Origin: Planctomycetota bacterium
GTDB lineage: Bacteria > Planctomycetota > B15-G4 > SIAN01
DNA: 64,000 nucleotides
Direction of reading: 5' to 3'
Assembly: GCA_016795285.1 (NCBI GenBank)
Contig: JAEUIC010000025.1
Location: forward strand, 124,001 to 188,000
The notes below the pieces were generated by a model. The model did no database searches. It saw nothing but the letters and a program-made list of their open reading frames with translations, and was not told where the DNA came from. Made by a program: the position numbers and the translations under genes. Positions 1-64,000 of the stretch are shown here, in pieces (position 1 is the first letter of the stretch; every line of letters begins with the position of its first letter).

Positions 1-25
1 AGCTACCGCCTCCTCTGAGCGCCGC

Positions 26-652
26 GTGAGCCCGCGCCGCATCGCCCTGTTCGGCGGCTCGTTCGATCCGCCCCACCTCGGCCACCTCCACGTCGCGCGC
101 GCCGCCCACGAGGAGCTCGCGCTCGACGAGGTGCGACTGCTGCCGGCTGCGCAGCCGCCCCACAAGCGCTCGCGCGTGCTGGCGCCCGCCGCCGATCGCC
201 TCGCGATGGTGGCGCGCCTCGCCGCGCTCGAACCGTGGCTCGCCGTCGACGAACGCGAGCTCGCGCGCGGCGGCCTCTCCTACACCTACGACACGCTGCT
301 CGCGGTGCGCGGCGAACTCGCGGCGGGCGGCGCGGAGCTCTTCTTCCTGATCGGCTCCGACAGCCTGCACGACCTGCCGAGCTGGCATCGCGCCGCCGAA
401 CTCGTCGAGTTGGCGACCTTCGTCACGGTGCCGCGCGACGGCGAGAGCCTCGCGCTGGCGCAAGCGACGCTGGCAGCGCGCCTGCCCGCCGCCGCCCCGC
501 GCCTCCTCGCGCAGGTGCTGGCCGCCCCGCCGCTGCCGATCTCCTCGAGCCAGGTGCGCGCGCGCTGCGCCGCCGGCCTGCCGATCGACGAACTCGTGCC
601 GGCCAGCGTGCGCGACTGGATCGCCGCCCGCGGCCTCTACCGCGCCCTCTGA
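26..652 (+). CDS. nadD: Nicotinate-nucleotide adenylyltransferase NadD
   Basis: A 208-residue protein that transfers AMP from ATP to nicotinate mononucleotide, giving deamido-NAD in the cytoplasmic NAD synthesis pathway. The N-terminal FGGSFDPPHLGHL is the nucleotidyltransferase GxFDPxHxGH signature that binds ATP phosphates. Near the C-terminus ISSSQVRAR is the second conserved motif (SST/S-x-x-R). Length is normal for the family. The start is a GTG without a clear ribosome-binding site. A TGA at 16-18 (frame SYRLL-stop) probably ends an upstream gene lying mostly outside the window, so translation may be coupled. The family assignment is firm; the exact start is less so. Confidence 0.95.
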   Translation: MSPRRIALFGGSFDPPHLGHLHVARAAHEELALDEVRLLPAAQPPHKRSRVLAPAADRLAMVARLAALEPWLAVDERELARGGLSYTYDTLLAVRGELAAGGAELFFLIGSDSLHDLPSWHRAAELVELATFVTVPRDGESLALAQATLAARLPAAAPRLLAQVLAAPPLPISSSQVRARCAAGLPIDELVPASVRDWIAARGLYRAL

Positions 653-803
653 CGCCTCGCGAGGATCGGCCGCCCGAGTCCCCTGCCGCGCGACGACTTC
701 GGTGCTATGAAGCTCGCCGCGACGAGCCGCGAGCCGCGACGAGCCGCGCGACGGCACGCGTCGGCGAAGCCGTCGTCCGCGGCGAACGCGAGGAGTCCTC
801 CTG

Positions 804-1457
804 TTGAAGCCCTCCACGAACGATTCCGCCGTTGCAAGGAGCGCGCTGGCCGCCGTGCTGGCCTGCGCGGGGTGCGGCGGAGCGCCGGAGGGGGCGCCCG
901 AGGTGCCGGGAGTCCCCGCCACGGCAGCGAAGGCGCCAGGCGAAGAGAAGACGGAGCCGCAGGAGCGGAAGGTGACGATCAACGACCGCCGGCTCGGCGA
1001 CGAGGAACTCGCCCAGTTCGAGCAGGCGTACCGGATCCGGATCCCCGATGCGGACTACTGGTACGACCCGGTGCTCGGTGCCTGGGGTGGCAAGGGCGGC
1101 CCCACCGCGGGCCTGACGTTGCCCGGACTCGACTGGGGAGGCCCGCTCCGTGCGGATGCATCGGCCGGTGACACCCGAGTCTTCGTGAACGGGCGCGAGC
1201 TTCCCCGCGCCGATCTCCTCGCACTCGAGCGGATCACCGGGCCGATCGTGGCGGGTCGCTACTTCATCACCGCCTCGGGGATCGCCGGATTCGAGGGCGG
1301 CCCGCCGCTCTGGGACCTGAATGCGATGGCAGCGCCCGCGTACGGCGGGGGCTCGAACACGTGGCAGTCGCGGATCCTCGGCTCGAGCGGCTTCTCCGAC
1401 GGCACCACCAGCGCCGTCTTCCTTCCCAACGGCGGCATCGTCAGTACCGGCGAGTAG
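804..1457 (+). CDS. Putative lipoprotein with duplicated aromatic-glycine motif
   Basis: A 217-residue protein of unknown function. It starts at a TTG preceded by AGGAG (791-795). The N-terminus is a hydrophobic segment ending in VLAC (Cys21), a plausible lipobox, so export and lipid anchoring are likely. A Pro/Ala/Glu-rich linker to about residue 55 precedes two related segments. Each has a short beta-like stretch followed by a Tyr-Trp or Tyr-Phe pair and a Gly-rich turn (YWYDPVLGAWG near residue 86; GRYFITASGIAGFEGGP near residue 150). The shared pattern suggests an internal duplication. It stands alone between nadD and the convergent TolC-like gene. No enzyme family is recognised. Confidence 0.7.
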   Translation: MKPSTNDSAVARSALAAVLACAGCGGAPEGAPEVPGVPATAAKAPGEEKTEPQERKVTINDRRLGDEELAQFEQAYRIRIPDADYWYDPVLGAWGGKGGPTAGLTLPGLDWGGPLRADASAGDTRVFVNGRELPRADLLALERITGPIVAGRYFITASGIAGFEGGPPLWDLNAMAAPAYGGGSNTWQSRILGSSGFSDGTTSAVFLPNGGIVSTGE

Positions 1458-1515
1458 CGCGGCGAAGCCGACCGCGCCGTCGGACGCCGCGCGCGCCGCC
1501 AGCGCAGCGCGACGA

Positions 1516-3039
1516 CTAACGCAACGCGCCCGCTTCGACCGCCTCGATCTCGACGGAGACGCCGTACTGGCGCGCGAGGTCGCCCTTCGCGCGCGAGAGG
1601 CCGGCGCGCAGCACCTCGTACTGGGTGATGGCGGCGGTCTCGCGGTCGCGCGCCTCGAAGAGGTCGCGCTGCGCCTCGCGCACCTGGAAGGTGGTCGAGT
1701 GCTCGTTCTCGAGGCGGGTGAGCTCCGCCTGGTACTGCTCCTCGGCCAAGAGCCGCGCCTGGCGCGCCGCCGCGTAGGCCGCTTCGGCGTCGTTGACGTC
1801 GCGCACCGCGCCGCGCAGCTCCTGGACGATCGCCATGCGCCGCTCGAGCAGCGCCATCAGCGAGCGCTCCTTCTCGATCTGCGCGCGCCGCTCGCCCGCC
1901 TCGCCGGCCCGATTGCCGATCGGATGGGCGAAGTCGACGCCGAGCGACCACTGGTCGAACTCGCGGTCGCGGATCTGGCCGAGGCTCTCGCCCCAGAGGT
2001 CGACGTTGTTCTTGCTGGCGCCGCCCGCCTGCTTGCCGGCGAGCCCGGCGAACCCGTAGCTGCCGCGCAGGTCGAGCTGCGAGCGGCTGCTGTTCTCGGC
2101 GACCGCCAGCGCGAGGTCGGCCGCGCGCAGGTCGACCTCGAGCGCGCGCAGGTCGGAGCGGCTCGCGAAGGCGGCGAGGATCACCGCCTCCTCGTCCGGC
2201 AGCGTCTCCTCGCGCACGCCCGCCTCGCTGGTCGGCACGATCTCGCCCTTCCAGTCGGCCGGATTCGCGCCCGGCGACAGGAGCAGCTTCAGCGCGTCCT
2301 CGCTGCGCCCCACCGCGTTCTGCGCGCGGATCAGCGTCTCCTTGCGGCGCGCCGCCTCCGCCTGCGCGGTCAGCACGTCGAGGCGCGTCATCACGCCGGC
2401 CGCGAGGCGGCGCTGGTTGTTGCGCACCAGCTCCTCGGCGACCTCGAGCGCGTTGCGGGCCGTGTCGCGCTCCTTGCGGCTGCGCACCAGCGTCCAGTAG
2501 GCCTCGACCGCGCGGAACGCCGTCTCCTGCAGCAGCTGGTCGAGCTCGAGGTCGCCGCGCACCAGCAGCAGGCGCGCCTGCTCGACCGGCGCCTCGGTCA
2601 CGGTCGGACCGAAGCCGCGCAGCAGCGGCTGCGTGACGTTCAGCGCGAGGTCGCTCGCCAGCGTCGGGTTGAAGCCGAAGAACGGGTTGGTCGGCGACTG
2701 GCGGTTGTAGGAGAGCTGGTAGCCGAGGTCGTAGGTCATGCCGCTGCGGAAGAGGCCGCGCAGGCCGAGGCCGCCGTTCAGCGACTGGTTGCGCGGCGCC
2801 GTGAACGACGACGCCGTCGGCTCCTCGCGATCGGCGCCGGTGACCGAGGCGTAGAGCTCGGGATCGAACGAACCGAGCGCCTCCTCGACCGCCGCCGCGC
2901 GCGACGCGTTGCCGAGCGCGCTCAAGTGGAGTCCGACGTTGTCGGCCAGCACCTTGCGCACGCACTCCTCGAGGCTCATCTCGACCGGCCCGTCACGGGT
3001 CGCGGCGCAGAGGGCGAAGGACAACAGGATCGCGTTCAA
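1516..3039 (-). CDS. TolC-family outer-membrane efflux protein
   Basis: A 507-residue protein with the two repeated helical-hairpin halves of TolC/OEP proteins, forming an outer-membrane channel with a periplasmic tunnel. The N-terminus MNAILLSFALCAA is a short signal peptide, followed by MSLEECVRKVLADN, the usual first helix of OEP proteins. Long amphipathic helices rich in Ala, Arg and Glu fill the rest. The start is a TTG overlapping the TGA of the upstream gene (TTGA) with AGGAG just before it. An alternative ATG lies 20 codons further in. No inner-membrane pump or adaptor gene is adjacent, so the transport partner must be encoded elsewhere. It is the last gene of the long minus-strand run starting at uvrA. 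Confidence 0.88.
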   Translation of the reverse strand: MNAILLSFALCAATRDGPVEMSLEECVRKVLADNVGLHLSALGNASRAAAVEEALGSFDPELYASVTGADREEPTASSFTAPRNQSLNGGLGLRGLFRSGMTYDLGYQLSYNRQSPTNPFFGFNPTLASDLALNVTQPLLRGFGPTVTEAPVEQARLLLVRGDLELDQLLQETAFRAVEAYWTLVRSRKERDTARNALEVAEELVRNNQRRLAAGVMTRLDVLTAQAEAARRKETLIRAQNAVGRSEDALKLLLSPGANPADWKGEIVPTSEAGVREETLPDEEAVILAAFASRSDLRALEVDLRAADLALAVAENSSRSQLDLRGSYGFAGLAGKQAGGASKNNVDLWGESLGQIRDREFDQWSLGVDFAHPIGNRAGEAGERRAQIEKERSLMALLERRMAIVQELRGAVRDVNDAEAAYAAARQARLLAEEQYQAELTRLENEHSTTFQVREAQRDLFEARDRETAAITQYEVLRAGLSRAKGDLARQYGVSVEIEAVEAGALR

Positions 3040-3779
3040 CGCTCCCACTCCTGCAAGAGTTTGAGGACCAGTTCCTTCAGCTTCGCATCGTCGCTCGCGT
3101 TCGCCGCTCGGCGCAGGTCGTCGCGATCCTCGCGCGTCACCAGCGTCGGCACGTTCTCGCGCACCCAGCTGAGCTCGTGGTAGGCGTGCCAGCGCGTCCA
3201 GTGCACCGTCGAGGCCAAGTCGTCGTAGAGGAGCTTGCGCGCCTCGCGCCGCCGCTCCTCCGGCTTCTCGAGCGCCAGCAGCGCGAGGTTCTTGTCGAGG
3301 CAGCCGAGCTTCGCGTCCCAGTCGGGGTCGCTGCGCGCCACGCGGTTGAAGGCGTTGTAGCGCGGCCCCTTCTCGAAGAGCGCCAGGAAGAGGAGCTGCT
3401 CGGTGCCGACGAAGTAGTCGCCCGGCGCGGCGAGCAGCGTCACTTCGGTCACGTCGCCGCGCAGCCCCTTCGGTCGCGCGCCGTGCTTCCACGCGACGAT
3501 CTCGACGCGCACGACGTCGGTGCCGCGCAGCCCGGTCACCTCGACCACCTTGCCGACCACCACCGCGTCGACCTTCGCCAGCACCTGCGCGCCAAACTGC
3601 GTGTACCAGACCGGCTTCGCGGCGTCGTCCGGCGCAGGGGCCGGCGCGGGCGTCGGTGCGGGTGCGGGAGCCGGCAGCGAAGGCACGGGCGCCGGCACCT
3701 GCACCGCAAGCGCCTCACCGCCGAAGTGCGTCGCCGCTGCCACGAGGAGCGCGACCGACCGCCTCCACCCGCGCACCAT
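3036..3779 (-). CDS. Secreted protein of unknown function
   Basis: A 247-residue protein. An N-terminal signal sequence (residues 1-26, ending near GEALAVQ) is followed by a Pro-Ala repeat linker to about residue 50, then a globular region. The first part of that region is beta-rich (VDAVVVGKVVEVTG, then VVRVEIVAWKHG, then EVTLLAAPGDYF). The remainder is helical and charged. ATG is preceded by GGAGAG at a good distance, so the start is well supported. The stop overlaps the start of the TolC-like gene, so the two are probably made together. A role in the cell envelope is inferred only from the signal peptide and this coupling; no named family is recognised. Confidence 0.75.
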   Translation of the reverse strand: MVRGWRRSVALLVAAATHFGGEALAVQVPAPVPSLPAPAPAPTPAPAPAPDDAAKPVWYTQFGAQVLAKVDAVVVGKVVEVTGLRGTDVVRVEIVAWKHGARPKGLRGDVTEVTLLAAPGDYFVGTEQLLFLALFEKGPRYNAFNRVARSDPDWDAKLGCLDKNLALLALEKPEERRREARKLLYDDLASTVHWTRWHAYHELSWVRENVPTLVTREDRDDLRRAANASDDAKLKELVLKLLQEWER

Positions 3780-3811
3780 GGTTGCTCTCCGTCCCGGAAC
3801 CGAGGCGGCGC

Positions 3812-3817
3812 ATCCTA
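3812..3817 (-). promoter_or_regulatory. Candidate -10 element (TAGGAT)
   Basis: On the minus strand GCTAGGATGCGCCGCC lies 32 bases before the secreted-protein start. The same 14-base string TAGGATGCGCCGCC occurs upstream of galE at a nearly equal distance. No convincing -35 is visible. If real, it is an internal promoter for the last two genes of the run. Confidence 0.4.
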
Positions 3818-4570
3818 GCGGGGCGGAACGGCGGCGCGGGCGACGCATCCGCGGACCGTCGCCCCCGAGCGGTGGTCCGGTCGCGCCAGCGCCGCGAGGA
3901 AATCGTCGCGCAGCGCCGGGAAGCCCGCTCCGGCGCACTGCTGGAGCAGCTGCATCCGCTCGAGGCGCGCGCGCCACGCCGCGATCACGTCGGCGTCCGA
4001 CGGGCCGGGCGCGCTGAACTCCCGATCGGGGAGGACGAAGCTCCGCTCCGGCGCGAAGCCGGCGGCGCGGAGGTGCGCCTCGAGCTTGCGCCCCATCCGG
4101 AAGTCGTAGCGGCGCGCCGCGAGCGCCTCGTCGACGTACCGGTCGAGCGTCGCACGGGTCGTCGCCGCCACCGGCTCGTGGGCGAAGAGGTCGTCGATCT
4201 CGATCAGCGCGAGGAAGCCGCCGGGCACCAGCAGCTCGCGCCAGCGCTGCAGCAGCGTCGGCAGGTCGACGAAGTAGGCGGCGACGAAGCTGCACCAGAT
4301 CCCGTCCGCGGGCCGATCGAGCGGCGGCAGCGCGGCGAGATCGGCACGCCGCAGCTCGACGCGCGGATGGGGTCGCGCGGCGCGCAGCAGCTCCTCGTTG
4401 CCGTCGAAGCCGACGACGGTCGCGCCGCGCTCCGCGAGTTCGCCGGCGAGCTGGCCGATGCCGCAGCCGAGGTCGAGCAGCCTCGCACCGGCGAGCGGCG
4501 GCAGTTGCGCGAAGGCACCACCCCAATCGCGCCACTGGAACTGCCGCCGGTACTCCTCCGCGATCGCCAC
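3815..4570 (-). CDS. Class I SAM-dependent methyltransferase
   Basis: A 251-residue cytoplasmic methyltransferase of the Rossmann type. Motif I is LLDLGCGIGQLA (about residues 31-42), motif II ends in VVGFDGNEELL with the acidic residue for SAM ribose, and motif III follows around LRRADLAALPP. A post-motif stretch LVPGGFLALIEIDD matches the usual strand 5 region. The substrate cannot be read from sequence. The start is a GTG 21 bases after the anti-sigma gene. It sits in a tight run of genes but has no obvious functional link to its neighbours. Confidence 0.85.
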   Translation of the reverse strand: MAIAEEYRRQFQWRDWGGAFAQLPPLAGARLLDLGCGIGQLAGELAERGATVVGFDGNEELLRAARPHPRVELRRADLAALPPLDRPADGIWCSFVAAYFVDLPTLLQRWRELLVPGGFLALIEIDDLFAHEPVAATTRATLDRYVDEALAARRYDFRMGRKLEAHLRAAGFAPERSFVLPDREFSAPGPSDADVIAAWRARLERMQLLQQCAGAGFPALRDDFLAALARPDHRSGATVRGCVARAAVPPR

Positions 4571-4591
4571 TCCGCCCGCCTCCGCCCCGCC

Positions 4592-6313
4592 TCAGCGCGC
4601 GCGGCGCGGTGCGAGCGCCGCCTGCAGCGCGAGCTGCGCGCGGCGGCGCGACTCGACCTGCAGCACCAGCGCGCCGAGCGCCGTCTCGTAGACGGTGCCG
4701 CCGCCGAGCCCGCTCCACGCGACGCCCGCCTCGAAGTAGCCGCTCGTCGCCTGCTGCGGCAGGAGCTCGAGCGCCAGCGAGCGCTGGAACGCCGGCCACG
4801 CCTCGCGCCCGAGGTCGCGCGGATCGGCGACCAGCGCGCTCGCGACGAGGAAGCGCAGCGCCGGCTCGGCGCTCTTCACGCCGGTCACCACGCTGCTCAC
4901 CGCGCGCGCCCACTCGGGATCGCGCTCGCCGCTCGCGCGCGTGTCGCGCGCCGCCATCGCCAGCACCGCCTGCGACGCGGCCGACAGCACTTCGGAGGGA
5001 TCGCTCTTCAGCTGCGTCGCCATCCGCTCGCACAGCGCATCGGTCGACGACTTGAGGTGGAAGTCGATGCCGCCGTGGCGCGCCGTCGCCAGCGCCAGCG
5101 ACGCCCACGCCGCCACCGCGCCGGCGTTGTGCTCGCGCGGCGCGTGGAACGTCGCATCGAGCGCCACCTCGAGCCAGGAGAGCGCCTGCTCCAGCCGATC
5201 GTGGACGGCGGGCCCCGCCGCCGCGGTGCCGGGCTGGCGCGCGACCAACCGCAAGTGGCGCTCGACCAACGCGAGCGTCGCCAGCGCGTGGCCGGTGCGC
5301 TCGATCGCCGGATCGCGGTGGCCGCCGAAGCGGCCGTCGCCACCTTGCTGCGCGAACAGCCAGGCGGCGGCGCGGTGGGCCGCGCGCTCGAGTTCGTCGT
5401 CGCGGCGCGCATCGCTGCGCGGCCCGCCGGCGCTGCCGGTGTCCTTCGCGTCGGCCTCGGCGCCGAGCCGCCCGTCGGAGACGAGCGCCAGCAACGCCAG
5501 TCCAGTCACGCCGCACTCGAAGCCGGGCGTGCCGTCGCCCGGCGTGAAGGAGCCATCCTCCCGCTGGTTGCGCACCAGCCAGTCGAGCGCGCGCCGCAAC
5601 GGCGGCCGCCCGTCGATCGGCGGCGCCACCGCGCTCTCGACCTGCTCGCGCTCGATCGCGCGCAGCCGGGCGAGCGCCGCCTCGTCGACCTCGTTCAGCC
5701 GCTCGAGCGCGGCGGTCGCCTGCTCCTGCTCGTCGGGCCGCAGCTCTTCGACGCTCGGCACGGCGCGCGGCGGCGGCTCGATCGGCGGATCGAACTCCGG
5801 CGTCCAGGCGACCAGCTCGGGGGCGGAGAGCGCCGGCGCGCCCGTTTCGGCCGGCGCCCCGCGCTCCCCCGCTGCGGGCGGCGCGCTGGCGACGCTCGCG
5901 GCGGGCGCGGTCTGCACGCGCTCGCGCACGACCAATGCGATGCCGAACAAGAGCGGCAGCAACGCCGCGGCGACGCGCAGTTGCCACCGGCGCGACCAGC
6001 GCAGCTGATGGCCGAGGAGGTGCAGCCGGAAGCGCGCCTCGTCGAGCAGGCGGCGCGCGACCGGCGTGCCGTCGACCGCATCGAGCGCCCGCTCGAGTCG
6101 ATCGGCGAAGTCGACCGACGGAGCGAGCGCCGCCGGCTGCGCCAGCCGCGCGAGCGTCTGCTGCAGCGCGGCGACTTCGGCGCGGCAAGCGCGGCAGCCG
6201 GCCACGTGCGTGCGCATCGCGGCGGCATCGGCGGCCGCCGCCTGTCCGAGCTGGTCGTCGATGAAGAGGCCGCGCGCCTCCTTGCAGTCGATCGGGAGCG
6301 GGGCGTGGCTCAT
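4592..6313 (-). CDS. Zinc-finger anti-sigma factor fused to squalene-cyclase-like toroid
   Basis: A 573-residue predicted transmembrane regulator. The cytoplasmic N-terminus carries a ZAS-type zinc motif, His36-x3-Cys40-x2-Cys43 with Cys10 as a possible fourth ligand, expected to bind the ECF sigma factor encoded immediately upstream. One membrane segment follows (WQLRVAAALLPLLFGIALVV, about residues 105-130), then a Pro/Ala/Glu linker. The C-terminal 330 residues resemble prenyltransferase/squalene oxidase alpha-alpha toroid repeats (LDWLVRNQREDGSF with CGVTGLALLAL; AAWLFAQQGGDGRFG with GHALATLAL). ATGA overlap with the sigma gene indicates coupled synthesis. I infer that the toroid is an extracytoplasmic sensor or binding domain; no catalytic DxDD motif is seen, so cyclase activity is unlikely. 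Confidence 0.85.
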   Translation of the reverse strand: MSHAPLPIDCKEARGLFIDDQLGQAAAADAAAMRTHVAGCRACRAEVAALQQTLARLAQPAALAPSVDFADRLERALDAVDGTPVARRLLDEARFRLHLLGHQLRWSRRWQLRVAAALLPLLFGIALVVRERVQTAPAASVASAPPAAGERGAPAETGAPALSAPELVAWTPEFDPPIEPPPRAVPSVEELRPDEQEQATAALERLNEVDEAALARLRAIEREQVESAVAPPIDGRPPLRRALDWLVRNQREDGSFTPGDGTPGFECGVTGLALLALVSDGRLGAEADAKDTGSAGGPRSDARRDDELERAAHRAAAWLFAQQGGDGRFGGHRDPAIERTGHALATLALVERHLRLVARQPGTAAAGPAVHDRLEQALSWLEVALDATFHAPREHNAGAVAAWASLALATARHGGIDFHLKSSTDALCERMATQLKSDPSEVLSAASQAVLAMAARDTRASGERDPEWARAVSSVVTGVKSAEPALRFLVASALVADPRDLGREAWPAFQRSLALELLPQQATSGYFEAGVAWSGLGGGTVYETALGALVLQVESRRRAQLALQAALAPRRAR

Positions 6314-6945
6314 CGCGTCTCTCCGCGCGCGAGCAGCGTGCGCAGCGCGCCGACCGCGGCGTGCACGCGCGACTTCACCGTGCCGATCGGGATCGAGAGG
6401 AGGGTCGCCACCTCGGCGTAGGGCAGCCCCTCGATCACGCCGAGCTGCACCACGTCGCGCAGCGTGTCGGGCAGTTTCGCCAGCGCGGCCCGCAGCTGCA
6501 GCAGCTCGTCGGCGTGCATCGCGCTCGCCGGCGGCGCCGGCATCGCATCGGCCACTCGATTCACGGCTTCCTCCCCGTCGGCATCGTCCCGCGCATCGCG
6601 CGCGCCGGTGCGGCGCAGATCGGGCCGCACGCGCCGCGCGCGCGTGACGTCGATCCAGTAGTGGCGCGCAATGGTGAACAAGAACGTCGCAAAGCTCGCC
6701 TCCGGCGTGTAACGATCGCGCGCCTTGTAGAGGCGCACGAAGACCTCCTGCGCGCAGTCCTCGGCCAGGTCGCGGTCGCCTCCCTGGCGGAAGAAGAAGG
6801 TGAGGAGGCGCGCCTCCCACCGGGCCACCAAGGCGGTGAACGCCTCGCGTGAACCGGCCCGCGCTGCCAGCATCAATTCGCGGTCTTCCTCCGGCATGGG
6901 CGTGGGACCCGCCGGCGGAACGGATGGCGGTGGCGAGCGGTTCAC
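6310..6945 (-). CDS. ECF RNA polymerase sigma factor
   Basis: A 211-residue group IV sigma factor that directs RNA polymerase to a stress regulon. Region 2 spans EAFTALVARWEARL through DLAEDCAQEVFVRLYKARDRY and FLFTIARHYWID. Region 4 contains the helix-turn-helix, LPYAEVATLLSIPIGTVKSRVHAAVGALR. A Pro-rich 16-residue N-terminal extension is present if the GTG start (GTGA overlap with tsaE) is used; ATG at 6897 would give 195 residues and remove it. Its stop overlaps the ATG of the anti-sigma gene, the usual arrangement for a cognate pair. Confidence 0.92.
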   Translation of the reverse strand: MNRSPPPSVPPAGPTPMPEEDRELMLAARAGSREAFTALVARWEARLLTFFFRQGGDRDLAEDCAQEVFVRLYKARDRYTPEASFATFLFTIARHYWIDVTRARRVRPDLRRTGARDARDDADGEEAVNRVADAMPAPPASAMHADELLQLRAALAKLPDTLRDVVQLGVIEGLPYAEVATLLSIPIGTVKSRVHAAVGALRTLLARGETR

Positions 6946-7445
6946 GCGCGCGGTTTCTGGGCGGACTCGGGCGCCTTCAGCACCGCCTCGAGCAGCCGGC
7001 GCGACCGCTCGCCCCCGGCGGAGAAGCGCAGCCGCCGCGTCTCGGGATCGACGTGGAGCAGCTCGACTGCGAGGTGGTCGGCCGGCAGCTGCCGGGCGAA
7101 CCGCTCGCCCCACTCGAGCACTGCGACGGCGCCGGCCGCCAGCTCCTCTGCGAGCCCGGAGCGGACGAGGTCCTCGAGCGCGGTCGTGAAGTAGACGTCG
7201 TAGTGGTGGAGCGTGCAGCGTCCCGCGTAGGAGTGGAGCAGCGTGAACGACGGGCTGCGCACGGCGCGCGGATCGGCCCCGAGGCCGCGCGCGAGCCCGC
7301 GCACGAAGCAGGTCTTGCCGGCGCCGAGTTCGCCGGAGAGCAGCAGCAGCTCGCCGCCGCCGCAGGCCGCGCCGATCCGCTCGGCGAGCGCTTCGGTCGC
7401 GTCGCCGCCATGGGTGGTCGTCTCATGCACCAAGGGTGTGCTCAT
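6942..7445 (-). CDS. tsaE: tRNA t6A threonylcarbamoyl transfer ATPase TsaE
   Basis: A 167-residue P-loop ATPase that works with TsaB and TsaD to make N6-threonylcarbamoyladenosine at tRNA position 37. The Walker A motif is LSGELGAGKTCFVRGLARGLG, followed by the family motif SPSFTLLHSYAGR and the YDVYF/Y strand. The VLEWGERF segment matches the conserved ExWxE Walker B-like motif. Length is normal. The ATG lies 23 bases inside the end of thiL, and its stop overlaps the sigma-factor start. TsaB and TsaD are not in the window. Confidence 0.93.
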   Translation of the reverse strand: MSTPLVHETTTHGGDATEALAERIGAACGGGELLLLSGELGAGKTCFVRGLARGLGADPRAVRSPSFTLLHSYAGRCTLHHYDVYFTTALEDLVRSGLAEELAAGAVAVLEWGERFARQLPADHLAVELLHVDPETRRLRFSAGGERSRRLLEAVLKAPESAQKPRA

Positions 7446-8346
7446 AGCCGCCACTTGCCAGCGGAGCGGAGCGCCCCGCGCCATCGATCGTCGTGAGTCC
7501 CGCCCCCTCCGCCTCGACCCGCCCGACCACCGCGCAGGCGAGCGCCGCCAGCGCGGGCGCGCCGCGCAGCTCGCTCCACGCGGCTTCCGGCAGCGCGAAG
7601 AGCAGCTCGTAGTCTTCGCCGTCGTGCAGAGCCTGCTCGATCGTCGCCGGCGCCCCATCGCCGCCGCGGCGGCGCGGCAGCGCCTCGAGTTCGATCCGCG
7701 CGCCGACGCGCGAGGCCGCGGCGACCTGACGGAGGTCGCGCGCGAGGCCGTCGGAGAGGTCGATGCAGGCGTGCACCGCGCCGCTCGCGGCCAACGCGAC
7801 GCCGGCGCGCCAACGCGGCTCGAAGGCGAGGTGGTGGCGCGCGCGCGAGCCGCCGAGCGGCCCGGTCACCACCAGCAGGTCGCCCGGCCGCGCCCCATCG
7901 CGGCGCAGCGGCGCGCGCCCCTCCAGGAAGCCGAGCCCGGCGATGTCGATCGTCACGCCGCGCGGCGAGCGGGCGAGGTCGCCGCCGACGAGGCTCACCG
8001 AGTGCTCCGCCGCCAGCCGCAAGAGTCCGTCGAAGAGCGCCTTCACGTCGGCCTCGGGCAGGTCGCTCGGCACCGAGAGCGAGCAGAGCGCCGCGACCGG
8101 TCGCCCGCCCACCGCGCCGATGTCGGAGAGGACGCGCGCGAGCGCCTTGCGGCCGACCCACTCGAAGCCCTGCTCGCCGCGCCGGAAGTGGACCTCCTCG
8201 AGCGTCTGGTCGCTCTTCAGCACGAGGCCGTCGCCGCTCGGCGAGGTGACCACCGCCGCGTCGTGGCCGATGCCCAACGCGACCTCGCGCCCTTGCGCGG
8301 CGCGCGGCGCGAGCCAGGCCAGCAGTTCGCGTTCGGTGAGCGGCAT
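7423..8346 (-). CDS. thiL: Thiamine-monophosphate kinase ThiL
   Basis: A 307-residue ATP-dependent kinase converting thiamine monophosphate to the active cofactor thiamine diphosphate. AIR-synthase/PurM fold features are clear: GIGHDAAVV near residue 26, KSDQTLEEVHF, LARVLSDIGAVGGRP, SLVGGDLARSP, and in the C-terminal half CIDLSDGLARDL and HDGEDYELLFALP. Length fits the family. The start has no Shine-Dalgarno; instead TACGCT lies 6 bases before the ATG, suggesting a leaderless message starting here. A thiE/TenI-like gene lies two genes upstream, consistent with a thiamine role. Confidence 0.95.
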   Translation of the reverse strand: MPLTERELLAWLAPRAAQGREVALGIGHDAAVVTSPSGDGLVLKSDQTLEEVHFRRGEQGFEWVGRKALARVLSDIGAVGGRPVAALCSLSVPSDLPEADVKALFDGLLRLAAEHSVSLVGGDLARSPRGVTIDIAGLGFLEGRAPLRRDGARPGDLLVVTGPLGGSRARHHLAFEPRWRAGVALAASGAVHACIDLSDGLARDLRQVAAASRVGARIELEALPRRRGGDGAPATIEQALHDGEDYELLFALPEAAWSELRGAPALAALACAVVGRVEAEGAGLTTIDGAGRSAPLASGGYEHTLGA

Positions 8347-8352
8347 GGCGCG

Positions 8353-8358
8353 AGCGTA
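8353..8358 (-). promoter_or_regulatory. Candidate -10 element before thiL (TACGCT)
   Basis: The minus-strand sequence GCTACGCT ends 6 bases before the thiL ATG, within the 24-base gap after the previous gene. No ribosome-binding site is present. Spacing would place the transcription start at or next to the ATG. No recognisable -35. Confidence 0.5.
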
Positions 8359-8370
8359 GCGCGCGGCGCT

Positions 8371-8922
8371 TCAGCGCGGCAGCAGGCCGAACGACGCGAC
8401 CACGCGCAGCTTCAGCCGCTCGATCGGCAGCGGGCCGAGCGCGCGCGAGTCGGGGTGGCGGCAGGCGGGGTTGTCGGTGAAGAGCAGCACGCGCCCGGCG
8501 GGCACCACGTCGGGCAGCAGCTCGGCGAGCTCGGTCGGCACCACCCGCTCGGCCGCGCCGATCCGCACCCGCGTCCGCTCGGCGCGCTCGCCGGCGGCGA
8601 CGACCAGCGGCTCGCGCTGCACGACGTCGCCCGGCAGGCCGAGGAGGCGCGCGAGGCGCAGCTCGCCGATCTCGGTGGCGTCGCCGGTGCGGTCGAAGAG
8701 GTAGAGCGCGTCGCGCTCGAGCTCGAAGTCGTCGTCGGCGAGCGTCTTCACCACCGCCTTGCCGCCCGCCTCGATCGAGGGGGTCGAGTCGTCGTCCGCC
8801 GCGATGGCGACGAAGCGCAGGTCGCGCAGCCCGAAGAAGACCAGCGCGCCGCCGAGCAGCAGCACGACGATGCGGACGTGGCGCTGCAGCCAGCGCGGCT
8901 CGAGCCAGTGCGGACGGTTCAT
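8371..8922 (-). CDS. Degenerate signal-peptidase-I-fold membrane protein
   Basis: A 183-residue protein with one N-terminal membrane segment (about residues 15-33) and S26 peptidase landmarks: LLGLPGDVV corresponds to box D and DNPACRHPDSRALGPL to box E. My alignment to E. coli LepB places Asp where the catalytic Ser90 should be (DSTPSIEAGG against SMMPTLLIGD) and Ala where Lys145 should be (LARLLGLPGD against IKRAVGLPGD). Both members of the Ser-Lys dyad therefore appear lost, and peptidase activity is doubtful. ATGA overlap with the thiE-like gene suggests coupled expression. It could be an assembly or scaffold protein; this is inference. Confidence 0.7.
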   Translation of the reverse strand: MNRPHWLEPRWLQRHVRIVVLLLGGALVFFGLRDLRFVAIAADDDSTPSIEAGGKAVVKTLADDDFELERDALYLFDRTGDATEIGELRLARLLGLPGDVVQREPLVVAAGERAERTRVRIGAAERVVPTELAELLPDVVPAGRVLLFTDNPACRHPDSRALGPLPIERLKLRVVASFGLLPR

Positions 8923-9593
8923 CGCGCCTCCTCGCCGGCGCCCGCGGCCGCCAGCCGTTCGTGCAGAACGCGCGCGGCGCGCTCCGGATCGACGGCGTCG
9001 AAGAAGAGGCGGATCGCGGCGACGCGCGTGATGCCGGCCGCCGCCAGCGCCGGGGCGCTCTCGAGCGTGAGGCCGCCGAGCGCATAGAGCGGCAGCGGCA
9101 GCGCCGCCGCAGTCGCGACGAACCGCGCGAGGCCGACCGGCTCGACGCCCGGCTTCGACGGCGTCGGCAGCAGCGGCGCGAGGAACGCATGGGCGCAGCG
9201 GGCGATCTCGTCCGGCGGGCGCGACAGCGGCAGGTGGAGCGAGAGGCCGAGCGCCAACGTCGGCGCCGCGCGCGCCAGCTGCGACGGCGGCGGCGACCGC
9301 TCCGGGAGGTGGACGCCGTGCGCGCCGACCCGCAGCGCCAGCTCGGCGTCGGCGCTGATCCAGAGTTCGAGCCGCGCCGCCGCGCACGCCCGCGCGACCC
9401 GCTCGGCCAGCGCCGCGCGCGCCGGCGCGGCGAGCGACGGCTCGCGCAGCAGCACGCGCGCCACGCCCCCCGCGGCGAGCGCCGGCAGCTTCGCCTCGAG
9501 CTCGATCGCGTCGCCGCGGTCGGGCGTCACGGCGAAGAGCGCGACCTCACGCGCGGCGCGGCGCGGGATCGGCATCGGGATCCGGGTCGGCAT
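8919..9593 (-). CDS. Thiamine-phosphate synthase/TenI-like TIM-barrel protein
   Basis: A protein of up to 224 residues in the ThiE/TenI family. Recognisable stretches are LFAVTPDR at the first strand, GAHGVHLPERS, LGLSLHLP in place of the usual IGxSxH, PLLPTPSKPG with the pyrophosphate-loop Lys, and YALGGLT near the C-terminus. The ThiE VQLREK motif is reduced to VLLREP and the GVHLGQxD acid is absent, so it may be a TenI-like isomerase-type protein or a weak synthase. The start is uncertain: ATG at 9593 or 9575, both inside the end of the preceding gene. Two genes downstream is thiL, supporting a thiamine connection. Confidence 0.75.
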   Translation of the reverse strand: MPTRIPMPIPRRAAREVALFAVTPDRGDAIELEAKLPALAAGGVARVLLREPSLAAPARAALAERVARACAAARLELWISADAELALRVGAHGVHLPERSPPPSQLARAAPTLALGLSLHLPLSRPPDEIARCAHAFLAPLLPTPSKPGVEPVGLARFVATAAALPLPLYALGGLTLESAPALAAAGITRVAAIRLFFDAVDPERAARVLHERLAAAGAGEEAR

Positions 9594-11742
9594 CGGGGTC
9601 GGGTTCGGAGTCGGGTTCGGGGTCGGCCTCGCGAGCGACGGGCTCGGCGCCGTTGGCGCTGCCGTTCGCGCTGCCGTTGGCGCCGCTCGTCCCGTTCGCC
9701 CCGCCGGGTCCGCTCGCGGCAGCGGCCGGGACGGCCGGCGCCTCGCCCGCGGGCGCGCCGTGCCCTTCGCCGGCGTGCGGGTCGCCCTCGAGGTAGACCC
9801 CCTCCTCGGCCAGCAGCGCCTGCCACTCCTCGACCGCCTCCATCTGCAGCGCCAGCACGCGCGGCCCGAGCCGCTCCTGCACCAGCTTCTTCACCTCGGC
9901 CCGCTGCAGCAGCGCGTCGATCACCTCGCGATGGCGCGCCGTCAGCAGGAGCGCCGGCCGCAAGCTGACGAAGCGCACCTTCTCGGCGTACTCGCGGATC
10001 GAGAAGACGATGTTCTGCGGCAGGTCGATCTGCGAGTGGGCGGCGAGCGTGTCGAGGATCTCCGCGGCGGTGAGGCCGCCGGCGATCGCCCGCTCGACCG
10101 AGCGCGGCGTGATGCGGAAGCGGTGGGCGTCGTCGGGCGCGACGCGCTCGGCGAAGCGGTCGAGCCGCTGGATGAGGTCGTAGGCGTCCGCTTCGGGCAG
10201 CAGCAGCACCTCGAAGTCGGAGTTGACCAGCAGGCGGCTCGTGGCCGGCGGCGTCTCGCTCTCGGCGAGGCCGAGCGCCTTCACCGCGAGCGGCGTGAGG
10301 CACAACATCACCGGCCGCCCGGCATCGACGGCGACATCGAGCAGGCCGAGCAGGTGGAGCTCCTCGCCGAGGAAGCCGCCGACCACCTGGCCGAGCTGCG
10401 GCAGGTCGCGCAGGTGCGCTTCGGGCGAGTACTGGAAGCGGCTCTGGTACGCCTCGCGCAACCCCGCGGCGTCGAGCTGCGCGAGGTAGCGCTGCCGCAC
10501 CGCGCCGACGAAGAGCTGGAAGTCGTACCAGCGGCCGGGCTTCAGCTCCTTCAGCCGCTCGAGCGCGAGCTTGCGCAGGCGCGGCGGATGGAAGGCGCGC
10601 CCCGGATCGTCGAGCAGCGCGGTCAGCAGCTCCTTCAGCTTGAAGTGGACCGAGAGGCGCGGCCAAGTCTTGCCCTTCGCGGTGAGCTGCAGCGTCCGTT
10701 CCGGCGTGCGCTTCAGCAGGTGGCGCTGCAGCGCGAGGTCGAGCAGGAAGTTGAAGAGCTTCTCGGCCGGGAAGTCGCCCTTCGAGCCGAGGATCAGCTC
10801 GTCCTCGATCTTCTTGGCGGCGGCGCGGTAGATCTGCCCGCCCTGCGTGTAGCGCACCTTGTCGCGGGTGAGCCGCTCCATCAGCAGCGAGAGGTCGGAG
10901 AGCAGGTCGACGCCGAGCGTGCGCACGCGCGCCGGAGCGGCCGGCTGGGCCGCGCCGCGCCGCTCGAGCTCGGCGGCGAGGATCTCCTCGAACAGGACGA
11001 TCGTCTCGTCGAAGTGGTTGATGCCGTACTCGCCGAGCGCGAGGTGGCGCACCGTGCCCAACCGCTCCGCTTCGAGCGCCTCCTTCACCTCGCGCCGCTT
11101 GCCGCCCGACGGATCGAGCACGGCGCGGCCCACCAGCGCGCGCGGCAGCAGGCCGCCGCCCGGCAGCAGCGCCCGCTCGTAGAGATCGCGCACCTCGGCC
11201 GGGAGGCGTTCGACCCGCTGGCCGACCGCCTCCGGCGCGAGCAGCAGCGCGGCCTCCTCGCCCGCCGCGAAGTCGGGACGCGCCTCGAGCAGCTTCTTCA
11301 GCGAGAACGACGCCGACAGCTCGAGGTCGAGGTCGGTCAGCTCGCGCTGCAGGATCTCGCCGAGCTCGGTGGCGATCACGTAGCGCGGCGACTCGTTGTC
11401 GGCCACCACGCGCGCGAAGAGGAAGCCGCGCTGCAGCAGCGCGCGCACCGCGGCGTCGACTTCGTGCGGGCTCATGAAGGCGAAGCTGCGCGCGGCGCGG
11501 ATCGACTCGAGGTCGGCCTCGAACGAGCGGCGCGACAGGAAGAAGCGCAGCAGGTCGACCAGCTTCTTGCCGAGCAGGCGCAGCCGGCGGCGCACCAGCC
11601 CGTCGTCGGTCATCAGCCGAGCGAGCTCGACCACCAGCTCGGTGCCGGGCGCGGCGCGCTGCCCGTCCCCCTGCCAGAAGCCGTGCAGCTCCCCTTGCAG
11701 CGCCGGGCTCTGCAGCCGGAGCAGTTCCTCGAGTCGCGTCAT
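9547..11742 (-). CDS. XPB partner protein with Helicase_C_3-type domain
   Basis: A 731-residue protein without helicase motifs. Residues from about 525 to 640 (RLLVNSDFEVLLLPE, then RFRITPRSVERAIAGGLTAAEIL, then LPQNIVFSIREY) match the N-terminal domain of the adjacent XPB helicase (LWVQSDRTILLE, YRITPLSLWNAAAVGVTAAQVV, PSQNVLHDIEDF), the Helicase_C_3 / XPB-Ssl2 N-terminal family. The first 500 residues are mostly helical with winged-helix-like stretches. The last 90 are low-complexity Ala/Gly/Asn then Asp-Pro-Glu repeats. ATGA overlap with the helicase gene argues for a complex. From memory, mycobacterial XPB (Rv0861c) also has a neighbour of this type. Function: probable partner or regulator of XPB in DNA repair, inferred. 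Confidence 0.75.
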   Translation of the reverse strand: MTRLEELLRLQSPALQGELHGFWQGDGQRAAPGTELVVELARLMTDDGLVRRRLRLLGKKLVDLLRFFLSRRSFEADLESIRAARSFAFMSPHEVDAAVRALLQRGFLFARVVADNESPRYVIATELGEILQRELTDLDLELSASFSLKKLLEARPDFAAGEEAALLLAPEAVGQRVERLPAEVRDLYERALLPGGGLLPRALVGRAVLDPSGGKRREVKEALEAERLGTVRHLALGEYGINHFDETIVLFEEILAAELERRGAAQPAAPARVRTLGVDLLSDLSLLMERLTRDKVRYTQGGQIYRAAAKKIEDELILGSKGDFPAEKLFNFLLDLALQRHLLKRTPERTLQLTAKGKTWPRLSVHFKLKELLTALLDDPGRAFHPPRLRKLALERLKELKPGRWYDFQLFVGAVRQRYLAQLDAAGLREAYQSRFQYSPEAHLRDLPQLGQVVGGFLGEELHLLGLLDVAVDAGRPVMLCLTPLAVKALGLAESETPPATSRLLVNSDFEVLLLPEADAYDLIQRLDRFAERVAPDDAHRFRITPRSVERAIAGGLTAAEILDTLAAHSQIDLPQNIVFSIREYAEKVRFVSLRPALLLTARHREVIDALLQRAEVKKLVQERLGPRVLALQMEAVEEWQALLAEEGVYLEGDPHAGEGHGAPAGEAPAVPAAAASGPGGANGTSGANGSANGSANGAEPVAREADPEPDSEPDPDADPDPDADPAPRRA
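9565..9635. repeat. Short tandem repeat in the tail of the XPB partner gene
   Basis: Repeats of a 6-base unit (GG-T/A-TCGG type, imperfect 12-base period) encode the acidic Asp-Pro-Asp/Glu-Pro tail of the partner protein. The same bases contain both candidate ATG starts of the thiE-like gene, so length change here would alter one protein tail and possibly the next gene's start. Confidence 0.6.
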
Positions 11743-13415
11743 GGCAGCTCCGCCTGACTCGCGATCCGGTAGGTGTAGCCCCGCTCCGTGAGGTAGCGCT
11801 GGCGACGCTCGGCGCACTCCTCCTCCTTCGTGTCCTTCGACACGAGGGAATAGAAGGTCGCCGGCGCGCCGCTGCTCTTCGGACGCAGGATGCGGCCGAG
11901 GCGCTGCGCCTCTTCCTGCCGCGAGCCGAAGGTGCCGGAGACCTGCACGGCGACGTTCGCGTCGGGCAGGTCGATGGCGAAGTTGCCCACCTTCGACACC
12001 ACGAGGACCGGGATGCGGCCCTCCTTGAACGCGCGATAGAGGCGCTCCCGTTCCGCCGTCGGCGTCTTGCCGACGATCAGCGGGGCGTCGATCGCCTTGG
12101 CCATCGCCTCGATCTGCTCGAGGTACTGGCCGATCACCAGGACATGGTCGCCGCCGTGCTTCGCCAGGATGCGGCGCAGCACCGGCAGCTTGTCGGGGTT
12201 CTCGCTGGCGAGGCGGAACTGGTCGCGGCTCTGCAGCGAGAGGTACTGGATGCGCTGCTCCTGCGGGAGGGGCACGCGCACCTCGATGCAGTGCGCCTCG
12301 GCGATCCAGCCGAGCGTCTCGAGCTCCTTCCACGGCATGTCGAAGCGCTTCGGCCCGATGAGGCTGAAGACGTCGTCCTCGCGGTGGTCCTCGCGCACCA
12401 GCGTGGCGGTCAAGCCGAGGCGGCGGCGCGCCTGCAGGTCGGCGCTGGCGCGGAACACCGGCGCCGGCAGCAGGTGGACCTCGTCGTAGACGATCAGCCC
12501 CCAGTCCTTGGCCGCGAACAGGCCGAAGTGGGTGAACGGCGTCGCCCCCTTCTCCTTGCGGTGCGTGAGGATCTGGTAGGTCGAGATCGTGATCGGGCGG
12601 ATCTCCTTGCGATCGCCGGTGTACTCGCCGACGTCCTCGGCCGGCACGTTCGCCTTGTCGATCAGCTCCGACTTCCACTGCCGCACCGCGACGGTGTTGG
12701 TGGTGAGCACCAGCGTCTCGCACTGCAGCTTCTCGATCACCGCCATCGAGACCACGGTCTTGCCGGCGCCACACGGCAGCACGATCACGCCGCTGCCGCC
12801 GCGCTCGCTGCCGCCGGCGTGGAAGAGCTCGGCCGCGTGGCGCTGGTAGGGGCGCACCGTGAACGGCTTGCCGGAGAGCGTCGTCGTGCGCAGCTCGAAG
12901 CGGTAGGGCGCGCCGGGCGTGTAGCCCGCCACGTCGTCGACCGGGTAGCCGAGCTTGAGCAGCGTCTGCTTCACCTCGCCGCGCGACAGCTCGTCGAGGC
13001 GCAGCGCGCCGTCTTGCTCGGTGGCGAGCGTCCACTTCGCCAGCACGCCGGCCGCGACGAAGTCGGCCAGCAGCTTCGCGTCGCCCGACTCGAGCACGAG
13101 CCCGGCGGCGCGGCGCACCAGCCGCAGCAGCCCGTAGCGGCGCAGGAAGTCCTCGATGTCGTGCAGCACGTTCTGCGACGGCGGCTCGCGGCTCATCCGC
13201 TGCAGGAAGTCGACCACCTGCGCGGCCGTCACGCCGACCGCCGCCGCGTTCCAGAGCGAGAGCGGCGTGATGCGGTAGGTGTGGAACCGCTCCGGCGACT
13301 TCTCGAGCTCCGCGAAGCGCGGCAGGAACGCCTGCGCCTCGCCAGCCAGCGCGTGGCCGACCTCGAGGAGGATCGTGCGGTCCGACTGCACCCAGAGCGG
13401 ACGATCGCTGCTCAT
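11739..13415 (-). CDS. XPB-family DNA repair helicase
   Basis: A 558-residue superfamily 2 helicase of the XPB/ERCC3 type, a 3'-5' ATP-dependent DNA translocase. In order: N-terminal Helicase_C_3-type domain (about residues 5-95), Walker A VLPCGAGKTVV, TNTVAVRQWKSEL, motif II YDEVHLLPA (DEVH, as in XPB), GLTATLVREDHREDD with the XPB-specific RED motif, then the second RecA domain with VVSKVGNFAIDLPDANVAVQ and RQEEAQRLGRILRPK. The ATG overlaps the uvrA stop (ATGA) and its own stop overlaps the partner gene start. In eukaryotes XPB opens DNA in nucleotide excision repair; direct coupling to uvrA suggests a similar job here. Confidence 0.93.
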   Translation of the reverse strand: MSSDRPLWVQSDRTILLEVGHALAGEAQAFLPRFAELEKSPERFHTYRITPLSLWNAAAVGVTAAQVVDFLQRMSREPPSQNVLHDIEDFLRRYGLLRLVRRAAGLVLESGDAKLLADFVAAGVLAKWTLATEQDGALRLDELSRGEVKQTLLKLGYPVDDVAGYTPGAPYRFELRTTTLSGKPFTVRPYQRHAAELFHAGGSERGGSGVIVLPCGAGKTVVSMAVIEKLQCETLVLTTNTVAVRQWKSELIDKANVPAEDVGEYTGDRKEIRPITISTYQILTHRKEKGATPFTHFGLFAAKDWGLIVYDEVHLLPAPVFRASADLQARRRLGLTATLVREDHREDDVFSLIGPKRFDMPWKELETLGWIAEAHCIEVRVPLPQEQRIQYLSLQSRDQFRLASENPDKLPVLRRILAKHGGDHVLVIGQYLEQIEAMAKAIDAPLIVGKTPTAERERLYRAFKEGRIPVLVVSKVGNFAIDLPDANVAVQVSGTFGSRQEEAQRLGRILRPKSSGAPATFYSLVSKDTKEEECAERRQRYLTERGYTYRIASQAELP

Positions 13416-16400
13416 GCGCGCGCCTCCGACGGTAAGGCGGTGCGCCGCGCGGCACGTCCGCGCAGCAGCGGCGCGAGCGCGCGGCCGGTGTGCGACGCGG
13501 CGCAGGCGGCGACCGTCTCCGGCGTGCCGGCGACGACGAGCTGCCCGCCCGCTGCGCCGCCGTCGGGGCCGAGGTCGACGATCCAGTCGGCGCTCTTCAG
13601 CACGTCGAGATGGTGCTCGATCACCAGCACCGAGCTGCCGCGCTCGACCAGCCGGTGGAAGACGGCGACCAGCTTCTGCACGTCGGCGAAGTGGAGTCCG
13701 GTGGTCGGCTCGTCGAGCAGGTAGAGCGTCTTGCCGATGCTCGGCCGCGCGAGTTCCGCAGCGAGCTTGACGCGCTGCGCCTCGCCGCCCGAGAGCGTCG
13801 TCGACGACTGCCCGAGCTTCAGGTAGCCGAGCCCGACGTCCTGCAGCACCTGCAGCGTCCGCTTGATGCGCGGGTGGCTCGCGAAGAAGGCGAGCGCCTC
13901 CTCCACCTCCATCTGCAGCACCTCGGCGATGTTCTTGCCCTTGTAGCGCACCGTCAGCGTCTCGGCGGCGTAGCGCGCACCGCGGCACGCCTCGCACGGC
14001 GTCCAGACGTCCGACAGGAAGTGCATCTCGACCAGCACCGCGCCGCGCCCCTGGCACGCCTCGCAGCGGCCGTCGCCCTGGTTGAAGGAGAAGCGCACGG
14101 GCGTGAAGCCCTTCATGCGCGCCTCCTCGGTGGCGGCGAAGACGGCACGGATCGGGTCGAAAACCTTGGTGTAGGTGGCCGGGTTGCTGGACGGCGTGGT
14201 GCCGATCGGCGACTGGTCGATGACGATCAGCTGCTTCACCTGGTCCAAGCCGTCGATGGCGCGGCAGCCCGCCTGCGCCACCGGCAGCTTCACGCCGGCG
14301 AGCAGCGCCTCGACGGCCGGCCGCACCACCTCCATCAGCAGCGTCGACTTGCCCGAGCCCGACACGCCGGTCAGCGCGGTGAGCGTGCCGAGCGGCAGCG
14401 CGACGTCGAGCCCCTTCAGGTTGTGGCGCGTCGCGCCGCGGACGAGGAGCTTGCCGCTCCCCTTGCGCCGCTCCGCCGGCGTCGCGATCGCCGCGTCGCC
14501 GCGCAGCCACGCGCCGGTGAGCGACGTCGCGCACGCCTCGATGGCGGCGAACGGGCCGCTCGCGACCACTTCGCCGCCATGCACGCCGGCGCCGGGGCCG
14601 AGGTCGACGATCCAGTCGGCCGCGCGCATCATCTCCTCGTCGTGCTCGACGACGATGATGGTGTTGCCGAGCTTCTTCAGCCCCTGCAGCGTCTCGATCA
14701 AGCGGCCGGTGTCGCGCGGATGGAGGCCGATCGACGGCTCGTCCAGCACGTACATGCAGCCGACCAGCCCGCTGCCGAGCTGCGTCGCCAGCCGGATGCG
14801 CTGCGCCTCGCCGCCCGACAGCGTCGCCGAAGCGCGCTCGAGCGTCAGGTAATCGAGGCCGACGTCGACCAGGAAGCGCAGCCGGCCGCGCACCTCCTGC
14901 AGCGGCTGCGCGGCGATCTGCTGCTCCGCCTTCGAGAGCCCCGCCTTCGGCAGCTGCGCGAAGAAGTCGAGCGCCTCGCCGACCGTGAGGCGCCCCACCT
15001 CGCGCAGCCCCTGCCCGCCGACCGTGACCGCCAGCGCCTCGGGCTTCAAGCGCCCGCCGCCGCAGCTCGGGCAGCTCCCCTCCTCGGTGAGCTTCAGGAG
15101 CTTCGCGACCCACCACTTCCCTTCGTCGGCCTCGCGCACCCAGTGCTCGATCTCGCCGAGGATGCCGCGGAAGCGCGCGCTGAAGGTGTACTCGCGCGAC
15201 TTCTGCACGTTCTTCGTCGCGAGCGTCGTGGTGACGCGTTCCGGCACGCCGACGCCGCGCAGCAGGCCGGCGCGCGCCTTGGCCGGGAGCTTCGCGAACG
15301 GCACCTCGAGATCGACGTCGAGCTCGCGCGCGGCCCCTTCGAGGATGCTGCGGTGCCAGCCGCCCTTCTTGGTGAAGAGGCGACCGGGGAAGTCGGTGAG
15401 CAGCGCGCCGCCGAAGAGCGGCTTGTGCGGCGCGACGATCACCCGCTCCTCGACGCTGCGCCGCATGCGGCCGAGGCCGAGGCATTCGGGGCAGGCGCCG
15501 AGCTGATGGTTGAAGCTGAAGTGGCGCGGCGAGAGTTCCGCCTCGGGATACCAGCCGCACTTCTCGCACGACGGCCGCGTCGACCAGTCGAGCCGGGTGG
15601 TCGTGCCGTCGGCCGCCTCGAGCTGCACGCCGGCCAGTCCGCCGCCCTTGCGGAACGCCTCCTCGAGCGCTTCGGCGAGGCGCGTGCGCTTGCCCGGCTC
15701 GACGCGCACGCGATCGATCACCAGCGCGATCTCGCGCTGCGCGAGCGGCGCCGCGTTCGCCGCCGCGTTCGACGCCGCGTTCGCCGCTCCGGCGAGTTCG
15801 TCGACGCGCCGCTCGACGCCGTCGATCAGCAGGCGGAGGTAGCCGTCGGCTTGCAGGCCGGGCAGCGCCGCGGCGAGTTCGTCGGCGCGCGTGAAGCGCA
15901 GCGGCCGGCGCGCCTCGGCCCGCCAGAGCGGCGCCAAGAGGAGCGCCTTGCCCCCCGCGCCGCGCTCGACGAGGTCGGCCGCGGCGGTGGTCGCCGACCA
16001 GGCGCGCGCTGCGGCGCCGCAGGTCGGGCAGTGCGGCAGGCCGATGCGCGCCCACAGCAGGCGCAGGTGGTCGTGGATCTCGGTGGTGGTCGCGACGGTC
16101 GAGCGCGGGTTCTTCGAGCCGCCCTTCTGGTCGATGGCGATGGCCGGCCGTAGCCCGTGGATGCGGTCGACCGGCGCGCGCTCGAGGCGCGAGAAGAAGC
16201 GGCGCGCGTAGGTGGAGAGCGACTCGACGAAGCGGCGCTGCCCCTCGGCGAAGAGCGTCTCGAAGGCGAGCGACGTCTTGCCCGAGCCGGAGACGCCGGT
16301 GATCACGGTCAACGCGTCCTGCGGCAGCTCGACGTCGATGCCGCGCAGGTTGTTCTTGCGAGCGCCGCGCACGACGAGGCGGCGCGGATCGTCGTCGGGG

Positions 16401-19303
16401 TGCGGCGTCGCGCGCTCGTAACGCGGCGTCGTGGCGCCGTCGCTGCCGATCGGCGGCGGGTCGAGCACGTCGCGCAGGTACCGGCCGGTGTGCGACCCCT
16501 TCGCCTTGGCGATCTGCTCGGGCGTGCCCGCCGCGACCAGCTTGCCGCCGCCGCCGCCCCCTTCCGGCCCGAGGTCGAGCAGCCAGTCGCACTGCGCGAT
16601 CACCTCGAGGTGGTGCTCGATGACCAGCACCGTGTTGCCGCGCTCGACCAGCGCGTGGAGCGCCGCCATCAGCTTCTTCACGTCCTCGACGTGGAGCCCG
16701 GTGGTCGGCTCGTCGAGGATGTAGAGCGTGCGGCCGGTCTCGGGGCGCGCCAGCTCCGCGGCCAGCTTGATGCGTTGCGCCTCGCCGCCGCTCACCGTCG
16801 TCGACGGCTGGCCGAGGCTCATGTAGTCGAGCCCGACGTCGACCAGCGTCTGCAGGATGCGCCGCACCTTCGGCACGTTCTGGAACCAGCCGACCGCGTC
16901 GCCGATCGACGCGTCGAGCAGCTCGTGCACGTCGCGCCCGCCCCACTTCACCTCGAGCGTCTCGCGGTTGAAGCGCCGCCCGCTGCACTCCTCGCAGGTC
17001 ACCTCGACGTCGGCGAGGAACTGCATCTCGATGGTGCGCACGCCCGCGCCGCCGCACGTCTCGCAGCGGCCGCCGGCGACGTTGAAGCTGAAGCGCCCCT
17101 TCTTCCAGCCGCGCGCCTGCGCCTCGGGCGTCGCCGCGAAGAGGTCGCGGATCAGGTCGAAGAGGCCGGTGTAGGTGGCCGGGTTGCTGCGCGGCGTGCG
17201 GCCGATCGGCGCCTGGTCGATCTCGATCACCTTGTCGATCGCCTCGACGCCGGTGAGCTTGTCGAACGCGCCGGGCGGCTCGACCGCGCCGTGCAGCTGG
17301 CGCGCGAGCTCGCGCTTCAGCACCAGGTGCACGAGCGTCGACTTGCCCGAGCCCGAGACGCCGGTCACGCCGATCAGGCAACCGAGCGGCAGCTCGACGT
17401 CGACGCCCTTCAGGTTGAACTGGCGCGCCCCTTCGAGTCGCAGCTTCGCGCCGCTCCCCTTGCGCCGTGTCGTCGGCAGCGCGAGCCGCTCCTCGCCGCG
17501 CAGGTAGCGCGCGGTGAGCGAGTCGCCCTTCGCGACCACCTCGGCGACCGGGCCCGACGCGACCACGTGGCCGCCCCGCTTGCCGGCGCCCGGCCCGACG
17601 TCGACCAGCCAGTCGGAGGCGAGCATCGTGTCGCGGTCGTGCTCGACCACGCAGACGGTGTTGCGCCGGTCGCGCAGCTCGTGCAGCGTGCGCAGCAGCA
17701 GGTGGTGGTCGCGCGGATGGAGGCCGATCGACGGCTCGTCGAGCACGTAGAGGACGCCCTGCAATCCGGCGCCGACCTGCGTGGCGAGCCGCACGCGCTG
17801 CGCCTCGCCGCCCGAGAGCGTCGCCGCGCTGCGATCGAGCGTGAGGTAGCCGAGGCCGACCTCGGTGAGGAAGCGCAGCCGCCCGCGCAGCTCGCGCAGG
17901 ATCGCCGCGCCGACCAGCTCGTCGCGCTTCTCGAGCAGCGCGTCGCTGGCGAAGAAGGCGACCGCGGCATCGACGGTGAGCGCGGCGTAGTGGGTGATCG
18001 GCTGCTCGCGGAAGGTGACCGCGAGCGCCTCCTTGCGCAGGCGCGCGCCGGCGCAGCCGCGGCAGCTCATCTCGGTGAGGAACTTCTCGAGGTGCTTCGG
18101 GTGGCTCGTGCGCCAGGTCTCCTCCATCGCCGGGAGGATGCCGGGCAGCGCACGATGGTCCTCGCCCTTCACCGTGAAGCCGCTGGTCGCCGACTGGTAC
18201 TCGAACTTGAGGCGGATCGCCTCGTCGGTGCCGTGCAGCAGCGCCCGCTTCGCCGCTTCGGGCAGCGAGCGCCACGGCTGGTCGAGCCGGAAGCCGAGCT
18301 TCTTGCCGAGCTGCGCGAGCGCGCTCATGCGCAGCTTGAGGTAGGGCAGGTAGCCGGTCTTGGTCATGATCGCGAGCGCGCCGCCCTCGATCGACTTGCC
18401 GGCGTCGGGGATCACCTTCTTCGGGTCGACGCGCATCGAGCGGCCGAGCCCGTTGCATTCGGGGCAGGCGCCGTGCGGCGAGTTGAAGCTGAAGAGGCGC
18501 GGCTCCATCTCGGGCAGGCCGAGGCCGCAGCCGGGGCAGGCGAGCTTGCCGGAGAACTCGACCAGCTGTCCCTTGCCGCCGTCGCGCTCGATCCACGCGG
18601 AGGCCTGGCCGTCGCAGAGCCGCAGCGCTCCCTCGAGCGCCTCGGCGACGCGGCCGCGCTTCTCCGCGTCGAGCACGATGCGATCGGTGACCAGCTCGAT
18701 GGTGTGCGTCTCGTAGCGCGCGAGCGTCAGCGGCTCGTCGAGGCGCTTCAGCTCCCCGTCGATGCGGGCGCGCACGAACCCCTTGCGGCGCCACTGTTCG
18801 AGTTCGGTCCGGTAGTGCCCCTTGCGGCCGCGCACCACCGGCGCCAGCACGAGGCAGCGCGCGCCCGGATGGTCGCGCAGCAGCGTGTCGGCCATCTGGT
18901 CGGCGGTCTGCGCCTGCAGCACGCGGCCGCAGCCGACGCAGTGCGGGGTGCCGAGCCGCGCGAAGAGGAGGCGCAGGTAGTCCCAGATCTCGGTGACGGT
19001 CGCGACGGTGCTGCGCGGGTTGCGGTTGACCGTCTTCTGGTCGATCGAGAGGGTCGGCGAGAGGCCGGTGATGCTCTCGACCTTCGGCTTCTCCATGCGG
19101 CCGACGAACTGGCGGGCGTAGGAGGAGAGCGACTCGAGGAAGCGGCGCTGCCCCTCCCGGAAGAGGGTGTCGAAGGCGAGCGACGACTTCCCGGAGCCCG
19201 AGACCCCGGTGAAGGTGATCAGCGCGTCGCGAGGGAGGGTCAGATCGACCCCCTTCAGGTTGTGCTCGCGCGCACCTCGGATGACGATGTTTTCGTGCAC
19301 CAT
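13412..19303 (-). CDS. uvrA: Double-length excinuclease ABC subunit UvrA
   Basis: A 1963-residue protein equal to two complete UvrA chains in tandem (normal length about 940). UvrA recognises bulky DNA lesions as a dimer and loads UvrB. Four ATP sites are present: GVSGSGKSSLAFDTLF, GVSGSGKSTLVHL, GVSGSGKTSLAFETLF and GVSGSGKSTLLMEV, each with its own LSGGEAQR- or VSGGEAQR-type signature. Both halves retain their zinc Cys pairs (for example CETCGGAGV with CEECSGRR, and CEACQGRGA with CEACRGARY). Neither half looks degenerate. An Asn/Ala-rich insertion lies in the second half (around 15740-15790). The start is ATG 19303 (GTG 19309 is possible). Chlamydial UvrA is also a double-length fusion, so the form is known but uncommon. 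Confidence 0.96.
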   Translation of the reverse strand: MVHENIVIRGAREHNLKGVDLTLPRDALITFTGVSGSGKSSLAFDTLFREGQRRFLESLSSYARQFVGRMEKPKVESITGLSPTLSIDQKTVNRNPRSTVATVTEIWDYLRLLFARLGTPHCVGCGRVLQAQTADQMADTLLRDHPGARCLVLAPVVRGRKGHYRTELEQWRRKGFVRARIDGELKRLDEPLTLARYETHTIELVTDRIVLDAEKRGRVAEALEGALRLCDGQASAWIERDGGKGQLVEFSGKLACPGCGLGLPEMEPRLFSFNSPHGACPECNGLGRSMRVDPKKVIPDAGKSIEGGALAIMTKTGYLPYLKLRMSALAQLGKKLGFRLDQPWRSLPEAAKRALLHGTDEAIRLKFEYQSATSGFTVKGEDHRALPGILPAMEETWRTSHPKHLEKFLTEMSCRGCAGARLRKEALAVTFREQPITHYAALTVDAAVAFFASDALLEKRDELVGAAILRELRGRLRFLTEVGLGYLTLDRSAATLSGGEAQRVRLATQVGAGLQGVLYVLDEPSIGLHPRDHHLLLRTLHELRDRRNTVCVVEHDRDTMLASDWLVDVGPGAGKRGGHVVASGPVAEVVAKGDSLTARYLRGEERLALPTTRRKGSGAKLRLEGARQFNLKGVDVELPLGCLIGVTGVSGSGKSTLVHLVLKRELARQLHGAVEPPGAFDKLTGVEAIDKVIEIDQAPIGRTPRSNPATYTGLFDLIRDLFAATPEAQARGWKKGRFSFNVAGGRCETCGGAGVRTIEMQFLADVEVTCEECSGRRFNRETLEVKWGGRDVHELLDASIGDAVGWFQNVPKVRRILQTLVDVGLDYMSLGQPSTTVSGGEAQRIKLAAELARPETGRTLYILDEPTTGLHVEDVKKLMAALHALVERGNTVLVIEHHLEVIAQCDWLLDLGPEGGGGGGKLVAAGTPEQIAKAKGSHTGRYLRDVLDPPPIGSDGATTPRYERATPHPDDDPRRLVVRGARKNNLRGIDVELPQDALTVITGVSGSGKTSLAFETLFAEGQRRFVESLSTYARRFFSRLERAPVDRIHGLRPAIAIDQKGGSKNPRSTVATTTEIHDHLRLLWARIGLPHCPTCGAAARAWSATTAAADLVERGAGGKALLLAPLWRAEARRPLRFTRADELAAALPGLQADGYLRLLIDGVERRVDELAGAANAASNAAANAAPLAQREIALVIDRVRVEPGKRTRLAEALEEAFRKGGGLAGVQLEAADGTTTRLDWSTRPSCEKCGWYPEAELSPRHFSFNHQLGACPECLGLGRMRRSVEERVIVAPHKPLFGGALLTDFPGRLFTKKGGWHRSILEGAARELDVDLEVPFAKLPAKARAGLLRGVGVPERVTTTLATKNVQKSREYTFSARFRGILGEIEHWVREADEGKWWVAKLLKLTEEGSCPSCGGGRLKPEALAVTVGGQGLREVGRLTVGEALDFFAQLPKAGLSKAEQQIAAQPLQEVRGRLRFLVDVGLDYLTLERASATLSGGEAQRIRLATQLGSGLVGCMYVLDEPSIGLHPRDTGRLIETLQGLKKLGNTIIVVEHDEEMMRAADWIVDLGPGAGVHGGEVVASGPFAAIEACATSLTGAWLRGDAAIATPAERRKGSGKLLVRGATRHNLKGLDVALPLGTLTALTGVSGSGKSTLLMEVVRPAVEALLAGVKLPVAQAGCRAIDGLDQVKQLIVIDQSPIGTTPSSNPATYTKVFDPIRAVFAATEEARMKGFTPVRFSFNQGDGRCEACQGRGAVLVEMHFLSDVWTPCEACRGARYAAETLTVRYKGKNIAEVLQMEVEEALAFFASHPRIKRTLQVLQDVGLGYLKLGQSSTTLSGGEAQRVKLAAELARPSIGKTLYLLDEPTTGLHFADVQKLVAVFHRLVERGSSVLVIEHHLDVLKSADWIVDLGPDGGAAGGQLVVAGTPETVAACAASHTGRALAPLLRGRAARRTALPSEARA

Positions 19304-19335
19304 CCGCACACGACCGTCGAGGCCTGACCGCTGGA

Positions 19336-19352
19336 TTTCCGCGGCGCGGAAA
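19336..19352. promoter_or_regulatory. Inverted repeat upstream of uvrA, possible operator
   Basis: TTTCCGC-GGC-GCGGAAA is a perfect 7-base inverted repeat with a 3-base centre. It lies between uvrA and the acyl-CoA dehydrogenase gene, just downstream of a candidate uvrA -10 at 19362-19367. Its position near the expected transcription start would suit a repressor site; it does not resemble the lexA upstream box. Confidence 0.45.
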
Positions 19353-19361
19353 AAGGCGGGG

Positions 19362-19367
19362 ATCGTA
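19362..19367 (-). promoter_or_regulatory. Candidate uvrA -10 element (TACGAT)
   Basis: The minus-strand GCTACGAT fits the GCTANNNT pattern seen before several other genes here. It would give a leader of about 50 bases containing the TTTCCGC inverted repeat. No clear -35. Confidence 0.4.
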
Positions 19368-19427
19368 GCGACGGCGTCGAGGCGCTGGCGGGAGAGAAAT
19401 CCGCCGGCGCGGAGCGCGCGCAGACGC

Positions 19428-19433
19428 TAGCTT
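19428..19433 (+). promoter_or_regulatory. Candidate -10 element before acyl-CoA dehydrogenase (TAGCTT)
   Basis: GCTAGCTT lies 30 bases before the ATG and shares the GC-TANNNT form of other candidate promoters in the window. The leader then contains GGACGGGGATGAAACC, with a weak ribosome-binding site. Confidence 0.35.
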
Positions 19434-19463
19434 CGCGCCCCCTTTTCGGACGGGGATGAAACC

Positions 19464-20672
19464 ATGCGCACGATCGTGACCGATACGGCCCTCCACTGGG
19501 CGGGCGTGGCGAAGGGCGTGGCCGACCGCGTGGTCCGGCCGCTCGCGACCAAGTACGACCGCCTGCAGGAATATCCGTGGGAGATCCAGAAGGAGCTCGC
19601 CGCGGCGGGCCTCTTCGGCGTCTGGATCCCGAAGGCGTACGGCGGCCACGGCGCCGGCATCGTGGCGTTGTGCAAGGTCGTCGAGGAGCTGTCGCGCGCC
19701 TGCCCGGGCGTCGGCGTGATGTACGCCGTGAACGCGCTCGGCTCCTTCCCGATGATCATCGCGGGCACCGAGGAGCAGAAGCAGCGCTTCCTGCCCTCGA
19801 TCGCCAAGGGCGAGAAGCTGATCGCCTTCTGCCTCTCCGAGAAGTTCGCCGGCTCCGACGCTGGCGGCATGCGCACGCGCGCGGTCAAGGAGGGCAACGA
19901 CTGGGTCATCCGCGGCGAGAAGAAGTGGACCACCAACGGCGGCGCCGCTGACCTCTACACCGTCTTCGCGGTGACCGATCCCGACAGCAAGAGCCGCCGC
20001 ATCTCCGCCTTCATGGTGGAGAAGGGGATGCCCGGATTCTCGATCGGCAAGGTCGAGGACAAGATGGGCATCCGCGCGGTGCCGGTGGTCGAGACGCACT
20101 TCAACGGCGTGCGCGTCGGCGACAGCCACCTGCTCGGCGGCAAGGCGGGCATGGGCTTCGTCCACTCGATGCAGACGCTCGATTGGGCGCGTCCCGGCGT
20201 CGCGGCGCAGGCGGTCGGCCTCGCTCAGGGGGCGCTCGACTACGCGCTCCTCTACGCGACCAAGCGCAACCAGTTCGGCGCGCCGATCTCCTCGTTCCAG
20301 ATGATCCAGGAGATGCTGGCCGACATGTCGGCGAAGGTCGACGCAGCGCGCTGGCTGGTCTACGCGGCGGCGTCGGCGGTCGACGAGGGCGACAGCAACG
20401 TCACCAAGCTGGCGGCCGAGTGCAAGTACTTCGCCACCGAGGTCGCCATGGAGGTCTCCACCAAGGCGGTGCAGATCTTCGGTGGCTACGGCTACATGCG
20501 CGACTACCCGATCGAGAAGTACATGCGCGACGCGAAGATCACGCAGATCTACGAGGGCGCCAACCAGATCCAGAAGCTCGTCATCGCGCGCAACCTCATC
20601 AAGGAGGCGTCGGGCCTCGACCACTTGATGAAGTACCTGCCGCAGGAGACGCAGTGCGACTACCCCGCGTGA
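19464..20672 (+). CDS. Acyl-CoA dehydrogenase
   Basis: A 402-residue FAD-dependent flavoenzyme that introduces the alpha-beta double bond in acyl-CoA thioesters and passes electrons to ETF. Signatures: CLSEKFAGSDAGGMRT (the ACAD signature 1 region, normally LTEPxAGSD), KKWTTNGGAADLYTVFA, and near the C-terminus FGGYGYMRDYPIEKYMRDAK and QIYEGANQIQKLVIAR. The Glu in YEGAN is at the usual catalytic-base position of short/medium-chain enzymes. Chain-length preference cannot be read. The gene stands alone, facing lexA, and ends before a strong hairpin. Confidence 0.95.
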   Translation: MRTIVTDTALHWAGVAKGVADRVVRPLATKYDRLQEYPWEIQKELAAAGLFGVWIPKAYGGHGAGIVALCKVVEELSRACPGVGVMYAVNALGSFPMIIAGTEEQKQRFLPSIAKGEKLIAFCLSEKFAGSDAGGMRTRAVKEGNDWVIRGEKKWTTNGGAADLYTVFAVTDPDSKSRRISAFMVEKGMPGFSIGKVEDKMGIRAVPVVETHFNGVRVGDSHLLGGKAGMGFVHSMQTLDWARPGVAAQAVGLAQGALDYALLYATKRNQFGAPISSFQMIQEMLADMSAKVDAARWLVYAAASAVDEGDSNVTKLAAECKYFATEVAMEVSTKAVQIFGGYGYMRDYPIEKYMRDAKITQIYEGANQIQKLVIARNLIKEASGLDHLMKYLPQETQCDYPA

Positions 20673-20717
20673 ATCGGGAGGCCGGCGTGAGCCGCCGATC
20701 GATCGACTGAACGCGAA

Positions 20718-20750
20718 CGCGCGCCGTCAGGTCTCCCCTGACGGCGCGCG
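20718..20750. terminator. Strong hairpin terminator between convergent genes
   Basis: A perfect 14-base-pair stem (left arm CGCGCGCCGTCAGG, right arm its complement) with a TCTCC loop, followed on the plus strand by CTGTTTCG. It sits 46 bases after the acyl-CoA dehydrogenase stop and 70 bases beyond the lexA stop, so it may serve both genes. Confidence 0.75.
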
Positions 20751-20802
20751 CTGTTTCGTGGCTCGGACTGCTTCGTGACTCGACCTGCTTCGTGACTCGG
20801 AC
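20751..20802. repeat. Three-copy tandem repeat after the terminator hairpin
   Basis: Three consecutive near-identical units of 17-18 bases, CTG-C/T-TTCGTG-A/G-CTCG-G-AC, fill the space between the hairpin and the lexA end (20751-20768, 20768-20784, 20785-20802). Noncoding. No known repeat family recognised. Confidence 0.7.
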
Positions 20803-20819
20803 TGCAGCTCGAAGCGGCG

Positions 20820-21566
20820 CTACTCGCACCGCCGCCAGACGCCGACGACCCGCCCCTGGATCGTCACGTCGTCGACGTAGATCGGCTCCATCGTCGCGTT
20901 GGCCGGCTGCAGCCGGACGCGCCCCTGCTCGCGGAAGACCCGCTTCAGCGTCGCCGAGCCGTCGTCGAGCAGCGCCACGGCGATCTCGCCGTCGCGCACC
21001 TGCTGCTGCGGCCGGACGACGACGAGGTCGCCGTCGCAGATGTGGTCGTCGATCATGCTGCTGCCGCGCACGCGCAGCGCGAAGGCGTCGCGCGGCACCA
21101 TGTCGGCCGGGAAGACGCGGCTCTCGTAGCTGTCGGCGACCGCCTCGATCGGCGCGCCCGCCGCGATGGTGCCGGCGATGCGCACGCGCACCCACCCTTC
21201 GGGCACCTCCGACTCCTCGTGGTCGACGAGCGTCTCGGCGTCGGGCCGAACCGAGGCAGCGACCGGCGCGGGCGCCGGCGCCGATTCCGCCTCGCGCTCG
21301 AGCGCCAACTCGGCCGCCAATCCGCCCCCGATCGCGACCAGCGGCCGCGGATCGCTCGCCTGCAGCAGCTTCCAGCCGTGGGCCGATCCGTCGCCCTTCA
21401 GGTAGCCGCGTCGCTCGAGCGCCTTCAGGTGCTGGAACACCGTCGTCGGCGACTTCTTGAGGCGCGTGGCGAGTTCACGTACCGATGGAATATGTCCACG
21501 CGTCCGCGCGAACTGTTCCAGAGCTCTCAACACCTCGAGCTGCTTCTTCGACAGCGGGTGCGACAT
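20820..21566 (-). CDS. lexA: LexA SOS repressor
   Basis: A 248-residue transcriptional repressor and self-cleaving S24 peptidase. The N-terminal winged helix runs MSHPLSKKQLEVLRAL, IPSVRELATRLKKSPTTVFQHLKALERRGYL. The C-terminal domain has the Ala-Gly cleavage bond in VRIAGTIAAG, the catalytic Ser in RVRGSSMIDDHICDGD and the catalytic Lys in ATLKRVF. A linker of about 40 Ala/Pro/Glu-rich residues makes it longer than the usual 200. ATG is preceded by GGGGAAGAAG. A GTTC-N7-GTTC box lies 45 bases upstream, suggesting autoregulation. Confidence 0.95.
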   Translation of the reverse strand: MSHPLSKKQLEVLRALEQFARTRGHIPSVRELATRLKKSPTTVFQHLKALERRGYLKGDGSAHGWKLLQASDPRPLVAIGGGLAAELALEREAESAPAPAPVAASVRPDAETLVDHEESEVPEGWVRVRIAGTIAAGAPIEAVADSYESRVFPADMVPRDAFALRVRGSSMIDDHICDGDLVVVRPQQQVRDGEIAVALLDDGSATLKRVFREQGRVRLQPANATMEPIYVDDVTIQGRVVGVWRRCE

Positions 21567-21610
21567 CGGCTTCTTCCCCCTCAGGTTCCGGCTCGGGCGA
21601 GCGTGTTAAC

Positions 21611-21625
21611 GAACGCAAAACGAAC
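21611..21625 (-). promoter_or_regulatory. Candidate SOS box GTTC-N7-GTTC upstream of lexA
   Basis: Read on the lexA coding strand the sequence is GTTCGTTTTGCGTTC, a direct repeat of GTTC with a 7-base spacer, which is the form known for alphaproteobacterial LexA. It overlaps an 8-base palindrome GAACGTTC (21622-21629) and a GTTAAC palindrome (21605-21610). Position and form support a LexA operator. Confidence 0.6.
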
Positions 21626-21717
21626 GTTCAAGCCCCTGGTTGCTCCCCTGACTTTCCCATGGATCTTCACGCCGGCGCGGAAGCGACCGCGCGCGCAGCG
21701 GCGGCCCCACGACGGCC

Positions 21718-21723
21718 TATAGT
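21718..21723 (+). promoter_or_regulatory. Candidate moaA -10 element (TATAGT)
   Basis: CCTATAGT ends 10 bases before the moaA ATG. No ribosome-binding site precedes the ATG, so a leaderless or nearly leaderless message is likely. No clear -35. Confidence 0.55.
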
Positions 21724-21733
21724 CCCGCGCCTC

Positions 21734-22759
21734 ATGCCGCTCCTCTTCGACGCGCATCGCCGACCGCTGCGGAGCCTCCGCCTCTCGGTCACCGATCGCT
21801 GCAACCTGCGCTGCGCCTACTGCATGCCGGAGGAGGAGTATCGCTGGCTCGAACGCGCCGCGCTGCTCTCCTTCGAGGAGCTCGCGCGGCTGGTCGACCG
21901 CTTCCTCGCGCTCGGCGTCACCAAGGTGCGCCTCACCGGCGGCGAGCCGCTGCTGCGCCGCGACCTCGACGTGCTGGTCGCCGCGCTCGCGACGAAGCCG
22001 GGGCTCGCCGACCTCGCGCTGACCACCAACGGCTTGCTGCTCGCCGAGCAAGCGGCGGCGCTGAAGCGCGCCGGCCTCCACCGCCTCACGGTCAGCATCG
22101 ACACGCTCGACCCGCGCCGCTTCGAGCAGCTCACGCGCCGCTCGGGCCACGACGCGCTGCTGGCCGGCATCGAGGCGGCGCGGCGCGCCGGCTTCCGCGA
22201 CCTGAAGCTCGACACCGTCGTGCTGCGCGGCGTGAACGACGACGAGGTCGTGCCGCTGCTGCGCTACGCGCAAGGGATCGGCGCGGAGATCCGCTTCATC
22301 GAGTACATGGACGTCGGCGGTGCGACCCGCTGGAGCCGCGCGCAGGTGGTGCCGCGCGCCGAGCTGCTGGCGACCGTCGCCGCGGCGTTCGGCCCGGCGA
22401 CGCCGCTCCCCGATCGCGACGGCGCCCCCGCCGAGCGCTTCGCGCTGCGCGACGGCACCACCTTCGGGATCATCGCCTCCACCACCGCCCCCTTCTGCGC
22501 GAGCTGCGATCGCAGCCGGCTCACCGCCGACGGCATGTGGTTCACCTGCCTCTACGCGACGCAGGGGCTCGACCTGCGCGGGCCGTTGCGCGCCGGCGCG
22601 AGCGACGCGGAGCTCGAAGCGCTGCTCGCCCCGCGCTGGCAGGCGCGCAGCGATCGCGGCGCCGAGGAGCGCCTCGCATTGCACGAGCGCGCGCCCTTCG
22701 CGCCGCTCGCCACGCTGCAGGGCGACCCGCACCTCGAGATGCACACGCGCGGAGGGTGA
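21734..22759 (+). CDS. moaA: GTP 3',8-cyclase MoaA
   Basis: A 341-residue radical-SAM enzyme starting molybdenum-cofactor synthesis by converting GTP to 3',8-cyclo-GTP. The N-terminal cluster motif is CNLRCAYC (Cys-x3-Cys-x2-Cys), followed by LTGGEPLLRRD and TTNGLLL. The second 4Fe-4S site that binds GTP is formed by CASCDRSRLTADGMWFTC. The chain ends in RGG, the conserved C-terminal Gly-Gly. ATG 21734 is chosen because it directly precedes the homologous region and follows a TATAGT element; there is no Shine-Dalgarno. It heads a three-gene run. The cofactor would serve the molybdoenzyme at 31-33 kb. Confidence 0.95.
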   Translation: MPLLFDAHRRPLRSLRLSVTDRCNLRCAYCMPEEEYRWLERAALLSFEELARLVDRFLALGVTKVRLTGGEPLLRRDLDVLVAALATKPGLADLALTTNGLLLAEQAAALKRAGLHRLTVSIDTLDPRRFEQLTRRSGHDALLAGIEAARRAGFRDLKLDTVVLRGVNDDEVVPLLRYAQGIGAEIRFIEYMDVGGATRWSRAQVVPRAELLATVAAAFGPATPLPDRDGAPAERFALRDGTTFGIIASTTAPFCASCDRSRLTADGMWFTCLYATQGLDLRGPLRAGASDAELEALLAPRWQARSDRGAEERLALHERAPFAPLATLQGDPHLEMHTRGG

Positions 22760-22761
22760 CG

Positions 22762-23964
22762 ATGACGAAGTCGCGCTCCCAGCACCCGCCGCGCCCCCCC
22801 GTCGTGCTGCGCCTGCGCCGCGAGGCGGTCTATGCCGCGCTGATGGTGGTGCTGCTCGTCACGCTCGCCGAGCTCGGCCTGCGACTCGCGCACGCCCGCA
22901 AGGAGGCGCGGCGCGGCGCCCGTCCCTACGGGATCCACAGCGAGACGCACGATGGCGTCGCGTACGGCGAGGACGACGGGCCGATCGCGCTGGCGAACGA
23001 CCCGCACCTCGTCTACCGGCCGCGCGGACCGCATGCGGACGCGGTCGTCACGCTGAACCGCTCGGGCTTCCGCGGCCCGGAACGGCCGCGCGCCAAGCCG
23101 CCCGCGACGCAGCGGTTCGTGGTGCTCGGCGGCTCGACCGCGTTCGGCATGAACACGAGCGGCGACGCGGCGCCCTTCACCGCGCTCCTCGAGCAGCAGC
23201 TCGCCCCCGCGGCGGCCGCGCGCGGCCGCGCGCTCGAGGGGTGGAACTGCGGCGTCATCGGCTACGACTCGACGCAGGAGCTCGCGCTGCTGGCGACCGA
23301 CCTGGTCGATGTCGCGCCCGACGTCGTCCTCCTCTTCGACGGCTGGAACGACTTCCGCGGCAGCAGCATGGTCGCCGATCCGCGCGAGGCGCTGCTCCAT
23401 CCGAAGTTCACGCAGAACGACCGCTACCTCGCGCGCCGCACCGCGCCGTTCCTCGAATGGCTGCGCGGCTTCGCGGTGGTCGAGAAGCTCGACGAGGCGG
23501 TCGCGGCGCTCGCCGCGCGCGCCGGTCCGCCGCGCGACCACGGCGACTACTTCGACCACAGCGCCGTCGCGCTGCCGCGCTACGAGCGCAACCTGCGCGC
23601 GCTGATCCGGCTGGCGCGCGCCTACGGTGCGGTGCCGATCGTCGTCACGCAGCCCGAGCTCTTCCAGCGCGCGAACCCGCCGGCGCCCGAGCTCGCGATG
23701 CGGGCGAAGCGCGAGGAGGAGGGCTACGGCGATCTCGCGCGCGCCATCTACCCGCGCTTCGTCGCGATCGGCGCCGCGCTCGCCGCCGCGGAGGCGGCGC
23801 CTTATCTCGACGCGACCCGCCTCTTCGACGGCTGCGACGACGTCGTCTTCACCGACTTCGTCCACCTGAACGACCGCGGCCACCAGCTCGTGGCCGAGCA
23901 CCTCGCGCCGCTGCTCGAGCGCGCGCTGGTCGAGGCGGCGGCGGGCGCAAGGACGCAGCGATGA
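22762..23964 (+). CDS. Membrane-anchored SGNH/GDSL-type hydrolase
   Basis: A 400-residue protein. A single N-terminal membrane segment (AVYAALMVVLLVTLAELGLRL, about residues 24-44) would place the rest outside the cytoplasm. SGNH hydrolase blocks are visible: VVLGGSTAFG (block I Ser), GWND (block III Asn region) and DFVHLND near the C-terminus with the Asp-x-x-His dyad. The substrate is unknown; relatives deacylate or deacetylate glycans and lipids. ATG is preceded by GGAGGG two bases from the moaA stop. Its own stop overlaps the next start (ATGA), so three genes are probably co-transcribed. Confidence 0.85.
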   Translation: MTKSRSQHPPRPPVVLRLRREAVYAALMVVLLVTLAELGLRLAHARKEARRGARPYGIHSETHDGVAYGEDDGPIALANDPHLVYRPRGPHADAVVTLNRSGFRGPERPRAKPPATQRFVVLGGSTAFGMNTSGDAAPFTALLEQQLAPAAAARGRALEGWNCGVIGYDSTQELALLATDLVDVAPDVVLLFDGWNDFRGSSMVADPREALLHPKFTQNDRYLARRTAPFLEWLRGFAVVEKLDEAVAALAARAGPPRDHGDYFDHSAVALPRYERNLRALIRLARAYGAVPIVVTQPELFQRANPPAPELAMRAKREEEGYGDLARAIYPRFVAIGAALAAAEAAPYLDATRLFDGCDDVVFTDFVHLNDRGHQLVAEHLAPLLERALVEAAAGARTQR

Positions 23965-24743
23965 CGGACGCGCCGGGCAGCGCGCGCTGCGAGCGGATCC
24001 GGGCGTGGCGCGGGCGGCTCGAGCTGCTCGGCGAGCACGTCGCGCGACTGCTCGCGCTCGAGCGCGCGGCGCTGCGCGACGGGCCGCCCCATCCGCTCGA
24101 GCTCGCGGTGCAGGAGCGCTTCGCGGCGAGCGGGCGCGCCGACGGCGTGGTGACGCTCCTCGCCAGCAGCGCCGCACCGCACGGGCCGATCGAGATCCGC
24201 GGCCCCGAGCCGTTCGACTTCGCGAGCGAGGCGCTCGCCGGCGGCCTCGCGCTGCTCTCGGCCGGCACGCGACCGCCGCTGCCCGCCGCGAAGGAGCTCG
24301 AGCGCCTCGCCGCCGCGCGCGCGCAGCTGGCGCAGGCGCGCGTGCACGGCGCCGACGAGCTGCTCTGGAGCGGAGCCGACGGCGCGCTGCTCGGCGCGAC
24401 CACGATGAGCCTCTTCGTGGTCGAGGGCGCCACGCTGCGGACCCCGTCGCTCGCGAGCGGCGCGTGGGATTCGCTGCTGCGCCGCGCCGTGCTGCACGCC
24501 GCCCGCGAACTCGCGCCCGCGCTCGGCTTCACGCTCCACGAGACGCGCCTCGACGCCGCCGCCCTCGCCCGCGCCGACGACCTCTTCCTCGCCGGCAGCG
24601 CGCTCGGCGTCGTGCCGGTGCGCAGCGTCGACGGCCGCGCACTGCCGCCGGCGCCGCGCGGCGCCCCGGCTCGCAAGCTCGTGCCGCAGCTGAAGCTGCG
24701 CCTGCACGAACTCTGCGCCGCCCGCTTCCTGCCCGATCGGTGA
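23961..24743 (+). CDS. Class IV PLP aminotransferase-like protein (PabC/IlvE family)
   Basis: A 260-residue protein resembling 4-amino-4-deoxychorismate lyase and branched-chain aminotransferases. The PLP Lys is probably Lys111 in AAKELERLAAAR, equivalent to the family K-x-LxRL motif. The following region, GADELLWSGADGALLGATTMSLF then LRTPSLASGAWDSLLRRAV and FLAGSALGVVPVRSVDGR, matches the C-terminal half of the fold. The conserved Glu normally found before the small-residue turn (ExTxSN) appears replaced by Gly-Ala, so activity may differ. The N-terminal half is divergent. ATGA overlap with the SGNH gene. A folate or amino-acid role is possible but not shown by context. Confidence 0.75.
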   Translation: MTDAPGSARCERIRAWRGRLELLGEHVARLLALERAALRDGPPHPLELAVQERFAASGRADGVVTLLASSAAPHGPIEIRGPEPFDFASEALAGGLALLSAGTRPPLPAAKELERLAAARAQLAQARVHGADELLWSGADGALLGATTMSLFVVEGATLRTPSLASGAWDSLLRRAVLHAARELAPALGFTLHETRLDAAALARADDLFLAGSALGVVPVRSVDGRALPPAPRGAPARKLVPQLKLRLHELCAARFLPDR

Positions 24744-24808
24744 GCCGGCGGTACGCGCCGCGAGTCGGGCGCGAGTCGGGCGACGGGCGGGTCCTCTCGG
24801 ACGCTCCG

Positions 24809-25726
24809 TCAGTTCTCCACGTCCATCCGCAGCGCGTTGCTGAGCGCGACCTTGCGCGGCGCCGCGAGGTCGATCACCGCCGCCTGCGCGTAGACGGTGA
24901 GCGGCGCGAAGGCGCTGTAGTCCTCGCCGTCGAGCGACAGCGTGCCGTCGCCGGCGGCGCCCGGCGTGCCGTCGAGCGCGAGCGGCAGCAGCAGGAAGGG
25001 GAGCGAGAGGTCGACGTAGAAGGTGCCGCCGAAGAGCGGGAAGGTCGTCGTCGCCGTGCTGGCGAAGAGGTAGACCGGCGCCCCGCCGAGCCCGTCGGTG
25101 AGCTCGATCGACCACGGGCCGCTCGAGGGCCCGTCGATGCCGGCGAGGTGCGGCACGAAGCCGCCGGTTCCAGCGAGCCCGCTGCCGAACTCGGAGAACG
25201 AGGTGAGGCTGTCGACCACGGTGACCTGCAGCTGCGTCAGGCCCGGCAGGTCGCCGGTCTGGTCGCCCGAGAGGTCGACCGAGTTGCCGGCCGCCCAGAG
25301 CGTGAGCGGGCCCGCGACGCTCGGCGCCACCACGTCGAACGACCAGGCGACCTCGCCGTTGCCGTCGACGTCGCGCGGGTTCGCGTGGGTCAGCTCCTCG
25401 TTCGAGGTGTAGGTCTCCGAGTCGGTCGCCACCAGCGTGCCGACATCGAGCGCGACGTTCAGCCCCGCGGCGACCTGCTGCCCGCCCGCCACGCGGAAGG
25501 TGAAGCTCTGCGTGCTGTCATGCAGCACGTAGGCCGGGCCCGAGAGCGTCACGGCCGGCGCAGTGCCGCCCGAATGGCAGCTGCTGCAGTCGGAACCGTT
25601 CTTGCCGGATCGCCCGGTGATCCCGCCCGAGTAGGGCGCGAGCGGCGCGGCCGCGCCCGGCGCGATCGACAGCGCCGTGGCGGCGAGCAGGAAGAGAGCC
25701 GTGCGGACGGGCGCGCGATGGTGCAT
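24809..25726 (-). CDS. Secreted choice-of-anchor-V-like protein with CxxCH and shared C-terminal domain
   Basis: A 305-residue exported protein. The signal peptide covers residues 1-27 (ending PGAAA). Immediately after it, YSGGITGRSGKNGSDCSSCHSGG is typical of Reelin-like/choice-of-anchor V domains and includes a CxxCH motif that could bind heme c. A beta-rich domain follows to about residue 180. The C-terminal part starting FGSGLAGTGGFVPHLAGIDG and containing PLFGGTFYVDLS and SNALRMDV resembles the ends of two other proteins in this window (29524-31014 and 45541-47121). ATG is preceded by GGGAG. The location is probably periplasmic or cell surface. Confidence 0.75.
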   Translation of the reverse strand: MHHRAPVRTALFLLAATALSIAPGAAAPLAPYSGGITGRSGKNGSDCSSCHSGGTAPAVTLSGPAYVLHDSTQSFTFRVAGGQQVAAGLNVALDVGTLVATDSETYTSNEELTHANPRDVDGNGEVAWSFDVVAPSVAGPLTLWAAGNSVDLSGDQTGDLPGLTQLQVTVVDSLTSFSEFGSGLAGTGGFVPHLAGIDGPSSGPWSIELTDGLGGAPVYLFASTATTTFPLFGGTFYVDLSLPFLLLPLALDGTPGAAGDGTLSLDGEDYSAFAPLTVYAQAAVIDLAAPRKVALSNALRMDVEN

Positions 25727-25873
25727 GGGCGAACTCCCGACGGGGTGGCAGCGGCTGCGGAGCGCCGCAGGATCGCGACGATGCAAGCGGGGCCGAGGCA
25801 ACCCTCCGTCAACGGCAGATGAAGCTCGTCCGTGCGCAGCAGCGCTTGCGGTCGCGGCGCCGCGCGACCGAAC

Positions 25874-26188
25874 TCAGCGCGCGGAGCGCAGCGCGCCGAG
25901 CAGCAACTGCAGCCGGCCGACCCGCAGCCGGCGCAGGAACTCGACCGTGGTGATCTTCAGCTTCTTGTAGGGGTCGGCGGGACCGAGCGTCGCGGTGGCG
26001 AACTCGCAGAGCTTCGCGTCGCTCCACGCCAGCCGCTTCTGCTCGGCCGCCACCTCGGCGAAGAGCGCCTTCATCGCCGGCGAGATCAGCTCCTTCGGGG
26101 CCGCCGCAGGGGTCGCCGCCGCGGTCGCCGCAGGCGCCGCCGCAGGGCTCGCTGCCGGGGTCGCCGTCTTCGTGGTCTCTTCCGCCAT
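25874..26188 (-). CDS. Small Ala/Pro-rich hypothetical protein
   Basis: A 104-residue protein of unknown function. The first 32 residues are low-complexity Ala/Pro/Thr. The rest is helical and basic (ALFAEVAAEQKRLAWSDAKL, then TTVEFLRRLRVGRLQLL). No signal peptide or membrane segment. ATG is preceded by GGAGCAAGG, and a candidate TATGCT -10 lies at 26260-26265. It is plausibly cytoplasmic. Its closeness to the UnbV gene start is not informative because both run on the minus strand with a 112-base gap. Confidence 0.6.
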   Translation of the reverse strand: MAEETTKTATPAASPAAAPAATAAATPAAAPKELISPAMKALFAEVAAEQKRLAWSDAKLCEFATATLGPADPYKKLKITTVEFLRRLRVGRLQLLLGALRSAR

Positions 26189-26300
26189 CGCCTTGCTCCG
26201 GTCGCGAGGAGGGCGCGCGCGATCGCGGCAGCGCCACCGCTCGTCGGGTGAGGCGCGGGAGCATAGCGGCACCGCGCGGCGCCCCTCCAGCCGCGCGGCG

Positions 26301-27956
26301 TCAGCGGCGCGACCGCTCGCCCTCGGCCGGCTCGACGACCACGTGGTAGCGGCCCGCTTCCGGCGCCTCGATCCGCGTGAGGCCCCCCCGCGGCCAGCGC
26401 ACCTCGACCGCGTCGACCGTCGATGCCGCACCGAGCCCGAAGAGCGCGCGCAGATCGACGAAGCTGTCGTAGCTGCACGTGCCACGCACTTCGCGCAGCT
26501 GGCGCACGCCGCCCGCCGTGAGGGTGACGCGCGCGCCGATCGCCGCGCGGTTGGCGTCGGCGCCGACCAGCTCGAAGCCGATCCAGCCGCCGCGCGTCGG
26601 CGCATCGTTGCGCAGCAGCGAGGCGCGGCCGTGGTTCTCGACGACCACCAGGTCGAGGTCGCCGTCGTCCTCGAGGTCGAGCGAGGCGAGCGCGCGCGCC
26701 ACGCGCCGCTCCTGCAGCCACGCTCCCGCCTCCGGCCCCGCCAGCCGAAAGCGCCCGCGGCCGCGATTCAAGTAGAGGTGGGACGGCTGCGCGAAGCTCT
26801 GGCCGCCGTGCGTCCTCTCGATGGTGTCGACCACGTGGCCGTTCACCACGAAGAGCTCCTCGAGCCCGTCGCGATCGACGTCGAGGAAGCGCGCCCCGAA
26901 GCCGACCCAGATCAGCGACGGCTCGCCGAGCCCCGACTCGAGGCCGCGCTCGCTGAAGAAGCCGTCGCCGTCGTTGCGGTAGAGGGCGTTGGGCTCGAGC
27001 GCGAGGTTGGTGCAGACCACGTCGATATCGCCGTCCAGGTCGATGTCGGCGCCGTCGACCCCCATCGACGCCTGCGCGAGGCCGCGGCCGCTCACGGCGC
27101 AGCCGGCGTCGAGACCGACCTCGGTGAAGCGCAGCGCGCCGTCGTTGCGCCAGAGGAAGTTCGGCGTCGAGTCGTTGGCGACGTAGAGGTCGACATCGCC
27201 GTCGCCCTCCGCGTCGAAGGGCAGCAGGCCGAGGCACTTGCCGAGCGCCCCCGCCATGCCGGCGCGCGCGGTCGCATCGACGAAACGGCCGCCCCCGACG
27301 TTCTCCCACAGGCGATCGGCCTCGGGCGGGTACTCGTCGGGATGGCAGTAGCTGCGGTAGTCGGGCCCCTTCTCGCGCTCGCCGCACCAGAGCGCCGCCT
27401 GCGGGTCGTAGACGACGTAGTGGCCGACGTAGAGGTCGAGGTCGCCGTCCTGATCGAAGTCGGCGGCCGCTGCGCACTGCGGCCAGCCCGACTCGGCGAG
27501 ACCGCTCGCTCCCGTGGCGTCGACGAAGCGACCGCCGTCGTTGCGCAGCAGCGACACGCCGCCGAACTCGCAGAGCACGAGGTCGGGATCGCCATCGCCG
27601 TCCCAATCGGGCGCGAGCGCCGAGAGCGTGTAGCGCGGCGTCGAGCAGCCGGCGGCGTCGGTGACGTCGACGAAGCGCCCACCGGCGCGGCGCAGCAGCC
27701 GATCGCGGAAGTCGACCCCCTCGGTCGGGCAACCCGGGAACGGCGCGCCCTGCGCGAAGAAGAGGTCGCGCGCGCCGTCGCCGTCGTAGTCGAGCACCGC
27801 GACGCCGCCGCTCATGATCTCGGGGAAGTGCTTCTCGCCGCCGCCGCCGTTGCGATGGCGGAAGTCGACGCCCCACGGCGCGCTCACGTCGACGAACCAG
27901 TCGGCCGGCGCGGCTTGCGCAGGCGGCACCTCCTGCGCGGACGGCGCGACGATCAT
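26301..27956 (-). CDS. FG-GAP repeat protein with ASPIC/UnbV domain
   Basis: A 551-residue protein built as a beta-propeller from FG-GAP/VCBS repeats. Calcium-binding loops recur: DYDGDGARDL, DWDGDGDPDL, DFDQDGDLDLYVG, DAEGDGDVDLYVAN, DIDLDGDIDVV, DLEDDGDLDLVV. The last 90 residues form an ASPIC/UnbV domain (IGARVTLTAGG, VDAVEVRWPRGG). The N-terminus lacks a convincing signal peptide at ATG 27956, although it begins MIVAPSAQEVPPAQA. ATGA overlap with the upstream TPR gene shows coupled expression. Such TPR plus UnbV pairs are frequent in Planctomycetota; function unknown. Confidence 0.85.
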   Translation of the reverse strand: MIVAPSAQEVPPAQAAPADWFVDVSAPWGVDFRHRNGGGGEKHFPEIMSGGVAVLDYDGDGARDLFFAQGAPFPGCPTEGVDFRDRLLRRAGGRFVDVTDAAGCSTPRYTLSALAPDWDGDGDPDLVLCEFGGVSLLRNDGGRFVDATGASGLAESGWPQCAAAADFDQDGDLDLYVGHYVVYDPQAALWCGEREKGPDYRSYCHPDEYPPEADRLWENVGGGRFVDATARAGMAGALGKCLGLLPFDAEGDGDVDLYVANDSTPNFLWRNDGALRFTEVGLDAGCAVSGRGLAQASMGVDGADIDLDGDIDVVCTNLALEPNALYRNDGDGFFSERGLESGLGEPSLIWVGFGARFLDVDRDGLEELFVVNGHVVDTIERTHGGQSFAQPSHLYLNRGRGRFRLAGPEAGAWLQERRVARALASLDLEDDGDLDLVVVENHGRASLLRNDAPTRGGWIGFELVGADANRAAIGARVTLTAGGVRQLREVRGTCSYDSFVDLRALFGLGAASTVDAVEVRWPRGGLTRIEAPEAGRYHVVVEPAEGERSRR

Positions 27957-29212
27957 CGCCCCGCCTGCCGCGGCGCCGCGCGCAGCAGCGCTTCGAGTTC
28001 GCGCGCGAGCGCCGCCTCGAGTTCGGGCGGCGGCCGCGGCCGGCACTCCGCCAGGCGCGCGAGCGTCGCGCGCGCCGCCCCCGCCTCGCCCAACCGCGCC
28101 TGCGCGCGCGCCGTCTCCACCACCAGGTCGCCGCGCAGCGGATGGCAGGCGAGCCAGAGCTCCCCTTCGCGCGCCACCGTCGCGTGGTCGTGCGCCGCGG
28201 TCAGCGCCGCGAACCGCGCGAGCCAGCTCTGCGCCGTGTCGTCGAGCTTCGCGAGCTCGAGCCAGCGACGCGCCTTGCCCGCGTGGTCCTGCGCGAACCG
28301 TTCCGACGTGTCGTCCTGCAGCTCGCGCAGCAGCTCGGCGATGCGGCGCGCGCGATCGGCCTCCTCGACCCGCTTGGCGCGCCGCAGCAGCTGCGCTCGC
28401 TCGTGCCAGGCGACCAGCAGATGGGGATCGCACCGCACCGCCGCGTCGAGCTCGGCGAGCTCCGTCGCGAGGTCGCCGCGCTCGCCCGCCACCCGAGCGA
28501 GGCCGTAGCGCGTGTAGCCGCGCTGCGGCCGCAGCGCCGCCGCCGCCGCCATCCGCTCCCCCGCCGCATCGAGCGCGCCATGGCGCAGCAGCAGGAAGCC
28601 GTGCGCCTCGAGCGTCGCCGCGCGCAGTCCTGCCGAGAGCGCCCCTTCCGGCAGCGCCGCGCACCGCTCGAGCAGCGGCTCCGCGCGCAGCGAGTCGCCG
28701 AGCAGGAAACGGGCGAGCGCCTCGGTCGCCACCACCGCCGGCTGCTCGGGCGCGACGAGGGCCGCGAGGCGCGCTTCGCGCAGTCCCGCGAGCGGATCGT
28801 GGAGCGGGCCCGGCTCGAGCAGCAGCTTGGCGTGGAGGAGGCGCGCCTCGACGCACGACGGATCGGCGGCGAGCGCGGCCCGCACCGGCGCGAGCGCCTG
28901 CTCGGCCGCGCCGTACTGCGCGAGCCGCTCCGCCCCGGCGAGCCGCTCGAGCGCGAGCACGCGATCGCCGGCCAGCGGCCGCTCGAGCGGCGGATCGGCG
29001 AACCCGGGCGTGACGTCGAGCGGCGCGGCCGCTCGCTCTCGGACCGGCGCGGCCACTTGGGATGGCGCCGGCGCAGCCGCCAACGAACGACGCGGCGCGG
29101 GCCACGCTGCGAGCAGCGCGACCATGACCCCCACGACCACTCGCCGATCGCGCGCGCGGGCAGCGCCACGCGGCCGACGGAGCGGGCGCAACGCTGGCGA
29201 CGTTGCGGCCAT
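27953..29212 (-). CDS. Exported tetratricopeptide-repeat protein
   Basis: A 419-residue protein with an N-terminal basic region and membrane/signal segment (VVVGVMVALLAAWPAP, about residues 25-40). It then has repeated helix pairs of about 34 residues typical of TPR or related alpha-solenoids (YGAAEQALAPVRAALAADPS, GALDAAGERMAAAAALRPQ, DLATELAELDAAVRCDPH). It is expected to mediate protein binding outside the cytoplasm. ATG is preceded by AAGGG. Co-translated with the UnbV protein through an ATGA overlap, which suggests that the two act together. Confidence 0.8.
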   Translation of the reverse strand: MAATSPALRPLRRPRGAARARDRRVVVGVMVALLAAWPAPRRSLAAAPAPSQVAAPVRERAAAPLDVTPGFADPPLERPLAGDRVLALERLAGAERLAQYGAAEQALAPVRAALAADPSCVEARLLHAKLLLEPGPLHDPLAGLREARLAALVAPEQPAVVATEALARFLLGDSLRAEPLLERCAALPEGALSAGLRAATLEAHGFLLLRHGALDAAGERMAAAAALRPQRGYTRYGLARVAGERGDLATELAELDAAVRCDPHLLVAWHERAQLLRRAKRVEEADRARRIAELLRELQDDTSERFAQDHAGKARRWLELAKLDDTAQSWLARFAALTAAHDHATVAREGELWLACHPLRGDLVVETARAQARLGEAGAARATLARLAECRPRPPPELEAALARELEALLRAAPRQAGR

Positions 29213-29523
29213 CCCTTGGCCCTTCTTCCCGATTCAGCGCAGCGCCATCGAGGCGCCCGAGGAGTGCCGCTCTTCCGACGGCAGGTGCGCAGATGTAGCG
29301 CGGGCCCGGCAACTCGCCAGCTGCGGGGTTTCCCTGAAGGCGGTCCGGCGGCCGACGCCTCACCCGTTTTGTACCCGCTGCCATGGCGACGAGGGGCGCG
29401 TCGACGGCGATCGCGGGGCATGACGCTTGCACTTGCGCAGCCGTGCGCGACGTCGCTCCTCGTCGGGGAACTTCGTCTCATGCCGACCGTCCGTCGCGCC
29501 CGTTCCTCCATGGAATCCCGCTC
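29213..29523. other. Divergent intergenic region
   Basis: A 311-base stretch between the TPR gene (minus) and the FG-GAP gene (plus). I see no convincing coding frame, tRNA or terminator. A near-match to the local -10 pattern (CGCTACATC, minus strand) lies near 29293. It presumably holds promoters for both directions. Confidence 0.5.
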
Positions 29524-31014
29524 ATGACCCAGCCCCTGCAGGCGATCGGACTCGCGTCGATCGCAGCGCTCACGGTCGGAGGCTCCGCGTCGGGCCAGAT
29601 CGACCTCGCTCCCCGTGTCGACTACTCGGTCACCGCGACGCCCCACCAGACCTCGGTGGCGGACTTCGACGGCGACGGCGACCTCGACCTCGCGATCACC
29701 GCCGACGCGCCCGACCGCGTGAAGTTCCTCCTGAACGACGGCACCGGCGGCTTCGCCCTCGGCACCGACGTCGACCTGCCGAGCAGCAGCTCGCCGAAGG
29801 GGATCGCCTGCGCCGACCTCGACGGCGACCTCGACCTCGACCTCGTCGTGGCGCTCTACGGACTCGATCAGCTGCAAGTGCTGCTGAACCAGGGCAGCGG
29901 CGCCTACGCGCTCGGCGCCAGCTACCCGGTGAGCCATGGCGGCACCTACGTCATCGTCGGGCAGTTCGACAGCGACGAGCAGCCCGACCTCGCCGCGTCG
30001 TGCCGCGACAGCGGCAGCATCGACGTGCTCCTCAACCTCGGCGCGGGGCTGTTCGGTCCCGCCACCGCCTACGCGGCCGGCGTCGACACGCGCGCCCTCT
30101 GCAGCGCCGACCTCGACGGTGACGGCGACCAGGACCTCGCGGCCGCGGCGCACGATTCCGAGGCGATCGTGATGCTGATGAACGACGGCAACGGCCTCTT
30201 CACCGGCGCCGCCTCGCTCGCGATGGCGCCGCTCAAGCCCGAGGGGGTCATCGCCTTCGACCTCGACGGCGACGGCGACCAGGACCTCGCGTCGGCCGGC
30301 TCCGACAGCGGCCAGAACCTCATGACGATCTTCGAGCAGACCGCGCCCGGCAGCTTCGCCGGCGGCGTCGACTACCCGACCAATGGCACCGATCCGAGCG
30401 CGCTGATCGCCGGCGACTTCGACCTCGACTACGACATGGACGTCGCGGTCGTGAACGAGAACTCCTCCGACCTCACCGCGTTCGCCAACGACGGCAGCGG
30501 CGCGTTCGGCCTCGCGACGCTCTTCGCGACCGGCACCGATCCGGGCCACCTCGCGGCCGGCGACGTCGACGGCAACGGCGCGCTCGACCTGGTCACCACC
30601 AACGAGTTCGGCAACAGCGTCTCGATCCTGACGAACCTCACCGACTCGGCCTTCACCGATCTCGGCTTCGCCTTGGCCGGGACGAACGGCCTGCCGACGC
30701 TCGTCGGCATCGGGACGCTCGAACCGCTCTCCACCACCACGGGGGTCATCGGCAACGGACTGCCGAACGCCAGCGCGTTCCTGATCCTCGGCGTCACGCG
30801 CATCGACGTCCCGTTCGCCGGCGGCACCTTCGTGCCGGCGCTGAACGCGATCCTGCCGTGCACGCTCGACGGCAACGGCGAGTTCACCTTCCAGGACACC
30901 TGGCCGAGCGATGCGACCGCCGGCGACGCCTTCTACTTCCAGGCTTGGATCCTCGATCCGGCCGGGGTGAAGAACTTCTCCGCGAGCAACGCCCTCGAAG
31001 CGATCGCGCCCTGA
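29524..31014 (+). CDS. Secreted FG-GAP/VCBS repeat protein with shared C-terminal domain
   Basis: A 496-residue exported protein. Signal peptide residues 1-24 (MTQPLQAIGLASIAALTVGG, ending SASGQ). About seven VCBS/FG-GAP repeats form a likely beta-propeller, with loops such as DFDGDGDLDLAI, DLDGDLDLDLVV, DLDGDGDQDLAAA and DVDGNGALDLVT. The last 120 residues (FALAGTNGLPTLVGIGTL, VPFAGGTFVPALN, FYFQAWILDPAGV, SASNALEAIAP) match the end of the 24809-25726 protein in pattern. The ribosome-binding site is weak. The location is probably the cell surface; a binding or structural role is inferred. Confidence 0.85.
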   Translation: MTQPLQAIGLASIAALTVGGSASGQIDLAPRVDYSVTATPHQTSVADFDGDGDLDLAITADAPDRVKFLLNDGTGGFALGTDVDLPSSSSPKGIACADLDGDLDLDLVVALYGLDQLQVLLNQGSGAYALGASYPVSHGGTYVIVGQFDSDEQPDLAASCRDSGSIDVLLNLGAGLFGPATAYAAGVDTRALCSADLDGDGDQDLAAAAHDSEAIVMLMNDGNGLFTGAASLAMAPLKPEGVIAFDLDGDGDQDLASAGSDSGQNLMTIFEQTAPGSFAGGVDYPTNGTDPSALIAGDFDLDYDMDVAVVNENSSDLTAFANDGSGAFGLATLFATGTDPGHLAAGDVDGNGALDLVTTNEFGNSVSILTNLTDSAFTDLGFALAGTNGLPTLVGIGTLEPLSTTTGVIGNGLPNASAFLILGVTRIDVPFAGGTFVPALNAILPCTLDGNGEFTFQDTWPSDATAGDAFYFQAWILDPAGVKNFSASNALEAIAP

Positions 31015-31038
31015 TCGCTCCGAGGTCGTTCCCCCCTG

Positions 31039-31062
31039 ATGCGGCGCTCTTCCCCGCCGCAT
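31039..31062. terminator. Hairpin between convergent genes
   Basis: An 8-base-pair perfect stem ATGCGGCG/CGCCGCAT with an 8-base loop, located between the FG-GAP gene and the convergent molybdoenzyme gene. No T-run follows on either strand, so terminator function is only possible. Confidence 0.4.
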
Positions 31063-31140
31063 GATTCGGTTGTGCCGCCGCCGTCTTCGTGCCCCGCTCG
31101 CCGTTCGCGAGTGGCGTGCGGAGGCGGCGGCGGATTTCGT

Positions 31141-33399
31141 TCAGGCGCGCCGCACCGTCACGTCGGCGTTGTAGTCGGGCACGCGCGAGGCGGGCTCGCG
31201 CAGGTCGCCCGGCAGGAGCACGTTCACCTCGGGCCAGTGGCCCTGGAGCGTGCCGGGCGCCACGTCGGCGAGGAAGACCCGCCCGCGGAAGCGGCCGAGC
31301 GCGTTCTCCACCACGATCGGCTCGTCGGCGGCGAGTCCGAGCCGCTGCGCATCGACCGCCGCGATGAAGACGTGGTCGCGCGCGGCGCCGGTCAGCGGAT
31401 CGACCTCCTGCTGGATCATCGAGTTGAACTGCTTGCCGCGCCGCGTGGCGAGCCGGAAGGTCGGCGCATCGGCGGCGACGCCAGTTGCGCGCGCCGTGAG
31501 CGGCGCGTCGGCGTGGGGCCGCACGCAGGCGAAGTGCGCCTTGCCGTCGGCGGTCGGGAAGGCGCGGCCGCTCGGGTAGTGGGCGCCGCCGTACTGGAAC
31601 GAGTCGCCCTGCTTCGCGAGCGCCGCGATGCCGCGGTAGAGCGGCACCGCCCGCTCGATCTCGGCGCGGATCGCGGCGCCGTCGGCGAAGTGGACCTGGG
31701 GGTAGCGCTGCGGATCGACCGCGCGCGCCAGCTCGAGCAGGAGCTCCCATTCGCTCCGCGCCTCGCCGAGGTCGCCGCGCGGGATCTCGGGGCTGAAGAT
31801 GACGCGCCGCTCGGTCGAGGTCTCGGTCCCGCCGCCGCGCTGCTCGTAGCGGGTGCGCGCCGGGAAGACGTAGGCGACGTCGGCCGGCGGCACGAGCATC
31901 TGCGAGGTGACGACGAGGTCGGTGTGGACGCGCAGCGGGATCTTCGCCAGCGCCGCGGCGACCGCGGCCGGATCGGGCATCGTCTCGAGCAGGTTGCCGC
32001 CGATGCACCAGAAGGCGTCGAGCTCGCCGCGCGCGGCGGCGTCGAGGAAGTCGGGCGTGGCGAGGCCGGGCGTCGCCGGCACGTCGAAGCCCCACAGTTC
32101 CGAGAAGCGGCGCGCCGAGGCGGCGTCGATCGGGACGCCGCCCGGGAACGCCGTCGAGTACGCCCCCATCTCCGCGCCGCCTTGCACTCCCGAGTGGCCG
32201 CGGATCGGCATCAGGCCGCAGCCCGGCCGCCCGACCCATTCGCGCAGGAGCGCGAGGTTGGCGATCGCCTTCACCGCGTCGGCGCCGTCCGCGTGATGGG
32301 TGATCCCCATCGACCAGACGAGGATCGCGCGATCGGCGGCGAGCAGCTCCTCGGCGAACGCCTCGACCTCGGCGACGGCGAGGCCGGCGCGGGCCGCGAG
32401 GTCGGCGACCGATTCGCGCGCGAGCAGCGCCCGGTACTCGGCGAAGCCGGTCGTCGCCTGCCCGATGAAGTCATGCGCGAGCCGCGCGCCGCCCTCCTTC
32501 TCGACCACGATCTTCGCGACCGCGGTCAGCAGCGCGAGGTCGCCCCCCACCTTCACCAGCAGGTGGCGATCGCTCATCTTGGTGCCGAACAGCGCGGAGC
32601 TCGGCGTGCTCGGCACCCAGTAGCGCTCCATGCCGGGCTCGCGGCAGGCGTTCACGTTCACCACGCGCGCGCCGCGGCGGCGCGCCTCGTCGAGGTACTT
32701 CATCGCCACCGGCTGGTCGTTCGCCGGGTTGCTGCCGAGGAAGACGATCAGGTCGGTCTCGTACCAGTCGCGGTAGCTGCAGGTCGTCGCGGCGCTGCCG
32801 ATGGCGCTCTTCAACGCGACGGTGCTCGGCGCATGGCAGAGGCGCGCCGAGTTGTCGATGTGGTTGCTGCCGAGCCACCGCATCACCTTCTGCGCGACGT
32901 AGTAGACCTCGTTGGTGACGCCGCGGCTGGTGACGAACATCGCGGTGCGCTGCGGATCGAGGGCGCGCCAGCGCGCGCCGAGGTCGGCGAACGCCTCGGC
33001 GAAGGGGACCGGCGTGAAGCCCGCCTCGCCCTTGCGGCGCCGCAGCGGCCAGCCGAGCCGCCCCATCTCCCGCAGCTCCTTCGAGCTCTTCGCCTGCAGC
33101 GCCGCGGCGTCGCCCATCACCGCCGGCGGGAAGGCGCGCATCGTGTTGAGGCGCAGCAGGTTCAGCCGCACCAGGCAGAGGTGCGTCCCGTCGAGCGTCC
33201 AGTCCTTCAACCCGGTCGTGCCGAGCGCGCAGCCGTCGCAGACCCCCTTGCTCAGCACCTGCCACGCGTAGCGCAGGTTGTCGCGGTTGCGCCAGGCGAT
33301 CTTCGCCATCTCGAGGAAGTGGCGCGGCTTGCGTTCGGTGAGGCCGAACGGCACGAGGCCGTGCATCAGTTCGCGGAAGGAGCGGCGGGTGCGAGCCAT
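31141..33399 (-). CDS. YdeP/FdhF-family molybdopterin oxidoreductase
   Basis: A 752-residue member of the molybdopterin-dependent formate-dehydrogenase-like alpha subunits, YdeP branch. Family features: VCDGCALG near residue 53, RGVTNEVYYVAQKVMRWLGSN, the cofactor region SARLCHAPSTVALKSAIG, FLGSNPANDQP, a C-terminal molybdopterin-dinucleotide-binding domain starting near FRLATRRGKQFNSM. No N-terminal 4Fe-4S cluster motif beyond the CxxC is seen, and no twin-Arg signal, so it is probably cytoplasmic. The ATG has no Shine-Dalgarno; TAACCT lies 10 bases upstream. The true substrate of this branch is uncertain; acid-resistance links are known for E. coli YdeP. It is last in a run of eight genes. 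Confidence 0.88.
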   Translation of the reverse strand: MARTRRSFRELMHGLVPFGLTERKPRHFLEMAKIAWRNRDNLRYAWQVLSKGVCDGCALGTTGLKDWTLDGTHLCLVRLNLLRLNTMRAFPPAVMGDAAALQAKSSKELREMGRLGWPLRRRKGEAGFTPVPFAEAFADLGARWRALDPQRTAMFVTSRGVTNEVYYVAQKVMRWLGSNHIDNSARLCHAPSTVALKSAIGSAATTCSYRDWYETDLIVFLGSNPANDQPVAMKYLDEARRRGARVVNVNACREPGMERYWVPSTPSSALFGTKMSDRHLLVKVGGDLALLTAVAKIVVEKEGGARLAHDFIGQATTGFAEYRALLARESVADLAARAGLAVAEVEAFAEELLAADRAILVWSMGITHHADGADAVKAIANLALLREWVGRPGCGLMPIRGHSGVQGGAEMGAYSTAFPGGVPIDAASARRFSELWGFDVPATPGLATPDFLDAAARGELDAFWCIGGNLLETMPDPAAVAAALAKIPLRVHTDLVVTSQMLVPPADVAYVFPARTRYEQRGGGTETSTERRVIFSPEIPRGDLGEARSEWELLLELARAVDPQRYPQVHFADGAAIRAEIERAVPLYRGIAALAKQGDSFQYGGAHYPSGRAFPTADGKAHFACVRPHADAPLTARATGVAADAPTFRLATRRGKQFNSMIQQEVDPLTGAARDHVFIAAVDAQRLGLAADEPIVVENALGRFRGRVFLADVAPGTLQGHWPEVNVLLPGDLREPASRVPDYNADVTVRRA

Positions 33400-33409
33400 G
33401 GGACGCGGG

Positions 33410-33415
33410 AGGTTA
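33410..33415 (-). promoter_or_regulatory. Candidate -10 element before the molybdoenzyme (TAACCT)
   Basis: The minus-strand GCTAACCT ends 10 bases before the ATG in a 37-base gap. No ribosome-binding site is present. Leaderless transcription is possible. Confidence 0.4.
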
Positions 33416-33436
33416 GCGGGCGGGGCGCAGCGCGAC

Positions 33437-35134
33437 CTACGGCAGCCGCTCGATCTTGAGCGAGGCGAGCTCGAACCACGCCTTGCCGCGCGCGGCGCGC
33501 AGCTCGGCGACCACCTCGACGAGGCGACTCTCCTCGGCGATCTCGAACTCGCAGGAGAGGGGCGCCCAACTCGCGGTGCCGCGCACCGCGCTGCCGCCGG
33601 CGCCGCCCGAGAGGCGCAACCGTGCGCCGCTCTCCGGCTCGTCGGGATGCGGGGCGACCGCGTCGACGCGCGCCAGTCCGACCAGCCGGAAGCGCCCCTT
33701 CGGCAGCATCACCTTCTTGCGCCACGACGCCGTGCAGGGTTGCGCCCCCGCCACGATCGTGAGCGCCCGCTTGCCGCCGGTGGTCACCTGCTCGCCGGTC
33801 GGTTCGCCCTCCTCCACCGTCAGCGCGAAGCCGGTGAGGCGCGCCTTGCCGCTGGCGTCGAACTCGAGCGTCTTCGGCTCGGGGCGCTTCACCTGCTCCT
33901 TGATGCTCTTCTCGCGCCCCTCGAGCCGTTCGAGCAGGTCCTTGACGCGCCCGTCGAACGCGCCGGCCTGCGCCGCGTCCCACGCGCGCACCACCGGCTC
34001 GATCCGCTTCGCCGCCGCCTTCACGCGCGGCGCGAGCTTCTCCTTGCACTGGAAGAGCGGCGCCAACGCCGACAGGCGCGCGCGGAACTGCCGGCGCCAC
34101 TCGGGATTGCGCAGCACCGCCTCGGCCACCAGCGCGTTCGGGTAGTCGAGCAGCGGCGCCTCGGGATCGCCGAAGAGCTGGTCCATCCCCGACGGCAGGA
34201 AGTAGGCGCGCCCGCTCTCCGGCTCGAAGTAGAGCCGGTAGTTGTTCACGTTCAGCGAGTAGCCGTCCCAATGGCCGCAGAGCAGCTCCATCGCCACGAA
34301 GGTGAGGAAGGCGTCGACGTCGAGCCGCTGCTCGATGCGCTGCCAGCGCAGCTGCGGATCGGCTTCGCGGCAGGCGTCGGCGAGCTCGCGCAGGTCGCGG
34401 CCGTCGTCGGGACCCTTGCCGGAGTCCTTCTCGATGCCGCCGTCGATCTCGGTGCAGAAGCCGCCGTCGTAGAGGTTGCCGCCGCTCTTCTTGAAGTGAC
34501 GGGCGAGGAAGCGCTTGTCGAAGCCCTCCTTCAGCGTGTAGAGCCCCAAGTCGCGGCCGTTCAGCCAGACGCGCGCCTGCGTGAAGCGCGGCGCGGGGAC
34601 GCCGGCGGCCGCCATCAGCTCGGCGGCGAGCCACTCGTGCAGCCGCGTCTCGTCCTGCACCGAGTTGTTCAGGTGGAACTTGACCAGCCCGTGGAACTCC
34701 TGCTCCTCCTGGTGGCGATTGACGTCGAGCGTGAAGGCCGGCTGGTCGTCGACCTCGCGGAAGCTGCCGGCGGCGCCCTTCAGCTTGACGGCGACCTCCT
34801 CGTAGACGGCCTTGCCGTTCTCCTTCAGCGTCGCCTTCACGTAGCGGCGCGCGTCGGCGCGCAGGCTCGCCATCCCGTCGTCGTCGATCTCGAGCTCGAG
34901 GCGCGGGATCTCGCCCTTCGCGAAGAACGGGTCGGAGGCGTCGGGCTTGCGCGTCGCGACGAAGACGGCGTCGTCGCGCGGCACGAGTGGCGCCGACTGG
35001 CCCGCGGCCAGCGCCGGCAGCAGCGCCGGCAGCAGCGCCGGCAGCAGCGCCAGCGCGACGCCCGCGACGAGGCGCGCGAGCGCGAGCGCCGCCGCGCAGC
35101 GAGCGGCCGCGCCGCGGCCCGGCGTGCCGCTCAC
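33437..35134 (-). CDS. Exported CotH-family protein kinase-like protein
   Basis: A 565-residue protein. The N-terminal signal sequence contains a repeated LLPA segment and ends near ALAAGQ. CotH features follow: LELEIDDDGMASLR and VAVKLKGAAGSFREVDDQPAFTLDVN (the start of the CotH domain), VKFHLNNSVQDETRLHEWLA, YTLKEGFDKRFL, HWDGYSLNVNNYRLYFEPES, and FLPSGMDQLFG, equivalent to the catalytic D-x-D/FG region. A C-terminal helical stretch and beta domain (RFRLVGLARVDAV) complete it. The start is GTG overlapping the DUF4956 stop (GTGA). Related CotH proteins phosphorylate secreted proteins; the target here is unknown. Confidence 0.88.
   Translation of the reverse strand: MSGTPGRGAAARCAAALALARLVAGVALALLPALLPALLPALAAGQSAPLVPRDDAVFVATRKPDASDPFFAKGEIPRLELEIDDDGMASLRADARRYVKATLKENGKAVYEEVAVKLKGAAGSFREVDDQPAFTLDVNRHQEEQEFHGLVKFHLNNSVQDETRLHEWLAAELMAAAGVPAPRFTQARVWLNGRDLGLYTLKEGFDKRFLARHFKKSGGNLYDGGFCTEIDGGIEKDSGKGPDDGRDLRELADACREADPQLRWQRIEQRLDVDAFLTFVAMELLCGHWDGYSLNVNNYRLYFEPESGRAYFLPSGMDQLFGDPEAPLLDYPNALVAEAVLRNPEWRRQFRARLSALAPLFQCKEKLAPRVKAAAKRIEPVVRAWDAAQAGAFDGRVKDLLERLEGREKSIKEQVKRPEPKTLEFDASGKARLTGFALTVEEGEPTGEQVTTGGKRALTIVAGAQPCTASWRKKVMLPKGRFRLVGLARVDAVAPHPDEPESGARLRLSGGAGGSAVRGTASWAPLSCEFEIAEESRLVEVVAELRAARGKAWFELASLKIERLP
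35013..35048. repeat. 12-base tandem repeat in CotH signal peptide
   Basis: Three perfect copies of GCCGGCAGCAGC, encoding the LLPA repeats of the signal sequence. Loss or gain of a unit would keep the frame and change the length of the hydrophobic core. Confidence 0.8.
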
Positions 35135-35832
35135 GTCTCGCGCTCCTCGAACTCGGCGTGCAGCACCCCCTCGATCGCGAGCAGCTGCACCACCATCGGC
35201 AGCAGCGCGTCGGGCTCGCGCAGCTCGACGTCGTAGCGCATCTCGAGCGCCGCCCCTTGTTTCGCGCTGCCCGCCGCCACCAGCGCGCGGCGATGGGTCC
35301 GCTGGTCGAGCAGCGGCTTCAGCAGCGCCTCGGGCTCCTTGCCCGGCGCCACGCGCACCACCAGGCGGAGCAGCGGCGGCAGCGTGCGCGCGTCGATGGC
35401 GCGCGTCAGCAGCAGCGCGACCAGCCCGGCGAGCGGCACCCCGACCGCCGCCGCGATCCACTCGCCCGAGCCGAGCGCCATGCCGGCGACCACCGCGAAG
35501 ATCACGAACGCGGTGTCGCGCGAGTCCTCGACGACGGTGCGGAAGCGGACGATCGAGAGCGCGCCGACCAGCCCGAACGCGCGCGCGACGCTGTTGCCGA
35601 TGATCACCGCGGTGAGCGCCACCAGCAGCGTCAGCAGCACCAGCGTCGTGGTGAGCGAGGCGCGCCCGTGGCCGCGGCGCGCGAGCCGATGGACGCCCGC
35701 CACGAAGCCGCCCGCCAGCGCCGCCGCCGCCAGTCGCAGCGCGATCGACCGGGCGACGCTGCTCGACGGGTCGCCCGGCTGCGGCAACGCGCCGGCGAAG
35801 AGCTGCTCGAGCGAGTCGGGGAGGAGGTTCAC
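35131..35832 (-). CDS. DUF4956 membrane protein
   Basis: A 233-residue protein with about four membrane segments (ALRLAAAALAGGFVAGVH, TTLVLLTLLVALTAVIIGN, AFVIFAVVAGMALGSGEW, IAAAVGVPLAGLVALLL). The signature GNSVARAFGLVGALSIVRFRTVVEDSRDTAFVIFA is typical of DUF4956. A cytoplasmic C-terminal domain of about 90 residues follows. GTG start overlapping the inositol-monophosphatase stop; its stop overlaps the CotH start. DUF4956 genes often sit with CotH and a polyphosphate VTC-domain gene; no VTC gene is present here. Confidence 0.88.
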   Translation of the reverse strand: MNLLPDSLEQLFAGALPQPGDPSSSVARSIALRLAAAALAGGFVAGVHRLARRGHGRASLTTTLVLLTLLVALTAVIIGNSVARAFGLVGALSIVRFRTVVEDSRDTAFVIFAVVAGMALGSGEWIAAAVGVPLAGLVALLLTRAIDARTLPPLLRLVVRVAPGKEPEALLKPLLDQRTHRRALVAAGSAKQGAALEMRYDVELREPDALLPMVVQLLAIEGVLHAEFEERET

Positions 35833-36686
35833 GCGCGGCGCACCCGTTCGAAGACATGAGAGTGCAGGTCGCTGCCGTTGCTGGCCAGCACGTCGCCGCG
35901 CGCGAGCATCGCATCGCCTCCGGCGAGGTCGGTCACGCGACCGCCCGCCTCGCGCACCAGCAGGATGCCGGCGGCGAGGTCCCAGCTGTTCAGGAACGGC
36001 TCCCAGTAGGCGTCGTAGTGGCCCGCGGCAACCAGCGCCAAGTCGAGCGCGGCGCTGCCGAGCCGGCGCACGTCGCGGCACTGCAGCACGAGCTCGGAGA
36101 ACTCGCGCACGTTGTTGGCCGCCACCTCGTTCCGCTGGTAGCTGAAGCCGGTGGCGAGCAGCGCCTCGCGCAGCGCGGCGCAGCGGCTCACCGCGAGGCG
36201 CTCGCCGTTGCGCCACGCCCCGCCGCCGCGGCGCGCCGAGTAGGTCTCCTGCAGCGCCGGCGCGTGGACGACGCCGACGCGCGGCACGCCACCCTGCCAC
36301 GCGGCGATCGAGACGGTGAAGAGCGGCAGCCCGTGCGCGAAGTTGACCGTGCCGTCGAGCGGATCGACGTGCCAGACGACCGTCTCGGCGGCGGCGCCCG
36401 CGCGACCGCCCTCCTCCTCGGCCACCACGCGATGGTCGGGGAAGCGACGGGCGAGCTCGCTGACGATCTTGCGCTCCGCCGCGACGTCGGCCTCGGTGAC
36501 CGGATTGCGCCGGCTCTTCAGCTTCACGTCGGCCGGATCGAAGCGGCGCCAGATCTCGAGGTGGATCGCGCCGGCCGCCGCGGCCAGCTCGAGCGCGGTG
36601 TCGAGCAGGAGTTCGTCGCGCCGCTCGCCACCGCGCGGCTCGTCGGGCTCCCGGTCGCCTCGATCGCTTGCTTCTCGTTCGCTCAT
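35829..36686 (-). CDS. Inositol monophosphatase family protein
   Basis: A 285-residue Mg-dependent phosphatase of the IMPase/CysQ/FBPase superfamily. Motifs: VVAEEEGG (metal Glu), WHVDPLDGTVNFAHG (metal Asp residues and phosphate binding) and SWDLAAGILLVREAGG (second signature). A charged 25-residue N-terminal extension precedes the fold. The substrate may be inositol phosphate, a sugar phosphate or PAP. The ATG lacks a Shine-Dalgarno and follows TACGCT by 8 bases. Coupled by GTGA overlap to DUF4956, so it may belong functionally with the DUF4956-CotH pair. Confidence 0.92.
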   Translation of the reverse strand: MSEREASDRGDREPDEPRGGERRDELLLDTALELAAAAGAIHLEIWRRFDPADVKLKSRRNPVTEADVAAERKIVSELARRFPDHRVVAEEEGGRAGAAAETVVWHVDPLDGTVNFAHGLPLFTVSIAAWQGGVPRVGVVHAPALQETYSARRGGGAWRNGERLAVSRCAALREALLATGFSYQRNEVAANNVREFSELVLQCRDVRRLGSAALDLALVAAGHYDAYWEPFLNSWDLAAGILLVREAGGRVTDLAGGDAMLARGDVLASNGSDLHSHVFERVRRA

Positions 36687-36694
36687 GCGGCGCC

Positions 36695-36700
36695 AGCGTA
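36695..36700 (-). promoter_or_regulatory. Candidate -10 element before inositol monophosphatase (TACGCT)
   Basis: The minus-strand GCTACGCT ends 8 bases before the ATG, identical to the thiL element. No ribosome-binding site is visible, suggesting a leaderless message for the IMPase-DUF4956-CotH set. Confidence 0.5.
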
Positions 36701-36728
36701 GCGGGGAGCGCGGCGGCGCCGGACGCGG

Positions 36729-38204
36729 CTACTTGGCGGCGCTGACCAGCGCGCGGCAGAGGTCGTCCTGCACCTTCTTCATCTCGGCGTTGCCGCCCTT
36801 GAAGCCGTTCATCAGGAACGAGAAGGCGAAGACGTCGCCCCCCTCGGGATCGCCGGCCAGCAGGTAGCCCGAGAGGCCCGAGACGCGCGCGATGTAGCCG
36901 GTCTTGGCGCGCACGCGGTACTGCATCGCCGGCTCGTTCATGCGGCGGTCGAGCGTGCCGTCGACGCCGCTGATCGGCAGGCAGCGCACGTAGTCGTCGC
37001 GCCACGGCGCCGCGTAGGCGCGCGCCAGCACCGCCGCCAGCAGCGCCGGCGTCACGACGTCGTCGCGCGACAGGCCCGAGCCGTCGACGATGCGGCGCGG
37101 CTGCTCGGCGAGGCCGAGTTCGCGGGCGAGCTCGTCGACGAGGCGCGCGCCGTTCGCGATCGAGCCGTGGCCGTAGCGCACGAACGCGCAGGCGCGCAGC
37201 AGCTGCTCGGCGATCAGGTTGTCGCTCTCCTTGCCGCACAGCACCAGCGCCGGCAGCAGCGGGCTGCGCCGCGTGTAGAGGACGCGCGCCTTGTCGGGGA
37301 GCTTCTCGCCCTCGGCGGGCGGCCGCACCCGCCCCTCGAGCGCGATGCCGGCGCGCGCCAGCGCCGCCTGCAGCGCGAGCCCGAAGTAGAGCGGCGGGTC
37401 GGGCACCGTCGTCTTCACGTAGGCGCCGCGCACGTCGCCGCCGACGCTGCCGCGCAGCCGCGCGACCCCCTTCGCGTCGGGCGGCAGCAGGCCGACCTTG
37501 AAGGCGTCGCGTTGGCCAGCCGGCGTCAGGTCGTGCGCGACGCGCCAGCCGGCGACCTCGGGGAGGAGCACCGAGAGGAATCCGCCGTCGCCGAGCGCGC
37601 TGACGCGCACCCGCACGCAGTTGCCGTTCAAGCCGAGCGCCGCGACCGGCGCCGCATACTCCTCGCCGAGCTGGTCGCGCGGCCACCCTTGCGGGATCGT
37701 CTCGCCGTCGAACGCGCGCGCATCGACGACTAGGTCGCCGCGCACGCTGCGCACGCCTTGCAGCTGCAGCGCCTGGACGAAGGGGGCGAGCGGCGCGGCG
37801 TCGTCCTCGCTCTCGAAGAAGCAGGGGCGCAGCGACGGATCGCCGCTGCCGCGCACCCAGAGGCTCCCCTCGAGGCGGCCGCCGTCGACGAGCGGCCCGT
37901 CGGCCAGCACCGGCGTCTCGAACTGGAAGTCGGGGCCGAGCGTCGCGAAGGCGAGATACAGCGTGACCAGCTTCAGGTTCGAGGCGGGCGCGAGGCCGCG
38001 CTCGGCGCCATGCGCGTAGAACGGGCTGCCGCTCGCGAGCGAGTGGACCGCGAGGCCGACGGTCGCGCCGGAAAGCTCCTTCTTGGCGAGGAGGCGCGCC
38101 GCCGCCGCCGCGAAGCGATCGGCCCGTGCGTCGCGCGCCGCTGCCGCCGTCCCGCTCGCGAGCAGCCACGCTGCCGCGAGGAACGCCACTCCCGATCTCG
38201 TCAC
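36729..38204 (-). CDS. dacB: D-alanyl-D-alanine carboxypeptidase/endopeptidase (PBP4/DacB type)
   Basis: A 491-residue periplasmic S13 peptidase that trims or cleaves peptidoglycan crosslinks. Signal peptide residues 1-23 (ending SGTAAAA). Active-site motifs in order: ASNLKLV (SxxK, nucleophile Ser), GKESDNLIAEQLLR (SxN) and RAKTGYIARVSGL (KTG). A domain inserted between SxxK and SxN is present, as usual for S13. GTG start preceded by GGGGAGGGGGG. Its presence indicates peptidoglycan, now known in Planctomycetota. Confidence 0.93.
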   Translation of the reverse strand: MTRSGVAFLAAAWLLASGTAAAARDARADRFAAAAARLLAKKELSGATVGLAVHSLASGSPFYAHGAERGLAPASNLKLVTLYLAFATLGPDFQFETPVLADGPLVDGGRLEGSLWVRGSGDPSLRPCFFESEDDAAPLAPFVQALQLQGVRSVRGDLVVDARAFDGETIPQGWPRDQLGEEYAAPVAALGLNGNCVRVRVSALGDGGFLSVLLPEVAGWRVAHDLTPAGQRDAFKVGLLPPDAKGVARLRGSVGGDVRGAYVKTTVPDPPLYFGLALQAALARAGIALEGRVRPPAEGEKLPDKARVLYTRRSPLLPALVLCGKESDNLIAEQLLRACAFVRYGHGSIANGARLVDELARELGLAEQPRRIVDGSGLSRDDVVTPALLAAVLARAYAAPWRDDYVRCLPISGVDGTLDRRMNEPAMQYRVRAKTGYIARVSGLSGYLLAGDPEGGDVFAFSFLMNGFKGGNAEMKKVQDDLCRALVSAAK

Positions 38205-38263
38205 GTGCCCCCCTCCCCGTTCCGCCGCGCCGCGACTGCGGCTCGCCCCTCGCTACGGCGGGG

Positions 38264-39883
38264 CTACGGCGGGATCCCCTCCTGCCGCGGCCGCCGCTCC
38301 GCCTCGCCGAGCAGCCACGTCAGCGCCGTCACCAGCTTCGCCGTCTCCGCCACCTTGCCGAAGACGATCTTCTCCATCGTGTCGGTCACCTGGTGGTAGT
38401 CGGGATGCTCCTCGGGCTCCATGAAGAAGAGCACCGGGATGCCGAGCCGCCAGAACTCGAACTGGTCGCTGCGCTTGAAGTACTGCATGCCCCCTTCGCC
38501 GACCTTCAGGCGGGCGCGCGACAGCGTCGTCGCCTTGCGCACCAGCGCCTGGAAGTCGGCCGAGTAGGCCAATCCCGCCGCGTCGATCTCCTTCGGCCGG
38601 CCGCGCCCCACCATGTCCATGTTGACCATGGCGAGCGTCTTCTCGGCCGGGAAGAGCGGCGCCTTGCACCACGCCGCCGCGCCGAGCAGCCCATGCTCCT
38701 CGCCCGAGAAGTGGATCAGCAGCACCGACCGCTTCACCTCGACGCCCTGCTGGCCGAGCGCCTCGCCGATCTCGAGCAGGCAGCTCGTCCCCGAGCCGTT
38801 GTCGTCGGCGCCGTGGAAGATGCGCCCGTACTCGTCGACGCCGATGTGGTCGTAGTGGGCGCCGAGCACGATCCACTCGTCGCGCAGCAGCGGATCGCTG
38901 CCGCGCTTGACGGCGATCACGTTGTGCGTCTTCGCCTGCGTGCCGGAGAGCTTCACCTCGAGCCGCACGCGCGCCCCCTCGACCGCGCGCGGCGCACCGG
39001 CGAGCTTCGCGTCGATCGCCTTCTGCCAGCTGAGCAGCTGCCCCGGCCCGAACAGCCGATCGCCGATCGCGCCCGAGCAATGGACCACCGGGATCGGGCA
39101 GTCGCGCTTCGGATCGAGCGAGCCGTAGCGCGGATGCTCGCCCTTCAGGACCGAGAGGTCGTCGTGGTTCGCGGGATCGGTGAAGAGCAGCACCGCCGCT
39201 GCACCGCGCTCCGCCGCGGCGCGCCCCTTGTGGCTGATGCGCGCGTGGTCGGTCCAGTCGACTCCCTTGAAGGGGCGCCCCTTCTTCGTCTCGCGCGGCT
39301 CGTGGAGCAGCAGCGCGACGACCTTGCCCTTGACGTCGATCCCCTTCCAGTCGTCGTACCCCTCCTCGGCGTCGACGATCCCGTAGCCGCAGAAGACGAC
39401 GTCGCCCTCGACGGTGCCGCTGCCCGAGCGGCGCACCGGCACGAAGTCGACCCCCGGCAGGAAGGCGTCGACCGCCTGCCCCTTCATCACCGCGAGGTGG
39501 TCCTCGGCGCCGAAGACGATGGCGGGGAGCTCGTACTCGAAGAGGTAGCTGCCGTCGGAATGGCCGCTCTCGAGCCCGAACTTCTTGTGGTGGTCGACCA
39601 GGTAGTCGCGCGCCTTCTCGAGGCCCGGCTGCAGCGTGTCGCGGCCGGCGCACTCGGCGCTGGTGAGGAAGGTCTCGTGGCGCTTCAGGTCGTCGACCAC
39701 GATCGTCTCGAGCGCGCTCTTCAACGGCGCCGGCAGCGTCACTTCGGCGGCAGCGGCGCTCGCCGACGTGCCGCGGTGCGCCGGCGTCGCGCGGCCGCTC
39801 GGCGCGCCGAGCAGCAAGAGGAGCGCGGCGCACGGCAGCAGCAGTGCGGCGAAACGGCGGGCGAGCGGGCGAGCGCGGCTCAT
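38264..39883 (-). CDS. Exported M28-family zinc aminopeptidase with PA domain
   Basis: A 539-residue secreted metallopeptidase. Signal peptide in residues 1-33. A PA (protease-associated) region lies between about residues 150 and 290 (VEGDVVFCGYGI, KVVALLLHE, GAAAVLLFTDP). The catalytic domain carries the five di-zinc ligands: GAHYDHIG (His), GADDNGSG (Asp), SGEEHG (catalytic Glu and ligand Glu), NMDMVG (Asp) and HPDYHQVTDT (His). It probably releases N-terminal amino acids from peptides outside the cytoplasm. No Shine-Dalgarno; TATCAT 9 bases upstream. Confidence 0.93.
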   Translation of the reverse strand: MSRARPLARRFAALLLPCAALLLLLGAPSGRATPAHRGTSASAAAAEVTLPAPLKSALETIVVDDLKRHETFLTSAECAGRDTLQPGLEKARDYLVDHHKKFGLESGHSDGSYLFEYELPAIVFGAEDHLAVMKGQAVDAFLPGVDFVPVRRSGSGTVEGDVVFCGYGIVDAEEGYDDWKGIDVKGKVVALLLHEPRETKKGRPFKGVDWTDHARISHKGRAAAERGAAAVLLFTDPANHDDLSVLKGEHPRYGSLDPKRDCPIPVVHCSGAIGDRLFGPGQLLSWQKAIDAKLAGAPRAVEGARVRLEVKLSGTQAKTHNVIAVKRGSDPLLRDEWIVLGAHYDHIGVDEYGRIFHGADDNGSGTSCLLEIGEALGQQGVEVKRSVLLIHFSGEEHGLLGAAAWCKAPLFPAEKTLAMVNMDMVGRGRPKEIDAAGLAYSADFQALVRKATTLSRARLKVGEGGMQYFKRSDQFEFWRLGIPVLFFMEPEEHPDYHQVTDTMEKIVFGKVAETAKLVTALTWLLGEAERRPRQEGIPP

Positions 39884-39892
39884 GGGCGGCGG

Positions 39893-39898
39893 ATGATA
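39893..39898 (-). promoter_or_regulatory. Candidate -10 element before M28 peptidase (TATCAT)
   Basis: The minus-strand CGTATCAT ends 9 bases before the ATG in the 31-base gap after the MBL gene. No ribosome-binding site precedes the ATG. Confidence 0.45.
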
Positions 39899-39914
39899 CG
39901 GAGCGGCGCGCGCT

Positions 39915-40700
39915 TCAGAGCGGCAGGCGCAGGCCGTCGTGCGCCAGCACCAGCGGGCCGAGGAAGTGCTCGCGCGCGACGCTGCGCACGTCGCTGCGCT
40001 CGGTGGCCGGATCGAAGTGGGTCAGCACCAGCTCCTTCACCCCCGCTCGAGCGGCGATGCGCGCGGCGGCCGAGGCGGTGAGGTGGCGGGTCGTCTCGCG
40101 CCCTTCGACGTAGGTCGCCTCGAGGACGTAGACGTCGGCGCCGCGGCCCAACTCGACCGCCGCATCGCCCGCGCCGGTGTCGCCCGAGTAGGCGATCGTC
40201 CGCGCGTGGCCGCGCACCCGGTAGCCGAGGCTGTGGTCGAGATGAGGCATGCGCACCGCCGTCGCCTCGATGCGCTGCGCCTCGAGCTCGAGGCAGAAGG
40301 GGCCCGGCTCGAGTTCGATCACGTCGAGCCGCTCGGGGGCGATCTCGACCCAGTGGCCGAACGCGCTGCGCAGCCGCGCGAGCCAGTCGGCGAGGCCGCG
40401 CGGGCCGGCGAGGGTGAGGCGCGTCGCAGCGAGCGCGGGATGGCGCAGGCCGAAGAGGAGCGCGACCAAGTCGAGGCAGTGGTCGGGATGGAAGTGGGTG
40501 ATGAGGACGGCGCGCACCGAGGGGAGCAGCACGCCGCAACGCGCCGCGGCGCGCACGCTGCCCGGCCCGGGATCGACCAGCACGCCGCGCCCGTCGGCCA
40601 TGCGGAGCAGATGGCCCGGGCTGCCGCGCGTCGCGCTGGGGAACGCCGTGCCGGAGCCGAGCACGATCCACTCGACCGGGCGGGCGACGTTCGGATCCAT
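39915..40700 (-). CDS. MBL-fold metallohydrolase (RNase Z-like)
   Basis: A 261-residue metallo-beta-lactamase-fold hydrolase. The N-terminal LGSGTAFPSATRGSPGHLL is like tRNase Z/phosphodiesterase members. Metal ligands: ITHFHPDHCLD (HxHxDH), PHLDHSLGYR, YSGDTGAGD (Asp) and LTHFDP (His). It lacks an obvious flexible exosite arm, so it may act on small substrates or RNA ends; I cannot decide. It lies 26 bases after galE and 31 bases before the M28 gene in the same direction. Confidence 0.85.
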   Translation of the reverse strand: MDPNVARPVEWIVLGSGTAFPSATRGSPGHLLRMADGRGVLVDPGPGSVRAAARCGVLLPSVRAVLITHFHPDHCLDLVALLFGLRHPALAATRLTLAGPRGLADWLARLRSAFGHWVEIAPERLDVIELEPGPFCLELEAQRIEATAVRMPHLDHSLGYRVRGHARTIAYSGDTGAGDAAVELGRGADVYVLEATYVEGRETTRHLTASAAARIAARAGVKELVLTHFDPATERSDVRSVAREHFLGPLVLAHDGLRLPL

Positions 40701-40726
40701 GTCAGCGGGCGCTCGTCATGTGCCGC

Positions 40727-41722
40727 TCAACTGGCGTAGCCGCGCGGATGCGCCTTGAGCCAGTTCCAGGCGTGCTGCACCGTCTCCGCGAGGTCGACGT
40801 AGCGCGCGGTCCAACCGAGCAGGCGCTTCGCCTTCTCGACGCCCCCCACCAGCGCCGGCGGGTCGCCCTCGCGGCGCGGCTTCACCTGGTAGGGCACCGC
40901 GGCCCCGGTCACCGTGCGCGCCGCCGCGATCACTTCGAGGACGCTGTTGCCGCGCCCGCTGCCGAGGTTCACCGGCTCGAAGACGCCCGGCTTCATCACG
41001 CCGAGCGCGAGGCGATGCGCCGTCGCGAGGTCGGCGACGTGGACGTAGTCGCGGATGCAGGTGCCGTCGGGCGTCGGGTAGTCGGTGCCGAAGACCTCGA
41101 GCGGCTTCGCCCCGCCCGAGAGGATCGAGCGCAGCACCGCGGGGATGAGGTGCGTCTCCGGCTCGTGCCATTCGCCGAGCCGCCCCTCGGGGTCGGCGCC
41201 GGCGGCGTTGAAGTAGCGCGGCGCCACCACCGAGAACCCGTACGCGCGGCAGTACATCTCGAGCTCTTCCTCGCAGAAGCGCTTGGTGATGCCGTAGGGG
41301 CTGATCGGCTGGCGCGGGAACTCCTCGGTGATCGGCACCTTGGCCGGCACGCCGTAGACCGCACACGTCGACGAGAAGACGATCTTCTTCACGTCGCAGG
41401 CGCGCATCGCCTCGAGCAGCTCGAAGAGGCCGCGCGCGTTGTCGCGGATGTACTTGGCGGGCTGCGTCACCGACTCGCCGACGTAGCAGCGCGCCGCGAA
41501 GTGCATCACCGCGCCGACCTGGTGCTTGCGGATCGTCTCGACCAGCAGGTCGCGATCGCAGAGGTCGCCCTGCACCACCGGCGTGTCGAGCGCAGCGGCG
41601 CGGTGCCCCTCCTTCAGGTCGTCGAAGATGACGACCGCGTGGCCGCTCTTGCGCAACTCGAGCACCGCGTGGCTGCCGATGTAGCCGGCCCCGCCGGTGA
41701 CGAGGATCGTTCCCGAGCTCAT
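40727..41722 (-). CDS. galE: UDP-glucose 4-epimerase GalE
   Basis: A 331-residue NAD-dependent epimerase interconverting UDP-glucose and UDP-galactose for polysaccharide synthesis. N-terminal GGAGYIGSH binds NAD. Catalytic residues are in SSTCAVYG (Ser) and SPYGITKRF (Tyr-x3-Lys). NLGSGRGNSVLEVI and RDYVHVADLA are characteristic. The ATG is preceded by AAGGAG. Length is typical. It opens a minus-strand run of eight genes that includes cell-wall functions. Confidence 0.95.
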   Translation of the reverse strand: MSSGTILVTGGAGYIGSHAVLELRKSGHAVVIFDDLKEGHRAAALDTPVVQGDLCDRDLLVETIRKHQVGAVMHFAARCYVGESVTQPAKYIRDNARGLFELLEAMRACDVKKIVFSSTCAVYGVPAKVPITEEFPRQPISPYGITKRFCEEELEMYCRAYGFSVVAPRYFNAAGADPEGRLGEWHEPETHLIPAVLRSILSGGAKPLEVFGTDYPTPDGTCIRDYVHVADLATAHRLALGVMKPGVFEPVNLGSGRGNSVLEVIAAARTVTGAAVPYQVKPRREGDPPALVGGVEKAKRLLGWTARYVDLAETVQHAWNWLKAHPRGYAS

Positions 41723-41756
41723 TCCCGAGGCTCCTTCATGCGGTCTGGGGCGGCGC

Positions 41757-41762
41757 ATCCTA
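41757..41762 (-). promoter_or_regulatory. Candidate galE -10 element (TAGGAT)
   Basis: The minus-strand TAGGATGCGCCGCC is shared with the region before the secreted-protein gene at 3036-3779. Distance to the galE ATG is 34 bases. It overlaps the outward-facing purC TACAAT element by two bases, so the two promoters would be back to back. Confidence 0.4.
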
Positions 41763-41766
41763 CAAT
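41761..41766 (+). promoter_or_regulatory. Candidate purC -10 element (TACAAT)
   Basis: CCTACAAT on the plus strand, 87 bases before the purC ATG, is a near-consensus sigma-70 -10 hexamer. No clear -35 at 16-18 bases upstream. The start itself has AAGGA as a ribosome-binding site. Confidence 0.45.
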
Positions 41767-41853
41767 CCCGCCCCTTCGCGGCCGGCGCCTTCGCGCCGCA
41801 GCCCGATCGCCCTTTCGTCCGCTCCATGCGAGCCCTGAAACAAGGACCCGCCG

Positions 41854-42768
41854 ATGCCCGCCCCCGCCCGCGCCCCGCTTCGCGAAGCCGCCATTCCCGG
41901 ACTCACCTTGAAGCACCGCGGCAAGGTCCGCGACCTCTTCGACCTCGGCGACGCGCTGCTGCTGGTCGCCTCCGACCGCATCTCCGCGTTCGACGTGATC
42001 CTCGAGGACCTGCTGCCCGACAAGGGCGAGGTGCTCACGCGCATCAGCGAGTTCTGGTTCCGCCGCTTCGAAGGCAAGGTGCGCCACCACCTGATCACGA
42101 CCGACGTGAAGAAGATGCCGGCGCCGCTGCCGCAGCACCCGGAGCTGGCCGGCCGCTCGATGCTCGGCAAGAAGGTGAAGCCGCTGCTCGCAGAGCTGGT
42201 GGTGCGCGGCTACCTGGTCGGCTCGGGTTGGGCCGACTACCAGAAGACCGGCTCGGTCTGCGGCATCAAGCTGCCGGCCGGGCTGAAGGAGGCGGCCAAG
42301 TTCCCCGAGCCGCTCTTCACGCCCTCCACCAAGGCGCCGAAGGGCCAGCACGACGAGAACATCAGCTACGAGCAGCTCTGCCGCATCATCGGCGCCGAGA
42401 AGGCGAAGCAGGCGCGCGACCTCGTGATGTCGATGTACGTCGAGGCGGCCAAGTACGCCGAGAGCCGCGGGATCCTCCTGGCCGACACCAAGATCGAGAT
42501 CGGCGAGGACGAGCAGGGGCTCCTCGTGATCGACGAGCTCTTCACGCCCGACAGCTCGCGCTTCTGGGCCGCGGAGAAGTGGGAGCCGGGTCGCAGCCCG
42601 CCGAGCTACGACAAGCAGATCATTCGCGACGCGTTGGTCGCCATGGGCTTCAACAAGAAGCCGCCCGCCCCGCGCCTCCCCGCCGAGGTGCTGCAGAAGG
42701 CGACCGCCGCCTACCACGAGATCTTCGAGCGCCTCACCGGGCAGAAGTTCGTCTCGCTGGTGCGGTGA
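41854..42768 (+). CDS. purC: Phosphoribosylaminoimidazole-succinocarboxamide synthase PurC
   Basis: A 304-residue enzyme of purine synthesis that joins CAIR with aspartate using ATP. Signatures: HRGKVRDLFDLGD (ATP-binding start), LLVASDRISAFDVIL, VVRGYLVGSGWADYQ, TPSTKA, ILLADTKIEIG and DELFTPDSSRFW. The length matches the longer, yeast-like form of the family rather than the 240-residue form. AAGGA precedes the ATG. Single gene, divergent from galE. Confidence 0.96.
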   Translation: MPAPARAPLREAAIPGLTLKHRGKVRDLFDLGDALLLVASDRISAFDVILEDLLPDKGEVLTRISEFWFRRFEGKVRHHLITTDVKKMPAPLPQHPELAGRSMLGKKVKPLLAELVVRGYLVGSGWADYQKTGSVCGIKLPAGLKEAAKFPEPLFTPSTKAPKGQHDENISYEQLCRIIGAEKAKQARDLVMSMYVEAAKYAESRGILLADTKIEIGEDEQGLLVIDELFTPDSSRFWAAEKWEPGRSPPSYDKQIIRDALVAMGFNKKPPAPRLPAEVLQKATAAYHEIFERLTGQKFVSLVR

Positions 42769-42783
42769 GCGAGGCGCCGTGAG

Positions 42784-42830
42784 CCCCGCCGTCCGCGAGT
42801 CGCCCCAAAAGCGGCGCGCGGGCGACGGGG
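42784..42830. terminator. Stem-loop after purC
   Basis: A 14-base stem with one G-U pair and one C-A mismatch (arms 42784-42797 and 42817-42830) between convergent purC and the beta-barrel gene. A CCCCAAAAG loop separates the arms. No T-run follows; termination is possible only. Confidence 0.4.
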
Positions 42831-42847
42831 AGCCGCGCCGCCGCGCC

Positions 42848-43474
42848 TCAGAAGCGGAACTGCAGCTGCACGACGCGCCACGCGACGAGCACGCGCTCGC
42901 CGACCAGCTCGGTCGGCATCAGGTCGACCACCACGCCGCTGCCGACGGCCACTCCGCCGTCGAGGCGGACGTTCGCCCCGAGGCCGGCGGTGAGCAGCAA
43001 GCCGACCTCGTCGTCGTCGCCGCGGCCGCGCCGCTCCTTCTCGAGGTAAGCGATGCCGGCGCCCGCCTCGATGTAGGGCGCCACGCGCGAGAGGTCGCCG
43101 TCGCTCAGCGCGAACTCGCGCCGGACGTTCAACGTCGGCGCGAAGAAGGTCTCGTGGTCGTCGAGGCCGAGCTGCAGCGCGGGTCCCACGGCGAATCCGC
43201 CGTCGATCGTGCGGCCGGTGGTCAGCGCCAGCAGCAGCGTGTCGGGCCCGAACGTGACGCCGACCCCCGGTTCGACGAACCAGTCGCCCGTCGCGTCGGC
43301 CGGCGCCGAGATCGCCGACGGCGCAGCGATCACCGCGGCCAGCCGCTCCACGAAGTCGGCGCTCGGTCGGGGCGAAGCGACGCTGCACGCGCCCGCGACG
43401 CTGCAGACCAGCAGCCCTGCGATTCTCGGAACCCGCGCCGTCGAGCGGTTCGAAGCTGCTTGAACAAGGTACAT
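42848..43474 (-). CDS. Predicted outer-membrane beta-barrel protein
   Basis: A 208-residue protein. The N-terminal hydrophobic signal (RIAGLLVCSVAGAC) is followed by alternating hydrophobic strands typical of small OmpA/OmpW-like barrels (WFVEPGVGVTFGP, FAVGPALQLGL, FFAPTLNVRREF, VAPYIEAGAGIAYLEK). It ends in VVQLQFRF with a C-terminal Phe as recognised by the BAM machinery. ATG is preceded by GGGAGGTCGC, which decides this start over an ATG 12 bases further up. Function unknown; it follows the ECF42 sigma gene with a 155-base gap. Confidence 0.75.
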   Translation of the reverse strand: MYLVQAASNRSTARVPRIAGLLVCSVAGACSVASPRPSADFVERLAAVIAAPSAISAPADATGDWFVEPGVGVTFGPDTLLLALTTGRTIDGGFAVGPALQLGLDDHETFFAPTLNVRREFALSDGDLSRVAPYIEAGAGIAYLEKERRGRGDDDEVGLLLTAGLGANVRLDGGVAVGSGVVVDLMPTELVGERVLVAWRVVQLQFRF

Positions 43475-43629
43475 GCGACCTCCCATCGTGATCTTGGGTG
43501 CGTTTCCCGGCGATCGGCAGTGGCACGGAGCCTGCCTGCTGGTCGCCGCGTCCCCTGCTCTGCGAATCGAGCGCCGAACGCGCAGCGGCCCGTTCTCGCT
43601 TCGCTCGCGGGCGCCGCTCGCCGCCGTCG

Positions 43630-44961
43630 CTACCCCTTCGGGAGTTCGCTGGCGAGCTCGCGCAAGCGCCGCTCGTAATGGTGCCGCTCCGGCTCCTGCA
43701 CGGCGCGCGCGAGCGCCCGCTCGAGGTGGCCGCGCGCCTCGGCGAGACGACCGAGCCGACGGCACGCGTCGCCCTGCGCGGCGTGGAACGGCGCGTAGCC
43801 GTCGAGCGCACCGCCCAAGCGCAACGACTCGAGCAGCGCGAGCGCCGCGGCCGGACCATCGCACTGCCCCACGGCGATGGCGCGATTGAGCGCCACCAGC
43901 GGCGTCGGCTCGCAGCGCAGCAAGAGGTCGTAGAGGGCGACGATCTGCGCCCAATCGGTCGCGGCGTGGCTGCTCGCTTCGGCGTGGAGCGCGGCGATCG
44001 CCGCCTGCAGCGTGAACGGCCCGAAGCGGCGCGACGCGAAGGCGCGCTCGAGGAGCGCCACTCCTTCGGCGAGCAGCGCCCGATCGACGCGGCTCCGCTC
44101 CTGCTCCTCGAGCGGGACGAGCGCACCCGCTGCGTCGACGCGCGCCGCGCGGCGCGCCTCCTGCAGCAACAGCAGCGCGAGCAACCCCTCCGCTTCCGGC
44201 TCGTCCGTGAGCTCGGCGACGAGCCGCGCGAGCCGCAGCGCCTCGGCGGCCAGCTCGACGCGTTGCAGTTGCACGCCGCGCGACGCGAAGTAGCCCTCGT
44301 TGAAGAGGAGGTAGATCGCGCGCAGCACGGCGGCGAGGCGCACCGGCAGCTCGGCCGGCTCCGGCCGCTCGAAGGTCGCCCCGACCTCGCGCAGCCGCGC
44401 CTTCGCGCGCACGATCCGCTGCGCCAACGTCGCTGGCGCCACCAGGAACGCGCGCGCGATCTCCTCGGTGGCGAGGCCGGCCACCTCGCGCAGCATCAGC
44501 GCCAGTTGCGCCTCGGGCGCGAGCGCCGGATGGCAGCAGGCGAAGAGGAGCCGCAGCGTGTCGTCGCCCAACGGACCTTCCGCCTCGAGCGCGTCGCCGG
44601 GCTCCGCCTCGCGCGACGCCGCCCCTCGCCACTCCCCCGACTCCATCCGCGCCGCCAGCTCGGCGAGCGCCGCCTCGTCGCGCGCGCGCCGCCGCAGCGC
44701 GTCGATCGCGCGGTGGTTCGCGGTCGCGATCAGCCAATGGAGCGGTCGCGCCGGCACGCCCTGCTCGGGCCACGAGCGGAGCGCCGCAGCGAACGCCTCC
44801 GAAGCCGCCTCGTCGACCCGATCGAGGTCGCGGAAACGGCGGAGCAGCGCGGCGCGCAAGGCGCCGACGTGCTCGCGCCAGAGCCGCTCGAGCAGAGTCG
44901 CGATCGCCGGGCGCGCGGCCGCGTCCGACGCGCCGATCGCCGCCTCGTCGCGCTCGGCCAT
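43630..44961 (-). CDS. ECF42-type RNA polymerase sigma factor with TPR-like C-terminus
   Basis: A 443-residue sigma factor. Sigma region 2 (LERLWREHVGALRAALLRRF through PLHWLIATANHRAIDALRRR) and region 4 (LALMLREVAGLATEEIARAFLVAPATLAQRIVRAKARL) lie in the first 210 residues. The hallmark DDTLRLLFACCHPAL precedes region 4. The remaining 230 residues are an alpha-helical, TPR-like extension (DUF6596 type) that in this group is thought to replace a classical anti-sigma factor. The YCII-domain gene ends 5 bases upstream, the usual ECF42 partner. Confidence 0.92.
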   Translation of the reverse strand: MAERDEAAIGASDAAARPAIATLLERLWREHVGALRAALLRRFRDLDRVDEAASEAFAAALRSWPEQGVPARPLHWLIATANHRAIDALRRRARDEAALAELAARMESGEWRGAASREAEPGDALEAEGPLGDDTLRLLFACCHPALAPEAQLALMLREVAGLATEEIARAFLVAPATLAQRIVRAKARLREVGATFERPEPAELPVRLAAVLRAIYLLFNEGYFASRGVQLQRVELAAEALRLARLVAELTDEPEAEGLLALLLLQEARRAARVDAAGALVPLEEQERSRVDRALLAEGVALLERAFASRRFGPFTLQAAIAALHAEASSHAATDWAQIVALYDLLLRCEPTPLVALNRAIAVGQCDGPAAALALLESLRLGGALDGYAPFHAAQGDACRRLGRLAEARGHLERALARAVQEPERHHYERRLRELASELPKG

Positions 44962-44966
44962 GGCGG

Positions 44967-45332
44967 CTACTGGTGGCAGGTCGGCGAGAAGGGCCGGATC
45001 TCGATCCCCCAGCCGAGCTCCTCGCCCAAGTGGGCGGCCGGGTGGAGCGAGGCGATGCGGATCGCGTCGTTCAGGTCGCGCGCCTCGATCATGATCAGGC
45101 CGCCCACCTGCTCGCGCGCCTCGATGTAGGGGCCGTCGGTGGTGACCACCTTGCCGCCGCGCGGGCGCAGGCAGACCGCGTCCCACTCGAGGCTGTGACC
45201 CGAGACGTAGCCGCCGCTCTTCTTCAGCTCGGCGTCGTGGAGCTGGCACTTCGCGACCAGCGCGGCGAACTGCTCCTTGCTGAGGCCTTCCATCTTCTTG
45301 CGATCGCCGTAGGCGAGGACGAGGTAGCGCAC
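44967..45332 (-). CDS. YCII/DGPF-domain protein
   Basis: A 121-residue cytoplasmic protein of the YCII-related (DGPF) family with a ferredoxin-like fold. It starts MRYLVLAYGD and contains the family motif TDGPYIEAREQVGGLIMIEA and the ADLNDAI-like DLNDAIRIASLHP helix. These proteins are regularly encoded with ECF42 sigma factors and are presumed regulators or effectors of the same response. ATG is preceded by CCGGAGGAATCG, a strong ribosome-binding site. Confidence 0.92.
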   Translation of the reverse strand: MRYLVLAYGDRKKMEGLSKEQFAALVAKCQLHDAELKKSGGYVSGHSLEWDAVCLRPRGGKVVTTDGPYIEAREQVGGLIMIEARDLNDAIRIASLHPAAHLGEELGWGIEIRPFSPTCHQ

Positions 45333-45449
45333 GCGATTCCTCCGGGGGTCACCGAGCGGTGGACGGATCGAACGACTGATGCTGCCGCCCCCAAGGTCGA
45401 ACGGGAACCGCCGCGATCGACAGCGGCGGCATTTTCCCCCGAACGAAAC

Positions 45450-45481
45450 GCGGGCCCGGCCGCGTCGGCGACCGGACCCGC
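45450..45481 (-). terminator. Terminator after the carboxypeptidase-regulatory-like gene
   Basis: On the minus strand GCGGGTCCGGTC pairs with GGCCGGGCCCGC (12 pairs including two G-U), with an 8-base loop, followed by GTTTCGTTC. It lies 60 bases beyond the stop of the gene ending at 45541. The minus-strand transcript pairs better than the plus one. Confidence 0.6.
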
Positions 45482-45492
45482 TGCGATCCCAT

Positions 45493-45521
45493 CTCGATCA
45501 CGCCTCGATCACGCCTCGATC
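45493..45521. repeat. 11-base tandem repeat beside terminator
   Basis: CTCGATCACGC occurs twice in direct succession, followed by a partial third CTCGATC. It is noncoding, adjacent to a hairpin, similar in placement to the three-copy repeat by the lexA terminator. Confidence 0.6.
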
Positions 45522-45540
45522 GCTCCGCGTGGCGCTCCGC

Positions 45541-47121
45541 TCACTCGGAGATCGTGGCCAGCAGCGTGCGCGACTTCGCGAAGCCGCCGCGCGCCGCCGG
45601 GTCGTGCACCTCGAAGCGGACGCGCAGCTCGACGCCGACCAGCTCCGGCAACGCATCGATCGGGAGCTGGAGGCGGCCGCTGCCCTGGCCCGCGGCCCCG
45701 CGCGGGCCGTCGATCAGGACGAAGAAGGTCGAGTGGCCCGGATCGGCCGAGAGGCCGCCCCCACCGCGACTGAAGGAGCCGAGCCCGCTGCCCGGCGGGG
45801 TCACGGTCCAGACCGTCACCATCGCCCACGTGCCGCCGCGCGCCTGATCGAGCAGCGCGCAGAAGTCGAGGTTGCCGAGCCGCGGCGTGCCGCCGTCACC
45901 GGTGATCGACGGGATGAACCCGCCGCGTCCCGGCGTGCCGAACCCTTCGAGCGTGAAGAACGGCACGTCGGGCAGCTGGACGTCGTTCAGGTCGGTCTCG
46001 TCGGTGATGACGACGTCCTCGAGCGTGACCGAACCGAACGGCTGGTCGAACGAGGCCGAGAGGACGAAGTCGAACGTCCCCGACGGCAGGATCGCGAGCC
46101 AGTCGCCGCTCGCATCGGTGAACGGATTCGCGAGCGGGATCGCGGCGCCCGTCGCGCTGTCGTAGACGTCGACGCGCGCCCCCTCGAGCTTGTTGTGGCT
46201 CGAGTCGCGGACGCGACCGGTCACCTCGAACCCTTCGTCGAGGCGGATCGTGCCGAGCGAGAGCGCCGGCGGCAGCTTCTTGTTCGCAATCGTCTTCGGG
46301 CTGAGCTGGTCGGCCTGGTCCGGCACGATCTGGAGGTCGAACGTGCCGATCGGCAGGACGACGCTGAAGGCGCCCGTCGCATCGGTGCGGTTCTTCGCGA
46401 CGAAGATCCACTTGCCGGCGGCGCGATCGAACGCGTTCACCTCGGCGTCCTCGACCGCGCTGCCATCGGCCGCGGCGACGACCTTGCCGGTCGCCGTGAA
46501 GCCGTCGGGCAGCACGATGTCGCCGAGGTCGACCGGGCCGCTGAAGATCCAGGTGTTGCTCCAGCCCGCGGTGCCCGGCCCGCCGTAGTACGGCACGATG
46601 CCCGGCTCGAAGCGCAGCTCGACCGAACCGAACGGCACGGCGACGCGGAAGCGGCCGGCGACGTCGCTGTCGGGGTTGGTGAAGTCGAGCGGTTGCTGAT
46701 CGGGGCCGGCCACGTAGTCGAGCTGCACCTGCTGCAGCGGCGTGCCCGACGAGTTGATGACGCGGCCGGTGACGTCGCAGCCGAGCTCCATCTCGATCAC
46801 GCCGAGGTGGTTGGTCGACGGGCCGACGAGGACGCTCTCGATCCGCCGCGTCACTACCACCGACGCCGGCGGCGCGAGCGGCATGACGTTCATCTCGTAG
46901 TCGCCGTCGGGCGTGATCGTCGTCGTGAAGTAGCCCTGCGCGTCGGTCGAACCGCCGAGCACGGTCGGCGGACCGTTGCCGTCGTTCGACTTGAAGACGA
47001 GCAACGCGCTCTTCACCGGATGGCCGTCGCTGTCGAGGCATTGGCCGGTGAGGACGCCGGCGAAGGCCGGATCGGCCAGCGCGGCGAGCACGCCGATCGT
47101 CATGAGGGATCGAAGCTGCAT
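45541..47121 (-). CDS. Secreted carboxypeptidase-regulatory-like repeat protein
   Basis: A 526-residue exported protein. Signal peptide residues 1-21 (ending DPAFA). Four or so Ig-like CarboxypepD_reg-type repeats of about 90 residues, each beginning with a motif such as LTGQCLDSDGHPVKSALL, VTGRVINSSGTPLQQV, ATGKVVAAADGSAVEDAEV and VTGRVRDSSHNKLEGARV. A C-terminal domain starts FGTPGRGGFIPSITGDGG, resembling the C-terminal ends of two other exported proteins here. AAGGAG precedes the ATG. Likely a surface adhesin or structural protein; the function is inferred only from fold. Confidence 0.82.
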   Translation of the reverse strand: MQLRSLMTIGVLAALADPAFAGVLTGQCLDSDGHPVKSALLVFKSNDGNGPPTVLGGSTDAQGYFTTTITPDGDYEMNVMPLAPPASVVVTRRIESVLVGPSTNHLGVIEMELGCDVTGRVINSSGTPLQQVQLDYVAGPDQQPLDFTNPDSDVAGRFRVAVPFGSVELRFEPGIVPYYGGPGTAGWSNTWIFSGPVDLGDIVLPDGFTATGKVVAAADGSAVEDAEVNAFDRAAGKWIFVAKNRTDATGAFSVVLPIGTFDLQIVPDQADQLSPKTIANKKLPPALSLGTIRLDEGFEVTGRVRDSSHNKLEGARVDVYDSATGAAIPLANPFTDASGDWLAILPSGTFDFVLSASFDQPFGSVTLEDVVITDETDLNDVQLPDVPFFTLEGFGTPGRGGFIPSITGDGGTPRLGNLDFCALLDQARGGTWAMVTVWTVTPPGSGLGSFSRGGGGLSADPGHSTFFVLIDGPRGAAGQGSGRLQLPIDALPELVGVELRVRFEVHDPAARGGFAKSRTLLATISE

Positions 47122-47325
47122 CGAGTTCACTCCTTCGCGTGGGTGCCGAGTCGCCTCGGCGCGTGGGGATGGGACGCGGCCCCGAGCGCATCGACGCCCC
47201 CTTCCGGCCGCGGACGCCGGGACCTGGGGAGGCTTTCGCAACACGTGCGCCGGAGCCAGGGATCTCCCTCATCCCGGGGAGCGACGCGCGATGGAGGTCA
47301 TCCGACCGCTGCCCGCGCTCCCCGA

Positions 47326-47363
47326 CTCCAGCCGCTGGAGCCCGCGATCCAGCTCCTGGATCG
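47326..47363. other. Two adjacent short hairpins in an intergenic region
   Basis: CTCCAG-CCG-CTGGAG (47326-47340) and CGATCCAG-CTC-CTGGATCG (47345-47363) stand next to each other downstream of the di-heme gene and upstream of the following minus-strand gene. Stems are perfect. No T-run. They could be a weak terminator or an RNA-processing signal. Confidence 0.45.
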
Positions 47364-47390
47364 AGCCAGCGCCGCGCCGCGCGCGCTGCA

Positions 47391-50144
47391 TCACCGCGCC
47401 GCGCGGGGCTCCTCGCCATCGAGCACGCCGTCGGCGTCGCGATCGATCCCCATCCGCCGCGCGCTCGCGAGCGGCACCACCGTGAGCGTGACCGGCTCGC
47501 CGGCGCGCGCGTTCTCGAGCAGCGCGGTGAACGGCAGCGGCTCGCCGCCGCGGTCGGACGCGAAGGAGTCGCCGTCGAGCTGGACGAAGCCGCGCGGCTC
47601 GCCCGCGAGCTGCCCCTTCGCGAGCACGCGGACGGCGCCGCTCGCGGCGAGCGCCAGCAGTCGCCGCGCGCGCGCCTCCGCGGCCGCATCGTCGCCGAGC
47701 AGCGTCACCTGCTGCCCGATCGCCGCGTGGAGGCGGCGCGCGGGCGCGCTCGCTGCGTCGCCGCCGTCCTGCGGCCCGTCGGGGAACGCGAGCAGGAACG
47801 CCGCCAGATCGGCCGTCTCCTGATCGCTCGCGACCGAGAACTGCACTTCGTTCAGGAAGCGGGCGAGCGTGTCGACGCTGCCGTCGTGCAGGAAGCCGAA
47901 GCCGAGGCGACTCTGCACCGCCGACAGGTCGCAGCCGATCTTCTCGTGGAGCGCGCGCAGCTGCGGCACCTTCATCGTGACGTTGGTCGAGCCATCCTGC
48001 GCGACCAGCATGTGGTGGCGCTCGCCGGCGGCCGTCGGCGCGAAGGCGACGAAGCGACCGTCGACGAGTCGCGCGTCGGGCCCAAGCCCGGTCGGCAGCG
48101 TGTGGCAGCGGATGCAGTCGACCTTCGCGTTGTCGAGCTTGCCGCTGCGGAAGCGCTCGAAGCCGCGCCGCGCATCGCCGGGCGGCAGCGCCTCTCCGGC
48201 GGGACCGAAGCGACCGGTGGTGCAGAGCCCCGGCAGCGGCAGCGCGCTCGGCAGCTCGTCCTCGAGCGTGCGGAACGGATTGGGCGGGAAGGCGATCGTC
48301 GCGAGGAAGCCGGTGAAGTCGGCGAGCTCTCCTGCGCTGAGCGGCGCGCTGCCGCCTTGCAGCGAGACGAACGCCTCGCGGAAGGCGCCGAGCCCCGACC
48401 GGTCGCCGCGCCAGTGGAGCGGCTCCTTGCCGACCACGTCCTGCAGCGACTGCGTGACCATCGGCCCCTTCATCGGATGGAACGGCTCGAAGGCGCCGCG
48501 CCCCGGCACCCGCGACTCGAGCAGCTGCGGATCGTCGGCGGCGCGATTCACGTCGTGCAGCGGCTGCAGCGCGCCGCTCGGGTCGCCGAGGTCCCACGCG
48601 AGGCGATCGGCGCGCGCATCGACGTGGCAGGAACCGCAGGCGAGCTGCCCTTGCGCCGAGTGGCGCTGCGTCGCGTAGAGGTGGCGCCGCCCCGCGCGCA
48701 CGACCGGCGGCGACGGATCGAAGAAGGGGACGCGCCCGAGTTCGGCCTGCGTCACGAGATCGACCACCGCGAGCGCGCTCTCGAACTTGCAGAGCACGTA
48801 GAGCCGCCCGCGCGCCTCGTCGAGCACGAGCCCGGTCGGCCCCTCGCCCACCGCGATCGGCGCCGTCGCGGCGCGCCGTCCGCGGTCGTCGAGCGCGACC
48901 AGCGTGTTCGAGCCCATGCCAGCGACGAAGGCGCGCTGGCCGTCGCGCTGCCACGCGACCGCGCGCGGATCGCCGATCGACGCGGCGCGCAGGGCCGCCG
49001 GCACCGTCGCGGCGGTGGCAGGGCGCGAACCGTCGAGGTGGGGATTGAGGTCGCTGCGCGCGCTGGCGGGCGGCGCACCGGCGCGCCCGAAGTCGACCTG
49101 CGCCGCGACCACCTCGAGGAAGCGGCCGCGCAAGTTCGGCTCGAAGCGGATCTCGTTGCGCGCGTCGGTCCCGACCACCGTCACCGCACCGCTCCCCGGC
49201 TGGACGGCGAGCGCCATGCAGAGGTTCATCAGCCCCTGCGCGTAACGGACGGTCCCGCTCGCGCAGTCGAGCGCCGCGACGTCGTGGTCGACGAGGTCCC
49301 AGCCCGGCACTCGCCCCGAGCGCGCCGCCTGCGCGCCGCTCACGAGCACGGTCCAGTCGCCGACGAAGTCGTCGCGCCACTCCCCCGCCGCGTTCTTCTT
49401 CACGATCAACCCGACCGCCGGCGGCGGCGGCAGCCCCGGCGCGAGCGGCGGCTCGAAGCCCCCTTCGCGCGACGAGTTCGGCGGCGGATTGCGGCCGCTG
49501 TAGGGGGTGAACGGCCGACCGACGACGTTCGGCGGGAAGTCGAGGTTGAAGAGCGAGCCACCGGCGAGCAGCGTCGAGCCGTTCCCCGACTCGAAGAGCG
49601 CGACGTAGACGGTCGCGCCGTCGGCCGCCACCGCCAGCGCGCGCGGCTCCTCGCCGTCGAGCGCGATCCGTCGCGGCGGCGCCTGCAGGTCGGCCGGATC
49701 GAAGAGGAGCAGCGCATTGCTCTGCGTGCAGCTCACGTAGGCGCGCCGCGGCGTGCCGGCGAAGACGACGTCGGCCGGCTCGTCCTCGGTCGCGAGCGTG
49801 GCGACGACGGTGCGCCGCGCGAGGTCGACGACGCTGATCGAGTCGGAGACCTGGTTCACGACCCACGCGCGCGTCGCCGACTCGCAGCGGACGCTCACCG
49901 GCTCGAGCCCCACCGCCACCTCGAACTCGAGCGACGGGAGCGCACCCGCGAGCGAGAAGACCGCGACGCGCGCATCGGGCGTGTTCACCGCCACGAGGCG
50001 CGCCCCGTCCGCCGTCTGGTCCAGCGGATGGACGTGCGGGCTCTCCCACTGGACGAAGTCGGAGGCCTGCGCGCGCGCCGCCGCCGCCGCCCCCGCGAGG
50101 GCAATTCCGATCAGCAGCGAGAAGAACGCGTTCGCGGCGGCCAT
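47391..50144 (-). CDS. Beta-propeller protein with di-heme cytochrome c peroxidase-like domain
   Basis: A 917-residue exported protein. After a signal peptide (MAAANAFFSLLIGIALAG), about 500 residues form a YncE-like propeller (VRCESATRAWVVNQVSDSISVVDL, AYVSCTQSNALLLFD, AFVAGMGSNTLVALDD, LYVLCKFESALAVVDL). The second half has two heme c sites, CGSCH and CIRCH, and resembles MauG/CcpA-type di-heme peroxidases (PGRGAFEPFHPMKGPMV, FLHDGSVDTLARFLNEV). It ends with a calcium-loop-like DRDADGVLDGEEP. The start is ATG 50144 or GTG 50168. It probably catalyses an oxidation in the periplasm with heme electrons; the substrate is unknown. Confidence 0.85.
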   Translation of the reverse strand: MAAANAFFSLLIGIALAGAAAAARAQASDFVQWESPHVHPLDQTADGARLVAVNTPDARVAVFSLAGALPSLEFEVAVGLEPVSVRCESATRAWVVNQVSDSISVVDLARRTVVATLATEDEPADVVFAGTPRRAYVSCTQSNALLLFDPADLQAPPRRIALDGEEPRALAVAADGATVYVALFESGNGSTLLAGGSLFNLDFPPNVVGRPFTPYSGRNPPPNSSREGGFEPPLAPGLPPPPAVGLIVKKNAAGEWRDDFVGDWTVLVSGAQAARSGRVPGWDLVDHDVAALDCASGTVRYAQGLMNLCMALAVQPGSGAVTVVGTDARNEIRFEPNLRGRFLEVVAAQVDFGRAGAPPASARSDLNPHLDGSRPATAATVPAALRAASIGDPRAVAWQRDGQRAFVAGMGSNTLVALDDRGRRAATAPIAVGEGPTGLVLDEARGRLYVLCKFESALAVVDLVTQAELGRVPFFDPSPPVVRAGRRHLYATQRHSAQGQLACGSCHVDARADRLAWDLGDPSGALQPLHDVNRAADDPQLLESRVPGRGAFEPFHPMKGPMVTQSLQDVVGKEPLHWRGDRSGLGAFREAFVSLQGGSAPLSAGELADFTGFLATIAFPPNPFRTLEDELPSALPLPGLCTTGRFGPAGEALPPGDARRGFERFRSGKLDNAKVDCIRCHTLPTGLGPDARLVDGRFVAFAPTAAGERHHMLVAQDGSTNVTMKVPQLRALHEKIGCDLSAVQSRLGFGFLHDGSVDTLARFLNEVQFSVASDQETADLAAFLLAFPDGPQDGGDAASAPARRLHAAIGQQVTLLGDDAAAEARARRLLALAASGAVRVLAKGQLAGEPRGFVQLDGDSFASDRGGEPLPFTALLENARAGEPVTLTVVPLASARRMGIDRDADGVLDGEEPRAAR

Positions 50145-50205
50145 CAGCGGAGCGACTCCCGCCACCACGAGTGCAACGGCCGTGCCCCCGCGCAGCGCCC
50201 GCCGC

Positions 50206-51306
50206 TCACGCGCGCCGTCGCCCCTCGTCCGCGAGCGGCGCCACCGCCGGCGCCTCTGCCGCCGGATCCTCGCCCCCCGCCGCCGCCACCGCCTCCTCCG
50301 GCCGCTTCTTCAGCGCCCAGTGGAGAGCCAGCAGCACGGCGACGGCGAGCCCGCTGCGCCAGTAGACGCGCCGCCGCCACGACTCGTCGGTGCGCCAGCG
50401 GACACGCGTCGCGTCGAGCGTGCCGCCGCGCTCGATCGCGCCGGCCGCCAGCAACTCGGGGAGCAGCGCGTCGCTCGCGAGCCGGCGACCGTTGGCGACC
50501 GCGGCGACGAGGCCCGAGGCGCGGGCGGCGGAGAACGAGGTGCCGCTGTCGATCGAGAAGCTGGTCGCGGCGCCGCCGGTCACCTGCGGCGCGGTGCTCG
50601 CCACCGTCGTGTGGAAGTAGCCGTCGAGGTAGAGGTCGACCCAGTCGCCGAAGCTCGACGACGCGGCACGGCCGAAGTCGCTGGCGTTGCCGATCGCCAG
50701 CACGCCCGGCAGGGCGGCGGGGAAGCGCTCGACGCGCGTCCCCTCGTTGCCGGCCGCGGCGACCAGCGCCACGTTCGCCGTCGCCAGCTGCGCGATCAGC
50801 TCCCGCTCGCGCGGCGTCGCGCCGTCGCCGCCGAAGCTCATGTTGACGACGATCGGCAGCTCGGGATGGACGGTCGCGTAGTCGAGCACCGCGGCGAGCG
50901 CCCGCTCGATGGTGGTCGACTCGAGCGCGTGGCCCAGGTCGAGCCGCGCGATCGCCACCTCCTCGGGACAGGTCTCGAGCAGCGCCTCGGCCATCCGGTC
51001 GCCATGCTCGCGCCGCCCGCCGTAGAAGGTGTCGAGCACGAAGACGATTCCTTCCGGACCGGGATCGACGGCGTGCACGCTGCGCGTCGCATCCTGCACG
51101 CGCCGCGCGATCTCCTGCGCGCTCGGCAGGAACCAGCTCGAGAGCTCGACCGCCAGCACCACCAGCAGCGCCAGCGCGCCGAGCAGCCGCAGCAAGACGC
51201 GCGTGAAGTCGCGCGACCGCTCGAGCTCCGCCTCCTCGGCAGCCGCTCGATCGATCGGGTCGACGACGACCCGCAGGCGACGGAAGTTCGGCCCCATCAG
51301 CGCCAT
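50206..51306 (-). CDS. Membrane-anchored subtilisin-like serine protease
   Basis: A 366-residue S8 peptidase with a membrane segment at each end (LLRLLGALALLVVLAVELSSWF near residue 40; SGLAVAVLLALHWALKK near residue 320). Catalytic Asp is in VFVLDTFYGG, His follows only about ten residues later in REHGDRMAE, oxyanion Asn in AAAGNEG, and Ser in DSGTSFSAARASG. NMSFGG is also typical. The Asp-His spacing is much shorter than in subtilisin, and no prodomain is seen. It lies 61 bases before the di-heme gene, so the two may share a transcript. Role: probable regulated intramembrane or surface proteolysis, inferred. Confidence 0.82.
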   Translation of the reverse strand: MALMGPNFRRLRVVVDPIDRAAAEEAELERSRDFTRVLLRLLGALALLVVLAVELSSWFLPSAQEIARRVQDATRSVHAVDPGPEGIVFVLDTFYGGRREHGDRMAEALLETCPEEVAIARLDLGHALESTTIERALAAVLDYATVHPELPIVVNMSFGGDGATPRERELIAQLATANVALVAAAGNEGTRVERFPAALPGVLAIGNASDFGRAASSSFGDWVDLYLDGYFHTTVASTAPQVTGGAATSFSIDSGTSFSAARASGLVAAVANGRRLASDALLPELLAAGAIERGGTLDATRVRWRTDESWRRRVYWRSGLAVAVLLALHWALKKRPEEAVAAAGGEDPAAEAPAVAPLADEGRRRA

Positions 51307-51608
51307 CTTGTCTCGTGTCGCCCCTCGCCCCGCGCCAAGGCGCCGCGGTCGCCGCCGTGTTTCGCTCGGCCCTTCTTGCCCATCGCCCCACGCTGGGCAA
51401 CCCTTGGCAACTCGCGCGCCGGCGCGAACGCCCCGCGCGCCGGAAGAGTTCGCCGCGTCGCCACCCCCGCTAGCCTCCCGCGCTTCAGACCCGCCCCCGA
51501 CCTGCCGACATCGTGGCGCGATGCGGGATCGAGTCGGGGGCTCGACCCGAGTCGCGCGCACGGCGGATGGGACGCCGCGCGCCGCGCTCCTTGCCAGGAA
51601 GACGCGCG
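51307..51608. other. Divergent intergenic region between subtilase and mtnA
   Basis: A 302-base stretch with no convincing gene. A GCTAGCCT (51469-51476) fits the local -10 pattern for mtnA. Two GTTGCC hexamers with a 10-base period lie on the minus strand near 51395-51415. No SAM riboswitch or tRNA structure was recognised by eye. Confidence 0.45.
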
Positions 51609-52685
51609 ATGCCGGTGGCCACCATCGATTGGACGGGGGAACTGCCGGGCACCGCACGGCTGATCGACCAGACGTTGCTGCCCGGGGAGACGAAGTTCCT
51701 CGAGCTCGCCGACGTCGAGTCGATGTGGGAGGCGATCCGCGTGCTGCGCGTGCGCGGCGCGCCGGCGATCGGCATCGCGGCGGCGTTCGGCTTGCTGCTC
51801 GGCATCCAGCGCTTCGCCGGCAGCGATCGCGCCGCCTTCGCCGCCGAGGTGAAGCGCGTCGCCGACTACCTGCGCACCGCGCGCCCGACCGCGGTCAACC
51901 TCTTCTGGGCGCTCGAGCGGATGGAGCGGCGCGCGGCCGCCGACGCCGCGCGGAGCGTCACGGAGCAGAAGGCGGGGCTGCTCGCCGAAGCGCGCGCGAT
52001 CCACGCCGAGGATCGCGCCATCTGCCGCGCGATCGGCCGACACGGCGCCGTGCTGATCGACGACGGCAGCGTGCTGCTCACCCACTGCAACGCGGGCGGG
52101 CTCGCCACCGCCGACTACGGCACCGCGCTCGCGCCGATGTTCACCGCGCACGAGCAGGGGCGCCGCTTCAAGGTCTTCGCCGACGAGACGCGCCCGCTGC
52201 TGCAGGGCGCGCGCCTCACCGCGTGGGAGCTGCAGCAGGCGGGCATCGACGTCACGCTGATCTGCGACGACATGGCGGCGGTGGCGCTGCGCGATCGCGG
52301 CGTCACCTGCGTGATCGTCGGCGCCGACCGCATCGCGGCGAACGGCGACACCGCCAACAAGATCGGCACCTACGGCGTCGCCGTGCTGGCGCGCCACCAT
52401 CGCGTGCCCTTCTACGTAGCGGCGCCGACCTCGACCTTCGACCGGCGCATCGCCGACGGCCGCGCGATCCCGATCGAGGAGCGCGCCGCCAGCGAGATCA
52501 CCCACGGCTTCGGCCGCGCCACCGCGCCGGCCGCCATCGCCACCTGGAACCCGGCCTTCGACGTCACGCCGCACGACCTGATCGCCGGGATCATCACCGA
52601 GCACGGCATCCTCGAGCGACCCGACACCCGTCGCGTCGCCGACTTCTTCGCGCACCACGATCCGCACCGGGGAGGGACACCATGA
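51609..52685 (+). CDS. mtnA: S-methyl-5-thioribose-1-phosphate isomerase MtnA
   Basis: A 358-residue enzyme of the methionine salvage pathway converting methylthioribose-1-phosphate to methylthioribulose-1-phosphate. Catalytic Cys160 (LLTHCNAGGLAT) and Asp240 (VGADRIAANGD) fall at the same numbers as in Bacillus subtilis MtnA. RGAPAIGIAAAFG near residue 50 and NKIGTYGVAVLA are further signatures. AGGAAG precedes ATG 51609; an upstream ATG at 51513 would add 32 Arg-rich residues without homology. Other salvage genes are not in the window. Confidence 0.96.
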   Translation: MPVATIDWTGELPGTARLIDQTLLPGETKFLELADVESMWEAIRVLRVRGAPAIGIAAAFGLLLGIQRFAGSDRAAFAAEVKRVADYLRTARPTAVNLFWALERMERRAAADAARSVTEQKAGLLAEARAIHAEDRAICRAIGRHGAVLIDDGSVLLTHCNAGGLATADYGTALAPMFTAHEQGRRFKVFADETRPLLQGARLTAWELQQAGIDVTLICDDMAAVALRDRGVTCVIVGADRIAANGDTANKIGTYGVAVLARHHRVPFYVAAPTSTFDRRIADGRAIPIEERAASEITHGFGRATAPAAIATWNPAFDVTPHDLIAGIITEHGILERPDTRRVADFFAHHDPHRGGTP

Positions 52686-53011
52686 ACCGCCGCATCGAGA
52701 CTCCGCAGCGCACCACCGCGGCGCCGCCGACCGATCTCGCCGAACCGACCGAAGGGACGGCGCCCGTCGGCGAGAAGAAGCGCCGCCGCCGCAACGAACG
52801 CAACGCCGCCGCCTACGACGACGAGGTGTGCGAGCTGCTGCAGGCGATCGACAAGTGGCGCCGCAAGAGCGGCCGCAGCTTCCCCGCGTGGAGCGAGGTG
52901 CTGCAGCTGCTGAAGGAGCTCGGCTGGAAGAAGGTCGCCGCGAGCGCGCCGCTCGCGACGGCCCTGCCGATCGTCGAGCCGCTGCCGCCCCCGAGCGAGC
53001 CGCCGCGCTGA
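52682..53011 (+). CDS. Small basic hypothetical protein
   Basis: A 109-residue protein with no family recognised. An acidic Thr/Pro-rich N-terminus leads into KKRRRRNERN, then a helical middle (DDEVCELLQAIDKWRRKSG, PAWSEVLQLLKELGWKK) and a Pro-rich tail. It could bind nucleic acid because of the basic cluster; this is speculative. Its ATG overlaps the mtnA stop (ATGA) and GGGGAGGGA precedes it, so it is very likely translated with mtnA. Confidence 0.72.
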   Translation: MNRRIETPQRTTAAPPTDLAEPTEGTAPVGEKKRRRRNERNAAAYDDEVCELLQAIDKWRRKSGRSFPAWSEVLQLLKELGWKKVAASAPLATALPIVEPLPPPSEPPR

Positions 53012-53048
53012 CGGCGCCTCCCGCGGCTCGGCACGGCAGGGAGTCGGC

Positions 53049-53054
53049 TACGCT
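53049..53054 (+). promoter_or_regulatory. Candidate -10 element (TACGCT)
   Basis: GCTACGCT, the same octamer as before thiL and the inositol monophosphatase gene, lies 29 bases before the ATG of the sulfatase-fold gene. No clear -35. Confidence 0.4.
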
Positions 53055-53083
53055 CTCCGCCCCTCCTTCCCTGCCGAGCCGCC

Positions 53084-54955
53084 ATGCCTGCGCCCGCGAC
53101 TGCGCCGCCTCGCCTCTTCGCTGCCGCGCTCGGCCTGCTCGCCGGCAGCGCCGCCGGCGCCGCCGAAGCGATCGGCTTCGCGGCCGCGCAGCGTCAGTAC
53201 ATCCGCAGCCTCGCCGAGTCGCTCGTCGTCTTCGGCACGCCGCTCTGGATCGGCGGCGCGGTCGGACTGCTCGGCGGCGCGCTGGTCGGCCGCTGGCTCG
53301 CGCGTGCGCCCCGCTCCACCCACCTCGTCGTGCTGCTCCCCTTCGCCGCGGCGATCGCGGCGCTGCTGCGCTGGCGGCGGACCGACCTCGCCGGCGGCGC
53401 GTGGGCCTACCTGCTCGGCGCCGCGCTGCTCTTCCTCGTGCTGCTCGCCGCTGCGCCGCGCGTGCTGCACCGTCGGCCGCGCGCGCCGCGCCGCCTCGTG
53501 TTCGCCGCGCTGCTCGCGCTCGGCGCCTGGCCGCTCGCGAGCCTCGCGGCGCTGGCGCTCGCGCGCGAGGAGCCGCCGCCGATCGCGACGCCGCGCACCG
53601 CCGGCACGCCGGCAGCGCTCGCCGCCGACGCTCCCGAGCGCATCGTGCTGGTGACGTGGGACACGGTGCGCGCCGACGTGCTGCCGCTCTTCGGCGGCAG
53701 CGGCCTCGCGACGCCCCACCTTGATCGACTCGCCGCCGAGGGGCTCCTCTGCGAGCGCGCCACGGCCGTCGCGCCGATCACCGGGCCGGCCCACCTCTCG
53801 CTCTTGACCGGCGTCGAGCCGCCGCGCCACGGCCTGCGCAGCAACGGCGATCCCGCCCCCGCGCCCGCCGCGCCGCATCTGGCCGAGCGGCTGCAGCAAG
53901 CGGGCTTCGCGACCGCCGGCTTCGTCAGCAACCTCGCGCTGATGCGCCGCAGCGGCTTCGATCGCGGCTTCGACCTCTTCGACGATCGTCCCGCCGCGCC
54001 ACCGCTCGATCGACTCGTCTCGCTGGCGCGCCTCGGCTCGATCTTCCTGCAGCGGCTGCTGCCGGCGGAGCTCGCCGCCGCGGCGCACCAGACGCCCGGC
54101 GAGGAGACGCTGGCGCGTGCGCTCGCCTGGCTCGCGACCGCGCCGCCGCGCGCCTTCCTCTGGACCCACTTCTACGACGCGCACGCCCCCTACTCGCCGC
54201 AGGAGCCCTACGCGTCGCGCACGCGCGCGCGCGCCGCCGAGGGGCTCTGCGCCGTCGATCCGCGCGCGCAAGCGGACCTCGTCGCGCAGCGCGGCGAGAT
54301 CGAGCAGCTCGACGAGCTCTTGGGCCGGTTGCGCGCGGCGCTCGAGCGCGCCGATCCCGGGCTGCAGCGGACGCTGCTGATCGTCGTCGCCGACCACGGC
54401 GAGTGCTTCGGCGAAGGGGGGCTGCGCGGCCACCACCAGAGCCTGTTGCACGCGACGCAGCACATCCCGCTGCTGGTGCGGCCGCACGGCGCTCATCCGC
54501 AGGCGGCGGCGCTGGCCGGCACGCGCGTCAGCGAGCCGACCAGCCAGCTCGACGTGCTGCCGACCGTGCTGGCCGCGCTGTCGCTGCCCGCCGAACCGGA
54601 GGCGCACGGAGTCGACCTGCTCGCGCTCGCCGCCGGCGGCGAGGCGCCAGCGCGCGGCTTCTACCTGGAGGCGTTCCAGCGCGCGCTCGGCGAGCGGCGC
54701 CAGCAAGGCTGGAGCGAGTCGGGCTGGAAGTACCTGCGCGACCTCGCCGGCCACGAGCAGCTGCTGCGGCTCGATGCGCACGGCCGCGAGGAGGTGGTCG
54801 ACGATCCCGAGCGCCTCGCGCTGCTGCGCGCGCGCCTCGACGCGTGGATCGCGGACCACCCCGCCGCCAGCGCGGCAGCGACCGGAACGGAGCGCGGCGC
54901 GCTCGACCGCGCCGACGCCGAGGCGTTGAAGGCGCTCGGCTACGCGGAGAAGTGA
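53084..54955 (+). CDS. Membrane sulfatase-fold enzyme with Thr at nucleophile position
   Basis: A 623-residue alkaline-phosphatase-superfamily protein. The N-terminal 170 residues carry about four membrane segments, followed by an exported catalytic domain. VLVTWDTVRADVLPLFGG matches the metal-binding start of sulfatases, and VADHGECFGEGG supplies further ligands. At the site where sulfatases have CxPSR, the sequence reads TGPAHLSLLTG, with Thr in place of the formylglycine Cys. This resembles phosphoglycerol and phosphoethanolamine transferases more than true sulfatases, although the full domain looks sulfatase-like. Substrate unknown. Faces the DUF2235 gene. Confidence 0.85.
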   Translation: MPAPATAPPRLFAAALGLLAGSAAGAAEAIGFAAAQRQYIRSLAESLVVFGTPLWIGGAVGLLGGALVGRWLARAPRSTHLVVLLPFAAAIAALLRWRRTDLAGGAWAYLLGAALLFLVLLAAAPRVLHRRPRAPRRLVFAALLALGAWPLASLAALALAREEPPPIATPRTAGTPAALAADAPERIVLVTWDTVRADVLPLFGGSGLATPHLDRLAAEGLLCERATAVAPITGPAHLSLLTGVEPPRHGLRSNGDPAPAPAAPHLAERLQQAGFATAGFVSNLALMRRSGFDRGFDLFDDRPAAPPLDRLVSLARLGSIFLQRLLPAELAAAAHQTPGEETLARALAWLATAPPRAFLWTHFYDAHAPYSPQEPYASRTRARAAEGLCAVDPRAQADLVAQRGEIEQLDELLGRLRAALERADPGLQRTLLIVVADHGECFGEGGLRGHHQSLLHATQHIPLLVRPHGAHPQAAALAGTRVSEPTSQLDVLPTVLAALSLPAEPEAHGVDLLALAAGGEAPARGFYLEAFQRALGERRQQGWSESGWKYLRDLAGHEQLLRLDAHGREEVVDDPERLALLRARLDAWIADHPAASAAATGTERGALDRADAEALKALGYAEK

Positions 54956-54991
54956 GCGACCGCGCGGCGCAACGCTGCGTCGCGCCCGCCG

Positions 54992-55861
54992 CTACTCCCC
55001 CGCGCCGAACGCGGCGACGCGGTAAGTGCCGTCGTCGCCGACCACGCGCATGGTCGGCAGCGGGTTCTGGTGCGGCGGCGCGGGCCGCACGCGCAGCGAG
55101 TCGTGGACGACATCGGTCGGGTAGAGCCGCCGGAAGGGGTCGGGGAGCAGGTCCTTGTTGGCGTAGAGCGGTTCGTCGGGCTGGCGGCGCCCCTGCCATT
55201 GCGCGACCTCGACCGGATCGAACTCGAGACCGCACGCGCGCGCCCGCGCGAAGAACCAGCAGAGCGCGATCGACGAGAGTCCCGCCTTGCCGTTGCCGCC
55301 GCCGACGTCGGAATGGACGCCGCGGAACCAGACCTCGAAGACGCGCTGCGCGAGCGCCTCCTGCCCCTTCTTCGGCTTGATGCGCGTCACCGGGAAGTTG
55401 CCGCGCCGCTCGTCGATCGCCATCGCGTGGTAGCAGCGCGCGACGTTGTCGGAGAGGGTGAGGTCCTTGCCGGGGTCGAAGGAGTTGCCCGGCACGCCGA
55501 AGGACGCCACGACGTCGAACAGGCCGAGGAAGCGGACGCGCGCCTGCGGCAGCTCGTCGCGCAGCTCGTTGCAGAAGTCGAGCGCGATGGCGGCGCCGCG
55601 GCTGAAGCCGACCACGTCGAGGTTCGTGTCGCCCTCCGCGAGGTGGCGCTTGGTCGCCGCGATCCCTTCGTCGATCCGATCCTCGCCCCCCACTCCGAGG
55701 AGGCCGCCGACGACCTTGCCGATCCGCCCGCGCCGGGTTCCGACGCCGGGGATGTAGCTCACCTTGCCGCGGTAGGCCGCGCCGAAGCGCGCCACGTTGG
55801 TGTCCTGGACGATGTCGCTCTCGTCCCTGTTCCACGTGCCGTCGAACGCGATCAGTGCCAT
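54992..55861 (-). CDS. DUF2235 alpha/beta-hydrolase-like protein
   Basis: A 289-residue protein of the DUF2235 family, which includes the Tle1 phospholipase group. Motifs: MALIAFDGTWN at the start, VVGFSRGAAIALDFC (nucleophile Ser in GxSRG), LFDVVASFG (Asp) and FRGVHSDVGGG (His), consistent with a Ser-Asp-His triad. No secretion signal and no type VI secretion genes nearby, so an effector role is not supported; a cytoplasmic hydrolase is more likely. AGGAGG precedes the ATG. It lies 64 bases after the VOC lipoprotein gene. Confidence 0.85.
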   Translation of the reverse strand: MALIAFDGTWNRDESDIVQDTNVARFGAAYRGKVSYIPGVGTRRGRIGKVVGGLLGVGGEDRIDEGIAATKRHLAEGDTNLDVVGFSRGAAIALDFCNELRDELPQARVRFLGLFDVVASFGVPGNSFDPGKDLTLSDNVARCYHAMAIDERRGNFPVTRIKPKKGQEALAQRVFEVWFRGVHSDVGGGNGKAGLSSIALCWFFARARACGLEFDPVEVAQWQGRRQPDEPLYANKDLLPDPFRRLYPTDVVHDSLRVRPAPPHQNPLPTMRVVGDDGTYRVAAFGAGE

Positions 55862-55925
55862 GGGGAGTTCCTCCTCGTGCGACCGCTGCGGTCGCCTCCG
55901 CCTCGCCATCCGCCCCCGAATCCGC

Positions 55926-57218
55926 TCAGCGCTGCGCCGCCTCCCTGAACTCGAGCACCCGGCCGTCCGGATCGCGCACCAGCAGGCGAGCGCTCGCATC
56001 GTCGAGCGGATCGCCGAACGGATCGAGCGACCGATCGTCGAGCGCCTCGAAGCGGGTGCCGCGCGCCTCCGCCGCGGCGACGAGCCGCGCGCGCAAGCGC
56101 GCGAGCCCGCCGCTCTCCAGTTCGAAGCGCAACGGGTCGTCCGCTGCAACACGCTCGCTCGCCACCAACCGCAGCGACACCGCGCCGTGGCGCAGTCGAC
56201 GCGCCGATGCGTCGCCGCCGGGCTCGATGGTGAAGCCCAAGTAGTCGCGGTACCAGAGCGCGCTCGCCTCGAGGTCGCGCACCGCGATCTGCGGCGTCAC
56301 GCCGCGCAGCACGAACGAGCCGGCCGGCGCACTCGGCGCGACGGGCGACTCCGCGACGATCGGGGGCTGCGGCGCGGCGACGACCTCGCCGGTCGCGACG
56401 GCGGCGGCGGCCGCGGGCGGCGCACGGTGGAAGGCGGCGACGAGCTGGCGCTGCGCCGCCGCGAGGAAGGGGCCGAGCTCGTGCACCGCCACCTTGTTCG
56501 CCGCGGTGCAGCGCGTCTGCCCGCGGAAGAACTCGGGCGGCTGCGGCTCGACCGCCTCGTACTCGACCCGCTCGCTCCAGAGCGGCGGCGCGCCGGCGCC
56601 CGCCTCGAGATCGAACAGCTCGAACTCGATCGCGTGGAACGCGCGCCCCTGCAGGCCGCCGAAGTCGGCCGCCTCGCGCTCGCCGCGGAAGTGGCGCAGC
56701 GTGCCGGCGAGGAGGAGGCGCGCTCCGCCGCCGCCCGCCGCCGCGCGCTGCAGCGGATCGAGCAGGGCGGCGCGGTCGCGCGCGAGCGAGCGCGCCAGCG
56801 GAGCAGCGCCGCTCGCGACGAGCCGCTCCGCGAGCAGGCGCGGCAGCTCGTCGCCGACGCCGTCGAGCAGCTGGTCGATGTCGTGCGGCGCGAAGCGATC
56901 GAAGAGCGGCACGAGCCCGAGCGTGCCGATGCCGGCCACCACCTGGAACGCCAGCGCACTGCCGTCCGATCGCTCCTCCTCGGGCCGCTCGTCGGCGAAG
57001 CGGGCGATCAGCAGCGGCTCCGCGCAGGCGGGCGGCGCGACGCGCTCGGGCGGCGCGTGGAGGCGCGCGTGGAGCGGACTCTCGGGATCGAGCTTCTCGA
57101 CGTAGGTCGACAGCAGCGGCGCACAGCCGCTCGCCGCCGCGAGCAGCACCGCTGCAGTGGCTCGCGCCCGCCCGCCATGCCCGTGTCGCTCGCCGCGCTC
57201 GCCGCGCTCGCTGCCCAT
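55926..57218 (-). CDS. Lipoprotein with C-terminal VOC/glyoxalase-like domain
   Basis: A 430-residue protein. The N-terminus has a Gly/Arg-rich start and a hydrophobic segment ending in LAAASGC, a good lipobox. The next 250 residues resemble an outer-membrane-associated lipoprotein domain (LIARFADERP, GGARLLLAGTLRHFRG, FHAIEFELFDLEAG). An Ala/Pro linker near residue 280 joins a VOC domain (GVTPQIAVRDLEASALWYRDYLGF, LLVRDPDGRVLEFREA). VOC proteins are usually cytoplasmic metal enzymes; a lipid-anchored fusion is unusual. GGGGAGG precedes the ATG. Function unknown. Confidence 0.75.
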   Translation of the reverse strand: MGSERGERGERHGHGGRARATAAVLLAAASGCAPLLSTYVEKLDPESPLHARLHAPPERVAPPACAEPLLIARFADERPEEERSDGSALAFQVVAGIGTLGLVPLFDRFAPHDIDQLLDGVGDELPRLLAERLVASGAAPLARSLARDRAALLDPLQRAAAGGGGARLLLAGTLRHFRGEREAADFGGLQGRAFHAIEFELFDLEAGAGAPPLWSERVEYEAVEPQPPEFFRGQTRCTAANKVAVHELGPFLAAAQRQLVAAFHRAPPAAAAAVATGEVVAAPQPPIVAESPVAPSAPAGSFVLRGVTPQIAVRDLEASALWYRDYLGFTIEPGGDASARRLRHGAVSLRLVASERVAADDPLRFELESGGLARLRARLVAAAEARGTRFEALDDRSLDPFGDPLDDASARLLVRDPDGRVLEFREAAQR

Positions 57219-57243
57219 CGCCCCGCCTCCCCGCGCTGCCGGC

Positions 57244-58710
57244 CTAGGCCAGCAGCCCCTGCACCACGTTGCCGAAGACGTCGGTCAATCGCCAATCGCG
57301 GCCGGCGTGGCGGTAGGTGAGCCGCTCGTGGTCGAGCCCCATCAGGTGGAGCAGCGTCGCATGGAGGTCGTGGACGTGGACCGGCTCTTCCACGGCGTGC
57401 CAGCCGTACTCGTCGGTCGCGCCATGCACGTGGCCCGCCTTCACGCCGCCGCCCGCCATCCACATCGTGAAGCCGAACGGGTGGTGCTCGCGGCCGTCGG
57501 TCCCCTCGGCGGTCGGCGTGCGGCCGAACTCGCCGCCCCACAGGACGAGCGTCTCGTCGAGCAGCCCGCGCGCCTCGAGGTCGGCAAGCAGCCCGGCGAT
57601 CGGCCGATCGGTCGCGGCGCAGTTGTTGGCGAGCTCGGCGCGCAAGCTGCCGTGCTGGTCCCAGAGCTGGCAGCTCGCGCGCAGCTTCGTCTGCGTGTGG
57701 TAGGCCTGCACGCAGCGCACGCCGCGCTCGACGAGGCGGCGCGCGAGCAGGCACTGGCGGCCGAAGATCGCGGTGACCGGGTCGTCGAGGCCGTAGAGCG
57801 CGCGCGTCGCCGGCGACTCGCCGGAAAGATCGAAGGCGGCCGGCGCCTCGCGCTGCATCCGGAAGGCGAGCTCGAACGAGGCGAGCCGCCCCTCGAGCGC
57901 GGCGTCGCGCGCGCGCTGCTGTGCGTGGCGGTCGTTCAGCTCGCGCAGCAGGTCGAGGTCGGCGCGCTGGCGCGGCTCCGTGCGGCGCCCGTTGGCGAGG
58001 TTCTCGATCGGCGCGTCGAGGTTGCTGACCAGCGTCCCTTGGTAGGCCGCCGGCAGGAAGGCGGAGCTCCAGAGCGGCGCCCCTTGCGCCGGCTGCGCGG
58101 GCGACAGCACCACGTAGCCCGGCAGGTCGCGGTTCTCGCTGCCGAGCCCATGGAGCAGCCACGAGCCGAGGCTCGGGCGCTGGAACGCCTGCTCGCCCGT
58201 GTTCATCTGCAGGCAGGCGCCGTTGTGGTTGATGTTGTCCGCCACCATCGAGCGGACCACGCAGAGCTTGTCGGCGTGGCGCGCGAGATGGGGCAAGAGC
58301 TCCGAGATGGCGATCCCCGACTCGCCGTGCTGCGCGAAACGCCACGGCGAGCCGAACAGGTTGCCGGTGCGGGTCCGCTCGAGCTTCGGCCGCGCAAAGG
58401 GCGGCGGCGCGCCGCTCTCCGCCTGCAGTCGCGGCTTCGGATCGAAGAGGTCGACGTGCGACGGCCCGCCCGACATGAAGAGGAAGATCACCCGCTTGCA
58501 GCGCGGCCGGAAGTGCGGTGCGCGCGGCGCGAGCGGACCGGCGGCGGTGGCCGCCCCATCGGCAGCTCCGCCGAGCAGCGCCGCCGCTTGCGCCGGCGCG
58601 AGGTCGGCCAGCAGCGCCTGCAGCGCGACGAGGCCGAAGCCGTTGGCGGTCCGCGCCAGCAGCTCGCGACGGGAGAGCGGGGAGCGTCCGCGCGCGTTCA
58701 ATCGGTCCAT
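57244..58710 (-). CDS. DUF1501 protein (sulfatase-like fold, Planctomycetota type)
   Basis: A 488-residue exported protein. The N-terminus RRELLARTANGFGLVALQALL resembles a twin-arginine-type signal, common in DUF1501. Family motifs: FLFMSGGPSHVDLFDPKP, HNGACLQMNTGEQAFQRPSLGSWL, DQHGSL, LVLWGGEFGRTP, GREHHPFGFTMWMAGGGVK and HDLHATLLHLMGLDH. The fold is related to alkaline phosphatases. Its start overlaps the end of the DUF1549/DUF1553 gene, and the two families nearly always occur as a pair in this phylum. Function remains unproven. Confidence 0.93.
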   Translation of the reverse strand: MDRLNARGRSPLSRRELLARTANGFGLVALQALLADLAPAQAAALLGGAADGAATAAGPLAPRAPHFRPRCKRVIFLFMSGGPSHVDLFDPKPRLQAESGAPPPFARPKLERTRTGNLFGSPWRFAQHGESGIAISELLPHLARHADKLCVVRSMVADNINHNGACLQMNTGEQAFQRPSLGSWLLHGLGSENRDLPGYVVLSPAQPAQGAPLWSSAFLPAAYQGTLVSNLDAPIENLANGRRTEPRQRADLDLLRELNDRHAQQRARDAALEGRLASFELAFRMQREAPAAFDLSGESPATRALYGLDDPVTAIFGRQCLLARRLVERGVRCVQAYHTQTKLRASCQLWDQHGSLRAELANNCAATDRPIAGLLADLEARGLLDETLVLWGGEFGRTPTAEGTDGREHHPFGFTMWMAGGGVKAGHVHGATDEYGWHAVEEPVHVHDLHATLLHLMGLDHERLTYRHAGRDWRLTDVFGNVVQGLLA

Positions 58711-61610
58711 GCGAACTCGTTGCTCATCAGCAGCACGTGGGCGAACTCCTCGAGCGAACCGTCGGCGAGGAAGCGATCGGCCAGCGCGCGCTCGGCGTCG
58801 TCGGGCGGACGGGCGAAGAGCCGTTCGTAGAGGGCGTCGACCGGCGCGGCGCCGCCGCTCGCCGCCGCCGCCTCGACGCTTCGCGCCAGCGCGGCGGCAC
58901 GCTCCAGCACGAAGGGATCGTTCATCAGCCAGAGCGCCTGCGGTGCGACGGTCGACTCGTGGCGGCGATCGACGATCGAGGTCGGGTCGGCGGCGTCGAA
59001 GAGGGCGCGGTAGTTCGAGCGGTCGGAGCGGATCGTCGCGAGGTAGAGCGCGCGCCGCTTGGTCGCGGGATCGCGGACCGCCGGACCGCCGAGCGTGCGA
59101 TCGAGTTCGCCGCTCGCCATCAGCAGCGCATCGCGCAGCTGCTCGGCATCGAGGCGGCGGCGCGGGAAGCGGGCGAGGAGGCGGTTCTCCGGATCGGCGG
59201 CGAGCGTCGCGGCGTCGGTCGCGGCCGCCTGCCGGTAGGTCGAGGAGAGGACGATCGCGCGGTGCAGCGCCTTGGATGAGCCGCCCGACTCGATGAAGCG
59301 GCGCGCCAGCCAGTCGAGCAGCTCCGGATGGGAGGGCGCCTCGCCGAGCCGGCCGAAGTTGCCCGAGGTGGCGACGAGCCCCGTCCCGAAGTGGTGCTGC
59401 CAGAGGCGGTTCACGGCGACGCGCGCGACGAGCGGCAGCATCGGATCGACGAGCCACTGCGCGAGCTCGCGCCGGCCGCTGCCGGTGAACGCGGGCGGCG
59501 GTTGCTCCCCCGCCAGCACGCGCGGGAAGCGGCGCGCCACGAGCGGCCCGAGTCGGTCGTAGCGGCCGCGCTCGTGCAGCGCGACGTCGTGGACGCCGGC
59601 GTGCGGCGAGCCGGGCACGCCCCCTTCCGCGATGCCGTGCGCGTAGGCGAGCGGCGGGAAGGCGCGCGCCTCGAGGTCGCGAAGCTCCGCCAGCAGCGGC
59701 GCCAGCGCGACGTCGGCCGCCGCCCGCTCGCGCGCCGCGGCGTCGAGCGGACCGCTGCCGGCGCCGACGAAGCGGAACTGCGCGCCGTCGCCGGCGGCGA
59801 TCGGCGCCGCGAGCAGGCCGCCCTCGAGCGCGGCGAGCGTCGCGGCCGCGAGCTCGAACTGGCGCGGACGATCGAGATCGGCGAGCGACCACTCGACCAG
59901 CGTCGTGTCGCAGATGTGGTCGCCGCGCGGCGCCACCTCGAGGAGGAGTTCGTCGCCGGCGGCCAGCTCCACCGCCGACAGCTCCACGGCGTCGCCGAAA
60001 TCGCTCCGTCCGCCGTTCTCGAATTCTCCGCGCGCCAGCGCTTCGCGCAGCGCCGGCGCACCGGCCGCGTGGCGGCGCCGCGCGAGCGTCCAGGCGATCC
60101 CATCGCCGCACACCGCATCGCCGTCGGCAAGCGACCCGCGCAGCGCGAGGCGCAGCGGCGCGGCCGCGGTGAAGACGATCGCGACCGGCTCGCCCGGCGC
60201 CGGGTGGACCGAGACGGAGCGTCCCGGCAGCGTCACGGTCGCGAAGCGCAGCGTCTCGGCGCCGCCGTTCACCGTCGCCGCCGGCAGCTCCGCGCCGCCG
60301 CGCAGCCCGGCGACCTCGGCGAGGCCGCCGACCGCCGCGATCGGCGTCGCGAGCGGCGCTCCGCCGAGCCCTTCGTTCAGCGCGGCGAGCAGCTCGTCCG
60401 TGCGCGCCGCCTGCGCCGCGCGTTGCGCGAGCTCCTCGCTCGACGCCAGCGGCAGGCGCAACATCGGCGGCCCCGCCGTCTTCGGCCCGACGTCGGGGAG
60501 GATGTGGCTGCTGAAGAAGATCCCGGCCAGCGCGTAGTAGTCGGCCTGCGAGAGCGGATCGAACTTGTGGTCGTGGCAGCGCGCGCAACCGAGCGTGAGG
60601 CCGAGGAAGGCGCGCCCCACCAGGTTCACCTGGTCATCGGCGATGTCGGTGAGCAGCTTCTCCTTGTCGGCGTCGCCGCCGCCCCAGTCGCCGATCGCCA
60701 GCACGCCGGTCGCGACGAGGCGCCGCGCATCGAAGGCGCCGCCGTCGCTCGCGCGCAGGTCGCCGGCCAACTGGTCCTGCACGAAGTCGGAGAACGGCAG
60801 GTCGCGCGCGAAGGCGTCGACCACCCAGTCGCGGTAGCGCCACGCCTGGCGCACGTCGCCGGGATCGTCGTCGGCGCCGCCGAGCGAGCGCGCATCGAAG
60901 AGGTCGGTGTAGCGCACGACGTCGAGCCACTGGCGCGCCGCGCGCTCGCCGTAGGCGGGGCTCGCGAGCAGCCGATCGACGACGCGCGAGAAGGCGTCGG
61001 GCTCCGGATCGGCGACGAACGCGGCGACCTCGTCCTGGGTCGGCGGCAGCCCGGTGAGATCGAGGGTGACGCGCCGCAGCCACGCGCGCCGCTCGGCGGG
61101 CGGCGCCGGCGCGAGGCCGCGCTCCTCGAGCTTCGCCAGCACGAACGCGTCGAGCTCGCTCGTCGGCCAGTCGCGCGCACGCACCGCGGGCGGCGGCGCT
61201 TCGGCGAGCGGCGCGAAGGCCCACCAAGCGCGCTGCTCCGCGGTGAGCTCCTTCTCGACGACGCGCGGCGCGACGCGCTCCTCGGGCCACGGCAAGCCGA
61301 GCGCCACCCACTGTTCGAGCGCCGCGACCTGCTCCGGCGCGAGCGCGCTCTTCGGCGGCATCGCGAGCTCTTCGCTGCGCCGCACCGCCTGCACCAGCAG
61401 GCTCGCCTCGGGATCGCCGACGACCGCCGCCGCGCCGCTCCTTCCGCCCGCGAGCAGCGCGGCGCGCGAATCGAGCCGCAGCCCCGCCTTCGGCTTCTCC
61501 TCGCCGTGGCAGCGCAGGCACTGCTCGACCAGCAGCGGGCGGATCGAGTTCTCGAAGAACTCCTCTCCGTCGCCTGCGAGCGTCGCCAGCAGCAGCACGG
61601 TCGCCGTCAT
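58698..61610 (-). CDS. PSCyt1-DUF1549-DUF1553 cytochrome-like protein
   Basis: A 970-residue exported protein characteristic of Planctomycetota. The N-terminal PSCyt1 cytochrome domain has CLRCHGEEKPKAGLRLDSR with a heme c site. DUF1549 follows (RRVTLDLTGLPPTQDEV, YGERAARQWLDVVRYTD, LGCARCHDHKFDPLSQADYY with a second CxxCH). A beta-rich middle of about 300 residues (410-700) precedes DUF1553 (RVAVNRLWQHHFGTGLV, RPPDDAERALADRFL). A short hydrophobic N-terminus MTATVLLLATLAGDG may act as signal. No Shine-Dalgarno; TACCAT 8 bases before the ATG. Thought to be redox-active partner of DUF1501. Confidence 0.93.
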   Translation of the reverse strand: MTATVLLLATLAGDGEEFFENSIRPLLVEQCLRCHGEEKPKAGLRLDSRAALLAGGRSGAAAVVGDPEASLLVQAVRRSEELAMPPKSALAPEQVAALEQWVALGLPWPEERVAPRVVEKELTAEQRAWWAFAPLAEAPPPAVRARDWPTSELDAFVLAKLEERGLAPAPPAERRAWLRRVTLDLTGLPPTQDEVAAFVADPEPDAFSRVVDRLLASPAYGERAARQWLDVVRYTDLFDARSLGGADDDPGDVRQAWRYRDWVVDAFARDLPFSDFVQDQLAGDLRASDGGAFDARRLVATGVLAIGDWGGGDADKEKLLTDIADDQVNLVGRAFLGLTLGCARCHDHKFDPLSQADYYALAGIFFSSHILPDVGPKTAGPPMLRLPLASSEELAQRAAQAARTDELLAALNEGLGGAPLATPIAAVGGLAEVAGLRGGAELPAATVNGGAETLRFATVTLPGRSVSVHPAPGEPVAIVFTAAAPLRLALRGSLADGDAVCGDGIAWTLARRRHAAGAPALREALARGEFENGGRSDFGDAVELSAVELAAGDELLLEVAPRGDHICDTTLVEWSLADLDRPRQFELAAATLAALEGGLLAAPIAAGDGAQFRFVGAGSGPLDAAARERAAADVALAPLLAELRDLEARAFPPLAYAHGIAEGGVPGSPHAGVHDVALHERGRYDRLGPLVARRFPRVLAGEQPPPAFTGSGRRELAQWLVDPMLPLVARVAVNRLWQHHFGTGLVATSGNFGRLGEAPSHPELLDWLARRFIESGGSSKALHRAIVLSSTYRQAAATDAATLAADPENRLLARFPRRRLDAEQLRDALLMASGELDRTLGGPAVRDPATKRRALYLATIRSDRSNYRALFDAADPTSIVDRRHESTVAPQALWLMNDPFVLERAAALARSVEAAAASGGAAPVDALYERLFARPPDDAERALADRFLADGSLEEFAHVLLMSNEFAWTD

Positions 61611-61618
61611 GGGGCGGA

Positions 61619-61624
61619 ATGGTA
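61619..61624 (-). promoter_or_regulatory. Candidate -10 element before the PSCyt1 gene (TACCAT)
   Basis: The minus-strand GCTACCAT ends 8 bases before the ATG, with no ribosome-binding site. It fits the leaderless pattern seen at thiL and others. It would drive the four-gene run down to DUF2235. Confidence 0.5.
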
Positions 61625-61830
61625 GCGGCCGTGCAGCGTGACGGCTCGCGCAGCGCCCCCCAACCGCTGCGCGCGCTTGCCCGCTCGGCGGTGCGGTGCT
61701 GCCGCCGCCGCCCGCGTGGCTCCGTGGTACGCAAGCTGCGACGGCGAGCGCAGCGACGCGCACGCTGCCGGCGACGGTGCGTGGCGCCGCCGCTCTGCCC
61801 ACCGGTTCGCTAGCGAAGCAGGAGCCCGCC

Positions 61831-62094
61831 GTGATCCACCTGACGATGACCTGGAAGGAGCTCTTGAGCGACCTCGAGCGCGAGCGCGACCTGCTCCGCC
61901 TGAAGGCGCACCTCGGCAAGGCGGAAGCGCGCGACCTCTTCCGCGCCGTCGAGGAGCGGCTCCATCAGCTGCGCCTGCACATGGTGACGCTGAAGGAGCA
62001 GGCGAAGACGCGCCGCCACGCGATCGAGCAGCGCCTCCAGGACCTCGGCGACGACGTGCGCCGCCTGCTCGCGCAGATCCAGGAGATCGTCTAG
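61831..62094 (+). CDS. Small coiled-coil hypothetical protein
   Basis: An 87-residue protein, almost wholly alpha-helical and highly charged (LSDLERERDLLRLKAHLGKAEA, HMVTLKEQAKTRRHAIEQRL, LLAQIQEIV) with heptad-like spacing of Leu. No signal or membrane segment. GTG start with AGGAG nine bases before it. Its TAG stop shares the palindrome CTAG with the stop of the convergent DUF2878 gene. Function unknown; a dimerising or scaffold role is possible. Confidence 0.75.
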   Translation: MIHLTMTWKELLSDLERERDLLRLKAHLGKAEARDLFRAVEERLHQLRLHMVTLKEQAKTRRHAIEQRLQDLGDDVRRLLAQIQEIV

Positions 62095-62648
62095 CGCGAG
62101 CGCGGTCGGGGCGCGCCGCTCGTCGGGAAGAGGGCTGCCGCGCCCGCGAGCAGCGCCGGGGTGACCACGGCCCACGAAGCGCCGATCGCCAGCAACGTCG
62201 CCGGGAGCGGCCGCGCCAGCGTCACGGCGCCGAGCCGCTCCGCGCCGAGGAACGAGAGGCACGCGCCGACCGCTCCGAACGTGGCCGCGAGGAGGTGGCG
62301 CACGCCGAAGAGGGGCGCGCGCAACCACTGCAGCGGTCCGCAGAGCGCGCTGGCGAAGAGCGCCCAGAGCGCCCCGATCCAGAGCGGCGCGACGCCCGCG
62401 GCGAGCCGCCCTTCCGGCCGGTAGTGCAGCACGCCGCACCGCTCGAGCACGCTGTCGAGCGCGGTGCCGAGCAGCGCCACCGCGACGAGGAAGAGCAGCG
62501 CCCGCCGCGGACGTGGCGCGCGCGCGACGTGGAGCGCGAGCAGGAGCGCGAGGAGCGCCACGCCCCACGCCGGCTCGCCTGCAGCCGCCGCCTGCACGGC
62601 ACCGAACCAGCCGAGCTGGAAGAGGAGGAACTCGACGACGCTCCTCAT
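62091..62648 (-). CDS. DUF2878 membrane protein
   Basis: A 185-residue protein with five or so hydrophobic segments (FLLFQLGWFGAVQAAA, GVALLALLLALHVA, RALLFLVAVALLGTALD, LWIGALWALFASAL, LLAIGASWAVVTPALLAGAAAL). The segment GVAPLWIGALWALFA is typical of DUF2878. In other bacteria DUF2878 genes sit beside cyclopropane-fatty-acid synthase genes, and here it follows cfa through an ATGA overlap. A role in membrane-lipid modification is inferred from this. The stop codon overlaps that of the convergent gene. Confidence 0.8.
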   Translation of the reverse strand: MRSVVEFLLFQLGWFGAVQAAAAGEPAWGVALLALLLALHVARAPRPRRALLFLVAVALLGTALDSVLERCGVLHYRPEGRLAAGVAPLWIGALWALFASALCGPLQWLRAPLFGVRHLLAATFGAVGACLSFLGAERLGAVTLARPLPATLLAIGASWAVVTPALLAGAAALFPTSGAPRPRSR

Positions 62649-63970
62649 CGCGGCGCCGCGTCGACGCGCGCGAGCGGCGGCGTCGGAGCGAGCCGCGGCC
62701 CCGGCGTTGGCGGCAGCGGCGGCAGCAGTGGCGGCGTGCGGCACTGCGGCCGATCGAAGCGCAGCTGCACGTCGCCGAGCACGCGCTCCTCGAAGCCCCC
62801 TTCGCAGTAGGCGAAGTACCACTCCCACGCGCGGATCCGCTGCTCGGGGACGCCCATGCGCGCGAGCGCGGGGCGCTGCGCCAGCAACGCGAGCCGCCAC
62901 TCGCGCAGCGTGCGCGCGTAGTGCGGGCCGATCTCGTCGAGCGCGACCAGCCGCAGGTCGCTCGCGCGCGCGGCGGCGCCGACCAGCGCGCTCACCGACG
63001 GGATGCAGCAGCCGGGGAAGATGTGGGTCTGGATGAAGTCGACCGAGTCGCGCGCCGCCTCGTAGCGCTCGTCGGCGATCACGATCGACTGGATCGCCGC
63101 GGCGCCGTGCGGCGCGAGCAGGCGGCCGATGGCGGCGAAGTAGGTCTCGAACTGCCGCCAGCCGATCGCCTCGACCATCTCGACCGAGACCACCTTGTCG
63201 AAGGTGCCGGCGAGGTCGCGGTAGTCCTCGAGGCGGACGTCGATCCGATCGGCGAGGCCGGCGGCGCGCACCCGCTCGCGGGCGAGTTCGTGCTGGCGGC
63301 GCGAGATCGTGGTGGTCGTCACGCGGCAGCCATGCTCGCGCGCGGCGTGCAGCGCGAAGGCGCCCCAGCCGGTGCCGATCTCGAGGAGGTGGTCGCCCGG
63401 CGCGAGCTCGAGGCGGCGGCAGAGGCGCTCGATCTTGGCGCGCTGCGCGTCGGCGAGCGACTGCTCCGGCGTCTCGAAGAGCGCGCAGCTGTAGGTCATC
63501 GAGGGGTCGAGGAAGAGCGCGAAGAAGTCGTTGCCGAGGTCGTAGTGGTCGGCGATGTTGCGCCGCGCGCCGTCGCGGTCGTTGCGCCGCCGCGCATGGG
63601 CGAGGCGCAGGAGCGGCCGCAGCAGGCGCGCGAGCCCCCCCTCCACCTGCTCGTTCAGCACGCGGTTGCGCGCGAAGAGGCGCACCAGCAGGACGAGGTC
63701 GCTCGCGCGCCACTCGCCCGCCATGTAGGACTCGCCGGCGCCGATCGAGCCGCGCAGCGCGACGCGCCACCAGAACTCCGGGTCGAGGACCTCGAGCGTC
63801 ACCGGCTCGGGCAGCGCCGCGCACTTGCGCCCGAAGGTGGTGCGCGCGCCGCCGGCCACGACGACGAGCTCCCCCTCCTCGAGCGCCGCGAGCCGCTCCA
63901 GCACGCTGCGCTGCACCGCGCGCGCGAGCCACGAAGCGGACGCCGATCGCTCCCGCTGCACCGCGCTCAT
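62645..63970 (-). CDS. cfa: Cyclopropane-fatty-acyl-phospholipid synthase family methyltransferase
   Basis: A 441-residue SAM-dependent enzyme that adds a methylene group to unsaturated acyl chains of membrane phospholipids. An N-terminal domain of about 130 residues (GSIGAGESYMAGEWRASDL) precedes the Rossmann part: IADHYDLGNDFFALFLDPSMTYSCALF, LEIGTGWGAFALHAAREHGC, SVEMVEAIG, and IFPGCCIPS. The last 40 residues are a Pro-rich tail. GGAGAG precedes the ATG. Co-translated with DUF2878. Related methyltransferases could make other branched products, so the precise product is open. Confidence 0.93.
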   Translation of the reverse strand: MSAVQRERSASASWLARAVQRSVLERLAALEEGELVVVAGGARTTFGRKCAALPEPVTLEVLDPEFWWRVALRGSIGAGESYMAGEWRASDLVLLVRLFARNRVLNEQVEGGLARLLRPLLRLAHARRRNDRDGARRNIADHYDLGNDFFALFLDPSMTYSCALFETPEQSLADAQRAKIERLCRRLELAPGDHLLEIGTGWGAFALHAAREHGCRVTTTTISRRQHELARERVRAAGLADRIDVRLEDYRDLAGTFDKVVSVEMVEAIGWRQFETYFAAIGRLLAPHGAAAIQSIVIADERYEAARDSVDFIQTHIFPGCCIPSVSALVGAAARASDLRLVALDEIGPHYARTLREWRLALLAQRPALARMGVPEQRIRAWEWYFAYCEGGFEERVLGDVQLRFDRPQCRTPPLLPPLPPTPGPRLAPTPPLARVDAAPR

Positions 63971-64000
63971 GGCCGACTCTCCGCCGCGCGAGGATGGGGA

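Follow-up and report, generated by a model that had tools for sequence, protein, structure and literature searches.

Which DNA sequence does LexA read in a planctomycete, and how did a direct repeat of the kind known from alphaproteobacteria come to stand before a planctomycete lexA gene? In the open-access literature that we searched we found no published LexA-binding motif for Planctomycetota; one paper (PMC3108266) says no more than that the E. coli motif is not recognised by planctomycete LexA. We analysed a stretch of 64,000 nucleotides, here called the window, from a 5.77 Mb, 47-contig assembly (G000) whose nearest relatives are Planctomycetota MAGs. The window's order is treated as three families: f1, with G000, its congeners G001 and G002 in genus g1, and G003; the sister family f2 (G004, G006, G008, G010); and f3 (G005, G007, G009, G011-G013). 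The comparison covers few genomes, mostly MAGs, with gene starts taken from our own gene caller.

A direct repeat upstream of a complete lexA gene

Judged by its domains and catalytic residues, the product of the window's lexA is a full LexA repressor. It scores 168.6 bits against TIGR00498 (cut-off 110.95), with a LexA-type winged HTH (PF01726, 48.8 bits) and an S24 peptidase domain (PF00717, 105.9 bits). We refer to this protein and its close counterparts as type A; the Ala-Gly, Ser-Met and Lys residues are kept in 7/7 type-A proteins (AAG, or VAG in G003). The sequence-only reading of this DNA had claimed a GTTC-N7-GTTC direct repeat upstream of lexA, and we recovered it. The putative SOS box, GTTCGTTTTGCGTTCG, lies 44 bp upstream of the gene, and within it GTTCGTTTTGCGTTC (21611-21625, on the minus strand, which is the lexA coding strand) is the sole GTTC-N7-GTTC in the window (Table 1). 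Neither of the inverted boxes GAAC-N4-GTTC and CTGT-N8-ACAG was found upstream of the window's lexA.

Table 1. Positions of the features discussed (window coordinates unless a locus is named)
Feature	Position	Strand	Remarks
LexA operator (putative SOS box) GTTCGTTTTGCGTTCG	21610-21625	-	two GTTCG half-sites, 11-bp period
GTTCG half-sites of the lexA box	21621-21625 and 21610-21614	-	
lexA, type A, 248 aa	20820-21566	-	winged HTH, cleavage site AAG, Ser (GSSM), Lys (TLKR)
-35-like hexamer TTGAAC	21626-21631	-	17 bp before -10; abuts first half-site
-10-like hexamer TAACAC	21603-21608	-	abuts second half-site
GAACGTTC palindrome	21622-21629		junction of TTGAAC and first half-site
GTTAAC palindrome	21605-21610		junction of TAACAC and second half-site
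moaA-like gene	21734-22759	+	divergent neighbour of lexA; arrangement also in G001
uvrA, tandem UvrA-UvrA fusion	13412-19309	-	no box upstream
TTTCCGCGGCGCGGAAA inverted repeat	about 19336-19352		upstream of uvrA
Gene for LexA-like protein lacking cleavage site, Ser and Lys	L065:1217-1834 (G000 C23); L362:854-1474 (G001 C10)	-	DNA-binding domain intact

A 64-kb window should hold 1.15 copies of this pattern by chance, so the single copy is not significant as a bare count; its significance comes from comparison with relatives. Genome-wide we counted 105 copies against 35 of the reversed pattern, a number that reflects how often GTTC-N7-GTTC arises by chance in coding DNA; the rate is about 0.004 per 200 bp, and still lexA and recA each own one. 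When a position weight matrix (PWM) was trained on the lexA boxes of relatives only, with the window left out, the window site ranked first at 23.5 bits, and the second-best site in the window reached 15.2 bits. The genome-wide ranking of boxes was built on pattern searches and selected stretches. Separately, we observed that GTTCCGGGAGCGTTC, which is present in about 20 mostly intergenic copies in this genome (e.g. L001, L023, L066, L326) and has none in the window, pushes up the GTTC-N7-GTTC counts. Further high-scoring intergenic copies, for example before a 438-aa protein without a family (C16) and an NMT1-like protein (C22), were left out of the target counts.

The uvrA gene is not an obligatory member of the SOS regulon. 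The sequence-only reading had suggested that the window's uvrA may lie outside the LexA regulon, and our results agree: no GTTC-N7-GTTC box was found upstream of it, where the best PWM score is 5.8 bits versus 23.5 for the lexA site. The TTTCCGC inverted repeat described there is present as TTTCCGCGGCGCGGAAA, with no sign of use by LexA. UvrA itself, at 1965 aa, looks like two fused copies, and its match to the long-UvrA model PRK00635 falls short of that model's cut-off; directly downstream of the gene lies a gene for an XPB/RAD25-type helicase (11739-13391; PF16203, 162 bits).

The box is conserved before SOS genes in two families

Type-A LexA occurs in f1 and f2, and GTTC-N7-GTTC precedes its gene in all seven genomes of these families in which the upstream region is present (the G002 gene, cut by a contig end, lies outside the seven). 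Among 80 LexA loci scanned, the pattern was found before six: four of type A and two from Gemmatimonadota, the latter being the only carriers among the 76 loci of other types. Alphaproteobacterial LexA sequences were added separately, because they would probably have failed the peptide patterns used to narrow the contig scan for LexA.

The box also stands before recA in 4/4 f1 genomes, as an identical 16-mer, GTTCTACTTTCGTTCG, in G000, G001 and G002 and as GTTCTTAAATCGTTCG in G003. For f2 recA no box was found in G004 and G008, and G010 has only GTTCGTAGAACGTTAG, a 7/8 match. In all four f2 genomes, boxes precede both the imuA-imuB-dnaE2 mutasome (before imuB in G010) and, in the opposite orientation, a PA0069-type radical-SAM gene (NF033668; “splB-like”). 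The splB-like box of G010 is common to the divergent lexA, and in G004 the operon of a type-B lexA (see below) is preceded by a box as well; before the splB-like genes of g1 none was found. Enrichment before SOS genes, which the sequence-only reading had named as its own check, is thus seen at lexA and recA in f1 and at lexA, imu and splB-like genes in f2. The scan of imuB and dnaE2 that it proposed gave a divided answer: the f2 cassettes carry the box, whereas those of the window's genus have an E. coli-like box and no GTTC-N7-GTTC.

An unbiased search of the upstream regions of type-A lexA and f1 recA, covering every direct or inverted 4-mer repeat with gaps of 0-16, returned direct GTTC with gap 7 as the top motif, in 11/11 regions; 100 dinucleotide shuffles gave a maximum of 4 for any repeat. 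Nineteen boxes yield the consensus GTTCGNNTTTCGTTCG (26.7 bits). Because the search patterns already fixed 8-10 of its letters (GTTC/GTTC, and C11 and G16 for some sites), what was learned independently is confined to G5, the T-rich spacer, and C11/G16 at those sites where they had not been prescribed. The type-A half-site extends to GTTCG, with a preferred spacer NNTTTC.

The box lies in or beside a putative promoter

At the loci compared, the box falls between, or touches, -35/-10-like elements. Before f1 lexA it occupies the 17 bp from TTGAAC to TAACAC (TTGACT/TACCAC in G003), with an offset of -6 in G000 and G003 and, by eye, a like arrangement in G001. Before f2 lexA, where the spacer also measures 17 bp, TTGTTC and the first half-site overlap and the offset is -2; f2 splB-like promoters have an offset of -4/-5. 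The f1 recA box begins right after TAGGAT in G000, G002 and G003 (offset -31 in G000 and G003). Of the 12 positions in the promoter hexamers only 7-9 match, and a stricter scan with the standard consensus found no promoter; the elements rest on offsets that recur across genomes. The automatic best match fell elsewhere for lexA of G001 and G010, recA of G001 and G002 and some imu genes, while in G001 and G010 the arrangement of box and promoter at lexA is recognisable by eye. From this layout, steric repression would be the natural inference.

The layout also accounts for the GAACGTTC and GTTAAC palindromes, which had been reported from the sequence upstream of lexA and are indeed present there: they exist because the -35 TTGAAC and the -10 TAACAC touch the half-sites. 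They are not conserved as such, as G003 has GACTGTTC.

Three LexA proteins in one genome

The window's genome encodes three LexA paralogs. LexA2, with an E. coli-like HTH, heads imuA-imuB-dnaE2 at C11:309-316 kb. Upstream of it stands TACTGT-N8-ACAGTA, perfect in G001 and G002 and with one mismatch in G000; no other site in any of the three genomes comes within one mismatch of this pattern. We observed this cassette with its E. coli-like box at L245 (G000), L243 (G002) and L295 (G001). The third LexA-like protein, encoded on C23 beside a purF-like gene, is without the Ala-Gly, Ser and Lys residues, and the same loss is seen in G001; kept in two congeners, it is possibly a non-cleavable repressor. 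A different LexA-like group has CCAGAC...GTCTGG-type palindromes upstream, at L238 (G003, by imu genes), L294 (G016) and L293 (G026).

Direct repeats elsewhere in Planctomycetota

Are direct repeats out of place in Planctomycetota, as the sequence-only reading implied? The common planctomycete LexA, which we call type B, speaks against this. GTTN-N7-GTTN precedes 14 of the 27 type-B lexA genes (shuffle mean 2.7, maximum 7; the next best gap reaches 7/27), and f3 recA has GTTA-N7-GTTA in 6/6 genomes tested, all with the 11-bp period. When f3 is excluded, gaps 7 and 8 come out level at 12 each of 45 regions; the phylum-wide direct repeat rests largely on the window's order, together with clear single cases in G014, G039, G043, G049 and G026. 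An inverted motif near f3 lexA (GTTA with gap 14, among others) was set aside, since the direct repeat is the stronger of the two when GTTC-N7-GTTA is counted as well. As a side observation, a short ORF (about 25 codons), whose translation looks like a membrane peptide (e.g. MIREILAKESLTVATMLMMLLAFLYI), lies between the SOS box and type-B lexA at L044, L042, L038 and L056 (f3) and L231 (G004); it could be an SOS-induced small membrane protein.

What the box does and where it came from

By every sequence test available this is a direct-repeat SOS box, which LexA would bind. We put at roughly 0.9 the probability that it is the autoregulatory operator of type-A LexA, with binding, repression and inducibility as predicted properties. 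A LexA dimer would bind the two GTTCG half-sites, which face the same way and are spaced by one turn of DNA, and would so block the promoter, in which the box takes up the 17-bp spacer. On DNA damage, activated RecA would cause LexA to cleave itself at Ala-Gly via its Ser-Lys dyad, and lexA and recA would be derepressed; in f2 the same box would control lexA, the splB-like gene and the mutasome. The sequence-based parts of this explanation are the box, its conservation, the gene set, the promoter offsets and the catalytic residues of LexA. We discarded linker length as the cause of direct-repeat reading, because in G003 the linker of the type-A protein is short.

Could the box be something else? 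That it is a chance copy, as the expectation of about one per window would allow, is a practically negligible prospect, given that it is conserved upstream of orthologous genes in both families and that the genome rate is low. It is scarcely credible, too, that LexA binds the adjacent GAACGTTC (or GTTAAC) and that the direct repeat is incidental: both palindromes are there, and GAACGTTC recurs in G001, but the replacement in G003 and the junction origin described above count against them, the direct repeat persists without palindromes in every f2 lexA box and in every box of recA, imu and splB-like genes, and the unbiased search, although it allowed inverted repeats of every gap, still put the direct repeat first. 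A box in or beside the core promoter, in a genome with three LexA paralogs, might instead serve another regulator common to these promoters or reflect a constraint on promoter sequence. We hold this to be highly improbable, since the box type tracks the LexA type (GTTC-N7-GTTC with type A, TACTGT-N8-ACAGTA with LexA2), the targets are the standard SOS set, and the orientation of the box flips before splB-like genes while that of the promoter does not, which speaks against the promoter constraint in particular.

A further alternative concerns origin, namely that lexA and its box were acquired from an alphaproteobacterium. GTTC-N7-GTTC is the alphaproteobacterial LexA box (PMC8565304, PMC3323433), and as a positive control we saw this geometry before the alphaproteobacterial lexA genes compared. 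The geometry is identical, and lexA adjoins moaA (molybdenum cofactor) here and the molybdotransferase gene glp in two alphaproteobacterial loci; moaA, however, adjoins lexA only in f1. We nevertheless judge such an acquisition very unlikely. In a tree that includes alphaproteobacteria (a short search with SH-aLRT only and six alphaproteobacterial sequences from plasmid/chromid records), their LexA forms its own clade (SH-aLRT 100), apart from type A (98). Type A is one clade (100/98) that stands beside Chloroflexota LexA, with support of 99/90 without alphaproteobacteria and 89 with them, and it is also apart from type B. The recognition helices are unlike (SPTTVFQHLKALE or AASTIHQTLSTLA versus SKSGIHRLITALE), and the type-A proteins of f1 and f2 split along family lines. 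The label “alphaproteobacterial-type” therefore holds for the geometry of the box and is not supported for the lineage of its presumed reader or for the half-site, which is longer (GTTCG). Single-gene trees of such length are soft; the link between type A and Chloroflexota LexA is the weakest part of the argument.

Returning to the operator reading, we suggest tentatively, and at somewhat short of even odds because the phylum-wide repeat rests largely on the window's order, that GTTM-N7-GTTM with its 11-bp period is the old geometry of SOS operators in this phylum. A LexA of foreign lineage (nearest sampled: Chloroflexota) would have taken over SOS control in two families and come to read the same geometry, and in one genus the resident LexA would have lost self-cleavage. 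In that case the layout would have survived the replacement of its repressor and come by convergence to match that of alphaproteobacteria.

The conserved box and its target genes in two families make the Planctomycetota SOS response testable. They also point to a second lineage with a LexA that seems to recognise direct repeats, and to a genome in which two cleavable LexA proteins have different addresses and a third is apparently non-cleavable.

Comparison with known systems

The element is of a known kind; what is new is the LexA lineage and the phylum. With the alphaproteobacterial box it shares the half-site core, the direct orientation, the 11-bp period and the place upstream of lexA, but its presumed planctomycete reader is a LexA of another clade, its half-site is GTTCG with the preferred spacer NNTTTC, and at f1 lexA it takes up the 17 bp that separate TTGAAC from TAACAC. 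The repeats of type-B LexA (GTTA/GTTC/GTTG-N7) agree with the type-A box in direct-repeat geometry, spacing and phylum, whereas they belong to a different LexA clade and often have A or G in place of C at half-site position 4. The GAAC-N4-GTTC box of Firmicutes and Actinobacteria (PMC3323433), carried by two Chloroflexota loci in the 80-locus scan, has the same GAAC/GTTC half-sites, and type-A LexA groups with a Chloroflexota LexA; that box is inverted with gap 4, however, and was not found before the type-A lexA of the relatives either. Finally, Pseudomonas putida has a lexA2-imuA-imuB-dnaE2 cassette and a double LexA regulon (PMC3901139, PMC5261740). As there, the second LexA of g1 heads its own imuA-imuB-dnaE2 cassette apart from the main LexA; unlike there, g1 combines a direct repeat as its main box with an E. 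coli-like second box (TACTGT-N8-ACAGTA).
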